Assembly (NCBI GenBank): GCA_013151775.1
Contig: JAADHO010000166.1
Location: forward strand, 1 to 54,661
DNA from: Deltaproteobacteria bacterium
Lineage (GTDB): Bacteria > Myxococcota_A > Polyangia > Polyangiales > Houyiibacteriaceae
Length of the DNA stretch: 54,661 bases
Reading direction: 5' to 3'
Both the position numbers and the translations under genes were made by a program. Every line of letters starts with the position of its first letter. Within the stretch, counting starts at the first letter, position 1. Below the pieces are notes generated by a model. The model was not told the origin of the DNA, ran no database searches, and was given only the letters and a program-made list of their open reading frames with translations. Of this stretch, positions 1 to 54,661 are shown in pieces.

Positions 1-2958
1 GCGGCTGCGGAGGAGGTGGCTCAGGCGCCCGCGGCCGCCCAGAGCTGGCGCCGCGTCACGGGTGCCTCGCGCTTCGCCTCGGTCTCCCTCGGCGGCGGGC
101 ACAGCCTAGAACTTCGACGCGTGCGGGTGTCGGTGAAGGTCGAGGGCTTCCGGGCCCGCACGGTGGTCGACCACATCTTTTACAACCCCTACGACCGCGC
201 CCTCGAGGGCAAATTCCGCTACGCCCTGCCGCCCGAGGCCAGCGTCTCGAGCTACGCCATGTTCCTGGGCACTGGCCGAGGCGAGCCGAGTTTCTTCGGC
301 CCCGAGCAGGCGAACCGTCGACGGGAGGAGGCCATGCAGGGCATGGGCCCGATCGCAGGGACGCTCGCGCGGGTAGACCCCCAAGCTTGGGGCGAGCTGC
401 GCGTGGGCCGCATCGTGCAGGCGGAGCAAGGCCGCGAGGTGTACGAGAACGTCACGCGCCGCGGGGTGGATCCCGCGTTGGTCGAAGAGGTCGCGCCCAA
501 CACCTTCGAGGCGCGTGTCTTTCCCATCGCGGCGCACGGATTTCACCGTGTGATCGTCAGCTACGAGCAGACCCTGCCGCGCGTCGGCGGCGAGCTCGAG
601 TACCTCTTCCCGGTGCCCTCCTCCGAGCGCGGCGGACAGAGCCTCGAGAGCTTCGAGTTCAGCCTCGAGGCCGACGGCGCCAAGGCGCGCAGGCTGCGCT
701 ACACGGGCGATCTACGTGGCGGGGCAGCCTTTCAGCGGGCCGGCATCAGAGGCTATGCGTTGCGCAGCGACGGACCGCAGCAAGGCGGCGCCGTAGCCGT
801 CCGCATGACGCCGAGCGGTCGCGGCCCGATCGAGCTGTTGGTCGGTGGTGACCCTTCGTCGCAGCAAGGCGAGAAGCACTTCATCTTGCGTGTCCGCGGA
901 GACGCGCGCCTGCCCGAGGGAGGCGCCTCCGCGGGAGCGCCGCAGGCGGTCTTCCTGCTCGACACGTCGCTCTCGGAGGATCCCGATCGCTTCAACCTCG
1001 ACGTGAACCTGATGCGCCTGATCCTCGAGCGCAGCCCGAACATCCGCCGCTTCAACGTCATCACCTTCGATGCAGGTGCGCGCTGGCTCTCCCCGCGCTG
1101 GATGCGCAACGACGCCGCGGGCCGAGACTCGGCCTTGGAGCGTGTGGGGCAGATCCTGCTGGAGGGCGCCACCGACCTGGGCGCCGCCCTGCGCACGCTG
1201 GCGCACCCGCCCATGCCCGTCGGAGGCGGTCACCTCGACGCCTTCCTGCTCACGGACGGCGCCGTCAGCTGGGGCGAGCGCGACGCTGGGAATCTGATCG
1301 CGAGCTTCCGCGCCGAGTCTCCGTGGGACGCGCGCTTCTTCGCCTACCGAACCGGATTGGGCGCAGAGGACACGCGCATGCTGCGTCGCCTGACGGCGGG
1401 CGGGGCGGTCTTCAACTGCCTGTCGAGCTCGGCGCTCGAGGGCTGCGCCGTGGGCCATCAGCGTGCCGGCCTGAGGATCGAGAGCGTGCGCCTCGAGGGG
1501 CGCGGTGAGGGCGGCGCCAGGACGAGCGATGTACTGGTGGCCGGAGGCGTGGCCACGCTGACCCGGGGCGCAGAGCTCTTGATCGCGGGACGCGTCAACC
1601 GGGTCGGAGACGCCACGCTGCATATCTCGGGCACGCTGAACGGTCAGGCTCAGGACTGGGCCGTGCCCGTGAGTCTGACCGGCTCCGGTGAGCTGGCCTC
1701 GCGTGCCTGGGCCGAGATCGCGGTGCAGCATCTGTTGGCGACGCACGACAGCGAGCTCGAAGACCTCGCGGTCGCCCTCGGCCAACGCTACCGCGTGCCG
1801 AGCCGGGTGACGTCCTTCTTGGTGCTGGCGACCGACGCCGAGTACCAACAATACGATCTCGCCCGAGCGCGTCGTGATGCGGGCAGTGGCGGCATTGCCG
1901 AGCTGGTCGCCCACGCGCGCCAGAGCCGCAGCGGCGCACGCACGAGCTGGCAGCGTCTCGAGCGCGCCCTGAGGCTCGGCGCGAGCCACAACCGCCTCGA
2001 GGCGCACGAGCAGGGCCGGGTCTGGCGCGACCTCTCTGGCTTCGTAGCCCGCCGGCCGGTGGCCTTCGTGCGCGGTGGTCAGGCGATCCCCGCGGTGCTC
2101 GCCAGCGATGCGCCCCGCGGCTACCGACGCAATCGTCCGCACGAGCCGGAGCAGCTCGAGGTGTATCGACTCGAGGCCGAGCGTCGACGCGAAGCTGGAC
2201 AGCTCGGCGCCGCCATCCGCGCCCTGTCGAGCGGCGTCGAGAACGCCCCCGCGTCCGCCGAGGTCGCGCGCTCCGTAGGCTACAGCTTGATGGCCTGGGG
2301 CGCCGACGCCGAGGCGGCGGAAGTGTTCATCTCCGTGCTCGAGAAGCGCCCCTACGAGCCCCAGTCGTATCGCGATCTGGCGAGCGCCCTGTGGCTGAAG
2401 CGGCCTAGCATGACGGCCATGCTCTACGAGGCCGTGCTCGCGGGTCAGTGGAACGCGCGCTTCCGTGGCGTGGTCGAGATCGTGCGCGAAGAGTACGCGC
2501 TCTTCAGTCGCGCCGTGATTCGGCAGCGCGCCCGGTCGCCTCTGGCCGCGTGGCTGCGCACGCGTCAACAGGCGCTGGGCCTGAGCGTCCCGGAGTCATC
2601 CCTGAGGGTGACCATGACCTGGAACACGGACAACACGGACATCGACCTCTGGGTGACGGATCCCTCGGGAGAGAAGTGCTACTACGCCCACCGGAGCCTC
2701 GCCTCGGGCGGCGTGCTCTTGGCCGACGTGACCCAAGGCTTCGGCCCCGAGCGCTTCCAGAGCGTGGAGACGGAGCACGGCGAGTACCGCGTGCAGGCGC
2801 ACTACTACGGCAACAACGGCAACCGCCTGCTGGCCGAGACCTACGTCACCTTGGTCGTCGCGACCTACGTCGGCACGCCGCAGGAGCAAGTGCAGCGCTT
2901 CGTCGTACGCCTGGGCGACCGCGGGGACATCGCGGACGTGGCGCGCATCCGGATGTAG
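1..2958 (+). CDS. VIT and von Willebrand A domain protein with DUF2135 tail (5' partial)
   Basis: The frame is open to the left edge, so the gene probably starts outside the window; a GTG at 16 is the first internal start and residue numbers count from it. A VIT domain lies at about 30-150, with the typical pattern V-E-G-F-R-A-R-T followed by N-P-Y-D-R-A-L-E-G. A vWA domain follows (about 305-470) with the MIDAS motif DTSLS at 316-320 and a later L-L-T-D-G strand near 414, so metal-dependent ligand binding is likely. Residues about 715-830 look TPR-like. The end, from about 863, matches DUF2135 (YfaP type): T-W-N-T-D-N-T-D-I-D-L-W-V. VIT/vWA proteins of this kind are usually exported or surface proteins, but any signal peptide would lie outside the window. 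The gene converges on the next one with 4 bp between them. The domain calls are firm; the function is unknown. Confidence 0.85.
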   Translation, partial: AAAEEVAQAPAAAQSWRRVTGASRFASVSLGGGHSLELRRVRVSVKVEGFRARTVVDHIFYNPYDRALEGKFRYALPPEASVSSYAMFLGTGRGEPSFFGPEQANRRREEAMQGMGPIAGTLARVDPQAWGELRVGRIVQAEQGREVYENVTRRGVDPALVEEVAPNTFEARVFPIAAHGFHRVIVSYEQTLPRVGGELEYLFPVPSSERGGQSLESFEFSLEADGAKARRLRYTGDLRGGAAFQRAGIRGYALRSDGPQQGGAVAVRMTPSGRGPIELLVGGDPSSQQGEKHFILRVRGDARLPEGGASAGAPQAVFLLDTSLSEDPDRFNLDVNLMRLILERSPNIRRFNVITFDAGARWLSPRWMRNDAAGRDSALERVGQILLEGATDLGAALRTLAHPPMPVGGGHLDAFLLTDGAVSWGERDAGNLIASFRAESPWDARFFAYRTGLGAEDTRMLRRLTAGGAVFNCLSSSALEGCAVGHQRAGLRIESVRLEGRGEGGARTSDVLVAGGVATLTRGAELLIAGRVNRVGDATLHISGTLNGQAQDWAVPVSLTGSGELASRAWAEIAVQHLLATHDSELEDLAVALGQRYRVPSRVTSFLVLATDAEYQQYDLARARRDAGSGGIAELVAHARQSRSGARTSWQRLERALRLGASHNRLEAHEQGRVWRDLSGFVARRPVAFVRGGQAIPAVLASDAPRGYRRNRPHEPEQLEVYRLEAERRREAGQLGAAIRALSSGVENAPASAEVARSVGYSLMAWGADAEAAEVFISVLEKRPYEPQSYRDLASALWLKRPSMTAMLYEAVLAGQWNARFRGVVEIVREEYALFSRAVIRQRARSPLAAWLRTRQQALGLSVPESSLRVTMTWNTDNTDIDLWVTDPSGEKCYYAHRSLASGGVLLADVTQGFGPERFQSVETEHGEYRVQAHYYGNNGNRLLAETYVTLVVATYVGTPQEQVQRFVVRLGDRGDIADVARIRM

Positions 2959-2962
2959 GGCG

Positions 2963-3823
2963 CTATGCGCGCAGCGTGCTGAGCAGACGCGCGCCGAGGT
3001 CTTTCCAGACGAGCACACCGAGCAGCCACCACAGGGCGATCCACAGCGGCACACCACCGAACCAGCCGAGGGCGTAGTGGTGCAGACCGCCGACTCGAAT
3101 GTAGAGCACCTCGATGGCGGGCCCCGCCAGCAGCATGAAGGCGCAGAGCCAGGCGTCGGATTTTCGGAGACCGAAGAAGAAGACGTAGGCGGCGCTCGCG
3201 AGCAGAAAGGGCAGCCACGACCAGATGGGATCTTCGTAGCGGACGTAGATGATCTGGCGCGTGACCACCACCAGCAGGAGCAGCAGGGCGACGCGTACCG
3301 TGGGTCGCCGCGAGATGAGTCGAGGACCGAGGCGCGTCTCGGAGGGAATCTCCCGCGACACGCCCAGTCGCCGCCAGAGCGCGAGCGTCAGCAAGAAGCG
3401 CAGGATCAGGCCCCAATAGAGCAACATCCAGAAGGGGATGCTCGAGATCTGCGGAAAGAAGACCGGCACATCGTAGGCGTAGATGCCGTGGCGCACGACG
3501 CTGTTCCAGTCGTTGAAGCCAGCGAGCAGCGCGCAGAGCGCGATGAAGAGCAGCTCCACGCCGAGCTGACGCGGAGTCGCGCGCATCAGCTTTCGCCACA
3601 GCAGCATGCGTAGCGCGAGGGCCGCTGGGATCAGCACGCTCATGAGCACGAGTCGCTGGGCGGCGAAGCTGATGGCGACGCTGACCAGCAGGATGATCGC
3701 GAAGTCGACGCCGAGCTCCTCATCGCCCGTGCGCAGATCGATGGACTCCCCGCGTGAGAGTGTATGCGGAGCCTGTTGGACGCCGCCGCGTGGCGCATGT
3801 GCGCGGGAGATCATGGACGTCAC
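2963..3823 (-). CDS. multi-pass membrane protein, coupled to radical SAM gene
   Basis: This 286-residue protein is mostly hydrophobic and has roughly seven to eight candidate membrane helices, from F-A-I-I-L-L-V-S-V-A-I near residue 41 to L-W-I-A-L-W-W-L-L-G-V-L-V near the C-terminus. No catalytic motif or known family was recognised. The start used is a GTG whose first bases overlap the TGA stop of the upstream radical SAM gene (GTGA at 3820-3823); an ATG three codons later (3814) is an alternative. The overlap implies translational coupling, so the product may act with the radical SAM enzyme, for example as a membrane partner or in handling its product. That role is inference only. Confidence 0.8.
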   Translation of the reverse strand: MTSMISRAHAPRGGVQQAPHTLSRGESIDLRTGDEELGVDFAIILLVSVAISFAAQRLVLMSVLIPAALALRMLLWRKLMRATPRQLGVELLFIALCALLAGFNDWNSVVRHGIYAYDVPVFFPQISSIPFWMLLYWGLILRFLLTLALWRRLGVSREIPSETRLGPRLISRRPTVRVALLLLLVVVTRQIIYVRYEDPIWSWLPFLLASAAYVFFFGLRKSDAWLCAFMLLAGPAIEVLYIRVGGLHHYALGWFGGVPLWIALWWLLGVLVWKDLGARLLSTLRA

Positions 3824-5112
3824 CTCGTGAAGGCGAATTCGATCGTCTCACGCAGCAACGACAGGGGATGCTCGAGACCGTGACGGTAGGCGTCGGTGCT
3901 GTAGTTCTGGGCCCAATTGCAGTCGGCGCCGCATTGATTCTTGGCGGGCCCCTTGAAGCGCGTCGGATCCACGAGCTCGGACGCCGCCGCGTAGAGCGCG
4001 TCCACGTCCGCGTGGTCGAGTACACGCAGGCGTTCGGGCGCCACGTTCACGCTCGACTTGCAGGGCCAGACCAGGCTTCCGTCGTAGTCGATGTGTGGTT
4101 TGAGCGTGTTGCGGCAGGTCAGCGGCTCGGAGCGCAGCAGGCGCTCGAGCAGACGCAGCGAGCCCGTGACGCGCAGACCTTCGCGCTTGCGCTCGAGGAT
4201 GGTCTCGACGAGAGCTTGGTAGTCTGCGCTCTCGTGCAGCGCGCCGTGCACACGCGGGCCTACGTTCTGAGGGACGGGGCAGAACCAGATGCCGAGGTCG
4301 TTGGCGAGGTCGAGCACAGCGCGCGCCTCCGCGATATGCCCGGGCCGGATCACGCAGTTGACCATCAGCTTCACACGCATCTCGTCCGCGAGCTCGCGCA
4401 GCAGCAGCAGATTGCGCAGCACATCTTCCGGGCGGTCGTACTCCCACACGCGCGACAGCTCCTCGAGGTTCAGTCCGTCGAGGGAGACGACCACCATGTC
4501 GGTCTGCGCCAGCCAGCTTCGCCACGCGGACTTGCGCAGCAGCCTGTCGATGGCGCTGCCGTTGGTGTTGACGACGATCGGGTAGTAGCCGAGGCGTGAC
4601 GCCTCTTCAGTCAACTCGGGCAGGTCCTTGCGCAGTGTGGGCTCGCCGCCCGCAAAGTACACGGAGGGCGTGCGCGTGCGCATGACACGCAACAGCTCGC
4701 GACCCTCTTGCGTCGTCAGCCGATGCTCCTCGGGTAGCTCAGGATACTTTTGACCCGTGTGATCGCAGCAGTAGCTGCAGGTGAAGTTGCAGCGCCGCAG
4801 CAAGGTCCAGATGAAGTAGAGAGGTCGCAGATCCTCGCGACCGGCGCGATGCAGCCGACGGTTCTCGAGGTAATTGCGGCTCGCCGTGGCGAAGCTCTGC
4901 GCGCGTCGTCGTGCGTCTCGTCGCTTGTCGGGGGACGCCAGAGTTGGCCGCAAGCGCGCAGCCTGCTCGCGCGCCTCCGCAGCCAGACGCGGCCAATCGG
5001 GGTCTCCGGGACGCGGGCGATAGCGCTCGAACTCGCAGAGGGTGCCGGGCGTGGACTCGGTTCGAGCGCGATTCAGGCGCGAGGGCGGGATGGGCGAGAG
5101 CGTGGAGTTCAT
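3820..5112 (-). CDS. radical SAM protein with C-terminal Cys-rich region
   Basis: The protein carries the radical SAM [4Fe-4S] motif C-N-F-T-C-S-Y-C (CxxxCxxC) at about residues 108-115, followed by the glycine-rich strand F-A-G-G-E-P-T-L that contacts S-adenosylmethionine. A C-terminal set of cysteines (C-R-N-T, W-P-C-K-S, Q-C-G-A-D-C) suggests a SPASM/Twitch-like auxiliary-cluster domain. Such enzymes often modify peptides or other substrates, but the substrate cannot be read here. An ATG at 5112 is used as the start; a GTG three codons upstream (5121) is possible, and neither has a good Shine-Dalgarno sequence. The stop overlaps the start of the membrane-protein gene. A second, distinct radical SAM gene lies at 31728-33041. 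The superfamily call is firm, the reaction unknown. Confidence 0.88.
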   Translation of the reverse strand: MNSTLSPIPPSRLNRARTESTPGTLCEFERYRPRPGDPDWPRLAAEAREQAARLRPTLASPDKRRDARRRAQSFATASRNYLENRRLHRAGREDLRPLYFIWTLLRRCNFTCSYCCDHTGQKYPELPEEHRLTTQEGRELLRVMRTRTPSVYFAGGEPTLRKDLPELTEEASRLGYYPIVVNTNGSAIDRLLRKSAWRSWLAQTDMVVVSLDGLNLEELSRVWEYDRPEDVLRNLLLLRELADEMRVKLMVNCVIRPGHIAEARAVLDLANDLGIWFCPVPQNVGPRVHGALHESADYQALVETILERKREGLRVTGSLRLLERLLRSEPLTCRNTLKPHIDYDGSLVWPCKSSVNVAPERLRVLDHADVDALYAAASELVDPTRFKGPAKNQCGADCNWAQNYSTDAYRHGLEHPLSLLRETIEFAFTR

Positions 5113-5316
5113 GGGATGCACCGATCGTCAACCCGTGGATGAGAGCAAAAGCGGTTGATGGTCATAAAGTGAACTATGTTTACGCTTGTGTCAAGACCGA
5201 ACGATCGAGGGCCTCACTACAGCGGAAAAATCGGCTCGAATTCGCGGCGCGGTGTACTAGTCGCTCAATGTGAAGATGCGGCGTGCGTTCACGTCGAAGT
5301 CACGAATCGAGGTCTC

Positions 5317-6633
5317 ATGCGCTATCTCCTCTCGACGCTCACCTTCGCCCTCTGCCTCGGCGCACAGGTGGCGGTAGCCCAGAGTCCGGACCTCGATGCG
5401 CTCGCCCAGGCGGCCCGTCACGCGGCTCGCGACGCGGACGCCCAGACGGCCTACGGGCGCGCCCTGTTGCGCGCGGGTCGCTACCGCGACGCCGCGCGCA
5501 CGCTGAAGATCGCTGCAAGGCTGCGGCACGCGGATCCCGCCGCGCTCTATCTCGTGGCCGAGGTGGCCTTCGCGCGCCGCGACTATCGCGCGTCTCGAGC
5601 CGCCTGCCGTCCGATCGAACGCGCAGGCCGTGATTCACTGCTTGCGCGCGTGTGCCGAGCGCGAGCGTTCTTGGTGTGGAACCGTGCCGGTCGAGCCTTC
5701 GAAGAGCTCGAGGCCGCCTTGGCCGAAGACCCCGGCAACTTCGACGCGCTCTTCGCCTTGGGCGAGGCCCATCGACTGCGCGCCGATGTGACGCACGCCG
5801 AAGAGGCCTACCGCCGCGCCATCGCCGCCGACACCACGCGCTTCGAGCCCCATCTCGGATTGGGACGACTCTACGCCGCAGCGCGCCGTCACGACGACGC
5901 CGTCCGTGAGCTCGGCGTGGCAGCGCGTCTCGATCCAGCGAGCCCCGACGTGGCCTTCGAGCTCGGCCGACTCAGCGAAGGCGACGACGCCATCCGTCTG
6001 CTCCAGCAGGCGGTCACCACGCGCCCCGGTTGGGCGGACGCACAGCTCGCCTTGGGTCAGGCCAAGTTCGCGGCTGGGGACACAGCGGGCGCGCGCGCGG
6101 CCTTCGAGGCGGCGCTGCGAAGCGACAGTCGCCTCTCGCCGGCGCACGTGGGTCTGGGTCGCATCTTGGCCGCAGCGGGTGACGTCGAAGGCGCCGAGCG
6201 CGAGTATCGAGCGGCGATCGAGCTCGTGGCGAACGACGCCGCCGCGGTGCTGGCCTTGGGAGAACTCTACGAGGCGTCGGAGCGCACGCAGCAGGCCTTC
6301 GAGCAGTACCAACGCGCCGCCGACCTCGACCCGCGCGACCCGGCGGGTTTGGTGCACGCGGCCCGACTCGCCCTGTCTCAACATCGCTCGGTGCTGGCCA
6401 CCGGCTTCTTGGACCGCCTGCTGCGCGCTCATCCGCGTCTCGCCGTCGGCCTCGCGCTCTACGGCGACGCCTTGGCCGCGACCGACCGCACCCGCGCCCG
6501 CGACTACTACCAGCGCTCCCTCTCGGCCGAAGGCGAGGTGGACCGCGCGCGTGTCCAGGCGGCCATCCGCGAACTCGACGCGCCGCGTCAGCATCAGCCA
6601 GGACTCCGGCGAGCCACCGTCCCCGGGCGTTGA
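5317..6633 (+). CDS. exported tetratricopeptide repeat protein
   Basis: The ATG at 5317 gives a clean signal peptide (M-R-Y-L-L-S-T-L-T-F-A-L-C-L-G, cleavage after A-V-A) and has GAGGT a few bases upstream, so it is preferred over the upstream ATG at 5176. The mature part of this 438-residue protein is almost entirely TPR repeats, with recurrent A-L-x-x-D-P, L-G-x-A and Y-R-R-A-I patterns such as E-E-A-Y-R-R-A-I-A-A-D and E-R-E-Y-R-A-A-I. It probably scaffolds protein contacts in the periplasm. It is the first gene of a three-gene unit on the plus strand, and the radical SAM gene diverges from it across about 200 bp. The partner is unknown. Confidence 0.85.
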   Translation: MRYLLSTLTFALCLGAQVAVAQSPDLDALAQAARHAARDADAQTAYGRALLRAGRYRDAARTLKIAARLRHADPAALYLVAEVAFARRDYRASRAACRPIERAGRDSLLARVCRARAFLVWNRAGRAFEELEAALAEDPGNFDALFALGEAHRLRADVTHAEEAYRRAIAADTTRFEPHLGLGRLYAAARRHDDAVRELGVAARLDPASPDVAFELGRLSEGDDAIRLLQQAVTTRPGWADAQLALGQAKFAAGDTAGARAAFEAALRSDSRLSPAHVGLGRILAAAGDVEGAEREYRAAIELVANDAAAVLALGELYEASERTQQAFEQYQRAADLDPRDPAGLVHAARLALSQHRSVLATGFLDRLLRAHPRLAVGLALYGDALAATDRTRARDYYQRSLSAEGEVDRARVQAAIRELDAPRQHQPGLRRATVPGR

Positions 6634-6685
6634 CATGGCGAGCGCGTCGCTCGACGCGAGGCGTGCGCAGGAGCATCATGGAGGC

Positions 6686-7252
6686 ATGCTGAAGTTCGCA
6701 TCGATCCTGCTCGCCGGGACCGTGGGTCTCTCCTTTTGTCCTGCGCGAGGCGAAGCACAGGGCGCCGCCGTGTCGCGCCCCACGGTGATGATCGTGGTGG
6801 AGCCTAACCGGACGCGCGTAGGCGGGCGGGATCTGCGGGCGGCTGTGTCGCGACGGCTGGACTTCATCGCCGTGCCCGTGTCCTTCCCGCGCGCGACGGA
6901 CGCCGCCGCCTGGGTTGCGATCTCACCCGCGACGAATGGCAGGATCGCCATGCGCATCCGCCGCGCGAACGGACGTGGAGCGAGCCGCGTGGAGCGGGCG
7001 CCGAGCGAGCACGTGCTCGAGTGGTTGGTCGAGGGCGTGCGCTGGCTGCTCGAGGCCAGCGCAGACCCAGGCCAGCAGAGGCACGCCGTCGATCAGGCCG
7101 AGACCGCGGAGGCCCCGCTGCACGCGCCCGCCGGAGCGCAGCAGCGTCACCCGCTGCTAGCCAGCGAGGTCGACCTCGAACGTGACCTCATGGAGCACCC
7201 CCTGGGACATCATGGCGCAGCGCAGCTCTCTGCGCCTCATCCGACGCCATGA
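6686..7252 (+). CDS. small secreted protein of unknown function
   Basis: An ATG at 6686 opens a 188-residue protein with an N-terminal signal peptide (M-L-K-F-A-S-I-L-L-A-G-T-V-G-L-S-F, probable cleavage near G-E-A-Q). The mature part shows no recognised domain; it is basic in the middle (M-R-I-R-R-A-N-G-R) and rich in His, Ala and Pro near the end. It lies 52 bp after the TPR gene, and its stop overlaps the start of the next gene by 4 bp (ATGA at 7249), so it is very likely translated within this operon. It could assist the neighbouring TPR or membrane protein, but nothing in the sequence proves that. Confidence 0.65.
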   Translation: MLKFASILLAGTVGLSFCPARGEAQGAAVSRPTVMIVVEPNRTRVGGRDLRAAVSRRLDFIAVPVSFPRATDAAAWVAISPATNGRIAMRIRRANGRGASRVERAPSEHVLEWLVEGVRWLLEASADPGQQRHAVDQAETAEAPLHAPAGAQQRHPLLASEVDLERDLMEHPLGHHGAAQLSAPHPTP

Positions 7253-7710
7253 GCGAGGGTGCCCCGGCGCACCGCACCGTGCGCGCGGATCCGCTGGCCA
7301 TCGCCGCCTTGTCTGTGGGGGCTGCGGCCTTCGTCATGGACTGCTGCTGTATGTATCTCGGACCCGTCCTGAGCGTGACCGCAGTGATCCTCGGCGCCGT
7401 GGCGATCGCAAAGGCTCGCAAGGGGTCTCGCGCTGACATGGCCATTGGCGTGAGCGCCCTGGTGGCTGGCGTGCTGAACCTACTCCTCTTCGCGGTGATG
7501 CTGGTCTTCTACGCGGGCCTCTTGATGCACGATGGGAATGACATATTCCCCGTGTTTCCCGACGGCGCGCCTCCGACGTCGGACGCCTCCGCGCCCCTCG
7601 GCACAGCAGGGCCCATGCTTCCGGCGGTCGACGCGGGGTCTACGCCGGCCAGCTCCGTGGATGCGAGCGCAGCGGACGCGGGCCTCTGGGACGCTTCAGT
7701 CGATCGGTGA
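7249..7710 (+). CDS. small membrane protein, DUF4190-like
   Basis: This 153-residue protein has two clear hydrophobic segments, around A-I-A-A-L-S-V-G-A-A-A-F-V and A-L-V-A-G-V-L-N-L-L-L-F. Between them is the short loop A-I-A-K-A-R-K-G-S, a pattern seen in DUF4190-type proteins, where a conserved G-x-x-A-I-x-x-G loop separates the helices. The Cys triplet D-C-C-C-M is unusual. The C-terminal 60 residues are a low-complexity, Ala/Ser/Asp-rich tail with D-A-G and D-A-S repeats, typical of linkers in this genome. The gene is translationally coupled to the preceding one (ATGA). Function unknown; the family match is tentative. Confidence 0.7.
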   Translation: MSEGAPAHRTVRADPLAIAALSVGAAAFVMDCCCMYLGPVLSVTAVILGAVAIAKARKGSRADMAIGVSALVAGVLNLLLFAVMLVFYAGLLMHDGNDIFPVFPDGAPPTSDASAPLGTAGPMLPAVDAGSTPASSVDASAADAGLWDASVDR

Positions 7711-7725
7711 CCCTAATCGCAGGAT

Positions 7726-8337
7726 TCAAGGGGTCGCGACGGGGGACATCACAGCGGCGCAGTGACCCATCTGGCAGCTGGCACTCCAATCGGGAAAGGC
7801 TGGGAAGCACTCGGGGCAGGCCTCGTCGCCCACGCACACGAGGCGCGTGAAGGCGGCCTCATCGGCGGCTCGAATGGCGATGGGCTCGGCGCTGCTGCAA
7901 GCACAGCAGGTGTTGACGCGAAGCGTGCAGTCCATGTCCGCACTGCACGCCGACACGTCGTGTGTGCGCACGTCGATCGCCTCACAGCGGCCCGCGTTGC
8001 AGGTGGCGATCAGGTTCGGGTCAGGCTCCATGAAGCAGGCCGGGCAGGCTTCGCCGTCACAGCGGCCGCCGCGGTATTGAGCGACGCGGTCGACGTTCAC
8101 GCCGATCATGTCGCCGGGCGAAGGTTGCCCGCAGTTTCCGCAGCAGCTCACGGCGACCAGCGTGCACTGACTGTTGTCGCTGCAGCGCTGCCAGCGTGGG
8201 ATGGAACCACCTCCGCCCGAATCGGCGGCAGCATCCGCTACAGAAGCATCGGTGCTGGAGTGTGACGTCGAGCATCCGATAGCCAACGCCGTGAGCGACA
8301 GGAGTATCCAGAGCACCATACGCATCGCCTGGGTCAT
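7726..8337 (-). CDS. Cys-rich lipoprotein with internal duplication
   Basis: The ATG at 8337, with AAAGG about 10 bases upstream, gives a lipoprotein signal (W-I-L-L-S-L-T-A-L-A-I-G-C). After a D-A-x linker come two copies of a roughly 75-residue module: C-S-D-N-S-Q-C-T-L ... C-C-G-N-C-G ... C-P-A-C-F ... C-N-A-G-R-C-E-A, then C-S-A-D-M-D-C-T-L ... C-C-A-C-S ... C-P-E-C-F ... C-Q-M-G-H-C-A-A. The even number and fixed spacing of cysteines suggest disulfide-bonded modules exposed outside the inner membrane. No enzyme motif is visible. A start 20 codons upstream is possible but would spoil the signal peptide. Similar modules are common in Myxococcota lipoproteins of unknown function. Confidence 0.8.
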   Translation of the reverse strand: MTQAMRMVLWILLSLTALAIGCSTSHSSTDASVADAAADSGGGGSIPRWQRCSDNSQCTLVAVSCCGNCGQPSPGDMIGVNVDRVAQYRGGRCDGEACPACFMEPDPNLIATCNAGRCEAIDVRTHDVSACSADMDCTLRVNTCCACSSAEPIAIRAADEAAFTRLVCVGDEACPECFPAFPDWSASCQMGHCAAVMSPVATP

Positions 8338-8422
8338 GTTTCGCCGACCTTTCCGTGCCACAACGTGCCAAGAGCACGCCTGGTGGAAGTCTAGCAAGAT
8401 GCTCGCGTTCTCCAGTCATCTT

Positions 8423-8434
8423 CCTGGATGAATT
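8423..8434 (-). repeat. REP-like repeat, partial copy
   Basis: CCTGGATGAATT is the reverse complement of the core AATTCATCCAGG. It differs by one position from the AATTCATCCTGG core of the copies at 9786 and 9825, and lies on the 3' side of the transposase gene. Confidence 0.55.
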
Positions 8435-8490
8435 GATCGGTTTTCTGGTTTCGGTAGGCTTGGGTGTCGCCCCGATCGGGAGCGCCTAGA

Positions 8491-8506
8491 GCTTCCAGGA
8501 TGAATT
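8491..8506 (-). repeat. REP-like repeat, 16-bp copy
   Basis: GCTTCCAGGATGAATT is an exact reverse complement of AATTCATCCTGGAAGC, found at 9786-9801 and 9825-9840. It forms the left inverted partner bracketing the Y1 transposase. Confidence 0.75.
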
Positions 8507-8657
8507 CTGGAGGGTGCGTCGGGAGCGGACCGGACTTGGGCTTCCAGCTTGCCGTTTGGTGCGCAGGTGCCGGCGACCGCGAGCCGATCGACCCCCTCTT
8601 CCGAGTGCCAGGCGGGGAGTGGGCGCAGCTGTCCCTCGGGAGGGCCGTCGGGGCGCG

Positions 8658-9728
8658 TCAAGCGGCGTGCATGATGGGCGGCCGGTAGGTGTGTGGCGGG
8701 AAGGTGACGCTGTGATCTCCGCTCCGCCACAGCTGCGACGCTTGAGCGTGCGCCTGACTCAACAGGTGCATCATGGCGCGCTCCTTCGCCTTGGCCTCGG
8801 CGGAGCCGAACGCATAGGGCCGGCGCTTGAACGAAGGATTCTCGGAGCGGTCGGTGAAGTCTGCTCTCACGACGGCCTCCACCCCAAGAGGTTCCACGCT
8901 CGTCTCACGCTCCTCCTCCTGCTCCACCCGCACCAGCCACTCCGCGAGCATGCGCCCATACGCCTCCCGCTCGAACTGCGTACAGTGCGGCAGCGGCGAC
9001 AGCCTCAGCATCGCGTTGCGGAAGAAGGGTGCCAAGTCTGCCGGGCGGTTCTTGCGATGCCAGGCGCTGCAGTCGAGCCACTCGAAGTCGAGCTCGTCCG
9101 TGTCGCACACCCCGTACGCTAGGTTCAGCCCCGGCCAGTCGTCGTGGCGCTCCACCAGCCCCGCCGCCACCGGGTTGCGCAGCGTGTACGCGGTGAGCGT
9201 CTCGGCCGCCGCGTCATCCAGGATCGGCTGCGCGTGGTACCGGCCCGCCCACATCCCGCCGCGCCTCCCGGTGATGCGATTCACCGCCTTGGTGATGCGC
9301 GCGTTCACGTAGCCCATGAACGTCGCCAGATTCTTCTTCCGGGTCCGCAGCACCACGTGCATGTGACTCGACATCACCACGAGCGCGTAGACCTCCACGT
9401 CGTACTTCTCCTGTGCTCGCGCGAAGGCCGAACCCACCAAGCCCTTGGCGATACGCGTCAGGCTCTGCGCGTCGAGGGTTGGCGACAGGGGTCGTTTCCA
9501 GCGATTCGCGTCCTTCACCATCTCGTCGATGCGCCGAGCGGCCTGCCTCTGCATGGCCTCGAGCGGCCTGCGCGCCCGTCGATTCGGTGGCGTGAGTCCA
9601 CAGCTCACCAGCGGGTGCAGCCAGAACCGCTCCTCATTGGTCTGGCAGGTCACGAACCACAGCACCTCATCCCGCTCGAGCCGCAGCGGCCGGCAGCGTC
9701 TCGCCTTGGCGTGTTCATCTTCCGACAT
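8658..9728 (-). CDS. REP-associated (IS200-like) Y1 tyrosine transposase
   Basis: This 356-residue protein carries the HUH signature H-M-H at residues 122-124 (V-V-M-S-S-H-M-H-V-V-L), which binds the catalytic metal. A Y-T-L-R-N-P-V-A-A-G-L helix follows at 181-191, matching the Y-x-x-x-N-P-V-R-A-G-L motif of REP-associated transposases; Tyr181 is a candidate nucleophile. Such enzymes cut and join single-stranded DNA at REP palindromes. The gene sits between inverted copies of a short repeat (8491 and 9786/9825), as expected for a RAYT with its substrate. About 150 residues follow the catalytic domain, more than in the IS200 family. The frame is intact, so it may be active or domesticated. 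Confidence 0.9.
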   Translation of the reverse strand: MSEDEHAKARRCRPLRLERDEVLWFVTCQTNEERFWLHPLVSCGLTPPNRRARRPLEAMQRQAARRIDEMVKDANRWKRPLSPTLDAQSLTRIAKGLVGSAFARAQEKYDVEVYALVVMSSHMHVVLRTRKKNLATFMGYVNARITKAVNRITGRRGGMWAGRYHAQPILDDAAAETLTAYTLRNPVAAGLVERHDDWPGLNLAYGVCDTDELDFEWLDCSAWHRKNRPADLAPFFRNAMLRLSPLPHCTQFEREAYGRMLAEWLVRVEQEEERETSVEPLGVEAVVRADFTDRSENPSFKRRPYAFGSAEAKAKERAMMHLLSQAHAQASQLWRSGDHSVTFPPHTYRPPIMHAA

Positions 9729-9785
9729 GCCCCCTTATCGGCACGAGTCCGCTCCAGTTGCGTCGGTCGATTCCTGCTCCTCCTC

Positions 9786-9847
9786 AATTCATCCTGGAAG
9801 CTTCGGCGCTGCTCAATTCATCCCAATTCATCCTGGAAGCTTCGGCG
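9786..9847 (+). repeat. two direct 23-bp copies of the REP-like repeat plus a fragment
   Basis: The 23-bp sequence beginning AATTCATCCTGGAAGC and ending TTCGGCG occurs at 9786-9808 and again, identical, at 9825-9847, 39 bp apart. A broken copy (CAATTCATCC) lies between them at 9814-9823. Its first 16 bases are inverted relative to the copy at 8491-8506, so the transposase gene is framed by inverted repeats. Confidence 0.8.
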
Positions 9848-9906
9848 GGAACCTTCGGCGACGGAGAGGCTTGGGCGTGGCCAGACCCGCTGCGCGGGCG
9901 TTTGGC

Positions 9907-10650
9907 CTAAAAGCGCACGATTTCCGAGCGCCGGCGACCCTGCTTGGTCCTTGTTCGGCGTGGCAGGTGGTTCAACCAATCGCGGCAACGATCTGCGCCG
10001 GGAAGCGCGATGAGTTGCTCCATCACCTCCCCCGGGAGGGTCGAGTCGACCACGCCCTGTGTCTCCGCCACGGCAATCTGCCACGGGGCGTGCTCACGTC
10101 CTTGCGATTGGGAGCTGAAGGAGACGCTGCCCACGGGCGAGTCGATCTCCATCGCCACGTCTGGATAGTCGTCGGTATGTCTGATGAGGGCCTCGTACGG
10201 TCCGGGGCTCGCATCCACAGTCGCGAGGCGCGCGAGCAACCGCGTGACCTGCTCGGCGGGGACGTTGACGGAGTCGAGTTCACCCTCACCCGCCGATCGA
10301 CACACCGTGCGGACCCTAAACCCCTCGGGCGTCAGCTCGAAATCGTAGGTGTGACTGATGGGCGACCTCGGGCTGTATCCGCGCCACCCGGCCCGCAGAT
10401 GCACGGTCGTGGCCGCCGGCAAGGCAGCGAGCGCGGCCGCGAAGGGCGGGGGCTCCTGCGGAGTCGGCGCCGACGCCGCGGGCCGTTCGGCCGTTGCCTG
10501 GGGCTGCAGCACTGGAGTCTCGGCCGTCGCCTGGGGCTGCCTCGCGGGAGTCTCGGCCATTGCCTGAGTCTGGGGCGGAGCGCCAGAGCTACCGCAACCG
10601 CCCATCATCACGGTCGTCAGGAAAAAGATTCGCCACGAGAATCGGTCCAT
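9907..10650 (-). CDS. lipoprotein of unknown function
   Basis: The ATG at 10650 is preceded by AAGGAG at good spacing and opens a lipoprotein signal with the lipobox M-M-G-G-C (Cys19). A low-complexity linker follows with three near-copies of the unit Q-P-Q-A-T-A-E-T-P. The globular part (about 75-225) has no recognised motif. It ends in a very basic tail (P-R-R-T-R-T-K-Q-G-R-R-R), and the last codons approach the REP-like repeats, so the C-terminus could have been altered by repeat-mediated change. It is downstream of, and on the same strand as, the carboxylase genes, but a hairpin lies between them. Function unknown. Confidence 0.75.
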   Translation of the reverse strand: MDRFSWRIFFLTTVMMGGCGSSGAPPQTQAMAETPARQPQATAETPVLQPQATAERPAASAPTPQEPPPFAAALAALPAATTVHLRAGWRGYSPRSPISHTYDFELTPEGFRVRTVCRSAGEGELDSVNVPAEQVTRLLARLATVDASPGPYEALIRHTDDYPDVAMEIDSPVGSVSFSSQSQGREHAPWQIAVAETQGVVDSTLPGEVMEQLIALPGADRCRDWLNHLPRRTRTKQGRRRSEIVRF

Positions 10651-10661
10651 GAACGCTCCTT

Positions 10662-10685
10662 GCGAGTGCTGACCTTAGCACTCGC
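10662..10685 (-). terminator. perfect 9-bp hairpin between carboxylase and lipoprotein genes
   Basis: GCGAGTGCT and AGCACTCGC form a perfect 9-bp stem with a 6-base loop. It lies 36 bp past the stop of the carboxylase alpha gene and directly before the AAGGAG ribosome site of the lipoprotein gene. No T-run follows, so it could be a weak terminator, an RNA element that hides the ribosome site, or an operator. Confidence 0.45.
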
Positions 10686-10721
10686 GCGCGTTCGCCGCGG
10701 CGCGACAAGACATCGAACGCG

Positions 10722-12731
10722 TCATCCGGGTGCGTCACCCTCGTCCGCGCGGATGACGAAGAGCAGCGCGTCGGCCTCCACCTGATCGCCCTCGGTGACG
10801 TCTACACGCACGACCTCACCGGCGTGAGGGGCGCGCACGCTGTGCTCCATCTTCATGGCCTCGAGCACTGCCAGCCCTTGGCCCGCCTCCACGCGATCTC
10901 CGACGGCCACACGTAGCGAGAGCACGCGACCGGGCATGGGCGCGATGCACGCGCCGACGACGCGCTCGACCTCGCGCTCGGGAAAACGCGGGCGCTGACG
11001 CAGGCTCACGCAAGCATCCAAGGTCGTCACGTAGAACGTCAGCTCGTGCCTCACGACGCGCGACCGCCGACGCACTCCAGCGTCCTCCCAGCGCAGCGTG
11101 TTCTCCTCGAGACCCAGCAACGCGACGGAGCGCTTCTCTCCGTTGAGGTCCATCTCGAAGCGTCCCGCACCGAGATGCCGGTAGCTCAGCTCGATGTTCT
11201 CATCTTCGCCTTCGCTCTCGAAGCTCAGCCCCTGCGGCGTGTGGAAGTTGTTGCGGTACCCGCGAGGGATTGTGCGCAGCAGGTCGGCCTCGCCTCGGCG
11301 TGTCTCGAAGCCGAAAAGCGTCGCCGCCACACACGCGCTCCGCAGGTACTCACCGCTTGGGCGCGCACTCAGCGCCTCCGCGAGGTGCTCCTGAATGAAG
11401 TGCGTGTGCGTGTCACCCGAGCGAAACGCCGTGTGGTCCAGCGCCCGAATCAGCAGCTGGCGATTCGTAGCAACGCCGGCGAGGCCCAGCGACGAGAGGA
11501 AGCGGATCATGCGGTCGATGACCGTGGCGCGATCCTGTGCGTGCATCACGACGCGCGCGAGCATCGGATCGTAGTGTGGCGACACCACGGAGCCCTCCTC
11601 CACGCCCGCCTCCACGCGCAAGCCCGGCACGCTCTCCCATGCGAAGTCGAGCAAGCGGCCCGTCTGCGGCAAGAAATCCTTGGCGGGATCCTCCGCGTAG
11701 AGGCGCACCTCGAGGGCATGCCCCGAGAGCGGGATCTCATCCTGAATGAAGTGCAAGCGTTCCCCGCGCGCCACGCGTAGCTGCACCTCGACCAGATCGA
11801 GGCCTGTGACCATCTCCGTGGTCGCGTGCTCGACCTGAAGTCGCGTGTTCATCTCGAGGAAGTAGAACTCGCCGCTCGGCGCGAGCAGAAATTCTACCGT
11901 GCCCACACCGCGGTAGCCGATGGCCTGTGCGCAGCGAACGGCCGCCTCGCCCATGCGCGCGCGCAGCTCGTGATCGAGCGCGGGGGACGGGCACTCCTCG
12001 ATGATCTTCTGATGCCTGCGTTGAATCGAGCACTCGCGCTCGTAGGCGTGGATCACGTTGCCCGCGCCATCGGCGAGGATCTGGATCTCCACATGTCGTG
12101 GGCGCTCGACGTAGCGCTCGAGCAAGAGGCTCCCGTCACCGAAGGCCGCCTCGGCTTCGCGCCGCGCGGACTGAATCGCCTCTTCGAGTCCGTCGAGTGA
12201 GTCGAGGCGCTTCATGCCCTTGCCGCCACCGCCCGCCGCCGCCTTCAGCAAGAGCGGCGCTCCGAGCTGCCGAGCACAGGCCATCAGCGTGGCGTCATCT
12301 TGCGCCTCGGGGATCGCGCCCTCGATCACGGGGACGCCCACCTCGGCGGCGATGGCCTTGGCGCGGCGCTTGTCGCCCATGGACTCGATGGACTCGGGCG
12401 TGGGGCCGACGAAGACCAGGCCCGCGTCCTCTACGGCGCGCGCGAAGCCAGCGTTCTCGGCCAAGAATCCCCACCCGGGGTGGATGGCGTCGGCGCCGAC
12501 GCGCGCGGCGGCCTCGAGCACGCGCTCGACGTTCAGATAGCTCTCCGCGGCGGGCGCCGGGCCGATGCGCACGGCCTCGTCCGCCTCGCGCACGAAGGGC
12601 AAGTCCGCGTCCGCGTCGGAGAAGACGGCCACGCAGCTGATGCCCATGCGCCGCGCCGTGGTCATCACGCGTGAGGCGACGTCGCCGCGGTTGGCGATCA
12701 AGAGCTTTCGGATGGGCTTCGTCGTCGTCAT
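10722..12731 (-). CDS. acyl-CoA carboxylase alpha subunit (biotin carboxylase plus biotin carrier)
   Basis: This 669-residue protein has the biotin carboxylase domain (about 5-450) with the start K-L-L-I-A-N-R-G-D-V-A-S-R, the ATP-grasp loop A-A-A-G-G-G-G-K-G-M, and the E-M-N-T-R-L-Q-V-E-H-A catalytic segment. A central linker domain follows, and a C-terminal biotinyl domain carries E-A-M-K-M-E-H-S with the biotinylated Lys627. It carboxylates its own biotin with ATP and bicarbonate and passes the carboxyl group to the beta subunit encoded 13 bp upstream. The length and one-chain layout fit the methylcrotonyl-, geranyl- or propionyl-CoA carboxylase group rather than AccC. The pairing with an MCC-type beta chain favours leucine or isoprenoid catabolism, though the substrate is not certain. 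Confidence 0.93.
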   Translation of the reverse strand: MTTTKPIRKLLIANRGDVASRVMTTARRMGISCVAVFSDADADLPFVREADEAVRIGPAPAAESYLNVERVLEAAARVGADAIHPGWGFLAENAGFARAVEDAGLVFVGPTPESIESMGDKRRAKAIAAEVGVPVIEGAIPEAQDDATLMACARQLGAPLLLKAAAGGGGKGMKRLDSLDGLEEAIQSARREAEAAFGDGSLLLERYVERPRHVEIQILADGAGNVIHAYERECSIQRRHQKIIEECPSPALDHELRARMGEAAVRCAQAIGYRGVGTVEFLLAPSGEFYFLEMNTRLQVEHATTEMVTGLDLVEVQLRVARGERLHFIQDEIPLSGHALEVRLYAEDPAKDFLPQTGRLLDFAWESVPGLRVEAGVEEGSVVSPHYDPMLARVVMHAQDRATVIDRMIRFLSSLGLAGVATNRQLLIRALDHTAFRSGDTHTHFIQEHLAEALSARPSGEYLRSACVAATLFGFETRRGEADLLRTIPRGYRNNFHTPQGLSFESEGEDENIELSYRHLGAGRFEMDLNGEKRSVALLGLEENTLRWEDAGVRRRSRVVRHELTFYVTTLDACVSLRQRPRFPEREVERVVGACIAPMPGRVLSLRVAVGDRVEAGQGLAVLEAMKMEHSVRAPHAGEVVRVDVTEGDQVEADALLFVIRADEGDAPG

Positions 12732-12744
12732 GTCGTCGCCTGCG

Positions 12745-14358
<1,614 letters not shown>

Positions 14359-14400
14359 GCATGCATCGTCCGCGGCACACGCGGGCACGTCAACGACAAA

Positions 14401-14416
14401 CTGAATGAGGATTCAG
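14401..14416. promoter_or_regulatory. 16-bp palindrome upstream of carboxylase operon
   Basis: CTGAAT-GAGG-ATTCAG is a perfect 6-bp inverted repeat with a 4-base spacer, about 42 bp before the beta-subunit start. Its size and place suit a repressor operator, but it is short enough to arise by chance. Confidence 0.3.
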
Positions 14417-14487
14417 ATGCTCGCGACGCCGCCCTTGTCAGCGGGAGCGGTAGCGCAATGACAAAAGCACGCGACGACACACGGCGC

Positions 14488-16008
14488 TCAGAGCGGCGTG
14501 ATGATGCGGATGCACTCACCCGTCGACGAAGCGCAGCCGGCACTGCAGGGGGTGACCGTGCAGCCTGAGCAGGAGCTGCCGCCGCAGACACCACCGGGCG
14601 GACAGGTGACCGAGGTGCGTCGACCCGTGCAGATCGAGCCGCCGCGCACACAACTCAGGCTCTGCTCGGTGCCCGTGCAGCCGGCGTCCGTGCACCTGCC
14701 GCCGCCATAGCGCACGGACCACCTCGAGCGGGTGCAGGTGCTGTAGTTCGCGCAGTCGTCGGTGGTGCGGGTCTCGCCGCAGCCCGTCGTCGTGCCGCAG
14801 GTGGCGGTGTAGGCGGTGTACCCGGCCGCGGTACAGGTCGCCGGGCTCGTGGTGCAGAGGGTGTCCACGGCGGTGCCGGTCGGATTGCAGGCGGAGGGCG
14901 TGGCGCAGGTCGGCGAGTAGGTCGTGAAGGTGAGGGCTCCGCCGGCGGCGCTGCAGCTGTTTGGGCGGGTCCTGCAAGGACTGCGGGTCACGGCGATGCC
15001 GCAGCCGGTCGACGGATCGCAGGTCGACGTGTAGCTGGTGAGCGCTCCGCGCACGCATCGATTCCTTCTTGCGAGGCAGGGGGTGCTCGTGTCCACCGCG
15101 CCGCCGCTCTGGCAGTCGGTGCCCGCAGCGTTGCACGCAGGGGCGTAGGTGACGTAGCTCGTGACGCCGCCGGGATCGGTCACGCAGGCAGGTCCTCCGG
15201 CGGTGCACGCGGAGTTGGTCCTGTTGATGCTGCAGCCGGCGCTCGGATCGCAGCCTCGGACGTTCTCGACTCGGACCGCGCGCCTGCACGAGGTGGTAGT
15301 GCCCGCGTCACACGGGCTGGTGCTGCCGACACACACCGCGCTGCCGCTCGCCGCGGAGCAGGTCTCGGTCACGTAGTCGCTCGTCGCGTCGCAGGCCGGA
15401 GCCGCGCAGGCGGCGACCGTGTCGACGTTCACGCAGCTCAGGCTCGCGCTGTCACAGCTGCCGCGCGTCGCCACGACGCTGTCGGCGCTGCAGGTGTCGC
15501 TATCGCTCGCGGCGCAGTCGACGCGGGTCGGCGCGTTCTCCACGCAAGCGCCCCCGCTGCAGGCAAAGGTCTGCGTGGTCAACTCGGTCGCGGAGCTGCA
15601 GCTGACCACCGGCGGACAGTCACTGTCGCTACCGCAGGCGGGTGGACCCGCGTCGGTCATGGCGCCACCGTCGGTCATCGCCGCGTCGCTCGTGGCGCCA
15701 CCGTCGGTCATGGCGCCACCGTCGGTCAGGGCGCCTGCGTCGCCGCCCGCGTCGGTCATGACGCCCGCGTCGGTCATGGCGCCACCGTCGGTCATCGCCG
15801 CGTCGGTCATGACGCCCGCGTCGTCGCCGGCATCGGTCGTGCCGCCGCCATCGTCTCCCGCGTCGGTGGCTCCCCCGTCCTCGCCGATGGGCCCGCTGTC
15901 GAGGCCGGCGTCAAACCCCACGGGCCCGGCTCCGCCACCGCACGCGGCGAGGCCCCAACCCAAGGCGAGGAAGATCGCGGGAAACGAGAAGCTCCGAACG
16001 TCACTCAT
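14488..16008 (-). CDS. Cys-rich lipoprotein with long Asp/Ala/Gly/Met linker
   Basis: The ATG at 16008, preceded by AAGGTGG, gives a lipoprotein signal ending in G-L-A-A-C. Residues about 25-120 are a repetitive linker (M-T-D-G-G-A, M-T-D-A-G-V, G-G-D-A-G-A). The remaining part, about 380 residues, is a chain of Cys-rich segments with regular pairs such as C-S-G-G-A-C-V, C-D-P-S-A-G-C and C-D-P-S-T-G-C, rich in Thr and Ser. No catalytic motif is visible, and the cysteines probably form disulfides outside the cytoplasm. A start 24 codons upstream would put a charged stretch before the signal peptide and is unlikely. The gene stands alone, facing the inverted repeat at 16104. Confidence 0.82.
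   Translation of the reverse strand: MSDVRSFSFPAIFLALGWGLAACGGGAGPVGFDAGLDSGPIGEDGGATDAGDDGGGTTDAGDDAGVMTDAAMTDGGAMTDAGVMTDAGGDAGALTDGGAMTDGGATSDAAMTDGGAMTDAGPPACGSDSDCPPVVSCSSATELTTQTFACSGGACVENAPTRVDCAASDSDTCSADSVVATRGSCDSASLSCVNVDTVAACAAPACDATSDYVTETCSAASGSAVCVGSTSPCDAGTTTSCRRAVRVENVRGCDPSAGCSINRTNSACTAGGPACVTDPGGVTSYVTYAPACNAAGTDCQSGGAVDTSTPCLARRNRCVRGALTSYTSTCDPSTGCGIAVTRSPCRTRPNSCSAAGGALTFTTYSPTCATPSACNPTGTAVDTLCTTSPATCTAAGYTAYTATCGTTTGCGETRTTDDCANYSTCTRSRWSVRYGGGRCTDAGCTGTEQSLSCVRGGSICTGRRTSVTCPPGGVCGGSSCSGCTVTPCSAGCASSTGECIRIITPL
15649..15832. repeat. tandem short repeats encoding the Met-Thr-Asp-Gly linker
   Basis: The unit GCGCCACCGTCGGTCAT and near copies ending GTCGGTCAT recur about ten times with small changes. 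They code for the linker of the lipoprotein gene. Such runs tend to change length by slippage. Confidence 0.75.
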
Positions 16009-16313
16009 GTGGACCACCTTTTCCAACGCTCGTCCCCCAGCGAGCGCCCCACGCATGGCTATCACGCCACAGCGAAGCACTTCAAGTGAAGCGACGAAGC
16101 GACGGGGACGCTCTGCGTCATTGCGTCATTCAAGATCCGCGGGAAGCGTGGCTCCGCCGGCAGGTCGTGAATGACGCAATGACGCAGAGCGTCCCCTATT
16201 CCTCCCCTTGTTGATGCAGATCAATGCAGATCAATACGAAGTGTCGATATCGATGTCGGACTGTGAGATGATTGCGTTTGACTGTACGCAGTGAATAAGA
16301 GAGGTGGCAGGCA
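16009..16313. other. intergenic region with inverted repeat and short direct repeat
   Basis: About 305 bp lie between two diverging genes. The segment holds the 29-bp inverted repeat at 16104-16196, a 10-bp direct repeat ATGCAGATCA at 16214-16223 and 16224-16233, and a locally AT-rich stretch before the zinc-ribbon gene that is likely to contain its promoter. No gene is supported here. Confidence 0.6.
16104..16196. repeat. perfect 29-bp inverted repeat, possible MITE or REP element
   Basis: Arms at 16104-16132 and 16168-16196 are exact reverse complements (GGGGACGCTCTGCGTCATTG and so on), separated by 35 bases. Within each arm TGCGTCAT occurs twice in a row. The perfect match points to a mobile element relic or a strong RNA hairpin. 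No transposase lies next to it. Confidence 0.85.
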
Positions 16314-16706
16314 ATGAAAGCATGCGCACAATGCGCCGAAGACTTCGAAGATGCTGTTTTGGTGTTTTCGTCTTCTGGAGAAGTTTGTCCGGATTGTTCA
16401 GAGGCGTTGGAGGCGCCTGCGAAAGCTCGCCTCAGCCCTGCTGCGATCGTCGGCCTTGGTGCAGGTTTTCTGCCATTCGTCTTCTCGTTTCGTACTTCTC
16501 AGAGTACCACCGTGAACGGGCAGGTCGTGAGTTCGTCCAGCCTCGGATACGTCGCGCTGCTCGGAGGGGGCATCGCTTTGCTCGCGGGGGTGGTGGCGTT
16601 GCTCGGAGCAAGCAAGGCTACCGACAAGAAGAAGGCGATGGCCGTCGCGGGCGCCGTTCTGTTGCTCGGAGCGCTTCAGCTCGCGCGAGGGTTCGGTCTC
16701 TTCTAG
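16314..16706 (+). CDS. small zinc-ribbon membrane protein
   Basis: This 130-residue protein has an N-terminal zinc-ribbon-like set of cysteines, C-x-x-C at 4/7 and C-x-x-C at 25/28. Three hydrophobic segments follow (about 42-60, 80-100 and 108-125). The start ATG has GAGAGGTGG just upstream, and the upstream region is AT-rich compared with its surroundings. The layout, a cytosolic metal-binding knuckle on a small membrane anchor, is common in small bacterial proteins of unknown role. It converges with the next gene. No function is proposed. Confidence 0.75.
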   Translation: MKACAQCAEDFEDAVLVFSSSGEVCPDCSEALEAPAKARLSPAAIVGLGAGFLPFVFSFRTSQSTTVNGQVVSSSSLGYVALLGGGIALLAGVVALLGASKATDKKKAMAVAGAVLLLGALQLARGFGLF

Positions 16707-16743
16707 AGCGCGACCCAGGTAGGGCGCGCTGCGATGCCGCGGA

Positions 16744-19167
16744 TCAAGGCGCCGTCGAACGGCAGCAGCGGAAGCCGACGTTGGGCGCCCGGAAGGTGTC
16801 GCCGGCCACCTCGAAGGAGAACTGGCACTTCGTACCGCCGGAGAGGTCGTTGTACGAGCCTCCCCTCATGGGGTTCACGCCGGCGCTACGTGGAGCCGTC
16901 CATTCCTGGGCGTTGCCTGAGACGTCGTAGATACGCTGTGTCGCGGCAGCGCCCCAGCGCGCGTAACAGCTCGTCTCGGTGCCGGTCGCGAGGATGCCGT
17001 TCTGGATGCCCGGTGTGCCAGGGTCCACGTCGTTGTCGAAGCCGTTGCAGGTGTTGCCGGAGTAGGTCGTGCAGCTGCTCTGATAGCTCCACGTACAGGG
17101 CGTGCCTGCCGGTGTCTCGCAGGCTCGCTGCCATTCACTCTCGCTGCACAGCCGGCCCCCGACGGTCGCGCAGGCCGCGGCCGCCTCCGCGGGCGAGACA
17201 TTGGTCCAGGGCAGTCGGTTGGGATCGCTGCACGCGCGATGCGTGCGGCTGCCGCTGTCCGTCGAGGTCGAGTCGGGTCGGCTGGCTTCGTATTGGAACA
17301 CCCAACGCGTCGCGCCTCCACTCAAGGTGATGGGCACCCAATTCGCGGGTGCGTTGTTGTCGACCACTCCGTCGCAATCGTCGTCGGCGTTGTTGCATGT
17401 CTCGACGCCCGGCGCGGGCGCCGCGGGCGCGGTGCAGGTGACGCCGGTACCCGCGCCGTCGCAGACGAAGGCTCCCGTCCGAAGACAAGTGCCGAGCGCG
17501 CCGTTGTCGCAGGCGAGGCCGACGCTGGGGAAGGGGTCGTCGACCAGACCATTGCAGTCGTTGTCGAGGCCATCGCAGCGCGTCTCCGTGACCTCGTACG
17601 TGCCCGCCGGATAGCTGCACTGCCAACCGCTCGTGCCACCACAAGTCGGGCTCGTCCCTGCGCACACGCCGTTGGGGTTGCAGAAGGTCGCGGGAGGCGA
17701 GAGGCCGTCGTCGACGATGCCGTCGCAGTCGTCATCGAGCCCGTTGCAGACCTCCGCTCCGGTGAAGTCGCAGGCGTACTCGCAGCCGTCGGCCGCGTTG
17801 CCGTTGCGGTCCACGTAGCCCGGTGCGCACGCCCCCATGCTGCAGGTGCGCGCGGCACAGGTCGCCACGGCGTTCGGAAAAGCGCAGGTGTTGCCACAGC
17901 CTCCGCAGTTTCGTGGATCGTTCGTGAGGTCGAAGCCGTTGTCGACCACGCCATCGCAGTCGTCGTCGAGTCCGTTGCACGACTCGAGGGATGGACCCAC
18001 GGCGCCGAAGCAGCTCAAGCCGCCGCCTGAGCAGCGCAGCATGCCCGCCACGCATGCACCCGTCGCGATGCCGCAGCTCGCGCCGCCTCCGGGGTTTCCC
18101 TCGTCGATCGTGCCGTCGCAGTTGTCGTCGAGCCCGTTGCAGGTCTCGAGCGCGGGGCCTGTGCCGCCGCTGCAGACGAGCGCGCCGCCGGTGCAGAGCA
18201 TGGTGCCGGGACGACAGCTGCCCACGGAGAGTCCGCATAGCGCTCCGCCCTCGGGGTTTCCCTCGTCGACCGTGCCGTCGCAGTCGTCGTCGAGTCCGTT
18301 GCATGTCTCGGGCGTGGGACCCGTCGCGCCCTCGCAGGTCAAGGCGCCGCCGACGCAGTGCAGGATGCCGGACCCGCAGCTGCCCACGCTCGAGCCACAC
18401 GAGGCGCCGCCTCCGGGATCGCCCTCGTCGACCGCCCCGTCGCAGTTGTCGTCGCGCAGGTTGCACGTCTCGGCGCCCGTCGCGGTGCACGAGTACTCGC
18501 AACCCGTCAGAGGCACTCCGTCGACGTCGTAGTAGTTGGCGTCGCAGCTGCTCACGACGCAATCCCCCGCGACACAGGACGCGCTAGCGTGGGCGAAGCG
18601 ACAGGTGCGACCACAGCGCCCGCAGTTCATTGGATCCGTGAGCAGGTCGAAGGTCTCGTCAACCGTGCCGTCGCAGTTGTTGTCGCGCAGGTCGCACAGG
18701 GTCTCCACCGGCTCCGTGGCGATGCAGTGGACCTCGCAGCCGTCGCTGAGGTCGCCGTTGCGATCGAAGAAGCCCACGTCACAGCCCGACAACCCACAGC
18801 TGCTGGCGCTACACACGCCGAAGGCATGGGCGGGTGCGCAGACGTTCCCGCAGACGCCGCAGTTGTTCACGTCCGTGGAGGTGTCGATGCCCTCGTCGAT
18901 CATTCCGTCGCAGTCGTCGTCGAGCCCGTTGCAGATCTCGATGGCGCCGGCCACGCAGCCGTCCATGGCCGCGTGCGTGGCAGGGCCCGTGTCCGCCGAC
19001 CCGCCCTCCGCGTCCGTCTCCGCGTCTGTCTCCGCGTCCGCAGAGCCGGAGTCTGCACCCGCGTCGACGCTGCCGTCCTCGCAATCGAGGCAGTAGGGGT
19101 CGAGCGCACAGTTCGCTAGGAGCAGCGGCAAACAGGCCCACAGGCACGCGTGAAGGACGCGGTTCAT
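16744..19167 (-). CDS. lipoprotein with MopE-type repeats and FGE-sulfatase-like domain
   Basis: The ATG at 19167 overlaps the TGA of the upstream gene (ATGA) and opens a lipoprotein signal (L-P-L-L-L-A-N-C). An acidic D-A-E-T linker is followed by about nine repeats of the pattern C-N-G-L-D-D-D-C-D-G-x-x-D-E-G, the metal-binding motif of Methylococcus MopE-like proteins. The last 200 residues resemble the formylglycine-generating-enzyme/sulfatase-modifying fold: G-G-R-L-C-S-E-S-E-W-Q-R-A-C-E, D-V-S-G-N-A-Q-E-W-T, M-R-G-G-S-Y, and N-V-G-F-R-C-C at the end. In this family the fold can be catalytic or only a binding module, and which applies here is unclear. It is probably displayed on the cell surface with its coupled neighbour. 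Confidence 0.88.
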   Translation of the reverse strand: MNRVLHACLWACLPLLLANCALDPYCLDCEDGSVDAGADSGSADAETDAETDAEGGSADTGPATHAAMDGCVAGAIEICNGLDDDCDGMIDEGIDTSTDVNNCGVCGNVCAPAHAFGVCSASSCGLSGCDVGFFDRNGDLSDGCEVHCIATEPVETLCDLRDNNCDGTVDETFDLLTDPMNCGRCGRTCRFAHASASCVAGDCVVSSCDANYYDVDGVPLTGCEYSCTATGAETCNLRDDNCDGAVDEGDPGGGASCGSSVGSCGSGILHCVGGALTCEGATGPTPETCNGLDDDCDGTVDEGNPEGGALCGLSVGSCRPGTMLCTGGALVCSGGTGPALETCNGLDDNCDGTIDEGNPGGGASCGIATGACVAGMLRCSGGGLSCFGAVGPSLESCNGLDDDCDGVVDNGFDLTNDPRNCGGCGNTCAFPNAVATCAARTCSMGACAPGYVDRNGNAADGCEYACDFTGAEVCNGLDDDCDGIVDDGLSPPATFCNPNGVCAGTSPTCGGTSGWQCSYPAGTYEVTETRCDGLDNDCNGLVDDPFPSVGLACDNGALGTCLRTGAFVCDGAGTGVTCTAPAAPAPGVETCNNADDDCDGVVDNNAPANWVPITLSGGATRWVFQYEASRPDSTSTDSGSRTHRACSDPNRLPWTNVSPAEAAAACATVGGRLCSESEWQRACETPAGTPCTWSYQSSCTTYSGNTCNGFDNDVDPGTPGIQNGILATGTETSCYARWGAAATQRIYDVSGNAQEWTAPRSAGVNPMRGGSYNDLSGGTKCQFSFEVAGDTFRAPNVGFRCCRSTAP

Positions 19168-22100
19168 CGGCCACCCCGACGACGACGCCAAGCGGCCACC
19201 GCGAGCAACAAGAACATACCGAGGCCGCCGAGGCCGCCGCGACCGCCTGCGCCCGCTCCCGGCACGCCGCAGAGGCAGCCGCCTCCTCCCGTTCCGACCA
19301 CGCGGCGATGGGATCGAGTCGCGCCCGCGTCACCGGCGTCCACGGTCGAGGCGTCTCGTCTGCCGGCGTCGGGTGGCGTCGGCTCGCGAGCACACTCGCC
19401 GCGCTCGCAGACCTCGCCCGTCGGGCAGTGCAACGTGAGACAGGGATCGTCCACGCACGCTCCGCTGACGGGGCTGCACTCCGAACGCAGCGGGCAGCTC
19501 ACGTCGACGCAGAGACCGGGCGTGCAGCTTCCGTCGGCCGGGTCGCACACGTCACCGGCGTCGCAGCGAACGCCCGAGCAGGGATCCGCGCTGCAGAGAC
19601 CTGCGTGACAGAGCTCGCTCGGGGCGCACGTGACATCCGCGCAGCTCGGCTCGCAGCTGCCGAGGCGGCAGGCCTCCGTGGCTGCGCAGGTCACGCTCGT
19701 GCAGGGGTCGTCGGCACAGACGCCCGTGCCCGTGTCGCAGACTTGACCCGCGGGGCAACCGAGACCGCGGCAGCTGTCTTCCACGCAGCGACCGTTGGGA
19801 TCGGCGGGGTTGCAGACCTGGCCGCCCGGACAGCTCACGCCATCGCAGGGGAAGGTGCAGTTCATTCCTCGACAGACGCAGGTGGACACCTCGGCGTCGT
19901 CGGGCGCGCAGGCGATCAGCGTGCCGGAGAGCTGGGTCTCGGCCGCGCAGGCCACGTCGTCGCAAGGATCGGACACGCAGAAGCAGAGACCGGTGTCGGC
20001 GTCCACGCTGGGGCTGCGACCCGTCGGGCAGGTGAAGCCGAACTCGCTGTTGACGCACGGCAGCGCGCACTGGCAGTCGACGCAGGAGCTACCTGTGGGA
20101 CACAGGGAGCCACCGGCGGGTGGATCGTCCGGGCTGCCGTTGCAGTCGTTGTCGAGGCAGTCGCAGACCTCGGTCGTGGGCAAGACCTCGCCTACGCAGG
20201 CTTCGACGCCACCTACACATTGCAGCATGCCCGTCATGCACACCCCGACGTCGCTGCCGCAGCTGCCGCCCGAGGCGAGGCCATCGTCCACCACGCCGTT
20301 GCAGTCGTTGTCGAGCAGGTCGCAGATCTCCGAGCTGGGCCCGATGGCGCCGCTGCACACGAGCGTGCCGCTGGAGGCGTCGCATACGTTCACTCCGGGA
20401 GAGCATTCGCCCACGTCGGTTCCACAGGGAGCGCCCACGGCGATCCCGTCATCCGCGACACCGTTGCAGTCGTCGTCGATGGCGTTGCACACCTCCGCCG
20501 TGGGCCCCACGGCGCCTGTGCACGAGATGGCCCCGGCGACGCACGCTGTCGTGCCTGCGGTGCACGCGCCGACGTCCGTGCCGCAAGCGACGCCCGCGCC
20601 CGGGCTGCCCTCGTCGATCGTGCCGTCGCAGTTGTCGTCGATGCCGTTGCACAGCTCTGGCGTGGGCCCGATGGAGCCCGCACAGGTCAGCGCGCCTGCG
20701 CTGCAGGTCCGGGTGCCCGGTCGACAGGCGCCCACGGCGCTCGGACCGCAGGCCGCACCGCCACCCGGGTTGCCGTCGTCGATCAGTCCGTCGCAGTTGT
20801 CGTCGAGGCCATTGCACAGCTCGGGGCCACCACTGGTGCCGCCCACACAGGTCAAGGCGCCAGCGAGACAGCGCAGCGAGCCGGGCGTGCACACGCCGAC
20901 CGAGCTGCCACAGGCCGCGCCGCCACCCGGGTTGCCCTCGTCGGTGCTGCCGTCGCAGTCATCGTCGATGCCGTTGCAGACTTCGGCGCTGCCTGTCGTC
21001 GCCCCCACACAAATGCCCCAAGCGCCCGTCGAGCAGAGCTGTCGACCGGCCGTGCAGGCGCCGGTGGTGGATCCACAGGCGCGCGTGATGCCATCGATCA
21101 CTCCGTCGCAGTTGTTGTCCAAGCCATCGCAGATCTCCGGGCTCGCCCCGGCTCCACTGCACGCTCCCCATGCGCCCGCGGTGCAGATCTGAGTGCCCAT
21201 CGTGCACACGCCCGTGGTGCTGCCACACGCGCGATTGATTCCGTCGATGGTGCCGTCGCAGTCGTTGTCGATGCCGTCACAGATCTCCGGGCTCGGGATG
21301 CAGCCCGAGGTGCACACGCCGCCCTCGTCGATGATCCCGTCACAGTTGTCATCCAGCCCGTTGCAGACCTCGGCGGGTTTGGTGCAGAGGTCGCGCGCTG
21401 CGTGCCCGGCGGGCAGGTTGCAGTAGAGTGAAAAGCCCTCGTCGACGGTGCCGTCGCAGTTGTTGTCCACGCCGTCGCAGACCTCGCCGGGATCCGTGCA
21501 CAGGTCCCGCGCGGGGTGCGAAGGCAGGTCGCAGTAGAGCGGGAAGCCCTCGTCGATCAAGCCATTGCAGTTGTCGTCGCGCCCGTTGCAGACCTCGACC
21601 TTGATCGAGTCGGCGATGATCTGCGAGAAGGCGAGCGCGAGGGAGGTCTCGTCCGTGGCGTAGAAGCCGCCCACGGAGGGGGACGGATTGCCTGCGCCCG
21701 CTTGGGCGATGCGGTCGATCTGCGTGTTGGGGTCGCTGACGCCGAAGCCGATGGGGTAGGTCCGCACGTTCACGGGCGTACCGCCGACGTTGATGTTCCA
21801 CAGAGAGGTGGCGCCCGAGGCCGGGTTACCGCCGCAGGTTTCAGCGCCATCGGTCAGCAGGATGACGCTCACCGGGCGACAGCCGAGGTAAGGGTCGCCC
21901 ACGAGCGCCGTCTGCAAGTAGTCGCGCGCCGCGAGCAAGGCTCCCTGCAGCGGCGTGTTGCCTCCGCTCCGAAGCTCCACCGTGGAGCCCGTAGTCGCCG
22001 TGCACGAGCCGCAAGAGTAGTCGACCCAGTTGAGGATCTGAGGCTGGTTGCGCGCCGCGATGGGCACGAGGATCTGGCCCGCAGCGGCGGTGGCGTTGCA

Positions 22101-22487
22101 GACGGTGGTGCGGTCGCGGCAGCCGCAGGAGCCGGCGGTGCAGGGGGAGTTGCATGCGCGCCTGTTGCTGTAGTCCTGCTGGAAGCGCCCCAGGCCGAAG
22201 GTCACGTCGCCGTAGGAGTTCACCACCTGTTGGATGACACACTTGGCGTCGGACATGCGGCTCGCGGGCTGACCGCAGCTGTTGTTCCCGCCCGTCGTGC
22301 CTCGGCCCATGGAGCCCGAGGTGTCGACCATCACTAGAAAATAGGGGCTGATGGCGGTCTGTGCCCGCGCGCCAGAAGGCAGAGCGAAGCCGAGCGCGAA
22401 GAGGGAGCCGAGCATGGCCCAAACTGCCAGAGTTCGCTCGAGCTGGACAAAGGGTGACCGACCGACGAGCGTTTCGTGCAGTTTCAT
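19164..22487 (-). CDS. secreted vWA protein with MopE repeats and MYXO-CTERM-like tail
   Basis: This 1107-residue protein starts with a signal peptide ending in A-R-A-Q. A vWA domain follows (about 48-290) with MIDAS D-T-S-G-S-M-G at 55-61. Next come about eleven C-D-G-x-D-N-x-C-D-G-x-x-D repeats (about 300-780), each a likely Ca2+-binding loop, then a Cys-rich region with C-P-x-G-x-x-C segments. The end is G-G-C-L-C-G-V-P-G-A-G, a hydrophobic stretch G-M-F-L-L-L-A-V-A-A-W, and R-R-R-R, matching the MYXO-CTERM sorting signal with its invariant Cys. It is therefore probably anchored in the envelope and exposed. TGGAG stands about 9 bases before the ATG. The stop overlaps the start of the FGE-domain lipoprotein, so the two are likely made together. 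Confidence 0.9.
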   Translation of the reverse strand: MKLHETLVGRSPFVQLERTLAVWAMLGSLFALGFALPSGARAQTAISPYFLVMVDTSGSMGRGTTGGNNSCGQPASRMSDAKCVIQQVVNSYGDVTFGLGRFQQDYSNRRACNSPCTAGSCGCRDRTTVCNATAAAGQILVPIAARNQPQILNWVDYSCGSCTATTGSTVELRSGGNTPLQGALLAARDYLQTALVGDPYLGCRPVSVILLTDGAETCGGNPASGATSLWNINVGGTPVNVRTYPIGFGVSDPNTQIDRIAQAGAGNPSPSVGGFYATDETSLALAFSQIIADSIKVEVCNGRDDNCNGLIDEGFPLYCDLPSHPARDLCTDPGEVCDGVDNNCDGTVDEGFSLYCNLPAGHAARDLCTKPAEVCNGLDDNCDGIIDEGGVCTSGCIPSPEICDGIDNDCDGTIDGINRACGSTTGVCTMGTQICTAGAWGACSGAGASPEICDGLDNNCDGVIDGITRACGSTTGACTAGRQLCSTGAWGICVGATTGSAEVCNGIDDDCDGSTDEGNPGGGAACGSSVGVCTPGSLRCLAGALTCVGGTSGGPELCNGLDDNCDGLIDDGNPGGGAACGPSAVGACRPGTRTCSAGALTCAGSIGPTPELCNGIDDNCDGTIDEGSPGAGVACGTDVGACTAGTTACVAGAISCTGAVGPTAEVCNAIDDDCNGVADDGIAVGAPCGTDVGECSPGVNVCDASSGTLVCSGAIGPSSEICDLLDNDCNGVVDDGLASGGSCGSDVGVCMTGMLQCVGGVEACVGEVLPTTEVCDCLDNDCNGSPDDPPAGGSLCPTGSSCVDCQCALPCVNSEFGFTCPTGRSPSVDADTGLCFCVSDPCDDVACAAETQLSGTLIACAPDDAEVSTCVCRGMNCTFPCDGVSCPGGQVCNPADPNGRCVEDSCRGLGCPAGQVCDTGTGVCADDPCTSVTCAATEACRLGSCEPSCADVTCAPSELCHAGLCSADPCSGVRCDAGDVCDPADGSCTPGLCVDVSCPLRSECSPVSGACVDDPCLTLHCPTGEVCERGECAREPTPPDAGRRDASTVDAGDAGATRSHRRVVGTGGGGCLCGVPGAGAGGRGGLGGLGMFLLLAVAAWRRRRGGR

Positions 22488-22635
22488 CAGTTCGACTCCA
22501 CGAGCTGTTTCCCAAGAGCAGCCCTCGCCCTCAGTCTACATCACCCGGCGGAGATCAGCGACGGTCCCCTTGGGCTGCTCTGGGCTGCTTGGAGTGCTGG
22601 CCTGCGCTGTGCGCGACCGGCCGGGCCGATCTCCC

Positions 22636-24144
22636 TCAGCTCGGCGTCGAGATCACAGGTGGGCGCTTGTCGCGCCAGGGGCGCGCCTCTTCGAGCTGCG
22701 CGGCGAGGCGGAAGAGCACGGCCTCGTCGCCGAAGCGAGCCGTGAACATGCTGCCGATGGGCAGGCCTTCGGCGTTCCAGTGCAGCGGCACGCTCATGGA
22801 GGGCTGCCCCGTGAAATTGGCGACGGGGGTGAAGGGGATGAAGTCGTAGGCGCGACCCGCGGCCTGTTCTAGAGCGCCTGTCTTCTCGATCAGCCTGCCG
22901 AGCTTCGCCCGCGCTGCGAGCTTCTGCACCAAGGCCTCGGCGCCCGTGGCGCGCAGCTCTCCGTGGCGAATCGGGGGCTTGCCCAGAGTCGGCGTGAGCA
23001 GCACGTCGTAGTCCGCGTAGAGCTCGGCGAGGCGGCGGCTCTCGGCCTGCAGCGCACGCACGGAGCGCTCGAGATCAGAAGCTGACATGGCGCCACCGAT
23101 CAGCGCGAGGAGCCAGGTCTCGGGCTCGAAGTCCTCGAACTTGGCCTTCCGGCCGACCAGCGCCTGAGCCTCCTCGACGTCGATGGCCGTGTTGGCGCAG
23201 ACGATGGTCAGGAAACTCTGCGCCAGCTCCATCGGGTGGTGGCCCGGGGATACGCGCTCGACCTGATGCCCGAGCTCCTCGAGCAGCGCGACGGTCTCCT
23301 CGACGGCGTCGATGCAGTCGACGTGCACGCTCCCGGGCATGGCCGGCTCCGTGTGGACGGCCACGCGCAGCTTGCCCACGTCGGCGCCCACCTCTTCGAG
23401 CAGCGGACGCCCCGGCGCCTCGATGCTGTAGGCTGCACCGCGCTCGAAGCCACGGGTCGCGTCCAGCAGAGCGGCGCTGTCGCGCACGCTGAGGCTGAGC
23501 CCGTGTTCCATGGCGAAACCGTTCCAATGCTCGCTCGCGTCGGGACCGGCGGGCGTGCGCCCGCGCGTCGGCTTGAGCCCGAAGAGACCGCAGCAGGACG
23601 CGGGGATGCGGATGGAGCCGCCACCGTCGCCGCCGTGGGCCATGGGCACGGCGCGGGCGGCCACCAGCGCGGCGGAACCTCCGCTCGAGCCGCCGGAGGT
23701 GTGTCCGAGCTTCCAGGGCGTGGACGTCGCTCCGAAGGCCGCCGGCTCCGTCACGGGCATCAGCCCGAACTCGGGTGTGTTGGCTTTGCAGATCGGGATC
23801 AGCCCCGCGGCGCGCTGTCGCCGATAGAGTTCCGTCGGCGCGTCCGGCACCCAGCCGCGATAGAAGCGCGAGCCGCTCTGCGTGGGCACGCCGGGCACGG
23901 TCACGAGCAGATCCTTCAGCACGAAGGGCACGCCCGCGAAGGGGCCGTCGCCTGGCTCCTTCGCCATGGCGCGCGCCTGCACGTACATGCTGTGGACCAT
24001 GGCGTTCAGCTCGGGGTTCACGCGCTCGACGCGGGCGATGGCCTCCTCCACCAGATCTTCTGCGCTCACCTCGCCCGTCTTCACCAGCTCGGCCAGGCCC
24101 AGGGCGTCGTAGTCTTCGTACTCGTTGAATCCGCTCATGCGCAC
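22636..24144 (-). CDS. amidase (amidase-signature family)
   Basis: This 502-residue enzyme has the full amidase-signature triad: Lys77 (V-L-K-D-L-L), a cis-Ser in G-G-S-S-G-G-S-A-A (about 151-159), and the nucleophile Ser177 in G-G-D-G-G-G-S-I-R-I-P. It hydrolyses an amide bond; relatives include fatty-acid amide hydrolases and GatA, but a lone gene without gatB/gatC argues against the tRNA amidotransferase. The length is typical. The GTG at 24144 has GAGGA at good spacing; an ATG two codons later is also possible. No signal peptide is seen. The substrate is unknown. Confidence 0.9.
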   Translation of the reverse strand: MRMSGFNEYEDYDALGLAELVKTGEVSAEDLVEEAIARVERVNPELNAMVHSMYVQARAMAKEPGDGPFAGVPFVLKDLLVTVPGVPTQSGSRFYRGWVPDAPTELYRRQRAAGLIPICKANTPEFGLMPVTEPAAFGATSTPWKLGHTSGGSSGGSAALVAARAVPMAHGGDGGGSIRIPASCCGLFGLKPTRGRTPAGPDASEHWNGFAMEHGLSLSVRDSAALLDATRGFERGAAYSIEAPGRPLLEEVGADVGKLRVAVHTEPAMPGSVHVDCIDAVEETVALLEELGHQVERVSPGHHPMELAQSFLTIVCANTAIDVEEAQALVGRKAKFEDFEPETWLLALIGGAMSASDLERSVRALQAESRRLAELYADYDVLLTPTLGKPPIRHGELRATGAEALVQKLAARAKLGRLIEKTGALEQAAGRAYDFIPFTPVANFTGQPSMSVPLHWNAEGLPIGSMFTARFGDEAVLFRLAAQLEEARPWRDKRPPVISTPS

Positions 24145-24193
24145 GTGGTAGTCCTCGCCACGCGGATGGTCCAGCGGGGTCGCGTGCTCGAGG

Positions 24194-24967
24194 CTAGAAG
24201 GGCCAGTAGACTTCGGGGATGGGTCGCGCCGGTCGCGCCAGGAAGAAGCCCTGTGCGAATTGCGCGCCCGTGTCGCGCACGGCCTTCAGCTCGTCGAGGG
24301 TCTCGACGCCTTCGCAGACCACAGCCGCGCCCAGCTCGCTGCAGAGATGCACCAGGCTCGCCGCGAGCTTCTGCTTGCGAGGCTGCTTGTCGATGCCGTG
24401 CACCAAGGAGATGTCGAGCTTCACGTGGGAGGGCTCGAGGTCGACGATGCGCGCGAGGTTGGAGTAGCCGGCGCCAAAGTCGTCGATCACGATCTGCGCG
24501 CCCGTGCGCTGACGCACCTCGTTCAGCACGCTCATGCAGATGTCGAAGTACTCGAAGGCCGTGGCCTCCGTGACCTCGATGTAGATGCCGTGCTCGTAGA
24601 AGCCGATGGGGTCGTCCGGGCGCACGAGCCAGCGCGAGGTCAGCTCCTTGGGGTGCACGTTCACGAACGCCGCCGTGTCCTGGATGTGCTCGAACATGAC
24701 CTCGCGAATGGTCCTGCCGAGGCGTCCACAGGCCTCCTGCGCCACCGCGTGCTCGAAGAGGGTCAGGGGCGAGCGGAACTCCTCTTGGTTGCAGCGCACG
24801 AGCCCTTCGACGGCGAAGCAGGATCCGTCGCTCAGGTCCACGATGGGCTGGAACACCACGTCGATCTGATCGCTCGTCAGGTCGCGCACGCTGCTCGACG
24901 CCGGTGGAGGGTACTGGGACGGAGGCATGAAATCCGTCAGGGTCCAAGCGCGGCGGTCTTCAGCCAT
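24194..24967 (-). CDS. EAL-domain cyclic-di-GMP phosphodiesterase
   Basis: The 257-residue protein is almost entirely an EAL domain. Conserved residues are present: E-G-L-V-R in the EAL position (Glu54), Asn103 (F-V-N-V-H-P), E-V-T-E (131-134), D-D-F-G-A-G-Y-S (162-169), Lys183 (V-K-L-D-I-S), Glu219 (E-G-V-E-T) and the final Q-G-F-F-L-A-R-P. It should hydrolyse cyclic di-GMP to pGpG. There is no membrane or sensor domain, so it may be constitutive or controlled by a partner. The ATG at 24967 is favoured; upstream starts (24985, 25030) add an unfolded tail. A TATAGT box six bases before the ATG suggests a leaderless message. Confidence 0.9.
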   Translation of the reverse strand: MAEDRRAWTLTDFMPPSQYPPPASSSVRDLTSDQIDVVFQPIVDLSDGSCFAVEGLVRCNQEEFRSPLTLFEHAVAQEACGRLGRTIREVMFEHIQDTAAFVNVHPKELTSRWLVRPDDPIGFYEHGIYIEVTEATAFEYFDICMSVLNEVRQRTGAQIVIDDFGAGYSNLARIVDLEPSHVKLDISLVHGIDKQPRKQKLAASLVHLCSELGAAVVCEGVETLDELKAVRDTGAQFAQGFFLARPARPIPEVYWPF

Positions 24968-24973
24968 CGCGTC

Positions 24974-24979
24974 ACTATA
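24974..24979 (-). promoter_or_regulatory. candidate -10 box of a leaderless message (EAL gene)
   Basis: TATAGT lies 6 nt before the ATG at 24967 on the minus strand, and no Shine-Dalgarno sequence is seen. If used, transcription would start at or next to the start codon. Confidence 0.45.
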
Positions 24980-25073
24980 CCCCATGCCGGGCCCATCTGA
25001 GGGTCCCGTGTGCAATATGCCAGTATGCATGCGTGGCTAGGCGGATTCGTGCCACGATCTTCACGCTTCTCGC

Positions 25074-25079
25074 TACTCT
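25074..25079 (+). promoter_or_regulatory. candidate -10 box of a leaderless message (hydrolase gene)
   Basis: TACTCT lies 6 nt before the ATG at 25086 and no Shine-Dalgarno sequence is present. No clear -35 box was found. Confidence 0.45.
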
Positions 25080-25085
25080 CGACCT

Positions 25086-26165
25086 ATGCGCAACGTCGCG
25101 ACAGCCCTGCGCCTGGCCCGTTGGCTCTTGCCCACGCCTCTCGCCAAGGCGAAGCCAGGCGTGGAGCGCAGCGTGTTGTCGTCGCCCGACGGAGTCGTGG
25201 CCTGGCTCTATCGTCCACGCGGGCGTGCGCCCGAGGGCTCGGTCTTGCTGCTGCCGGGCTTGCATCCCGACGGGCCCGCCGACCCGCGCCTCGATCGTTT
25301 CTGCGCGGTCTTGGCCGATGCCGGCGCACTGGTCTTCGCCGCCTTCTCGCCCAGCTACAGCTCGCTGGTCGTCGCACCGCAGATCGTGGACGAGGCGCGC
25401 TCCGCCTTCGAGCACCTGCTCGCGCTGCCGGGGCGTCCCGCTGGAAAGAAGCTCGGCGTCGTCTCCATCTCCTTTGGCTCGCTGCCCGCCCTCGCCCTCG
25501 CGGCATCGCCCGACCACGGCCCACGCATCAGCCGCCTCGTCACCTTCGGAGGCTACGCGGACTTCGACGCCACGCTGCGCTTCGCCTTGGCGGGTGACGG
25601 GGATCGCGCCCACGATCCGCTGAACCGGCCGGCCGTCTATCTGAACCTGCTCGACGTCTTGGACGAGCCCGCGCGAGATCGCGCTGCGCTCGAGGCCGCC
25701 TATCGCGCCTTCGTGCGCCGCACCTGGGGCAAACCCGAGATGAAGGTGGAGGGGCGCTACCTCGACGTGGCGCGGGAGCTCGCCGCGAGCGTGCATGCGG
25801 ACGACCTCCGCCTCTTCGAGCTCGGCACGGGGCTGCGTGAAGGAGGCGCCGAGTTCGCCTTCGAACTGCTCTCCAAACCGGAGGCAGACTTCTCCTACAT
25901 GGACCCGACAGCGCACCTCGACGCCTTGGTGGCGCCTGCGACCTTCGTTCACGGTCGCGACGACGACGTGATCCCCTTCGAAGCAGCAGCGCAGCTCGAG
26001 CGCGCCGCCCACGCCGGAGCGGACGTCCGCGCCCTGACCACGGGCCTCTACGACCACACGGGCTCGGCCGGCCTCGGCGCCCTCACCGGTCTAGGCCGAG
26101 AGCTCGCCTCCGCGCGCGCGATCTTCGCTGACCTCGCAGACTGCATCCACGGCGGACCGTCGTAG
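25086..26165 (+). CDS. alpha/beta-fold hydrolase
   Basis: The 359-residue protein shows the alpha/beta-hydrolase order: an early strand V-L-L-L-P-G-L-H-P-D-G (oxyanion region), a nucleophile elbow S-I-S-F-G-S with Ser129 (the first Gly of G-x-S-x-G is replaced by Ser), an acid strand H-G-R-D-D-D-V-I-P (Asp292-294) and a final Y-D-H-T-G with His324. All triad members are present, so it is probably active. The N-terminus (M-R-N-V-A-T-A-L-R-L-A-R-W-L-L-P) is hydrophobic and basic but lacks a clear cleavage site, so it may be cytoplasmic or weakly membrane-bound. It diverges from the EAL gene. Substrate unknown. Confidence 0.82.
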   Translation: MRNVATALRLARWLLPTPLAKAKPGVERSVLSSPDGVVAWLYRPRGRAPEGSVLLLPGLHPDGPADPRLDRFCAVLADAGALVFAAFSPSYSSLVVAPQIVDEARSAFEHLLALPGRPAGKKLGVVSISFGSLPALALAASPDHGPRISRLVTFGGYADFDATLRFALAGDGDRAHDPLNRPAVYLNLLDVLDEPARDRAALEAAYRAFVRRTWGKPEMKVEGRYLDVARELAASVHADDLRLFELGTGLREGGAEFAFELLSKPEADFSYMDPTAHLDALVAPATFVHGRDDDVIPFEAAAQLERAAHAGADVRALTTGLYDHTGSAGLGALTGLGRELASARAIFADLADCIHGGPS

Positions 26166-26179
26166 GAGGCTGCATTGGG

Positions 26180-26207
26180 TTGACTTTGCACACTGCACAA
26201 GTATACA
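26180..26207 (+). promoter_or_regulatory. sigma70-type promoter of the AAA/DUF4143 gene
   Basis: TTGACT at 26180-26185 and TATACA at 26202-26207 are separated by 16 bp, in a locally AT-rich stretch just upstream of the ATG at 26250. The -10 box lies inside the inverted repeat at 26201-26224. Confidence 0.6.
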
Positions 26208-26224
26208 TACCATTGTATTTATAC
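26201..26224. promoter_or_regulatory. operator-like inverted repeat over the -10 box
   Basis: GTATACATAC and GTATTTATAC form 10-bp arms with one mismatch and a 4-base spacer (CATT). Overlap with the -10 box suggests repressor control, perhaps by a regulator outside the window. No binding protein can be named. Confidence 0.5.
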
Positions 26225-26249
26225 GTCTTACACGTGAAGATACAACGCT

Positions 26250-27608
26250 ATGCAGCCGACCTATCTGCCTCGCCACATCGACAGCGTGCTAGAGAGCTGG
26301 CAACTCGAAGCGCACCCAAAGCCGCTGATTCTCCGGGGTGCTCGCCAAACGGGCAAGTCATCGTCCGTTCGCGCTCTTGGGGCTAAATTCCCACTCTTTC
26401 TGGAGCTCAACCTCGAGCGGCGCGCGGATCTCGCCTTGGTCCGCGCCTGTCGCTCGCCTGAGGAGCTGCTCGCCGCGCTTCGCGTGCGCCACGATCTCCA
26501 CGAGCTGCCGAAGCCCACTCTCCTCTTCCTCGACGAGCTACAGGAGAGCCCGGAGGCCATCTCCTGGCTGCGCTTCTTCCGTGAGGAGCACCCCGACGTT
26601 CGAGTGATCGGTGCGGGCTCCTTGCTCGAGGTGCGGCTCGCCGAGCGCGGATTCTCCTTTCCCGTGGGTCGCGTCACCTTTCGTGCGCTGCACCCTTTCA
26701 GCTTCTTCGAGTTCGCGAGGGCTGTGGGCGCGGGCGTCTTGGTCGACACGCTCTCCGCGGACTGGCGCGCGCTGCCTCCGGTGCACCACGAGCAGGCGAT
26801 GGAGCTGCTGAGGCAATACCTCGCCGTGGGCGGGATGCCGGAGGCGGTCTCGCGCTGGGTCGAGACTCGGGAGCCACTCACGGTGCGACAGGTGCATGCC
26901 GATCTGCTGCAAGCCTTCGCGGAGGACATCCAAAAGTACCGACTCAGGGACACGGCCTACGTGGAGGCGGCTTTCGAGGCGTTGCCTCACCACTATGGGC
27001 AGCGCTTCCACTACACGGACTTCGCGCCCGGCTACCGCACGGAGCCAATGAAGAGGGCGCTGGACCGCCTAGAGTCGGCGATGATCGTGACCCGCGTCTG
27101 GCCCACGAGCTCACTCGCACTCCCGCTCAAACGGCGGCCGCGGTCCGCGCCCAAGCTCTTGCCCCTCGACATCGGTCTCGCGCTCCATGGCATGGGCGTG
27201 CGTTTCGGAGATCCCAGCAGTCCTCCCGTGGAGCAGCTGCTCGATGGTCGGGCTGCGGAGATCTGCGTGGGCCAACAGCTGCTCAGCGAGCAGGAGGGCC
27301 CAAGGGAGCCGCTCCACTTCTGGGTCAGGGAGACGGCGCGCGCCAACGCCGAGCTGGACTATCTGCTCGCGACTCGAGGGCGCTGCGTACCGGTGGAGGT
27401 CAAGGCAGGCCCATCGGGCAGGCTCCGATCGCTGCATCAGTTCTTGCGACGCGCCGGCGCCGATACGGCCTTCCGCCTCCACGGGGGCATGCCCTCTGAC
27501 GAGCAGCACGAGGTCGAGGTCGATGGCCAGCGACTGCGCTACCGGCTGCTCACGCTCCCCCTCTACCTCGCCGAGCGCCTGCCGAGCATCGCCGCCGAGA
27601 TTGGCTGA
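26250..27608 (+). CDS. AAA ATPase with DUF4143 domain
   Basis: The 452-residue protein has a Walker A motif G-A-R-Q-T-G-K-S-S (30-38, Lys36) and a Walker B L-L-F-L-D-E-L-Q (91-98). The C-terminal half is a DUF4143 domain ending in E-L-D-Y-L-L-A-T and V-P-V-E-V-K-A-G, an E-x-K pattern like the PD-(D/E)XK nuclease core. Proteins of this AAA_14/DUF4143 family are widespread, often laterally transferred, and of unsettled function. The gene has its own AT-rich promoter and operator-like repeat, unlike its GC-rich neighbours, which fits acquisition by transfer. No partner gene adjoins it. The start is the ATG at 26250 with only a weak ribosome site. Confidence 0.9.
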   Translation: MQPTYLPRHIDSVLESWQLEAHPKPLILRGARQTGKSSSVRALGAKFPLFLELNLERRADLALVRACRSPEELLAALRVRHDLHELPKPTLLFLDELQESPEAISWLRFFREEHPDVRVIGAGSLLEVRLAERGFSFPVGRVTFRALHPFSFFEFARAVGAGVLVDTLSADWRALPPVHHEQAMELLRQYLAVGGMPEAVSRWVETREPLTVRQVHADLLQAFAEDIQKYRLRDTAYVEAAFEALPHHYGQRFHYTDFAPGYRTEPMKRALDRLESAMIVTRVWPTSSLALPLKRRPRSAPKLLPLDIGLALHGMGVRFGDPSSPPVEQLLDGRAAEICVGQQLLSEQEGPREPLHFWVRETARANAELDYLLATRGRCVPVEVKAGPSGRLRSLHQFLRRAGADTAFRLHGGMPSDEQHEVEVDGQRLRYRLLTLPLYLAERLPSIAAEIG

Positions 27609-27639
27609 TCCCGTCGAGCCCCGAACTCCCGCGCCCGGC

Positions 27640-28530
27640 TCAGATTGTGGTCGAGGTCGGGCAGTCCCACTCGGGAACGCTCCCCGCCGGGCAGTCACCG
27701 CAGGCGTTCGGCTCGACGATATCGCCACAGCCTCCGTCCGTCAGGATCGCGCGGCACGCGGCGCGGAAGGCGGGGACGTCGCTGGGCGGCTCGGCACCGG
27801 TTCCGGCGCTGTAGGCCGTGCAGGTGGACTGAGTCACGGAGCCGGGGGGACAGCCGCACTCGCTCGGCGCACCGACGTAGGCGCCGCAGCAACCGGGGCC
27901 GAGGTCCGTGTAGCATTCGTCGAGGGCCCTGGGCGGCCCTGCGTCCGAGGGCGGAATCGCCGCGTCCGAGGGCGGCACACCAGCGTCCGAAGGCACGCCG
28001 GAGTCTGCGCGCGGCACGCCGGAGTCTGCGCGCGGCACGCCAGCGTCTGTGGGCGGCACGCCGGCGTCGGAGACGGGCTCTTCTGAGGGCGGCGCCGGCG
28101 CTGGTCGGGTCGTCGTGCCGCAGCCGCAAGCCGGAGCGAAGCCGGCGCATTCGTACTCGCTGACGCTGCCCGCCGGGCAATAGCCGCAGACGTCGCCACC
28201 AAAGATCTGGTCGCCGCAGCAGCCCGAGCCCATGTCCTGATAGCAGCGGGCGGCCGGACCGATATCTTCACCCGGGCCCGACGGTCGCCTGGTCGGGGAG
28301 GTGCAGGGATCCGCGCAGCCAGCCGTCCGGCAGTCGGCGCGCTCGACCGTGCCGCTCGGGCAGACGTCACACACGGAGACCTCGCTGCCACGTCCATCGC
28401 AGCAGCCCAGGGTGTCCGTGACGAGGCAGACCTTGGTCATATCGCAGCGGTCGGGTGGCACCGAGTGGGAGTTGCTGCAGCCGAGCATCGGGAGAGCCAA
28501 GAGGGCCAAGAAGGAAAGTGCATTGCGCAA
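27640..28530 (-). CDS. Cys-rich lipoprotein with four C-C-G modules
   Basis: A TTG at 28530 with TGGAG about eight bases upstream gives a standard lipoprotein signal (N-A-L-S-F-L-A-L-L-A-L-P-M-L-G-C). Upstream ATGs at 28605 and 28581 would add a long polar leader and lack ribosome sites, but are possible. The mature protein has four related modules of the type C-Y-x-D-x-G-x-G-C-C-G ... C-G-x-C-P-x-G-S-V-x-x-x-x-C. A Pro/Asp/Ala/Gly linker with 21-bp tandem DNA repeats (G-V-P-R-A-D-S) lies between the second and third. Disulfide-stabilised modules on the cell surface are likely; the function is unknown. Confidence 0.78.
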   Translation of the reverse strand: MRNALSFLALLALPMLGCSNSHSVPPDRCDMTKVCLVTDTLGCCDGRGSEVSVCDVCPSGTVERADCRTAGCADPCTSPTRRPSGPGEDIGPAARCYQDMGSGCCGDQIFGGDVCGYCPAGSVSEYECAGFAPACGCGTTTRPAPAPPSEEPVSDAGVPPTDAGVPRADSGVPRADSGVPSDAGVPPSDAAIPPSDAGPPRALDECYTDLGPGCCGAYVGAPSECGCPPGSVTQSTCTAYSAGTGAEPPSDVPAFRAACRAILTDGGCGDIVEPNACGDCPAGSVPEWDCPTSTTI

Positions 28531-28612
28531 GGGGTCGCTCCAGGGATTGTGCCAAGTCGTGCCGAGGTGGCGCCAACGCATCGAGGTGTGCACGCGTCGT
28601 GCCAAGTGGCCC

Positions 28613-31570
28613 TCAGAACTCGCGACAACCCGGGGCGGGCTCGGCGCTGCCGAAGGAGTAGGGGCGGGCCTGCTTCACCACGAGGTCGCGCTCGGCCCCC
28701 ACGAGCTTGAACTCCACGTCCATCGCAAACCAACGATCCTCCTGAGCGGGGTCGAGGAGCGTTCGGAAGTGGTCGTGGATGGCCGCGAGCGTGCACGCGA
28801 TGCGGTCGGCCTCGGCGCCGCTCATGATGTCGTACGAGGTCAGGCTGCTGCGGTGCTGGTAGACCACGCGCGGCGATCGACCGAAGCGGTAGAGATACTC
28901 GTCGGAGCTCACGCCCGGAGCGGGGTTCGTCACGCTGGCCTCGCCGATCTGCACATTGAAGTAGTGCATGTCGCCTCGGTTCGGATCCAAGATGTTGCGA
29001 CTCACGCCGACGCCGTTGGCGGCCTCCGAACGGAAGGCCGCGTGGACGAGCACGCCCATGGCAACGGAGGACTGATCGATGTGGCCCATCTCGCGTTCGT
29101 CGTACGCGCGCTGCGTCCAGAGGCTCGCCCACACGGTGCGCAGCGCGTCCTCCACGTGCCGCTCGGGATCGTCGAGGGCGGCGCCCCGGGAGGTGTAGAG
29201 ACCGGCGCCGTTGAACTCGACCAGGTCCTCCGTGTTGCTGCTGCTTCGGAGGCGCACGCGGCGCGTGCCGTAGCGCGCCCGAATCGCGGCCTGAAGCTCG
29301 GTCAGGAGCGCCTCGTCGACGGGCTGCGCCATGATCCGATCACGCACGGCGCGCAAGCCTTCGCCGCGGATGCTCGGGTCGGTGCGGAACTCGGGACGGG
29401 CCATCTGACGCTCGAGCTCGGCTCGGGCGCCGCTCGCCTCGAGGTGGTCGAGGTAATACGCCACGGGCACGGCGAAGGCGTCGAGTGGCACCCGGACGGG
29501 CCCGCTGCAGGCCGCGCGCAGCGAGTCGACGCGACCGAGTTCGGCGAGCTGAGCCGCCTTGGCGCCCACGAAGGGGATGGCGTCGATGCCGAGGCCGGCG
29601 AGGGGCTGCAGGCCGCGGACGCTGGCGTCGACCCTCGGCGAGAGACGCGGGCCCGCAGGCCGGCGTGCATCCCAGAACGCCTCGGCCTCCGCGGCGCTCG
29701 CGGGCGCGAGGGAGAATCCGTCGTTGCGCACTTCGAAGCGCACGAGCGTGTCGAAGAGGGGCGTGAGCACCCGGTCCGAGCGCGCGTCACGCAGCCCCAT
29801 ATTCGGCGTCGAGCGACCGCGGCTCAGCACGTTCACGTGGGAGAGGGGCGTCTGGAACGCCTCCGTGATCAGGCCGCCGACCAGCGCGATGCGATTGGGC
29901 ACGTCGTCCGTGACCACGATGACGTCCTGACCGAGGGCGGCGCCCTGAAGCTCCGAGCCCGGGATGAAGCGCAGGACGCCGAAGCCTACGGCCGCGTTCA
30001 GAGGTTGCACGGTCTGATCGGTGAAGGGAGCGTTCTGAGTCACGACAGGCACCGTGCCCTCGATGGAGCGCAGCTTCTCGTTCTGCCCCGCACTCTGCGG
30101 TCGCAGCGCCAGCGCGCTCGGCTCGGGGACGTGAGCCGCCACGGTGAAGAAGGCGCGACGCATCTGTTCGGGCAGGATGTTGTCACCCGTCACGAACTCG
30201 AGCGTCCGCAGCTCCTCACTCGCGCCCACGTAGTGGGTGAGGGTCCCCAGCAGGTAGCGCCGCGTGTCGGTCGCCGTGTACTGCGCTCGGCTGAACTCTC
30301 CCCAACCGATCTGAAAGGCGGCGGCCTCCTCGGGCACGCAGCGATCGAGGGGCGCCAGGTGTTCGATGGCTTGGCGGACGAAGGTGTAGTGGAGATCCCA
30401 AGCGCTGGCCCCGAGCAGATGCACGACGTCTCCGGCGTCCATGTCGATGACGACCTTCACGGCCTGCACGCCGAGCGCCGTGCCGCCCGCCGCGAGGGCC
30501 TCGAAGTCGCCGGGAGTCCGCAGGTGACGCGCGCGCCCCGCCAAGGGACGCGCCGCCAGAGGCTCGCAGGCGTCGTTGACCGCGCCGGGGGTCTCGCCGA
30601 GGCAGAAGATGAAGCCCCGACTCCCAGACGTGCGCGCGAGCACGGCGCCCTCGGGCCAGGCCATGAAGTCGACGCGCTCCTGCGCCTCCTCGAGACCGAG
30701 CTCGAACACGGTCGCGACGCCTTCGAACTCGTCCGTGGCCTCGATCGCGGCGACGTCCTCAGCGGTCACCGGCACGACCAGCCGCTCCCCGGGTGCGAGC
30801 TCGGCGACGGGCCAGGTCAGGGCGACGCCTTCCAGAACGCTGGGCCAAGGCAGGCCTGGTCCGTGGGGCGCCAAGCGGATCTCGTAGTCCGCGAGGGCGA
30901 GCGTCGCGTCGCTCCGATTCTCGATCTCGACGAAGGACGCGGGGGAGAGGGCGAGCTCCGTGATCACGAGGGGGCCCGTCGCGACCGGCCAGGGATCCGG
31001 CCACTCGTAGTCCGCGAAGGGCGCGTCCGTGATGGGCGGCGGAGGGGGCAACCCACAGCTGTCCGTGTTGCTGCGCTCCGGGCTCGGGTAGCGGCAGGGA
31101 AGGAACTCGCCCACACCGTCTGGAAAACGCGCGTAGGACTCGTTGACTGCGAGGGCGGGGAACTCGACGCGGTCGCGAACCCGACCTTGGCGATCCCAAA
31201 GGACCAAGCCTTCGCCGGCCGACGAGAGCTTGAAGGGCAGGTGCCGGTCACCTTGTTCGACGTCGTCGTCGGCCCAGAAGAGCACGCGCTCACCGGGCGC
31301 GAGGGGCCGCGCGGGCAGGCGATGACGCGGACCTCCGGGCTCGCTGAGGGAGTAGTCGTCGAGCCAGATGCGGGTGTCCGGGCTGGTGTTCACGAGCTCC
31401 ACCCAGTCGTCCGTCTCACCCACCTCATCGACCCAGACGCCGTCGTTCGCCGCCACGATCTCGTTGATCCGCAGAGGACCCGGGGTCACGTCCAGCGGGG
31501 CACAGGCCCCGAGCAGGGAAAGCAGAGCGAGGCCGAGGGTCAGCGGCGCGAGCTGGGAGAGGGGATGCAT
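28613..31570 (-). CDS. lipoprotein with lamin-tail domains and a glucan-water-dikinase-like catalytic half
   Basis: The 985-residue protein has a lipobox L-L-G-A-C near residue 23. A lamin-tail-like domain spans about 30-150 (L-R-I-N-E-I-V-A-A-N, D-D-W-V-E-L-V-N), and a second similar strand set starts near 205 (V-I-T-E-L-A-L ... F-V-E-I-E-N-R). The catalytic half has a phosphohistidine-like motif T-P-L-S-H-V-N-V-L-S-R-G-R (His578), then a PEP/pyruvate-binding ATP-grasp domain: V-G-A-K-A-A-Q-L-A-E-L (about 665), R-L-R-S-S-S-N-T-E-D-L and G-A-G-L-Y-T-S (about 775), and a late D-V-E-F-K-L-V-G with Q-A-R-P-Y-S. The His domain ahead of the ATP-grasp domain matches plant glucan water dikinases, not PEP synthase. 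An exported protein with an ATP-dependent fold is odd; it may be inactive or use the fold for binding. Confidence 0.85.
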   Translation of the reverse strand: MHPLSQLAPLTLGLALLSLLGACAPLDVTPGPLRINEIVAANDGVWVDEVGETDDWVELVNTSPDTRIWLDDYSLSEPGGPRHRLPARPLAPGERVLFWADDDVEQGDRHLPFKLSSAGEGLVLWDRQGRVRDRVEFPALAVNESYARFPDGVGEFLPCRYPSPERSNTDSCGLPPPPPITDAPFADYEWPDPWPVATGPLVITELALSPASFVEIENRSDATLALADYEIRLAPHGPGLPWPSVLEGVALTWPVAELAPGERLVVPVTAEDVAAIEATDEFEGVATVFELGLEEAQERVDFMAWPEGAVLARTSGSRGFIFCLGETPGAVNDACEPLAARPLAGRARHLRTPGDFEALAAGGTALGVQAVKVVIDMDAGDVVHLLGASAWDLHYTFVRQAIEHLAPLDRCVPEEAAAFQIGWGEFSRAQYTATDTRRYLLGTLTHYVGASEELRTLEFVTGDNILPEQMRRAFFTVAAHVPEPSALALRPQSAGQNEKLRSIEGTVPVVTQNAPFTDQTVQPLNAAVGFGVLRFIPGSELQGAALGQDVIVVTDDVPNRIALVGGLITEAFQTPLSHVNVLSRGRSTPNMGLRDARSDRVLTPLFDTLVRFEVRNDGFSLAPASAAEAEAFWDARRPAGPRLSPRVDASVRGLQPLAGLGIDAIPFVGAKAAQLAELGRVDSLRAACSGPVRVPLDAFAVPVAYYLDHLEASGARAELERQMARPEFRTDPSIRGEGLRAVRDRIMAQPVDEALLTELQAAIRARYGTRRVRLRSSSNTEDLVEFNGAGLYTSRGAALDDPERHVEDALRTVWASLWTQRAYDEREMGHIDQSSVAMGVLVHAAFRSEAANGVGVSRNILDPNRGDMHYFNVQIGEASVTNPAPGVSSDEYLYRFGRSPRVVYQHRSSLTSYDIMSGAEADRIACTLAAIHDHFRTLLDPAQEDRWFAMDVEFKLVGAERDLVVKQARPYSFGSAEPAPGCREF

Positions 31571-31727
31571 CCGGCGTGGCAGGCTGCACGAAGAGTGCCA
31601 GCAGGAAGCGTCGTGATTCCGGCCTAGTGCGGGCGTGGGCCCCCGGGCGAGTCGCGCCAGTCTGTGCCATCATGTGCCCCGCGTGACGGGCTCGTTCGCT
31701 GCGCGGAAGCCATTGGACACGGCCGCT

Positions 31728-33041
31728 TCAGGCGTTGGCGCGCGCGTCAGGTGGCGACAGAGCGCGCATCAGCTCCCGCAGGCCCTCGACGATGGTTTCT
31801 GAGGGCGAGTCGCCGACCTCATAGCCGGCGCGGGCGCGGCGGGACTCCTGGCTGAGCCAGACTTGTGCGCGTTCACCATCCGGCGCGGCCAGCAAGAGCT
31901 CGGCCCGGGAGCCTGCGTCTCGCAGCAGCGTGCCCTCCCAACGCAGCGCGCCGAAGGGAGCCGCCGCGCGGAGGCGCTCGAGGCGTAGCGCGATGGAGCG
32001 CGCCACCTGATGCGGAGCGGGAGCTTCGTCCGCCGCGAGCAGCAGAGCGTCTTCGCGCGCCATGGCGTCTCGTGACGCCGTGAGCGACTCGTCGAGCAGG
32101 CGCGTCGGCGTCAGCGGCACGAGCTCGTCCATGCCGTAGAAGCGCGCGTAGGTCTCGAACACACCGCTGCAGCGCGGCTCGAGCACGCACTCGACGCAGC
32201 GCTCGCGCTTGAGCTTGTCGCGCCGCTTCACCAGGTATTTGTCCCAGGGCTCGCTCAGCTTGTCGTCGCCGTCGATGGCGATGGTCGCCGTGCGCTCGCC
32301 GTCGTGGTGGATGAAGGGCAGCAGCTCGGGGGCGACGCAGTAGGGCAGGTTGCCAATGTTCACGTCGAAGCCGGGCGAGAGCTGAGAGAAGCCTTCGATC
32401 ATGCGGGTCAGGGCCGGCACCATCTCCGTGTAGTCGGGGATGGTGCCTCTCAGCTCGTCCTCCGTGCGCTCACCGGCGTCGAGGGGGCGCATCATGTCGA
32501 GGTGAAGCTGCTCGACACCGAAGCGTGCGCAGAGCTCGGGGAAGGCGTCCACCGACTCGTAGTTGGAGCGCACGACGCACATGTTGATGCTGATGCGCTG
32601 CTCACGGGCGCGCAGGTTCTCGAGCGTGCGCAGGATGCGCGAGAAGGAGCCGTGCTTCTGCGTCGTGCGCTCGTGCGCCTCGCGGGTCGCGCCTTGGATC
32701 GAGATGCGGAAGTGGAAGGGCCCGCCCGTGCTCAGGATGCGGTCGACGAACTCGGCGTGGGCCGTCTTGACGCCGTTGGTGAAGATCACGATCTCCGAGA
32801 AGCCGAGACCCACGGCGTGCTCGAGCACGGCGAAGAAGCTCGGCTGCAGCGTCGGCTCGCCCCCGAGCAGGGTGAGCTTCTCGTGCCCCTCGGCGCGCGC
32901 CTCGTCGAGCTTGGCGAGCACCGGCGCCGCCGGCAGAGGCAACGCCTCACCCATGGCCGTGCGCTGCCCGCTCACGCAGAACACGCAGCGGTTGTTGCAC
33001 ATATGGCCGAGCTGAATCTCGACCTGCTTCTCCGGCTCCAT
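31728..33041 (-). CDS. radical SAM protein with SPASM-like C-terminus
   Basis: The 437-residue protein has the radical SAM motif C-N-N-R-C-V-F-C at residues 15-22 and L-L-G-G-E-P-T-L in the next strand. A C-terminal C-V-E-C-V-L-E-P-R-C-S-G is typical of SPASM-type auxiliary clusters used by peptide-modifying enzymes. The ATG at 33041 is chosen because an upstream extension would run into GNAT remnants in another frame, and because a copy of this start and its upstream 18 bp is repeated at 43101-43297. No ribosome site is seen, but TACACT lies seven bases before the ATG. No precursor peptide was recognised. The lamin-tail/dikinase gene lies 157 bp downstream. Confidence 0.9.
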   Translation of the reverse strand: MEPEKQVEIQLGHMCNNRCVFCVSGQRTAMGEALPLPAAPVLAKLDEARAEGHEKLTLLGGEPTLQPSFFAVLEHAVGLGFSEIVIFTNGVKTAHAEFVDRILSTGGPFHFRISIQGATREAHERTTQKHGSFSRILRTLENLRAREQRISINMCVVRSNYESVDAFPELCARFGVEQLHLDMMRPLDAGERTEDELRGTIPDYTEMVPALTRMIEGFSQLSPGFDVNIGNLPYCVAPELLPFIHHDGERTATIAIDGDDKLSEPWDKYLVKRRDKLKRERCVECVLEPRCSGVFETYARFYGMDELVPLTPTRLLDESLTASRDAMAREDALLLAADEAPAPHQVARSIALRLERLRAAAPFGALRWEGTLLRDAGSRAELLLAAPDGERAQVWLSQESRRARAGYEVGDSPSETIVEGLRELMRALSPPDARANA

Positions 33042-33048
33042 CGGGGGC

Positions 33049-33054
33049 AGTGTA
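33049..33054 (-). promoter_or_regulatory. candidate -10 box of a leaderless message (radical SAM gene)
   Basis: TACACT lies 7 nt before the ATG at 33041, with no Shine-Dalgarno sequence. The same box and spacing are kept in the truncated copy at 43287-43292. Confidence 0.5.
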
Positions 33055-33099
33055 GCGCATGCGCGCGTCTCCTCGGCACGGCTCCCAGCGGCAGGAGCA

Positions 33100-33410
33100 T
33101 CATCTGTGGGCGAGGCACGATGCGCGGGCCCCGAGCTCGTCCCGCATCTTCTCGCCGAGCTCGACGACGAAGCGCAGCATCGCCCGACCAAGCCCGCGAC
33201 CCTGCTCACTCTCCGCGACGGCCACGCGAGCCAGGCGCAGGATCGGGAGCGGATAGTGGCATCCTCCGACCACTCGGGAGATCGTCTGCGTCGAGCGACG
33301 CCGCCGCCAGCGTCGCGAAGGCCAAGATGCGCCCTTGCTCCGTGGCAATGTAGGTCACGCCGACATGATGGCGGAACTGATTCTGCCCGGCGTAGCGGCG
33401 GAAGGCTCAA
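33100..33410 (-). pseudogene. GNAT acetyltransferase remnant, frameshifted and truncated
   Basis: One frame reads F-R-R-Y-A-G-Q-N-Q-F-R-H-H-V-G-V-T-Y-I-A and on to A-D-D-L-P-S-G-R. After a frameshift near 33265, another frame continues with L-P-I-L-R-L-A-R-V-A-V-A and the acetyl-CoA loop Q-G-R-G-L-G-R-A. The order and wording match TacT-like GNAT toxins. The reading stops after M-R-D-E-L-G-A, so the last part of the fold is missing. The piece is fused to a helicase remnant at its start. It is a relic, not a functional gene. Confidence 0.75.
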
Positions 33411-33822
33411 CGCGCAAGAGTTCATACCATTGAGAGACGAGGTCGAGCGTAGGCGCTACCACCAGAGTCGCGCGCCGGCAGCGCTCCATGGCCATCACGG
33501 CTACGTGGGTCTTGCCCGAGCCCGTGGGCAACACCACGACGCCTCGCCCCCGCGCCTTCCACCAAGCATCCAGCGCCTCCTACTGAAGTGGACGCGGCTC
33601 ACGATGAACGAGTGAGCCGACCTCGAGGTTGGGATAGGCGCGCGCCTCGTCCTCGTACTCGATGCCGGCACCCCGCAGCGCCATGACGAGCCCGGCATAG
33701 CAGCGTGCGGGCGCTCGATAGCACTCCGTGCGCGCGTCCCAGACGTACTCTGCCGGGCGCACTTCGTCCGCGAGCTCGCCTACGAGCTCGAGGGTTCCAG
33801 AGACGAAGCGCAGCGTGAGCAC
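33411..33822 (-). pseudogene. superfamily II (XPB/Rad25-like) helicase remnant with in-frame stop
   Basis: From a GTG at 33822 the frame reads M-L-T-L-R-F-V-S-G-T-L-E-L and E-D-E-A-R-A-Y, ends P-R-P-L-Q, and meets an amber codon (TAG) at 33580-33582. The same frame then continues with E-A-L-D-A-W-W-K-A, the Walker A V-L-P-T-G-S-G-K-T-H and T-L-V-V-A-P-T-L-D-L-V-S-Q-W-Y. This is the N-terminal part of an XPB-like DNA helicase. Homology stops near 33411, where the GNAT remnant begins, so motifs II-VI are lost. Both the nonsense codon and the truncation show it is dead. Confidence 0.8.
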
Positions 33823-33895
33823 GAGCGCATCCTGCCTCGCGCGGGCGCCTGGGACAACGGCGGATGCGTCGAGCCACAGGATGGCTCACAATAGC

Positions 33896-36800
33896 TCAAG
33901 GCAAGAAGCTCGTCACAAACGCGTCACGTCCACCCGCATTCGTCTGCCCGGGCCAACGGCGGTAGAGCGTGTTTCCCGCGAGATACACGAGACCGTAGCT
34001 GTCGATAGCCATAGAATAGACGCTATCGAACCCATCCGTGCCCAACTGCCAGCCGGTCATCGCGGTGCCAACCGGGCTATATCGCGCCACAAAGGCGTCA
34101 GTGAATCCGAGATTTGTTCCCGTGAGTGCGCCCGATGTATCCCCGGAGATATAGATGGTACCAACCGCATCCACGGCCAGCGAGCGACCGTAGTCGTCAC
34201 CTGCGGTTCCGAGTTGACGACCCCAGATAAGGCTACCGAGAACACTGTACTTTCGCACGAACACGTCATTGGCTCCGGCATTGGCAGCGTCGATACTACC
34301 GTTAGTGTATCCCCCGACGTACACATTTCCATTCCCATCCAACACCACCGACTGACAAATGTCACTGCCGGAACTGCCGAATTGCTGCGTCCAGAGCAAG
34401 CCACCGCTGCTCGTGTACTTACGAATGAACACATCCCATCCGCCGAGATTAGCCCCCTCAAGTGCGCCTGTGGTCTGGCCGCCAACGTAAACGTTGCCGC
34501 TAGCATCCACCGCCACGGTTTGTCCAACATCGGCAGAAGCAAGTCCAAACTGGCGCCCCCAGACCAACACACCTGCATTGGTGTACTTACGAACAAATAC
34601 GTCTTCAAGGCCAGCAGCTGCCCCATCGAGTGCCGAAGTCGTAGACCCTGCAATGTACAGGTTCCCTGCCGAATCCAACGCGATAGAGTTGGCAACATCA
34701 CTTGGAGGCGGAGATGTCCATGGAGCTCCAAACTGTTGACTCCAAACCAACACACCGGTGCTACTGTACTTGCGTGCGAATACATCCCATCCTCCAAGAT
34801 TACCGGAATCCAACGAACCGGCCGTCCTGCCGACAACGTATGCACTGCCCACGGCATCCACCACTAACTGTAACGCCTCATCCTGCGTCCAGGTTCCAAA
34901 CTGACGCGTCCACAATACGTTTCCTAAATCGTCGTACTTACGTATAAATGCATCTTCATTACCAGCATTTGTACCTACAATAGATCCGCGAGTGTAACCT
35001 ACGACATAGACATTTCCACTTCCATCGACTGCAACGGAGCGACCAAAATCGTCGCTGGTGGTGCCAAACTCTCGTGTCCACGGCAATCCACACGAGCTTC
35101 CTCCCGACCGAGGTACATAACCGGCAGCACATGTACCACAGCTCTGATCTGACGCTGTGGTGCAGACTATCTGTACGCAGTTGGCAATGCCGATCGGGCT
35201 GCAGCTCGCACACACGCGATCCGACGCCGACGTGGGCGCGACGCTCTCGTAGCTACCGGCACTGCATGTGCTCCACGCGGTGCAGCTCGAGGCGTTGGTC
35301 GTGGCACTGTATTCGTTCATCGGACACACCGTGCAGGTGCGGTTTGCGCTCGCTGACGGCGTGTTGCTCACATAGGTGCCAGCACTGCATGTGCTCCAAA
35401 CGGTGCAGCTCGTCGCGTTGCTCGCCGTGTTGTACTGGCCCGCTGCACACGCAGCACAGGTCCGGTCGCTCGTCGACGTTCCCCAGCTCGTCACGTAGGA
35501 GCCCGCGCCGCAGCTCGTCCACGACGTGCAGCTCGTCGCATTCGTCCCCGCGCTATACGCGCCTACACCGCACACCGAGCACGTCCGGTCGCTCGTCGAC
35601 GTTCCCGAGCTCGCCACGTACTCGCCCGCGCCGCAGCTCGTCCACCCAGTGCAGCTCGTCGCGTTGGCGCCGCTGCTGTAGGTCCCCGCAGCGCACGCGG
35701 AGCATGTCCGATCCGTCGTCGCGCTCCCCGCGCTCGTCACGTAGGAGCCCGCGCCACAGCTCGTCCACGACGTGCAGCTCGTCGCGTTCGTCCCCGCGCT
35801 ATACGCGCCAGAGGCGCACGCAGCACAGGTCCGGTCGCTCGTCGACGTTCCCGAGCTCGCCACGTACTCACCCGCAGCACAACTCGTCCACCCAGTGCAG
35901 CTCGTCGCGTTCGTCCCCGTGCTGTACGCGCCCGCAGCGCACGCGGAGCATGTCCGATCCGTCGTCGACGTCCCCGCGCTCGCCACGTAGGAGCCCGCGC
36001 CGCAGCTCGTCCACGACGTGCAGCTCACGGCGTTCGTGCCCGCGCTGTACGCGCCAGAGGCACACGCAGCACAGGTCCGGTCGCTCGTCGACGTCCCCGC
36101 GCTCGTCACGTAGGAGCCCGCGCCGCAGCTCGTCCACGAAGTGCAGGTCGTCGCATTCGTGCCCGCGCTGTACGTGCCCGCGCCGCACGCCGAGCACGTC
36201 CGATTCGTCGTCGCGCTCCCCGCACTCGTCACGTACTCGCCCGCGCCGCAGCTCGTCCACGCGCTGCAGCTCAGCGCGTTGGCGCCGCCGCTGTACGTCC
36301 CCGCAGCGCACGCGGAGCACGTCCGATTCGTCGTCGTGCTCCCCGCGCTCGTCACGTACTCGCCCGCGCCACAGCTCGTCCACGAAGTGCAGCTCAGCGC
36401 GTTCGTGCCCGCGCTGTACGTGCCCGCGCCGCACGCCGAGCATGTCCGGTCACTCGTCGACGTTCCCGAGCTGGTGACGTACTCACCCGCAGCACAACTC
36501 GTCCACCCAGTGCAGCTCGTCGCGTTCGTACCCGCGCTGTACTCACCCACAGCGCACGCCGAGCACGTCCGGTCACTCGTCGACGTTCCCGAGCTGGTGA
36601 CGTAGGAGCCCGCGCCGCAGCTCGTCCACGCAGTGCAGCTCAGCGCGTTCGTTCCCGTGCTGTACTCACCCACAGCGCACGCCATGCACACGCGATCCGT
36701 CGTCAACGTCCCCGCGGTCGACACGTACTCACCCACAGCGCACGTGGTCCATGCAGTGCAGCTCAGCGCGTTCGTCCCCGCGCTGTACTCACCCGTAGCG

Positions 36801-39040
36801 CAAGCACCACACGTCCGGTCGCTCGTCGACGTCCCCGCGCTCGTCACATACTCGCCCGCGCCGCACGTCGCCCACGCGCTGCAGCTCAGCGCATTCGTCC
36901 CCGTGCTGTACTCACCCACAGCGCACGCCATGCACACGCGATCCGTCGTCGACGTCCCCGCGGCCGACACGTACTCACCCACAGCGCACGTCGTCCACGG
37001 AGTGCAGCTCAGCGCGTTCGCCCCCGCGCTGTACTCACCCGTAGCGCACGCCATGCACACGCGATCCGTCGTCAACGTCCCCGCCGCCGACACGTACTCA
37101 CCCACAGCGCACGTGGCCCATGCAGTGCAGCTCAGCGCGTTCGTACCCGCGCTGTACTCACCCGTAGCGCACGCCATGCACACGCGATCCGCCGCCGCGC
37201 TGCCCGCACTCGTCACGTAGGAGCCCGCACCGCACGTCGTCAACGACGTGCAGCTCAGCGCATTCGTCCCCGTGCTGTACTCACCCACAGCGCACGCCAT
37301 GCACACGCGATCCGTTGTCGCGTCCCCAGCGCTCGCCACATACTCGCCCGCACCGCACGTCGTCCACGCAGTGCAGCTCAGCGCATTCGTCCCCGTGCTG
37401 TACGCGCCCGCAGCGCACGCCGAGCACGTCCGATCACTCGCCGCGCTGCCCGCGCTCGTCACATAGGAGCCCGCACCACAGCTCGTCCACGCAGTGCAAC
37501 TGACCGCGTTGCTCCCCACGCTGTACGCGCCCGCAGCGCACGCCGAGCACGTCCGATCGCTCGTCGCGTCCCCAGCGCTCGCCACATACTCGCCCGCGCC
37601 GCACATCGTCCACACGGTGCAACTGACCGCGTTGCTCCCCGCGCTGTACTCACCCACCGCGCACGCCATGCACACGCGGTCGGTGACGGCGTCTCCCTCA
37701 CTCGTCACATAGCTGCCGACGGAGCAGGTCGTACGCGCTACGCACACGGTCGCCGGGTCTGCGTCGTCGTCCCAGGTGCCGTCGCCGCTGTCGCACGCGA
37801 CCACGGGCGCTGTGTCGCCCGCGCAGTACTCGCCCACCGCACAGGGTTCACAGGTTGGTGCGGACGTGGCGGTGCCGGGAGCGGTCTGCAGCGTGCCCGG
37901 CGCGCATGCGCCCACGTCTACACACACCGATTGATTCGCCCCCGATGTGTACGTCCCCGCTGCACACGTCGCGCATGTGCGGTCGCTCGACGTCGTGCCG
38001 GCAGCGCTCACGAACTCACCCGCAACGCAGTCACTCCACAGATCGCAAGTCGGCGTGTTCTCTGCCGTACTGAAGCTCCCGCTCACGCATGCGGCGCAGG
38101 TCTGGTCCGCCGTCACGGACCCTGAGGTCGCCACGGACTCACCTGCCGCACACACGGTCCATGGGGCGCAGCTCGTCGCATTCGCTGTCGTACTGTACTC
38201 GCCGCTCGCACAGGCTGCGCACGTCCTATCCAACGTCGCCGAGGGCGTGTTGCTCGCATACGAGCCCGGCGTGCACTCGCTCCATACTGCGCAACTCATC
38301 GCGTTCTCGGCCGTGCTGAAGCTCCCGTCCCCGCAAGCCTCGCACACGCGATCGGTCGTCGCGTCGCCTTCGGTCAGCACCGCGCTGCCCGCCGCACAGA
38401 GGGTGCGGTCCGCACACGCCGTGGACGGATCCGCGTCGTGATCCCAAGTGCCGTCACCGCACGCCATCCGCGGCACATCTCCACCCGCGCAGTATTCGCC
38501 CACCGCGCAGGGCTCGCACACGGCGGCTGTCGTCGATGTCACGGGAGCGGTCTGCTCAGTCCCTGGCGGGCAATCGTCCGCGGTGACGCACATCGACTGA
38601 TTCGCGTCCGTCGTGTAGGTCCCCGCTTCGCAATCCGCACAGGTCTGATCTGCGGCCGCGCTGCCCTCCGTCGTCACGAAGGTGCCCGCCTCGCAAGCCG
38701 TCCACGGCGCACACTCGGTGGCGTCCACACCCGTGCTGAACGTCCCGCTCGCACAGCCCGCACACACTTGGTCACTGGTAGCGGTGCCGGCGGTCGACAC
38801 ATACTGACCCGCCTCGCAGGCGGTCCACCCCAAGCACACGGTCGCGGCGTCTGCGTCGTCATCATACGTGCCACTCGCGCAAGGCTCCGCGACGCCACCG
38901 TCACCCGCATCGCTCCCTCCATCACCAGCATCGAGCGCCGAACCATCGATCGGAACTGCTGGCTGCCCACCGCAGCCCGACGCAGCGCCCCACAGCGCGA
39001 TCACACCCACCGACCAAGCAAGAACCTTCGACAACCGCAT
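33896..39040 (-). CDS. giant lipoprotein with 41-residue Cys repeats and SBBP propeller
   Basis: The ATG at 39040 has GAGGTGG five bases upstream and gives a lipoprotein signal ending A-A-S-G-C; the product is 1714 residues. After a D-A-G-D-G-G linker come about ten diverged and then about twenty very similar 41-residue repeats of the form T-C-S-A-C-A-x-G-x-Y-S-x-G-T-N-A with three further conserved positions C-T-x-W-T-x-C, a TNF-receptor-like Cys pattern. The last 400 residues are about seven SBBP repeats (G-N-V-Y-V-x-G-Y-T, D-V-F-V-R-K-Y, L-W-x-R-Q-F-G) that should form a beta-propeller. The propeller DNA (about 33.9-35.1 kb) is visibly lower in GC than the rest, suggesting a separate origin. 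It is probably an adhesin or surface fibre. Confidence 0.9.
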   Translation of the reverse strand: MRLSKVLAWSVGVIALWGAASGCGGQPAVPIDGSALDAGDGGSDAGDGGVAEPCASGTYDDDADAATVCLGWTACEAGQYVSTAGTATSDQVCAGCASGTFSTGVDATECAPWTACEAGTFVTTEGSAAADQTCADCEAGTYTTDANQSMCVTADDCPPGTEQTAPVTSTTAAVCEPCAVGEYCAGGDVPRMACGDGTWDHDADPSTACADRTLCAAGSAVLTEGDATTDRVCEACGDGSFSTAENAMSCAVWSECTPGSYASNTPSATLDRTCAACASGEYSTTANATSCAPWTVCAAGESVATSGSVTADQTCAACVSGSFSTAENTPTCDLWSDCVAGEFVSAAGTTSSDRTCATCAAGTYTSGANQSVCVDVGACAPGTLQTAPGTATSAPTCEPCAVGEYCAGDTAPVVACDSGDGTWDDDADPATVCVARTTCSVGSYVTSEGDAVTDRVCMACAVGEYSAGSNAVSCTVWTMCGAGEYVASAGDATSDRTCSACAAGAYSVGSNAVSCTAWTSCGAGSYVTSAGSAASDRTCSACAAGAYSTGTNALSCTAWTTCGAGEYVASAGDATTDRVCMACAVGEYSTGTNALSCTSLTTCGAGSYVTSAGSAAADRVCMACATGEYSAGTNALSCTAWATCAVGEYVSAAGTLTTDRVCMACATGEYSAGANALSCTPWTTCAVGEYVSAAGTSTTDRVCMACAVGEYSTGTNALSCSAWATCGAGEYVTSAGTSTSDRTCGACATGEYSAGTNALSCTAWTTCAVGEYVSTAGTLTTDRVCMACAVGEYSTGTNALSCTAWTSCGAGSYVTSSGTSTSDRTCSACAVGEYSAGTNATSCTGWTSCAAGEYVTSSGTSTSDRTCSACGAGTYSAGTNALSCTSWTSCGAGEYVTSAGSTTTNRTCSACAAGTYSGGANALSCSAWTSCGAGEYVTSAGSATTNRTCSACGAGTYSAGTNATTCTSWTSCGAGSYVTSAGTSTSDRTCAACASGAYSAGTNAVSCTSWTSCGAGSYVASAGTSTTDRTCSACAAGAYSTGTNATSCTGWTSCAAGEYVASSGTSTSDRTCAACASGAYSAGTNATSCTSWTSCGAGSYVTSAGSATTDRTCSACAAGTYSSGANATSCTGWTSCGAGEYVASSGTSTSDRTCSVCGVGAYSAGTNATSCTSWTSCGAGSYVTSWGTSTSDRTCAACAAGQYNTASNATSCTVWSTCSAGTYVSNTPSASANRTCTVCPMNEYSATTNASSCTAWSTCSAGSYESVAPTSASDRVCASCSPIGIANCVQIVCTTASDQSCGTCAAGYVPRSGGSSCGLPWTREFGTTSDDFGRSVAVDGSGNVYVVGYTRGSIVGTNAGNEDAFIRKYDDLGNVLWTRQFGTWTQDEALQLVVDAVGSAYVVGRTAGSLDSGNLGGWDVFARKYSSTGVLVWSQQFGAPWTSPPPSDVANSIALDSAGNLYIAGSTTSALDGAAAGLEDVFVRKYTNAGVLVWGRQFGLASADVGQTVAVDASGNVYVGGQTTGALEGANLGGWDVFIRKYTSSGGLLWTQQFGSSGSDICQSVVLDGNGNVYVGGYTNGSIDAANAGANDVFVRKYSVLGSLIWGRQLGTAGDDYGRSLAVDAVGTIYISGDTSGALTGTNLGFTDAFVARYSPVGTAMTGWQLGTDGFDSVYSMAIDSYGLVYLAGNTLYRRWPGQTNAGGRDAFVTSFLP
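35216..37676 (-). repeat. about twenty tandem 123-bp coding repeats
   Basis: The DNA coding for the 41-residue repeats recurs every 123 bp, with nearly identical blocks. The limits are estimated from the protein repeats. It can expand or shrink by recombination and may collapse in short-read assemblies. Confidence 0.85.
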
Positions 39041-39267
39041 CACGTCCACCTCGTTCGTCGTGCTCAGCGGCCCGATTCCGTACAGCAAACACTGCCCGGC
39101 ACAGTGACGACAAACGCGATGTTCCACCATCCCCCGAACAGGGGATGGTCGCGTACGCCAGCCACGTCGGCGGCGAATCGCGCTGAAGATTGCGACACCG
39201 CGCCGCTGCGAGTCTGTGGACCTGACGGGATGTCCGCACTTCCAGCGATCTCCGTACCGGAACGCGC

Positions 39268-39273
39268 TAGAGT
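39268..39273 (+). promoter_or_regulatory. candidate -10 box of a leaderless message
   Basis: TAGAGT lies 6 nt (CTCGCC) before the ATG at 39280, with no Shine-Dalgarno sequence. The same spacer CTCGCC precedes the start at 43991. Confidence 0.45.
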
Positions 39274-39279
39274 CTCGCC

Positions 39280-39642
39280 ATGCTCGGGCCCACCGACTGG
39301 CGCTCATGTGTCGCGCCTCGCGCTCTCGTCCTGCTCGCGCTGGCGATCTGCCTGCTGCCGACGGCACGGGTGTCAGGCCAACCCACGCCCGCAGACAGCG
39401 CACGGGACCGCGTCGACCGGCTCGATGCATCCTTGGACGCGAAGCTCTCTGAACTCGCAGATGCGGAAGTCGGTGCGCCGGCGCGCTTGCTGGCCGACGC
39501 GCATCGCATCGACGCCGAGCGCATCAACGCCATCGAGAGCCTGAACCGCGACGCTCACGAACAGGTCATGGGCGTGGGTCTGCGCGGCCGACGCGAGCTG
39601 GAACGCGAGACCACACTGCTCGCGCTTGGCGGACCCATCTAG
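39280..39642 (+). CDS. small secreted helical protein
   Basis: The 120-residue product has an N-terminal signal peptide (A-L-V-L-L-A-L-A-I-C-L-L-P, cleavage near V-S-G-Q). A charged stretch follows with heptad-like spacing (R-V-D-R-L-D-A-S-L-D-A-K-L-S-E-L-A-D), which suggests a coiled coil. No family is recognised. It diverges from the giant lipoprotein gene across about 240 bp and faces the transposase remnant. The start is supported by the TAGAGT box and the signal peptide rather than by a ribosome site. Confidence 0.65.
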   Translation: MLGPTDWRSCVAPRALVLLALAICLLPTARVSGQPTPADSARDRVDRLDASLDAKLSELADAEVGAPARLLADAHRIDAERINAIESLNRDAHEQVMGVGLRGRRELERETTLLALGGPI

Positions 39643-39657
39643 GTGCGCGATCTACTC

Positions 39658-40193
39658 CGTGCTCGCTGAGACGCTCGAGGGCCAGCGGTGGGCGCGCGAT
39701 GTAGCACAGCCGCTCGAGGCCGCGGCTGTCGCAGCCCTCGACCCGCACCTTGGCGTGCACGTTCACGCCGCCCACCTCCGCGACGGCGCCGGTCGGCTCG
39801 AGGGAGAGTCGCACGGGCCCGGTGAGCTTGCCGGTCCGCTGGCCGGCGCGCTCGCCGAGCAGGCTGACGTCGGAGGCCGAGGCGTCGTAGCAGCTCGCGG
39901 AAGCGCAGCTCACCGTCGGCGTCGCGCACCCACACGCCGTCGGCGGCCAACGTGTGGAAGTGTACGTTGAGCCGGACCGCGCGGTCGCTCCGCTGCACCA
40001 GCGTGATGGCGCCGACCTGGGCCTCGCTCACCGAGCGCAGGCCGAACTCACGCTTGGCGGCATATCTGTCGAGCACCGCATGCTCTATCGCATGCAGGGT
40101 GACACGCGCGGCGGCGTGAGATTCCACGACTACCGTACCCTCGTCGCCGACGCCGAAGCGAGTCCGCTCGTGTGCGCGCTTGAACGTCGGCAC
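39658..40193 (-). pseudogene. IS91-like (Y2, HUH) transposase remnant
   Basis: One frame reads V-G-A-I-T-L-V-Q-R ... L-N-V-H-F-H-T-L-A-A-D-G-V-W-V, the metal-binding HUH region of IS91-family transposases. After a frameshift near 39905 a second frame gives V-N-V-H-A-K-V and G-L-E-R-L-C-Y-I-A-R-P-P-L-A-L-E-R-L, the following family segment. The N-terminal zinc-binding part and the C-terminal end are missing. It fills the space between two intact genes and is a dead insertion-sequence fragment. Confidence 0.78.
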
Positions 40194-40227
40194 GCGGCGG
40201 AGCCATGAGCTTTCGAGAGCGAGCTGC

Positions 40228-40233
40228 TATCCT
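40228..40233 (+). promoter_or_regulatory. candidate -10 box of a leaderless message
   Basis: TATCCT lies 5 nt before the ATG at 40239. No good Shine-Dalgarno sequence is seen at the usual distance. Confidence 0.35.
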
Positions 40234-40238
40234 CGGGC

Positions 40239-41123
40239 ATGCGGCGTTTCTCTCGGGTTCGACTTCCCATCCTCGTGCTCCTCTTGCTCGGCTGTCAGGG
40301 TGAGTTAGCCGGCGGCTCCGATGCGGGGCGAGCTCGCGATGGCGGCGCCTCCGATTCGGCACTGCCAGACGCGAACGCCTCCGACTCGGGCACACGCGAC
40401 TCGGGCGTCGTCGACTCGGGCACACGCGACTCGGGCACACGCGACTCGGGCACGCCGATGGGGTCGCTCACGCCAGCTCGTGGAGCCTCCTCTGGGGGCA
40501 GCGGCGGAGGCGCTGCGGACGGCGCGTCACGCACGGCGCCCGGAGGACAGGCCTACCTCTTGCGCGTGCCCACGAGCTATCGCGACGGCGTGCCCAACGG
40601 CTTGATGATCGTGTTCAGCGGCACGGAGGGCGCGCGCACGATGATGATGAACTTGCAGGGAGCGGCACCCTCCCTCGGCCTCGGGGACCTCATCTTCGCC
40701 GTGCTCGACGGCGTCGAGACCTATGGCAACGGTGCCGCGGGCGCCGCCGTGCTCGACGACGTGCGCGCCAAGTACGACATCGACAACGACCGCACCTTCC
40801 TCTTGAGCGAATCCGCCGGTACCCGCGCCGGACTCGAGCTGGGTCTCGACCTGCGCCAGAGCTACTTCGCCGCCTACTGGGCCAACGACGTCAACGCGAC
40901 CCGCGCCCCCAGCTCGAGCGCCGCGAGCCTAGGCTTCGCGCCCCATGGCAACGCGGGTCCCGGTGGCGACTTCGTGGACGCCCAGAGCATCGTCGACGGT
41001 ATGCGAGCCCAGGGCTACCGCCTGCCCAGCCCCGCACCCTACGCTGGAGCCGGTGCCGGCACGCATGGCGACCCCAACCAGTTCGTGGCGGCGCTGCGCT
41101 TCTTCGTCGGCAAGAGTCGCTGA
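40239..41123 (+). CDS. lipoprotein with alpha/beta-hydrolase-like (esterase/depolymerase) domain
   Basis: The 294-residue protein has a lipobox L-L-L-L-G-C near residue 19 and a repetitive linker (T-R-D-S-G, coded by about 15-bp repeats). The rest resembles a secreted esterase: A-Y-L-L-R-V-P-T-S-Y, L-M-I-V-F-S-G-T-E-G, a candidate nucleophile elbow L-L-S-E-S-A-G-T-R-A in place of G-x-S-x-G, and a C-terminal A-G-T-H-G-D-P that could carry the catalytic His. PHB-depolymerase-type or feruloyl-esterase-type enzymes have this order. The atypical elbow leaves activity open. It converges with the zinc-ribbon gene. Confidence 0.7.
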   Translation: MRRFSRVRLPILVLLLLGCQGELAGGSDAGRARDGGASDSALPDANASDSGTRDSGVVDSGTRDSGTRDSGTPMGSLTPARGASSGGSGGGAADGASRTAPGGQAYLLRVPTSYRDGVPNGLMIVFSGTEGARTMMMNLQGAAPSLGLGDLIFAVLDGVETYGNGAAGAAVLDDVRAKYDIDNDRTFLLSESAGTRAGLELGLDLRQSYFAAYWANDVNATRAPSSSAASLGFAPHGNAGPGGDFVDAQSIVDGMRAQGYRLPSPAPYAGAGAGTHGDPNQFVAALRFFVGKSR

Positions 41124-41134
41124 ATGCTCGGCGT

Positions 41135-41977
41135 TCACCCAGCGGCTTCGCGACCGCCGAGGCGCACGATCAGCAAGGGGGCCGTTGGCGAACCGCAGAA
41201 CTCCAGCATGCGCCCGGCTTCGCGATAGGACGCCGGCTCTTCGCCTCGGACGTCCGCGCGCATCGGCGCCGCGCTGGCGTTGCCGTAGACTTCAATCTCA
41301 TCGCCCGCGAGCAGGCGCGTCTCGCCCGGCTCCCCCGGAGCGAAGACAGGCTCGGGCGCCAGCAACACGGCGTCGTCGTCGATCCACGCCACGCCAGAGT
41401 CGTCCGCCACGCTGAAGCGACCCACTCGGCGACTCGTCAAGAGCCAGCGCTTCGTGTGGCGCACCGTACCCCCCCGAGAGTAGGACACCTCTTCGGTGCT
41501 CTTCAGCTCTCGCCGTACGCGTGCCGCGCACGCATCGCCCTCGGCCACTACGGGGTCTACGATTCGCACCTTGCCGCGCACGGCGACGGGCTGCGGTGCA
41601 TCACCCGCGCGCTCCAGCCAGTTGGCGATCGGCGCCACCTCGAGCCCGCGGCGCGCAGACTTCATCTGACGACGCCGGCGGGCTGGATCACTGCGGATCT
41701 GACGCGCCAAGAATGCGCCCCCGCCTACGCCACCCAAGAGCAGGGCGCCCACGGGGCCAAGCCCGCCGAAGAGTACCGCACCGAGCGCGGCCGTCCCCAG
41801 CGTCGTGGCGGAGCCCATCAGCCACGGATGCGTGGAGGGCGCCCGCTCCTCGCAGGCGAGATACTCGAGCGCCGTGCCATCGCGCGCGACTCGCGGTGTG
41901 TGGCACTTCGAACAGAAGGACTCGACGGCGTCACGAGACTCACACTTAGGGCAATACAAGGGGCGGATGTAGCGCAT
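41135..41977 (-). CDS. zinc-ribbon membrane protein with GIDE-like domain
   Basis: The 280-residue protein begins with a zinc ribbon (C-P-K-C at 9-12 and C-S-K-C at 22-25). Two glycine-rich hydrophobic segments follow (about 52-90). The C-terminal half has the features of the GIDE/BAM domain of MUL1-type proteins: V-A-V-R-G-K-V-R, a charged strand V-R-R-E-L-K-S-T-E-E-V-S-Y, and D-D-S-G-V-A-W-I-D. In eukaryotes this domain sits in membrane E3 ligases; here no RING is present. The ATG at 41977 starts four bases from a 38-bp repeat that occurs again beyond the SUFU gene. The domain call is moderate. Confidence 0.68.
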   Translation of the reverse strand: MRYIRPLYCPKCESRDAVESFCSKCHTPRVARDGTALEYLACEERAPSTHPWLMGSATTLGTAALGAVLFGGLGPVGALLLGGVGGGAFLARQIRSDPARRRRQMKSARRGLEVAPIANWLERAGDAPQPVAVRGKVRIVDPVVAEGDACAARVRRELKSTEEVSYSRGGTVRHTKRWLLTSRRVGRFSVADDSGVAWIDDDAVLLAPEPVFAPGEPGETRLLAGDEIEVYGNASAAPMRADVRGEEPASYREAGRMLEFCGSPTAPLLIVRLGGREAAG

Positions 41978-41980
41978 GGC

Positions 41981-42018
41981 GGTAAGGACATCCCAATGGG
42001 CAAAAGCAGCGATCGCCG
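41981..42018. repeat. 38-bp direct repeat, left copy
   Basis: The sequence starting GGTAAGGACATCCCAATGGG and ending GCGATCGCCG is identical to 42897-42934. The copies bracket the SUFU-domain gene. Weak similarity continues to the left (GGATGT-AGCG). Confidence 0.9.
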
Positions 42019-42026
42019 GCGGTCGC

Positions 42027-42722
42027 TCAGCCGCCCGCGTCTGTCAGCAGGAGCGGATTCTCTGCCAATAGCGCTGCGAGCGTCGCATCGCCATGACCCT
42101 CCCGTTCGTCGTTCATCATCGACGCGACGGTCTCGGGGTCGATGCCCACCGCCAAGAGAAAGAGCAACTCACCGCTCGCGGTCGCCACGACGCCGAGCTC
42201 GGGATCGCGCGTGAACGCGAGGTTGCTGATCTCCGTGTGGGGTGCGAGCACTCCCGGTGGACCTTCCCACCAATGACCGACGGCGAAAGGTCGCCCGGTC
42301 CGCTGCACGCGACGCGCGAGCATGTTGAGCATCGCGATCGGCCACTGCGGAGCGTTCTTGGCGAGAGCCTCCGAAAACGAAGATCCGTCACCGCCGCGAT
42401 CCGAGGGCGTCGCGCGCAGACGGAACGTGAGTTCGGCGCCCATCACCTGCGCTAGGCCGAACGAGACGTAGTGCCAATGTGGCCCCTGCGTGTTCCAGAA
42501 GATCGAGACACCATGCAGGGGATCGGGCCCTCCGTCTTCGAACGCCACGAGGGCGCCGTAGTGGAAGGACCGCTGCTCTCCATAGACCTCGGCGAGCCGC
42601 TGCGTGATGGCTTGCAGGTCGGCGTCGTCCGCTCGCTCCCTTGGAGTCAGCTGATGCGCCTCGCCACCCGACTTCGGTACACTCTCGCCGACCTTTCCGA
42701 AGAGCTTCCGGATCCAATTCAT
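42027..42722 (-). CDS. SUFU (suppressor of fused) domain protein
   Basis: The ATG at 42722 has GAGG six bases upstream and gives a 231-residue protein. The segment L-H-G-V-S-I-F-W-N-T followed by P-H-W-H-Y-V-S-F-G-L is a close match to the core of bacterial SUFU-domain proteins, and the following strands (L-T-F-R-L-R-A, P-F-A-V-G-H-W-W) fit. Many bacterial SUFU proteins are immunity proteins in polymorphic toxin systems, but no toxin gene adjoins it. It lies between two exact 38-bp direct repeats and next to a gene fragment, so it looks like an inserted unit. A GTG two codons earlier is possible. The domain call is strong; the role is inferred. Confidence 0.85.
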   Translation of the reverse strand: MNWIRKLFGKVGESVPKSGGEAHQLTPRERADDADLQAITQRLAEVYGEQRSFHYGALVAFEDGGPDPLHGVSIFWNTQGPHWHYVSFGLAQVMGAELTFRLRATPSDRGGDGSSFSEALAKNAPQWPIAMLNMLARRVQRTGRPFAVGHWWEGPPGVLAPHTEISNLAFTRDPELGVVATASGELLFLLAVGIDPETVASMMNDEREGHGDATLAALLAENPLLLTDAGG

Positions 42723-43100
42723 GGGCACCTCGGACCGACACTAGACCTCAAACAAGCGATGATCGAGGACGATCTCGATTTGGCTGATGGGGAGGAGGCT
42801 CGTGTGGGGCGCAAGTGTGCAGCTGGGGTGACCCGATGCAGGGGCGGACGTCGATTTCGGCGTTGGCGTCTGGCTTCGTCGCAGGATGTCAGCGGGGGTA
42901 AGGACATCCCAATGGGCAAAAGCAGCGATCGCCGAAGTTGACCAACCCTAGCACGGCGAGTCCCGGACGCTGGATCAACGGCATGCGAGTCCTGTCGCGG
43001 AGGTGCGTGGACGCGGCGTGTTGGTCGCGGGCCACCGAAAGCTCCGCCACGACCTCCCGTCGAGTGCCGCAATCGAGCCTCGGACGCAGGCCGGCGACCA
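42723..43100. other. non-coding junction region
   Basis: About 380 bp lie between the SUFU gene and the radical SAM fragment. They hold the right 38-bp repeat and short open frames without recognisable products. The segment 42935-43100 probably derives from a lost gene. Confidence 0.45.
42897..42934. repeat. 38-bp direct repeat, right copy
   Basis: Identical to 41981-42018 over 38 bases; the two copies start 916 bp apart. Confidence 0.9.
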
Positions 43101-43297
43101 CCGAGCAGGGTGAGCTTCTCGTGCCCCTGCGCGCGCGCCTCGCCGAGCTTGGCGATCACGGGCGCCGCCGGCAGAGGCAACGCCTCGCCCATGGCCGTGC
43201 GCTGTCCGCTCACGCAGAACACGCAGCGGTTGTTGCACATATGGGCGAGCCGAATCTCGACCTGCTTCTGCGGCTCCATCGGGGGCAGTGTAGCGCA
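43101..43297 (-). pseudogene. truncated copy of the radical SAM gene at 31728-33041
   Basis: These 197 bp match 32863-33059 over the same length with no gaps and only a few per cent of differences. They encode M-E-P-Q-K-Q-V-E-I-R-L-A-H-M and the C-N-N-R-C-V-F-C cluster motif (start 43279), and stop matching right after L-T-L-L-G-G. The 18 bp upstream of the start, including TACACT, are also copied. The frame runs on into unrelated sequence, so the product would lack most of the enzyme. It ends 5 bp before the stop of the outer-membrane gene. Confidence 0.88.
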
Positions 43298-43301
43298 GCG
43301 C

Positions 43302-43991
43302 CTAGAACACGTGGCGGAAGTAGGCCGCGCCGTGAATGCCCATGGTGGGCTGTCCGCCTGCGCGCTGCAGATTGGGCAGCAGCCGGGCGCCGCCGGCCAA
43401 GCCGAGGGAGCTGTGACGGTTCTTCATGTGCCAATCGAAACCGAGCTCGCCACCGTAGATCAGGCCGAGATCCTTGGCGTCACGAAAACCGTAGACTTGC
43501 AGGTCGTCCGTGGGGACGAAGCTCAGCCCACCTTCGAAGGAGAGAAAAAGCGCCGCGCGAGCACCGGCGTTGATGTTGAGACGCAGCTCGGCGAGGAAAC
43601 CGTAGAGTTGGAAGGAGCGCGGACGAGGTGGACGCGGACCGGCCGTGCGATGCATGGAAGCCTCCGCCCGGCCACCGAAGGAGAGCCACGAGAAGAGCTC
43701 GTAGCCCACATCCACGGCGAAGTAGGGACCGACGGGAGCGATCTCACCCAAGCTTCCGAGGAAACCGCGGGCACCCAGCCGGCTCTCGACATAGAGCCCG
43801 TGGGCGTAGAGTTCGCGGGTGACCTCGATGGCCTCGGGCGGCAGTCGCTCGGCGTCGAGGCGCGTGGCGTCGGGCTCCTCGGTGACGGGACCGGCCGTCC
43901 CCGATTCCGTCGCGGGATCCTGCGCTCGCGCGGCGCTCACCGCGAAGCAGAGGACCATCACGCAACCGAGCAAGACCGCATGGCGCACCAC
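43302..43991 (-). CDS. outer-membrane beta-barrel protein, possibly Glt-complex related
   Basis: The 229-residue protein has a signal peptide ending in A-R-A-Q, an acidic spacer, and a region of alternating strands ending in a terminal aromatic (A-A-Y-F-R-H-V-F), typical of outer-membrane barrels; repeated G-x-Y-F and L-S-F-G-G segments fit. A GTG start at 43991 is used, six bases after TAAGCT. It follows the lipoprotein gene on the same strand with a 68-bp gap. Its place beside an AgmX/PglI and TPR cluster makes it a candidate for the GltA/B/H-type barrel, but sequence identity to those was not verified. Confidence 0.75.
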   Translation of the reverse strand: MVRHAVLLGCVMVLCFAVSAARAQDPATESGTAGPVTEEPDATRLDAERLPPEAIEVTRELYAHGLYVESRLGARGFLGSLGEIAPVGPYFAVDVGYELFSWLSFGGRAEASMHRTAGPRPPRPRSFQLYGFLAELRLNINAGARAALFLSFEGGLSFVPTDDLQVYGFRDAKDLGLIYGGELGFDWHMKNRHSSLGLAGGARLLPNLQRAGGQPTMGIHGAAYFRHVF

Positions 43992-43997
43992 GGCGAG

Positions 43998-44003
43998 AGC
44001 TTA
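43998..44003 (-). promoter_or_regulatory. candidate -10 box of a leaderless message
   Basis: TAAGCT lies 6 nt (CTCGCC) before the GTG at 43991, and there is no Shine-Dalgarno sequence. Confidence 0.4.
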
Positions 44004-44059
44004 GAGAAGGACCCCGCCAGCGGTCAACGAAACACGCCGACCGACCGGGGACCCGCGCC

Positions 44060-44893
44060 CTACTCCTCCACCGGCGCGATGGGGTAGAGCAGGGTCGGCA
44101 CGGGCAGCGTCCAGGCGTTGGACTGCGCGACGATCTTCCCGGACTCGTCGCGCACGAGCACGCTGACCTCGGCCACGACACGCGGCGCGGCGGCGATCGT
44201 GGGAGGGTCCCCCAGCTCACCCTCGGAGACCTCACCGGCCACACGTAGGCCCACTCGAAAGCCTGTGAGCGCCGGGATCACCTCGGGAATGAAGGCCATG
44301 GAGCGCGGATCCCGTTGCGATTGGTTGTTGGGATGCAGCACCTCGTTGGAGTTGGTCACGCCGTTGGCGATGGTGGCGAGATCGACGGCCACCTCGTCCA
44401 TCTGCTCCTCACGCACGTTTCCCGTGCGGCGCTCGAGGGGCTCGAGGGCCAACGTGCGCTCGTAGCCCGAGAAGTCGGGTATAGCGCCCTCCTCGCTGCT
44501 GAATTGGACATTGGGAACGTACTCGTCGAACTCGTTGAAGCCGTTGACCGTGAAGGTCGCGACGAGCGGCGTGTCCTCGAGGTTGCTGATCACGTAGTCG
44601 AGTTGGATGTCGTAGTCGTGCCGCGCGACCCAGGGCAGGCGCGGCCAGGGGATGGTCACATCGCGTGCGCCCTGACGCAGAGCGCGCATCTCGTCCGGAG
44701 TGGGCTCTCGGAGAGGCAGCTCGATGCGAGACTCGACCATGAAGAGCGAGTCGAACTGGCCAACCGCGAGGGGTGGCGTGGTCTCCGTCATGGCGAAGGC
44801 CACGACGCCCTCACCTCCGACAAAGTCCTGATTCGTGCAGCCTGCCGCCGAGAGCAGCAAGCCAAAGCAGAAGAGCGCGCCCACGTTCCGCAT
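44060..44893 (-). CDS. lipoprotein in envelope cluster
   Basis: The ATG at 44893 is preceded by GGAGGTAATC and starts a 277-residue lipoprotein (L-L-L-S-A-A-G-C). The mature part is beta-rich, with strands such as Y-D-I-Q-L-D-Y-V-I-S-N-L and V-V-A-E-V-S-V-L-V-R-D-E-S-G-K-I-V-A, which suggests one or two Ig-like sandwiches. No enzyme motif is seen. Its neighbours (outer-membrane barrel downstream, TonB-like and TPR proteins upstream) suggest a part of the same envelope machine, possibly at the outer membrane. It may correspond to a Glt lipoprotein, but that is a guess from context. Confidence 0.75.
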   Translation of the reverse strand: MRNVGALFCFGLLLSAAGCTNQDFVGGEGVVAFAMTETTPPLAVGQFDSLFMVESRIELPLREPTPDEMRALRQGARDVTIPWPRLPWVARHDYDIQLDYVISNLEDTPLVATFTVNGFNEFDEYVPNVQFSSEEGAIPDFSGYERTLALEPLERRTGNVREEQMDEVAVDLATIANGVTNSNEVLHPNNQSQRDPRSMAFIPEVIPALTGFRVGLRVAGEVSEGELGDPPTIAAAPRVVAEVSVLVRDESGKIVAQSNAWTLPVPTLLYPIAPVEE

Positions 44894-44969
44894 GATGATT
44901 ACCTCCGAGAGCCGAAGATAGCACCGAAGTGCGGCGAATGCCGAGGGGGATCGCGGCGGGACGCAGGGG

Positions 44970-45707
44970 TCAGCCTTCGGGCGTGTGGATGCCGAGCTCG
45001 GCGAGCGCCGTGGTCATCAGGGGCGCCCAACCTCGGTTCGCCAGCGGTGACGCGGGGCTCGGGTGGGGCACGCTGCCGACGATGACGTCGAGATCGCCCA
45101 CCACCTCGCGGGCCTTCTTCTCGGCAAACTTGCCGATGCCCACGACGTAGTCAGGCTCGAACTTCTCCACCGTGCGGCGCAGAGCGCGATCGCAGGCGGC
45201 GAAGAGCGGCGCGCGCTCGTGCTTCGGGAGCTTCTCGGGGATGCGGTTCTTGCCGCCCTCTTCCATGAACACCAGCGGGCAATAGTTCGCCACGAAGAAG
45301 CGCTCGAAGAAGGCCGCCGCCGTGCCGTAGCTCGCCTCCGCCCAGCCCCATAGACGCCTCCCGCTGACCTCGCTGCGCGTGCAGTCGAAGCCCAGTATCG
45401 GTCGCTTGGGGTGCTCCTTCGGCGGCTTGGCCACGGTCGCGTGAATACCGAGCCAGTCGCGCACGGCGTTCACCTCGCCGAAGGGCACGCCCACCTGTGC
45501 CATGCCGAAGGGCCCGGGGTTCATGCCCACGAGCAGCACCTCGCGGCGTCCCTTGCCGTACTTCGTGCAGTAAGCGTCCCACGGTCGACGCGCATACTCG
45601 AGGGGGTTGTAGACGAAGGCCGTCGGCTCCTCGAAGTCGAGCCCCGCGAGCTCGGCGATGAGCTCGTCCGTGATGCGCTTCAAAGACATCTTCCTGCTAC
45701 TTGCCAT
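44970..45707 (-). CDS. SMUG1-type uracil-DNA glycosylase
   Basis: The 245-residue protein has the SMUG1 hallmarks: G-M-N-P-G-P-F-G-M-A-Q-V-G-V-P-F-G-E at 61-78 and P-H-P-S-P-A-S-P at 214-221, with His215 as the likely catalytic or loop histidine. The enzyme removes uracil and oxidised pyrimidines such as 5-hydroxymethyluracil from DNA in base excision repair. The length fits family-3 UDGs, which are rare in bacteria. It sits on the same strand inside the envelope cluster, an unusual place for a repair gene. The start at 45707 is likely; an ATG six codons later has an AGGA nearby. Confidence 0.92.
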   Translation of the reverse strand: MASSRKMSLKRITDELIAELAGLDFEEPTAFVYNPLEYARRPWDAYCTKYGKGRREVLLVGMNPGPFGMAQVGVPFGEVNAVRDWLGIHATVAKPPKEHPKRPILGFDCTRSEVSGRRLWGWAEASYGTAAAFFERFFVANYCPLVFMEEGGKNRIPEKLPKHERAPLFAACDRALRRTVEKFEPDYVVGIGKFAEKKAREVVGDLDVIVGSVPHPSPASPLANRGWAPLMTTALAELGIHTPEG

Positions 45708-45733
45708 GGGCTCGTCTCGAAGCGGGAGAGGGC

Positions 45734-47140
45734 TCAGCCGCCCTGCACGCCGAAGATGAAGGGATAGCTGACCTGCACCTGACCGCCGTCGGGTTGGGGG
45801 AAACGCCAGCGGCGGATCTGTCGCACCATGCAGCCCTCGACCCGCGCGTTGTGCAGCGTGGAGCTACCGACTCGAGCCGTGGTCACGCGACCCGCGAGGT
45901 CGATGCGCCAGGCGATGGAGACGCGGCCGCGCAGGTTGGGCTGACGCTGCACCTCTACCTCGTAGCAGTAGCGGATGGCCGCCTGATTGGCGCGCACGAC
46001 GCGGTTGATCTGCTCGGGTGAGAGGTAGCCGTTGATACGCGGCCGGCCACGCGAGACCGAGATGCGCACCTCGTGTCGCTCGCGCCCACGGGCTCCGATA
46101 CCGCCTCGCCCACGGCCCACACCCGAGCCGTGGCCCGCGCCGATGCCCGTGCCTACGTTGCCCGCGCCGAAGAGGCTGCCTGGCCCGTCGCCACCACCAC
46201 CGCGACCCGTGCCACGCAGCCCCGCGCCGCGCGACCCGCGACCGATGATGGTACTCACGGCGCCCGTACCGCCGAGGATGTCGCTGACCGTGGGCGCGTC
46301 GAGGGCGGCGCTGATGGCGTTGCCTTCGCTGCCTCCGCTCAAGGCGCCGAGCAGCCCGAGGTTGCGGACCTTGGTCGCCACCCGATCCGTGACCTCGCCA
46401 GCGATCTCGGTGTTCTCCTGACGTGCGTTCTCGTGACCGACGCGTCCCTCGTCGCCTTCGTGGGCACGACCGCCGGTCTCCTCTCGACCTCGCAGCCCTG
46501 GATCCTCCACGTCTGTGCCGCTCTCGGGCGTGAGCTGTTGAAGCAAGTCCTCGGGTGGAGGCGTGACCAGAAACTCGGCGACCAGATCGGCGTTCAGCTC
46601 GAGAGGATCTCCGCTCGGCGGATCGAGGCGACCGGCCAGGAAGAACATCACGAAGAGGGACGCGCAGAGGAAGAAGGCGAGGCCCATGGACGCGACCACA
46701 CCCGCGTCCACGTCGAAGAGCTGACGCGGAGGCGCCTTGGCGGCCCGCACGTGTTGAAAGAAGAGCGCCACGGGCCCGAGGGTGATGACCCCATAGTCGT
46801 CGGGTCCGAGCTCCACCGCGCCGCCTGCCCCGCGCAGCTCGTCTAGCTCCGTGCGGCGACCTGCGATCCACACGCTGCCGCCAAGAGCCCGCGAGACCCT
46901 CAGCCGATAGCCGCTGCCCGCGGGCTCGAGCACCACCACCGCCGGCTCGGCCACCACACCATCCGGCAACGGGAAGAGCTGTCCCTCGCCGAAGCCGACG
47001 GGCGCGGGCGCGAGCAGCTGCTCCTCGTATTGAAGAGTGCCGTTCCAGACCAAGGCGCATCGGAGCTGACGCTCGGCCTGGGTGACCTCACGGGCGGCGG
47101 GCACGGCTCGAGGCGCGGAGGCTTGGGCTGCGGCGGTCAT
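45734..47140 (-). CDS. AgmX/PglI-like transmembrane protein with TonB-like C-terminus (GltG-like)
   Basis: The 468-residue protein has an N-terminal cytoplasmic region (about 25-135) with an FHA-like strand pattern, one membrane helix (about 147-170), a Gly/Arg-rich linker (about 265-340), and a C-terminal domain (about 365-468). The last contains N-G-Y-L-S-P-E-Q-I-N-R-V-V-R and I-R-Y-C-Y-E, then R-I-D-L-A-G-R-V and R-R-W-R-F-P-Q-P. This is the AgmX/PglI C-terminal domain, a TonB-like fold. In M. xanthus such proteins (GltG, GltJ) connect the inner-membrane motor to the periplasmic gliding complex. The ATG abuts the upstream stop, so the gene is part of the TPR operon. Gliding itself is not proven. 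Confidence 0.88.
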   Translation of the reverse strand: MTAAAQASAPRAVPAAREVTQAERQLRCALVWNGTLQYEEQLLAPAPVGFGEGQLFPLPDGVVAEPAVVVLEPAGSGYRLRVSRALGGSVWIAGRRTELDELRGAGGAVELGPDDYGVITLGPVALFFQHVRAAKAPPRQLFDVDAGVVASMGLAFFLCASLFVMFFLAGRLDPPSGDPLELNADLVAEFLVTPPPEDLLQQLTPESGTDVEDPGLRGREETGGRAHEGDEGRVGHENARQENTEIAGEVTDRVATKVRNLGLLGALSGGSEGNAISAALDAPTVSDILGGTGAVSTIIGRGSRGAGLRGTGRGGGGDGPGSLFGAGNVGTGIGAGHGSGVGRGRGGIGARGRERHEVRISVSRGRPRINGYLSPEQINRVVRANQAAIRYCYEVEVQRQPNLRGRVSIAWRIDLAGRVTTARVGSSTLHNARVEGCMVRQIRRWRFPQPDGGQVQVSYPFIFGVQGG

Positions 47141-47518
47141 CTAGAAGGAGTCCTCGTGAGCCGATCGTACCAGCTCCGGGATGAAGGAACGATGGGGCAG
47201 CTTCGGGCGGTCGAATTCAGCTCGCAAGCGGTTGAGAAAGTAGAGGAGCTGCGGCGACTTGAGCCTGCCCGAGATATCGAGACCCGTGAAGCGGATGACC
47301 TTGACCTTGTTGCCACCCTCCTCGACCTCGGAGGTCTCAGCCCCTGCACTCGAATCGTCATCACTCGCACCTCCTGAACCCGGAGCCGCCGACTCCCCAC
47401 GTCCGCGCGCACCCGCAGGATCTTGACCTGTTGCGACGACGGAAGTTCCCAACAATGCGCTTCCGAGCGTCAACGCGAGCAAGAGAGTGAGCTTGGGGCG
47501 CCTATCGGACTGCATCAT
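47141..47518 (-). CDS. small secreted protein, GltF-like position
   Basis: The 125-residue product has a signal peptide (L-T-L-L-L-A-L-T-L-G-S-A-L-L-G, cleavage near V-A-T-G-Q). A Gly/Ser/Asp linker follows, and then a short C-terminal region (V-I-R-F-T-G-L-D-I-S-G-R-L-K-S-P-Q-L-L-Y-F-L-N-R-L) that may form a helical hairpin. Its start overlaps the stop of the upstream TPR gene (ATGA). By order it stands where gltF lies between gltE and gltG in M. xanthus, though such a short sequence gives weak support. It is likely periplasmic and part of the same complex. Confidence 0.75.
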   Translation of the reverse strand: MMQSDRRPKLTLLLALTLGSALLGTSVVATGQDPAGARGRGESAAPGSGGASDDDSSAGAETSEVEEGGNKVKVIRFTGLDISGRLKSPQLLYFLNRLRAEFDRPKLPHRSFIPELVRSAHEDSF

Positions 47519-48651
47519 CGACTCCTCCTTCGGTGGCGTGGGCGCGGCGCTGGGGCCGGGATCTCCTGCAGGTATCGCTCGGCAACCTCCCGCATTGGGT
47601 GGTCGCTGGGCGCGAGCTCCAGGAAGCGCACGAAGCGCTCACGGGCGCGCGGCCTGCGGTCGAGGAATTCCGCCTCGAGCACGCCGAGGTCGAAGATCGC
47701 GTCGACGTTGCCGGGATGCGCCTCGAGCACGCGGTTGTATTCACGCAGCGCCTGACGAGGATGTCCGAGGCCGCGCAGGCAGATGGCGAGCCCGATGCGC
47801 GCGTCCACGTTGGCCGAGTCGCCCGAGAGCAGCGCCTCGTAGTGCCCCTTGGCGCCCTCGTAGTCACCCGCCGCGAGCAGCACACTGGCCTCGTTGATGT
47901 GGGCTGGGCTGAAGCTGGAGTCGAGCGTGAGGGCTTCATCGAAGCGCTGGAAGGCGGCCTGCGTGTCGCCTCGCGCCAAGTCGACCAGACCCTGCTCGTT
48001 GCGGATCTCCGCGCGCTCGGCGCCGTCCGACTCGTCCGTCAAGGCGAAGGCCTTCTGGAACACCAACTCCGCCACGTCGAGGCGCTCCCTCGCGCGATAG
48101 ACGCGTCCCACCTCGAGCAAGGCGCGGCGGTTCTGCGGATCGCGGATCAGCACCTCACGGGCCTGCTCGAGCGCGGGTCGATAGCGGCCCTGCCTGCGAT
48201 TCAAGGCGGCCAAAGACACGCGCGCGTCCGCGTCGTCGGGGTGAGCACGCACCAAGTCCTCGAGCAGATCGACGGCGCCGCCGACTTCGCCAGAGGCGGC
48301 CTTGCTCTCGGCCAGCGCACGCAGCGGCTCGACGGCCGCGGGCTGAATGGCACGCGCGGCCTGGAAATGCGCGATGGCCCTCGTCAGCTCGCCCGCGCGG
48401 CGGTCGAGCACGCCGAGATTGTAGTGCGCCTCCCAGAGATTCGGGTCGATGGAGAGGGCACGCTCGAAGCGCGCTCGGGCGCTGCGCGATCGTGCCCGGT
48501 TGCCACTGCGCATCAGCCTCACGCCCGCCACGAAGGCGCGCACCGCGACCGGATCCGCCGGCGGAAGCTCGGCCGCGTGCTGCGCGGAATTGGTGTGGCC
48601 ACAGCCCAGCAGGAGCAGCGCGAGCGCGCAGCCGACACGCAGGCGGGTCAT
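47515..48651 (-). CDS. TPR lipoprotein, GltE/AglT-like
   Basis: This 378-residue lipoprotein (A-L-L-L-L-G-C) has about eight TPR motifs, for example W-E-A-H-Y-N-L-G-V-L-D-R-R-A-G-E and A-L-T-L-D-S-S-F-S-P-A-H-I-N-E. It overlaps its neighbours by 4 bp on both sides (ATGA at 48648 and 47515), which shows tight coupling. In the M. xanthus Glt cluster the gene after gltD is gltE (aglT), also a TPR protein, and the order here is the same. It probably lies at the periplasmic side of the outer membrane and holds complex members together. The identity with GltE is inferred from order, domain and size. Confidence 0.85.
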   Translation of the reverse strand: MTRLRVGCALALLLLGCGHTNSAQHAAELPPADPVAVRAFVAGVRLMRSGNRARSRSARARFERALSIDPNLWEAHYNLGVLDRRAGELTRAIAHFQAARAIQPAAVEPLRALAESKAASGEVGGAVDLLEDLVRAHPDDADARVSLAALNRRQGRYRPALEQAREVLIRDPQNRRALLEVGRVYRARERLDVAELVFQKAFALTDESDGAERAEIRNEQGLVDLARGDTQAAFQRFDEALTLDSSFSPAHINEASVLLAAGDYEGAKGHYEALLSGDSANVDARIGLAICLRGLGHPRQALREYNRVLEAHPGNVDAIFDLGVLEAEFLDRRPRARERFVRFLELAPSDHPMREVAERYLQEIPAPAPRPRHRRRSR

Positions 48652-51600
48652 TGGGCGGCCTCCTCAGAACCCGAGGTGCTCGCGTCACCACGGGAGAGCG
48701 ACTCGAGGGGTGCAGGTAAGGGTAGCGCGGAACCCTCGGCGATGCGCCCACCGGCCTCGCGCAGCGGTGGATACTGCACGTCGTTGAGGCGCGTCAGACC
48801 TTCGCGCAGACGCGCCGTCCAGCTGTTGTAGATGTGCAATTCGAGGGCCCGCTGATAGCCGCCCTCGTAGGCCTCGAGGGCGCGCTCCTCCATGGGCACG
48901 ATGAAGCGCGCGAGCTGATCCATGTAGACCTGCTCCTCCTCCTCGCTGAGCCCCTCGGGGATCTCGAAGGCGCGCATGGCCTCGGCGAAGAGCTCGTAGC
49001 TCTGGCCGATCTGAAACAGCGACGCCGTCACCCACTCGGCCACGCCGAAGCCGACGGTGTCCGCGTAGATGGTCGCCGCCTCGCGCAGGAGCGCGCTCTT
49101 CCGTTGCAGCCTGTCACCGAGCCCGGCCTGATCCCCGGCGATCTCCACGGCCTCGTAGCGCGCAAGCACTCGATCACCTTGCTCGTGCCGAGCCTGAGCG
49201 GCGAAATACAGCCCCGCGTGCAGTCGACTGCGCTGCCGACGGCCGAGGCGTACGGCGGCCGCGAGGGCGCGATCCGCGGCCGTGTCGTCACCCGCGCTGC
49301 GCAGCACATCGGCGAGGCGGGTCTGAGCTTCGACCTGTCGATCGAGATCGTGGGTCCTGCGGATGAAGCTGCGGTAGGTGCGCGCCGCCTCCTGCCACTC
49401 CTCGGCGCTCTCGTAGGCGCGTGCCGTGAAGAAGGAGACATCGCCCGCGCTCTCATGACGCGGAAAAGTCTCGAGGAAGCGCTGTCCGTCGCGCACGGCT
49501 TCGTCGTTGTCCCCGGCAGTCACTCGCAGCAGCACGGCGTCGTAGAGCGCGTCGGCGACCTTGTCGGCGTGGGGAAAGCGCGAGGCGTAGCGTTCGTAGT
49601 AGCCGGCAGCGTCCGAGAATTGCGCGATGGACTCGTACATCTGCGCGGCTGCCCACGCGCCCTTGGCGCCCTCGGCGGAGCCAGGGTAGTTCTCGACCAA
49701 GCGATCGTAGGCCTCGGCGGCGCCGGGCAGGTCGCCCGCGCTCTGACGTTCGACGCCCGCGTTGTAGTAGGCCTGACGCGCGCGATCGTCGCGGGGGAAT
49801 TCCTCCGCGGCCCGGAAGTAGGCGTTGGCGGCCTCGGCGTGCTCACCGCGAGCCGCGAGCTGCTCGCCAATCTTGAAGATCGACTGCAGGATCAAGCCGT
49901 CGAGTCGGTGCTGCTTCTCTTCCGAGGCGAAGGCCGGCGCCTGCTTGAGACGACGCGCCCAGCTCTCGATGTTGGCGTAGTCCTCGGCGCGGTTGAAGCT
50001 GTCGAGGATCAGCTCGCCTGCGGGAGCCGCGTACTCGCTCTCGGGGAAGCGCTCGAGCAGCTGACCGAAGAGGCGCACGGCGGGATCGAAGATCTGCCTG
50101 TCGTAGTAGAGCCGCCCCTGACGGAAGAGTATCTCCGGCAGGTCGGGATCCTGAGGAAAGAGCTGCACGTAGAGCTCGATGGCGGTGCCGAACTTCAGAT
50201 CGTTCTCGCTCTCGCCACAGCGCGCCGGCGTGCTCGGCGTCTCGCTCGACGCGCTCGTGTCGGCGCCCGCGTCTGCCTCCGCCGTCGGCTCAGCCTGCGC
50301 GCCTGCGCCCTGCGTGTTCGCCTCGCCGTCCTCGCTCGCAGCGGGCGTGGCGGGTCCGCGCACACAATGCTCGAGCTCCGCCTCACGTACATGCTCGAAG
50401 GCGCCGATGGCGTTGTAGAGCGCGTCCCGCGTGTACTCCCCGTCGGGCTTGCGGCGCGCCGCCGCGAGATAAGCGTCACCCGCCTCGGGGTAGCGCTCGA
50501 GGTGATGAAAGAGGATCTCGCCGAGGTAGAAGCCGATCTGGTAGGCCGGCTCGCGATCACCGAAGTGGTCGAGGTAGACGCGATAGAGTTCCGCCGCCTC
50601 TTCGTACTTGCGGCGCTGATTCTCGCGCTGACCGATCTCATGGTAGCGCATGGCTTGGCGCCGAATCAGGCGCTCGTTGCGCTCCTGCGTACGCTCCACC
50701 GTCGTGGGATCGCCCTGCTGATTCGCCCACTCCGTGCCGGGCGCGTAGGTCTCGGCCAGAGCGCGCATGGCCGCGATGGTCTCGGTCACGTCGTCCATGG
50801 AGGCGTAGGCGCTCGCGATGTTGCGCTGGTACTCGGGCGCCTCGGGCACGCTCGGGTCCATCTCGAGCAAGAGCTGGTAGGCCTCGACGGCGCGGTCGTA
50901 GCGCGACTGACCGAGGTAGGTGTCGCTGAGGCGCACGAGCACGCGTTGGGCGTAGCGCTCGCCGCCGATCTCCTGCAGGAAATGGAAGAGGTCCGCGGCC
51001 GTGTTGCTCTCGTCCTCGATGAAGACCTGGATCAGATAGTCGAGGGCCTCGTCCTGCAGTTCGCGCAAGCGGCGGCGCTGCTCGGACGTCATGTTGCCAC
51101 GGTGATTCGCCAGATCGAGCACCTGCCGGAAGCGCAGCGCCGCGTCCGTGTTGCGGCCCATGCGCCACATGCACCACGCGCTCTTGAAGAGCGAAATGTC
51201 GTAGAGCTGACTCTGCTCATAGCGCAGCACGTTGTCGTACTCCGCGAGCGCCTCTCCGAAATTCGCGCGCCCCGTGAAGGCCGCCTCGGCCAGAGCGAAG
51301 TGGGCGTCGGGCACGAAGCGGCTCTGGGGGAAGTCGCGCAGGATGCGCCGGTAGAGCGCGAGGGCGTCCTCGGAGCGACCCGCCTCGAGCATGCCGTAGG
51401 CCTTCATGTAGAGCACGAAGTCCGTGCGCGGGTAGTCGCGGTGGCGCTCGAGGATGCGATCGTAGAGCGCAATGGAGGCGGTGTAGTCCGGGTGTGGCTG
51501 CGCGCCCCGGTTGGCCTCGGGCACCTCCTGCCAGGCGGCGAAGGCCGTCAGATACTCGATGCGACTCAGCTCCCAGCGCAGCTCGGCCAGGCGCAGGAGC

Positions 51601-52004
51601 GCGTCGGGCATCTCGGCCGCGCGCTCGGGCTCCTCGGCCACGAACTGCTGGAGCAAGCGGATGGCCTCCTGACGGCGCGTCACGACCATCTGCTCACGCT
51701 CCTGAAGCAGACCCTCGAGCTGTGCGTCCTGATACTCCCGGGCAGCGGCGCCGAGCGCGTCCGGGCGCTCGCGCAGGTAGAGGTCATGCTCGATGTTCTC
51801 GGGCAGCGGCGCCTCGTCCGCAGCATCTTCGGCCTCGTCGGACGTCTCGATGTGATGCTCGTCCGCGGGCGCCTGCACACCTCCGCGAGGAGCCGCCGCG
51901 GCAGCTCGACTCGCGGCGTCGCCGGGTCGCGGACGATCCGCCTGAGCCGAAGAGGCCAAGCCGAGCAGCAGCACCAACAGAGAGCCGAGGCGCAGCGCCT
52001 TCAC
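48648..52004 (-). CDS. large periplasmic TPR protein, GltD/AgmU-like
   Basis: The 1118-residue protein has a signal peptide (L-L-V-L-L-L-G-L-A-S-S-A-Q-A), an acidic spacer with D-E-A-E-D-A-A-D, and then TPR repeats to near the end (R-Y-D-R-A-V-E-A-Y-Q-L-L-L-E, F-G-E-A-L-A-E-Y-D-N-V-L and many more). A low-complexity insert E-A-D-A-G-A-D-T-S-A-S-S lies near 580. GTG at 52004 overlaps the previous stop (GTGA). The size and TPR content fit GltD (AgmU), a periplasmic component of the gliding complex, and the downstream order supports this. Direct sequence identity was not checked. Confidence 0.87.
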   Translation of the reverse strand: MKALRLGSLLVLLLGLASSAQADRPRPGDAASRAAAAAPRGGVQAPADEHHIETSDEAEDAADEAPLPENIEHDLYLRERPDALGAAAREYQDAQLEGLLQEREQMVVTRRQEAIRLLQQFVAEEPERAAEMPDALLRLAELRWELSRIEYLTAFAAWQEVPEANRGAQPHPDYTASIALYDRILERHRDYPRTDFVLYMKAYGMLEAGRSEDALALYRRILRDFPQSRFVPDAHFALAEAAFTGRANFGEALAEYDNVLRYEQSQLYDISLFKSAWCMWRMGRNTDAALRFRQVLDLANHRGNMTSEQRRRLRELQDEALDYLIQVFIEDESNTAADLFHFLQEIGGERYAQRVLVRLSDTYLGQSRYDRAVEAYQLLLEMDPSVPEAPEYQRNIASAYASMDDVTETIAAMRALAETYAPGTEWANQQGDPTTVERTQERNERLIRRQAMRYHEIGQRENQRRKYEEAAELYRVYLDHFGDREPAYQIGFYLGEILFHHLERYPEAGDAYLAAARRKPDGEYTRDALYNAIGAFEHVREAELEHCVRGPATPAASEDGEANTQGAGAQAEPTAEADAGADTSASSETPSTPARCGESENDLKFGTAIELYVQLFPQDPDLPEILFRQGRLYYDRQIFDPAVRLFGQLLERFPESEYAAPAGELILDSFNRAEDYANIESWARRLKQAPAFASEEKQHRLDGLILQSIFKIGEQLAARGEHAEAANAYFRAAEEFPRDDRARQAYYNAGVERQSAGDLPGAAEAYDRLVENYPGSAEGAKGAWAAAQMYESIAQFSDAAGYYERYASRFPHADKVADALYDAVLLRVTAGDNDEAVRDGQRFLETFPRHESAGDVSFFTARAYESAEEWQEAARTYRSFIRRTHDLDRQVEAQTRLADVLRSAGDDTAADRALAAAVRLGRRQRSRLHAGLYFAAQARHEQGDRVLARYEAVEIAGDQAGLGDRLQRKSALLREAATIYADTVGFGVAEWVTASLFQIGQSYELFAEAMRAFEIPEGLSEEEEQVYMDQLARFIVPMEERALEAYEGGYQRALELHIYNSWTARLREGLTRLNDVQYPPLREAGGRIAEGSALPLPAPLESLSRGDASTSGSEEAAQ

Positions 52005-54025
52005 TCATCCTCCTCTTCGCTGAGGTTGCTGTGCTCCTCGAATTCATCGGCCCAATACTCGCCCTCGAAGGGCCAGTACTCTTCGTCGTCGCGCAGGAGC
52101 CCCTGCACGCTGAGGGGATCTTGAAGCTCGGGCGGGAAGCGCCCGGCGGCCAAGCTCTCGATTTGAATTTCGATGCGGCGCTTGCTGCCCATCACAGCGT
52201 CGATCTTTCCAATACGTGCCCGACGCAGACCGCCGGCGATGCGCTCGCGCAGCTGACGCAGGGAGTGCAGCGCTGCGGTCGAGGCCGCGTGGACCAGACC
52301 GGCGCGCACGTGGGCCACGCGCGTAGGCAGCCGCCGCGCCAAGCGCTCGTCGCGGGCGAGCAACCCCTCGACGCCGTCGGCCGCCACGACAGGTGCGGCT
52401 TCATCCGGGAGTGAGGCGCGCGCCCTGCCAAAGTCGCGCTCGAGCCGACTCAACCTCGCGGCCACTCGCTGCACGCCCTGCTCGAGCTCGGTAAGCTGCT
52501 CTGGCGTCGCGCCCCCGTCACGCATGGTGTCGAGCTGCTGCGTCAGGTTCGCGAGCAGCGCCCGTGCGCCCTCGAGGTCGCGTGTGAGCCCGGCGGCCTC
52601 TCCCTCGTAGCGATCGCGCGCTGCGGCGGCGCGAGGACGATCTCCGCCCATCAGGCGCGCCCGAATCGCACCGAGCTCCGTCGACAGGCGCCCCGCCCGG
52701 CTGGCCTCGGCGTCCAGAGTGCGGATACGCGTATGCAAACGGTAGAAGCGTGGATCCACGGTCAGCAGCGCGAGCAGCAGATCGTCGAGACCCTCGCCCG
52801 CGGCGGCGCCCGGCACGGCGGCCCGACGCTCGGCGCGCAGCAGATCGTCCTCGAGGCGCGCCTGACGTGCGGGGCTCGCGAGCACGCGGTCGATCTCCTC
52901 GAGCATGGGCTGAAAGCGCGCTTGGTAGCGATCGAAGTGCTCGCTCGCGACCTCGAACTCACAGCGCCCGAGATGCACGTAGGCGCGCAGCAGCCCCGCC
53001 TCGTCCACGAAGGGCGAATTGGGGAAGCGCGACGAGAGCTGGTCGAGGAGATCCAGAGCCGTGTCCTGATCGTCCCCCTCGTACATGCTCCACGCCGCCT
53101 CGAAGAGCGCGGCGGAGACACGGGTCGCGTCGTTTGGGACTTGAAAATAGTAGTAGAAGGCGTCGTCCGCGCGCCGCCCTTCATGGGCCACGCGCCCGAG
53201 GGCCATCCACGCGAGATCCTTGATCGCGAAGTATCGATCGTCGACGTAGAAGGTGTAGTGATCCGTGTCGGCGGTGGTGGCGATGGAGCAGAACTGCCCC
53301 TCGGCGGCCTCGAGATCGCCGCGGCGCGTAGCGATCACGCCGCGCAGATAGTGGGCGTTGGCGTAGAAGCGGCTGCGGCGCGTGACCTCGGCGAAGGCGG
53401 CGTCCGCGTCGTCGAGGGCGTCGGCGTCGTAGGCCGCGCGTCCGCGCAGATAGCGCAGCTCGTTCTGGGCGTCGGGCAGCTCGGCGCCCTCGGGGATCTG
53501 ACTCGCCAGAGTGATCGCAGCGGCGGCGACGTCACCCGAGCGCAGCGCGACGTCGACGAAGCGACGCACGGCGGGTCCGAAATAGGGCCCGTCGGGGCCG
53601 GCCGCGAGGATGCGCTCGAGGTAGCGCGAGGCCGAACGCAGAGCGCCCATCTCCGTGAGCGCGCCAGCGAGCAGGTAGGTGGCGCCGCGAAACTCGTCGA
53701 GCTCGGAAAAATCGGCGAAGCGCGGGCTCTCCACCACCTCGAAGAGCAGCAGCGCGGCGTCGTCCCAACCCTGCGTGAAGTACGCGGCCTCGGCCCGACG
53801 CACGAGCTCGCGCAGACGCTCGACGCTGCCCGTCTCCTCGGCGAGCAGGCGCCTCTCCGCGAGGGCGCTCATGTAGTCGGCGAGGCTGATGGCGGCGCCA
53901 CCGGAATCGGCGCTCGTGCCTTGTGCGGAGGCGGGCGCGGCGACCGAAGAGGCCACGAGCACCGTGACCACCCTGAGCATGAGGAGCGTCCCTGCCCGAC
54001 GCCCCGACGCGGGAGCCCGACTCAC
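52001..54025 (-). CDS. periplasmic TPR/coiled-coil protein in Glt-like cluster
   Basis: The 674-residue protein has a signal peptide (L-R-V-V-T-V-L-V-A-S-S-V-A-A-P-A-S-A-Q). TPR-like helices follow up to about residue 400 (A-E-A-A-Y-F-T-Q-G-W-D-D-A-A-L-L-L-F-E, L-D-L-L-D-Q-L-S-S-R-F-P-N-S-P-F), then a long charged helical region (about 430-560, with L-S-T-E-L-G-A-I-R-A-R-L and D-L-E-G-A-R-A-L-L-A-N-L) likely to form a coiled coil. An acidic tail ends S-E-E-E-D-E. It starts with GTG at 54025, overlapping the upstream stop. It is comparable in type to GltC of M. xanthus, a TPR component, but the match is by type and context only. Confidence 0.82.
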   Translation of the reverse strand: MSRAPASGRRAGTLLMLRVVTVLVASSVAAPASAQGTSADSGGAAISLADYMSALAERRLLAEETGSVERLRELVRRAEAAYFTQGWDDAALLLFEVVESPRFADFSELDEFRGATYLLAGALTEMGALRSASRYLERILAAGPDGPYFGPAVRRFVDVALRSGDVAAAAITLASQIPEGAELPDAQNELRYLRGRAAYDADALDDADAAFAEVTRRSRFYANAHYLRGVIATRRGDLEAAEGQFCSIATTADTDHYTFYVDDRYFAIKDLAWMALGRVAHEGRRADDAFYYYFQVPNDATRVSAALFEAAWSMYEGDDQDTALDLLDQLSSRFPNSPFVDEAGLLRAYVHLGRCEFEVASEHFDRYQARFQPMLEEIDRVLASPARQARLEDDLLRAERRAAVPGAAAGEGLDDLLLALLTVDPRFYRLHTRIRTLDAEASRAGRLSTELGAIRARLMGGDRPRAAAARDRYEGEAAGLTRDLEGARALLANLTQQLDTMRDGGATPEQLTELEQGVQRVAARLSRLERDFGRARASLPDEAAPVVAADGVEGLLARDERLARRLPTRVAHVRAGLVHAASTAALHSLRQLRERIAGGLRRARIGKIDAVMGSKRRIEIQIESLAAGRFPPELQDPLSVQGLLRDDEEYWPFEGEYWADEFEEHSNLSEEEDE

Positions 54026-54661
54026 GGCTCGCTGCCCAGCTCTCGGGTAGCCACGCGCAGACGCACGCGGACGTCGTACTCACCCTCTCCGTCGTCGGGG
54101 AAGTCCTCCGCGATGTCGGAGGAGTCGTCGAGCACCAGCGTCAACTCCGTGGCCTTGCCGCGGATCACCTCGAAGCGATAGGTGTCGCTCTGGGTGTAGC
54201 GGTAGTCGTCATCGGCGCGTGCGCGCTGCTCCGTCTCGACGCTGAGCACGTGGGGTCCGGGCGCGGCGAAGCCTTCGAAGACCTGCTGCACGTCGCCATT
54301 CACGCTCGAAGGATCGCCGCGGAAGATCGGCGCGCCGTCGAGCCGCAGAGCGATGGAGATGAGATCTTGATCGTCGCCTGCGCGGTCTTGGACGCGCACG
54401 CGCACCTTGGTCTGAAAGAGCTGCCTGCCGAGCACGGCGATGCGCGAGCGGACCTGCACCAGGTCGTCCATCACCGCTGTGAACTCCTCGCGCAGCGGCC
54501 CCAGATCCACGAAATCAGGCTCGGGTTCGGCCGTGGCCGTGCTCGACTCGGGCGTGGGCGCCGCCGCGGGCGTGCTCGACTCGACGGGCCCAGGCTCGGC
54601 CGCGGGCGACTCGGGGTTGGCGTCCGGCGTGGCCGCGTCTGGCCCTGCCGCCGGAGTGCTC
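54022..54661 (-). CDS. envelope-cluster protein with Pro/Ala/Glu-rich N-terminal part (5' partial)
   Basis: The frame is open to the right edge, so the start is outside the window. The visible 212 codons begin with a Pro/Ala/Ser/Glu-rich linker (E-S-S-T-P-A-A-A-P-T-P-E). A folded region follows with F-V-D-L-G-P-L-R-E-E-F, V-R-V-R-V-Q-D-R-A-G-D-D, beta strands (I-A-L-R-L-D-G-A-P-I-F-R-G) and an end with V-R-V-R-L-R-V-A-T. It is the most upstream visible gene of the operon, overlapping the next start by 4 bp. The beta-rich C-terminal part may be an Ig-like module. No family is recognised; it is likely exported like the rest of the cluster. Confidence 0.75.
   Translation of the reverse strand, partial: STPAAGPDAATPDANPESPAAEPGPVESSTPAAAPTPESSTATAEPEPDFVDLGPLREEFTAVMDDLVQVRSRIAVLGRQLFQTKVRVRVQDRAGDDQDLISIALRLDGAPIFRGDPSSVNGDVQQVFEGFAAPGPHVLSVETEQRARADDDYRYTQSDTYRFEVIRGKATELTLVLDDSSDIAEDFPDDGEGEYDVRVRLRVATRELGSEP

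Follow-up and report, generated by a model that had tools for sequence, protein, structure and literature searches.

The gene analysed here lies on contig JAADHO010000166.1 of a deltaproteobacterial genome assembly, within a stretch of 54,661 nucleotides (hereafter the window), and encodes a protein in which lamin-tail domains (LTDs) are joined to a catalytic half that resembles plant glucan, water dikinases (GWD). It raises the question of whether such a protein could work as an enzyme beyond the cytoplasm and, if so, on which substrate. ATP is scarce outside the cytoplasm, which counts against an extracytoplasmic dikinase, and the literature examined describes dikinases of the superfamily as intracellular enzymes.

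The open reading frame was accepted as a real gene because of its strong coding periodicity (GC at codon positions 1/2/3 of 0.73/0.49/0.88), which is typical here, and of full-length homologues with 48-56% identity to its 985-amino-acid product. The domains follow one another as lipobox, LTD 1, probable LTD 2, N-domain, phosphohistidine domain and C-terminal ATP-grasp domain, with the features and their basis as listed:

28613..31570, reverse strand: whole gene of the LTD-dikinase lipoprotein, 985 aa (ATG start, coding periodicity, full-length homologues)
31502..31570, reverse strand: signal peptide and lipobox, residues 1-23, LLGAC with Cys23 (read from the sequence)
31160..31483, reverse strand: lamin-tail domain 1, residues 30-137 (Pfam PF00932, E 5.4e-15)
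30770..30982, reverse strand: probable lamin-tail domain 2, residues ~197-267 (PF00932, E 1.6e-4 for the fragment alone, below the cut-off)
29996..30538, reverse strand: family-specific N-domain, residues 345-525, putative acceptor or substrate domain (conserved in 63/63 homologues)
29636..30028, reverse strand: phosphohistidine (swivel) domain, residues ~515-645 (hhalign of the family; GWD1_pHisD in relatives)
29837-29839, reverse strand: codon of His578, motif QTPLSHVNVLSR
28646..29572, reverse strand: PPDK_N-type ATP-grasp domain, residues 667-975 (Pfam PF01326, E 5.1e-21)
within 28646..29572, reverse strand: ATP-grasp catalytic positions Lys671, Arg775, Ser794, Asp951/Glu953, Gln967 and Arg969 (mapped from RPH and PEP synthase)
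27643..28593, reverse strand: Cys-rich putative lipoprotein, possible operon partner (same strand; no Pfam match)

The first-pass annotation, made from the sequence alone, had described an exported lipoprotein in which a lipobox is followed by two LTDs (one clear, the other probable), a phosphohistidine motif around His578 and a C-terminal PPDK-type ATP-grasp domain. The domains proved to be real by Pfam and family profiles, the lipobox supports the reading as an exported lipoprotein, and the order of the two catalytic domains was upheld. The first LTD lies well above the curated cut-off of PF00932 (56.1 bits for the whole protein versus 34.3) and the second below it, so that the latter stays probable only. 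To this was added the N-domain of about 180 residues that precedes the phosphohistidine domain and had not been recognised before. It should be added that AlphaFold, run on the core of the window protein and of homologue L007 with these two sequences only, returned a pLDDT of 35.

By its sequence, MHPLSQLAPLTLGLALLSLLGAC, the N-terminus has the look of a lipoprotein signal, the lipobox Cys being Cys23. The strict lipobox pattern fits 45/61 family members from Myxococcota, as compared with a background rate of 6/255 internal protein stretches, and most of the remaining members show a lipobox by eye or are truncated by the contig end. Both the LLGAC lipobox and the recurrence of a lipobox in relatives support the predicted export. 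Inner-membrane lipoproteins of Myxococcus xanthus tend to carry Lys at position +2 (PMC3222651); since the window protein has Ala there, the outer membrane would be the simplest guess for its location, by extrapolation from M. xanthus.

The match of the C-terminal half to PF01326 is significant and covers profile positions 3-313 of 328. In an alignment with solved PEP synthase and RPH chains, Lys671, Arg775, Ser794, Glu953, Gln967 and Arg969 fall on ATP-grasp positions, Lys22, Arg117, Thr136 and Glu297 of RPH being aligned to Lys671, Arg775, Ser794 and Glu953, correspondingly. Studies of RPH mutants revealed that activity needs Lys22, Arg117 and Thr136, with Glu297 being dispensable (PMC4844700). 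The ATP-contacting Arg, Glu and Gln residues and His578 are all retained in the window protein. Conservation was counted in 63 homologues found by profile, many of them only about 35% identical: His578, Lys671, Arg775, Ser794, Gln967 and Arg969 are kept in 61, in which position 953 is occupied by Glu (59 proteins) or Asp (two).

The two exceptions, L053 (G068:C194:1-3279) and L054 (G108:C70:156700-175600), are LTD-fused paralogues from genomes that each also carry an intact dikinase copy. Both still have open frames and the N-domain residues His394, Arg437 and Asp463, while His578 is replaced by Glu, Lys671 by His, Arg775 by Trp, Ser794 by Pro and Glu953 by Ser or Gly, and the QAR stretch is gone. 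They look like conserved pseudoenzymes; with almost the whole catalytic set missing from both, some non-enzymatic function is apparently present in the LTD-fused clade, which counts against a purely enzymatic reading. Their existence makes the integrity of the window copy more telling. The initial reading had left the choice between a GWD-like dikinase and its inactive descendant; the GWD-like domain order and motif stand, but inactivity of the window copy is unlikely, because none of the residues checked is missing and 61/63 homologues retain the set.

The phosphohistidine domain became apparent at the level of the family. The window protein alone matched neither PF00391 nor PF22973 in Pfam, whereas a profile built from residues 515-645 of 61 homologues aligned by hhalign to PEP-utiliser domains encoded in these and related genomes with E 1.7e-7 and a probability of 93.8, placing their catalytic His on His578. 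A profile of the N-domain, used as negative control against the same PEP-utiliser domains, gave E 0.55. Furthermore, GWD1_pHisD (PF22973) matched 10/28 relatives (best E 2.8e-4) and none of the 14 control genomes; in the members shown these matches cover profile positions ~43-113 and stay under the 27-bit cut-off. Some PEP-utilisers in the sampled genomes carry a GGPLSH motif.

Residues 345-525 found no Pfam match and nothing significant among PDB sequences. His394, Arg437 and Asp463 are identical in 63/63 homologues, including the apparent pseudoenzymes and two Streptomyces proteins. In known dikinases (RPH, HpeHI), a domain that binds the acceptor is required in addition to those for His and ATP-grasp. 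The N-domain occupies the position where such a domain is needed and, by this position and its conservation, we propose it as the likely acceptor site.

With GWD and PWD, which are still without experimental structures (PMC12892837), the comparison was made via domain order, motif and Pfam model. The likeness consists of a C-terminal PPDK-type ATP-grasp domain that immediately follows the phosphohistidine domain, the LSHV-type His motif and the weak GWD1_pHisD match in relatives; the difference is that the window protein is bacterial, predicted to be an exported lipoprotein, and carries LTDs and a family-specific N-domain, with no starch-binding module found. RPH (PDB 5HV1, 5FBS) shares a three-part plan, with the ATP-grasp domain and its four matched residues, the swivel His and, if the N-domain is one, a separate acceptor domain, but it is cytoplasmic, has the order ATP-acceptor-His, and its acceptor domain has no detectable similarity to the window protein. 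PEP synthase and PPDK have a homologous ATP-grasp domain (the best PDB sequence matches) and a His domain, whereas their order is ATP-His-PEP/pyruvate barrel, nothing in the window protein matches their C-terminal PEP-binding domain, and GGxT(S/C)H of PEP synthases stands against QTPLSH here. The two-component aromatic dikinases HpeHI, CreHI and PpsAB also combine an acceptor and His part (HpeH) with an ATP-grasp part (HpeI); they differ in being two cytoplasmic proteins with an RPH-like acceptor domain.

The breadth of the family was assessed by searching 189 Myxococcota genomes with the window protein. Matches at E<=1e-8 were present in 87 genomes, some of them to the LTDs only, and core matches at E<=1e-30, counted by best E, in 59. 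In most members the core (~345-975) stands alone as a probable lipoprotein of ~650-850 aa; one such unfused paralogue is encoded in the window's own genome (L003/L064, G000:C75), while the single congener available (81% complete) lacks fused and unfused copies alike. Beyond Myxococcota, homologues were found on two Streptomyces plasmids (WP_142270066.1 and WP_331760287.1). These comprise all three core domains with 28-31% identity over the matched part and the His, RRF and DT motifs of the N-domain; neither shows a signal peptide, an LTD or, by the strict pattern, a lipobox, and both look cytoplasmic. Their public annotation is the generic "PEP/pyruvate-binding domain-containing protein". On both plasmids (L043:4535-7911 and L044:4541-7914) an ATP-grasp gene, the dikinase homologue and an MFS transporter gene stand in a row, a candidate small-molecule modification cluster. 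No relative was found in the viral contigs searched, and phage records yielded two weak matches. Neither the dikinase lipoprotein family nor the LTD-PPDK_N fusion was reported in the literature search, outside which most subscription journals lay. Judged by these homologues, the window protein belongs to an undescribed large family of probable lipoproteins across Myxococcota.

The same LTD fusion was found in other Myxococcota, altogether at 10 loci in eight genomes, which form one clade in the maximum-likelihood tree (SH-aLRT 100); the members other than the window copy all belong to families f27 and f25. Such a patchy spread could stem from horizontal transfer or, alternatively, from loss in relatives. 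Moreover, 4/51 unfused loci (L056, L058, L061 and L092), which fall at three separate positions in the tree, have a stand-alone LTD gene that touches or overlaps the dikinase gene in the same orientation. The regions contain 7 LTD genes, of which about 1.6 would be expected to adjoin a dikinase on either strand (P 0.046 for at least 4); P was 0.004 for same-strand adjacency within the regions and 4e-6 when the density of LTD genes in the window's genome was taken as background. The dikinase family is thus associated with LTDs through both the fused clade and neighbouring genes.

The survey of neighbourhoods covered 60 dikinase loci. In the window, the frame at 27643..28593 on the reverse strand begins, according to which start codon is used, ~8-20 nt beyond the stop codon of the dikinase gene and may be an operon partner. 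Neighbours of the family dikinases are often lipoproteins, namely members of a Cys-rich family, recurrent SMP-30-like propellers and LTD proteins; a DUF1554-like protein adjoins the dikinase in three loci. The Cys-rich family, A4, has an invariant Cys pattern, an HG motif and no convincing Pfam match. It lies within two genes of the dikinase in 16 unfused and 0/10 LTD-fused loci and, by genome-wide search, occurs away from dikinases as well. Examples are:

L067:5011-6057, reverse strand: A4 member
L058:10463-11425, forward strand: A4 member
L092:9301-10392, reverse strand: A4 member

Considering these data, we regard it as rather probable that the window protein is a lipid-anchored, extracytoplasmic and catalytically competent dikinase acting on an envelope substrate. 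After export and acylation, ATP would be bound by the ATP-grasp domain and its beta-phosphate handed to His578 with release of AMP and Pi, the chemistry known from PEP synthase, RPH and GWD. Phospho-His578 would next be carried by the swivel domain to the N-domain, where an acceptor for the phosphate may be held in place by His394, Arg437 and Asp463; the LTDs would tether the dikinase to a partner in the envelope or matrix. Either a constituent of the envelope or a small molecule encountered beyond the cytoplasm would probably serve as acceptor. The analysis identified neither an ATP exporter nor another donor, and provision of extracytoplasmic ATP by leakage or prey lysis is speculation.

The GWD-like order, the LSHV motif and the GWD1_pHisD matches, confined to the family in our comparison with control genomes, could also be expected of a true bacterial glucan, water dikinase, exported and phosphorylating an alpha-glucan or another envelope polysaccharide with the LTDs as binding modules. 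However, these matches are sub-threshold where the cut-off is shown; neither CBM45, CBM20 or any other CBM family at E<=10 nor another glucan module was detected in 28 members; the recurrent neighbour families of the 60 loci, lipoproteins for the most part, include no obvious glucan enzyme; and the plasmid-borne Streptomyces row points to small molecules. We hold such an enzyme to be decidedly unlikely. The glucan substrate suggested by the first-pass annotation is unsupported, since no starch-binding module and no glucan gene were found; for the same lack of a starch-binding module the protein, whose likeness to GWD consists of domain order and His motif, is not filed as GWD.

The scarcity of ATP outside the cytoplasm bears on two further readings. 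It would suit a nucleotide-binding sensor or scaffold with ATP or a similar molecule as ligand and a part in signalling or in the organisation of the envelope, and so would the two LTD-fused paralogues that lost H578, K671, R775, E953, Q967 and R969 and kept H394, R437 and D463. Retention of the catalytic set in 61/63 homologues, including a His578 that would be needless for a pure sensor, nonetheless makes this role unlikely for the window protein. It would likewise suit a dikinase fold with a phosphate donor other than ATP, or with the phosphohistidine used otherwise, e.g. for condensation. RedH and PigC, prodigiosin ligases that represent superfamily members catalysing ligations, are indeed among the NCBIfam matches; yet these cover only the ATP-grasp domain and are far below the cut-offs, and the N-domain matches no Pfam family, so that we consider a different reaction or donor very improbable.

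If the proposed dikinase activity is true, many members of the phylum Myxococcota would carry out ATP-dependent phosphotransfer in their envelope. The new elements would be the type of acceptor domain, the recurrent partner lipoprotein and the natural inactive paralogues, which make the idea directly testable; the family also provides a bacterial set with GWD-like domain order. For many Myxococcota we propose, only tentatively, an extracytoplasmic ATP-driven phosphohistidine relay by a membrane-anchored dikinase with LTD and Cys-rich partner lipoproteins, a new acceptor-domain type and envelope or matrix targets, in which dead paralogues may be regulators.

Other genes of the window deserve mention in their own right. 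Upstream of the dikinase and on the same strand, positions 31731-33425 (reverse strand) encode a radical SAM protein (E 5.8e-20), the likely start of which is internal to the frame (MEPEKQVEIQLGHMCNNRC). An 1844-aa open reading frame with unusual codon-position GC follows at 33896-39430 (reverse strand); in it a lengthy series of Cys-rich repeats (GEYSAGTNALSCTAWT...) gives way to propeller-like ones. Two adjacent genes at 16747-22487 (reverse strand) are rich in Cu-binding MopE repeats, with 9-10 stretches each; one has an FGE-sulfatase domain and the second a weak VWA match, and homologues of the second gene are located near dikinases in L085 and L088.
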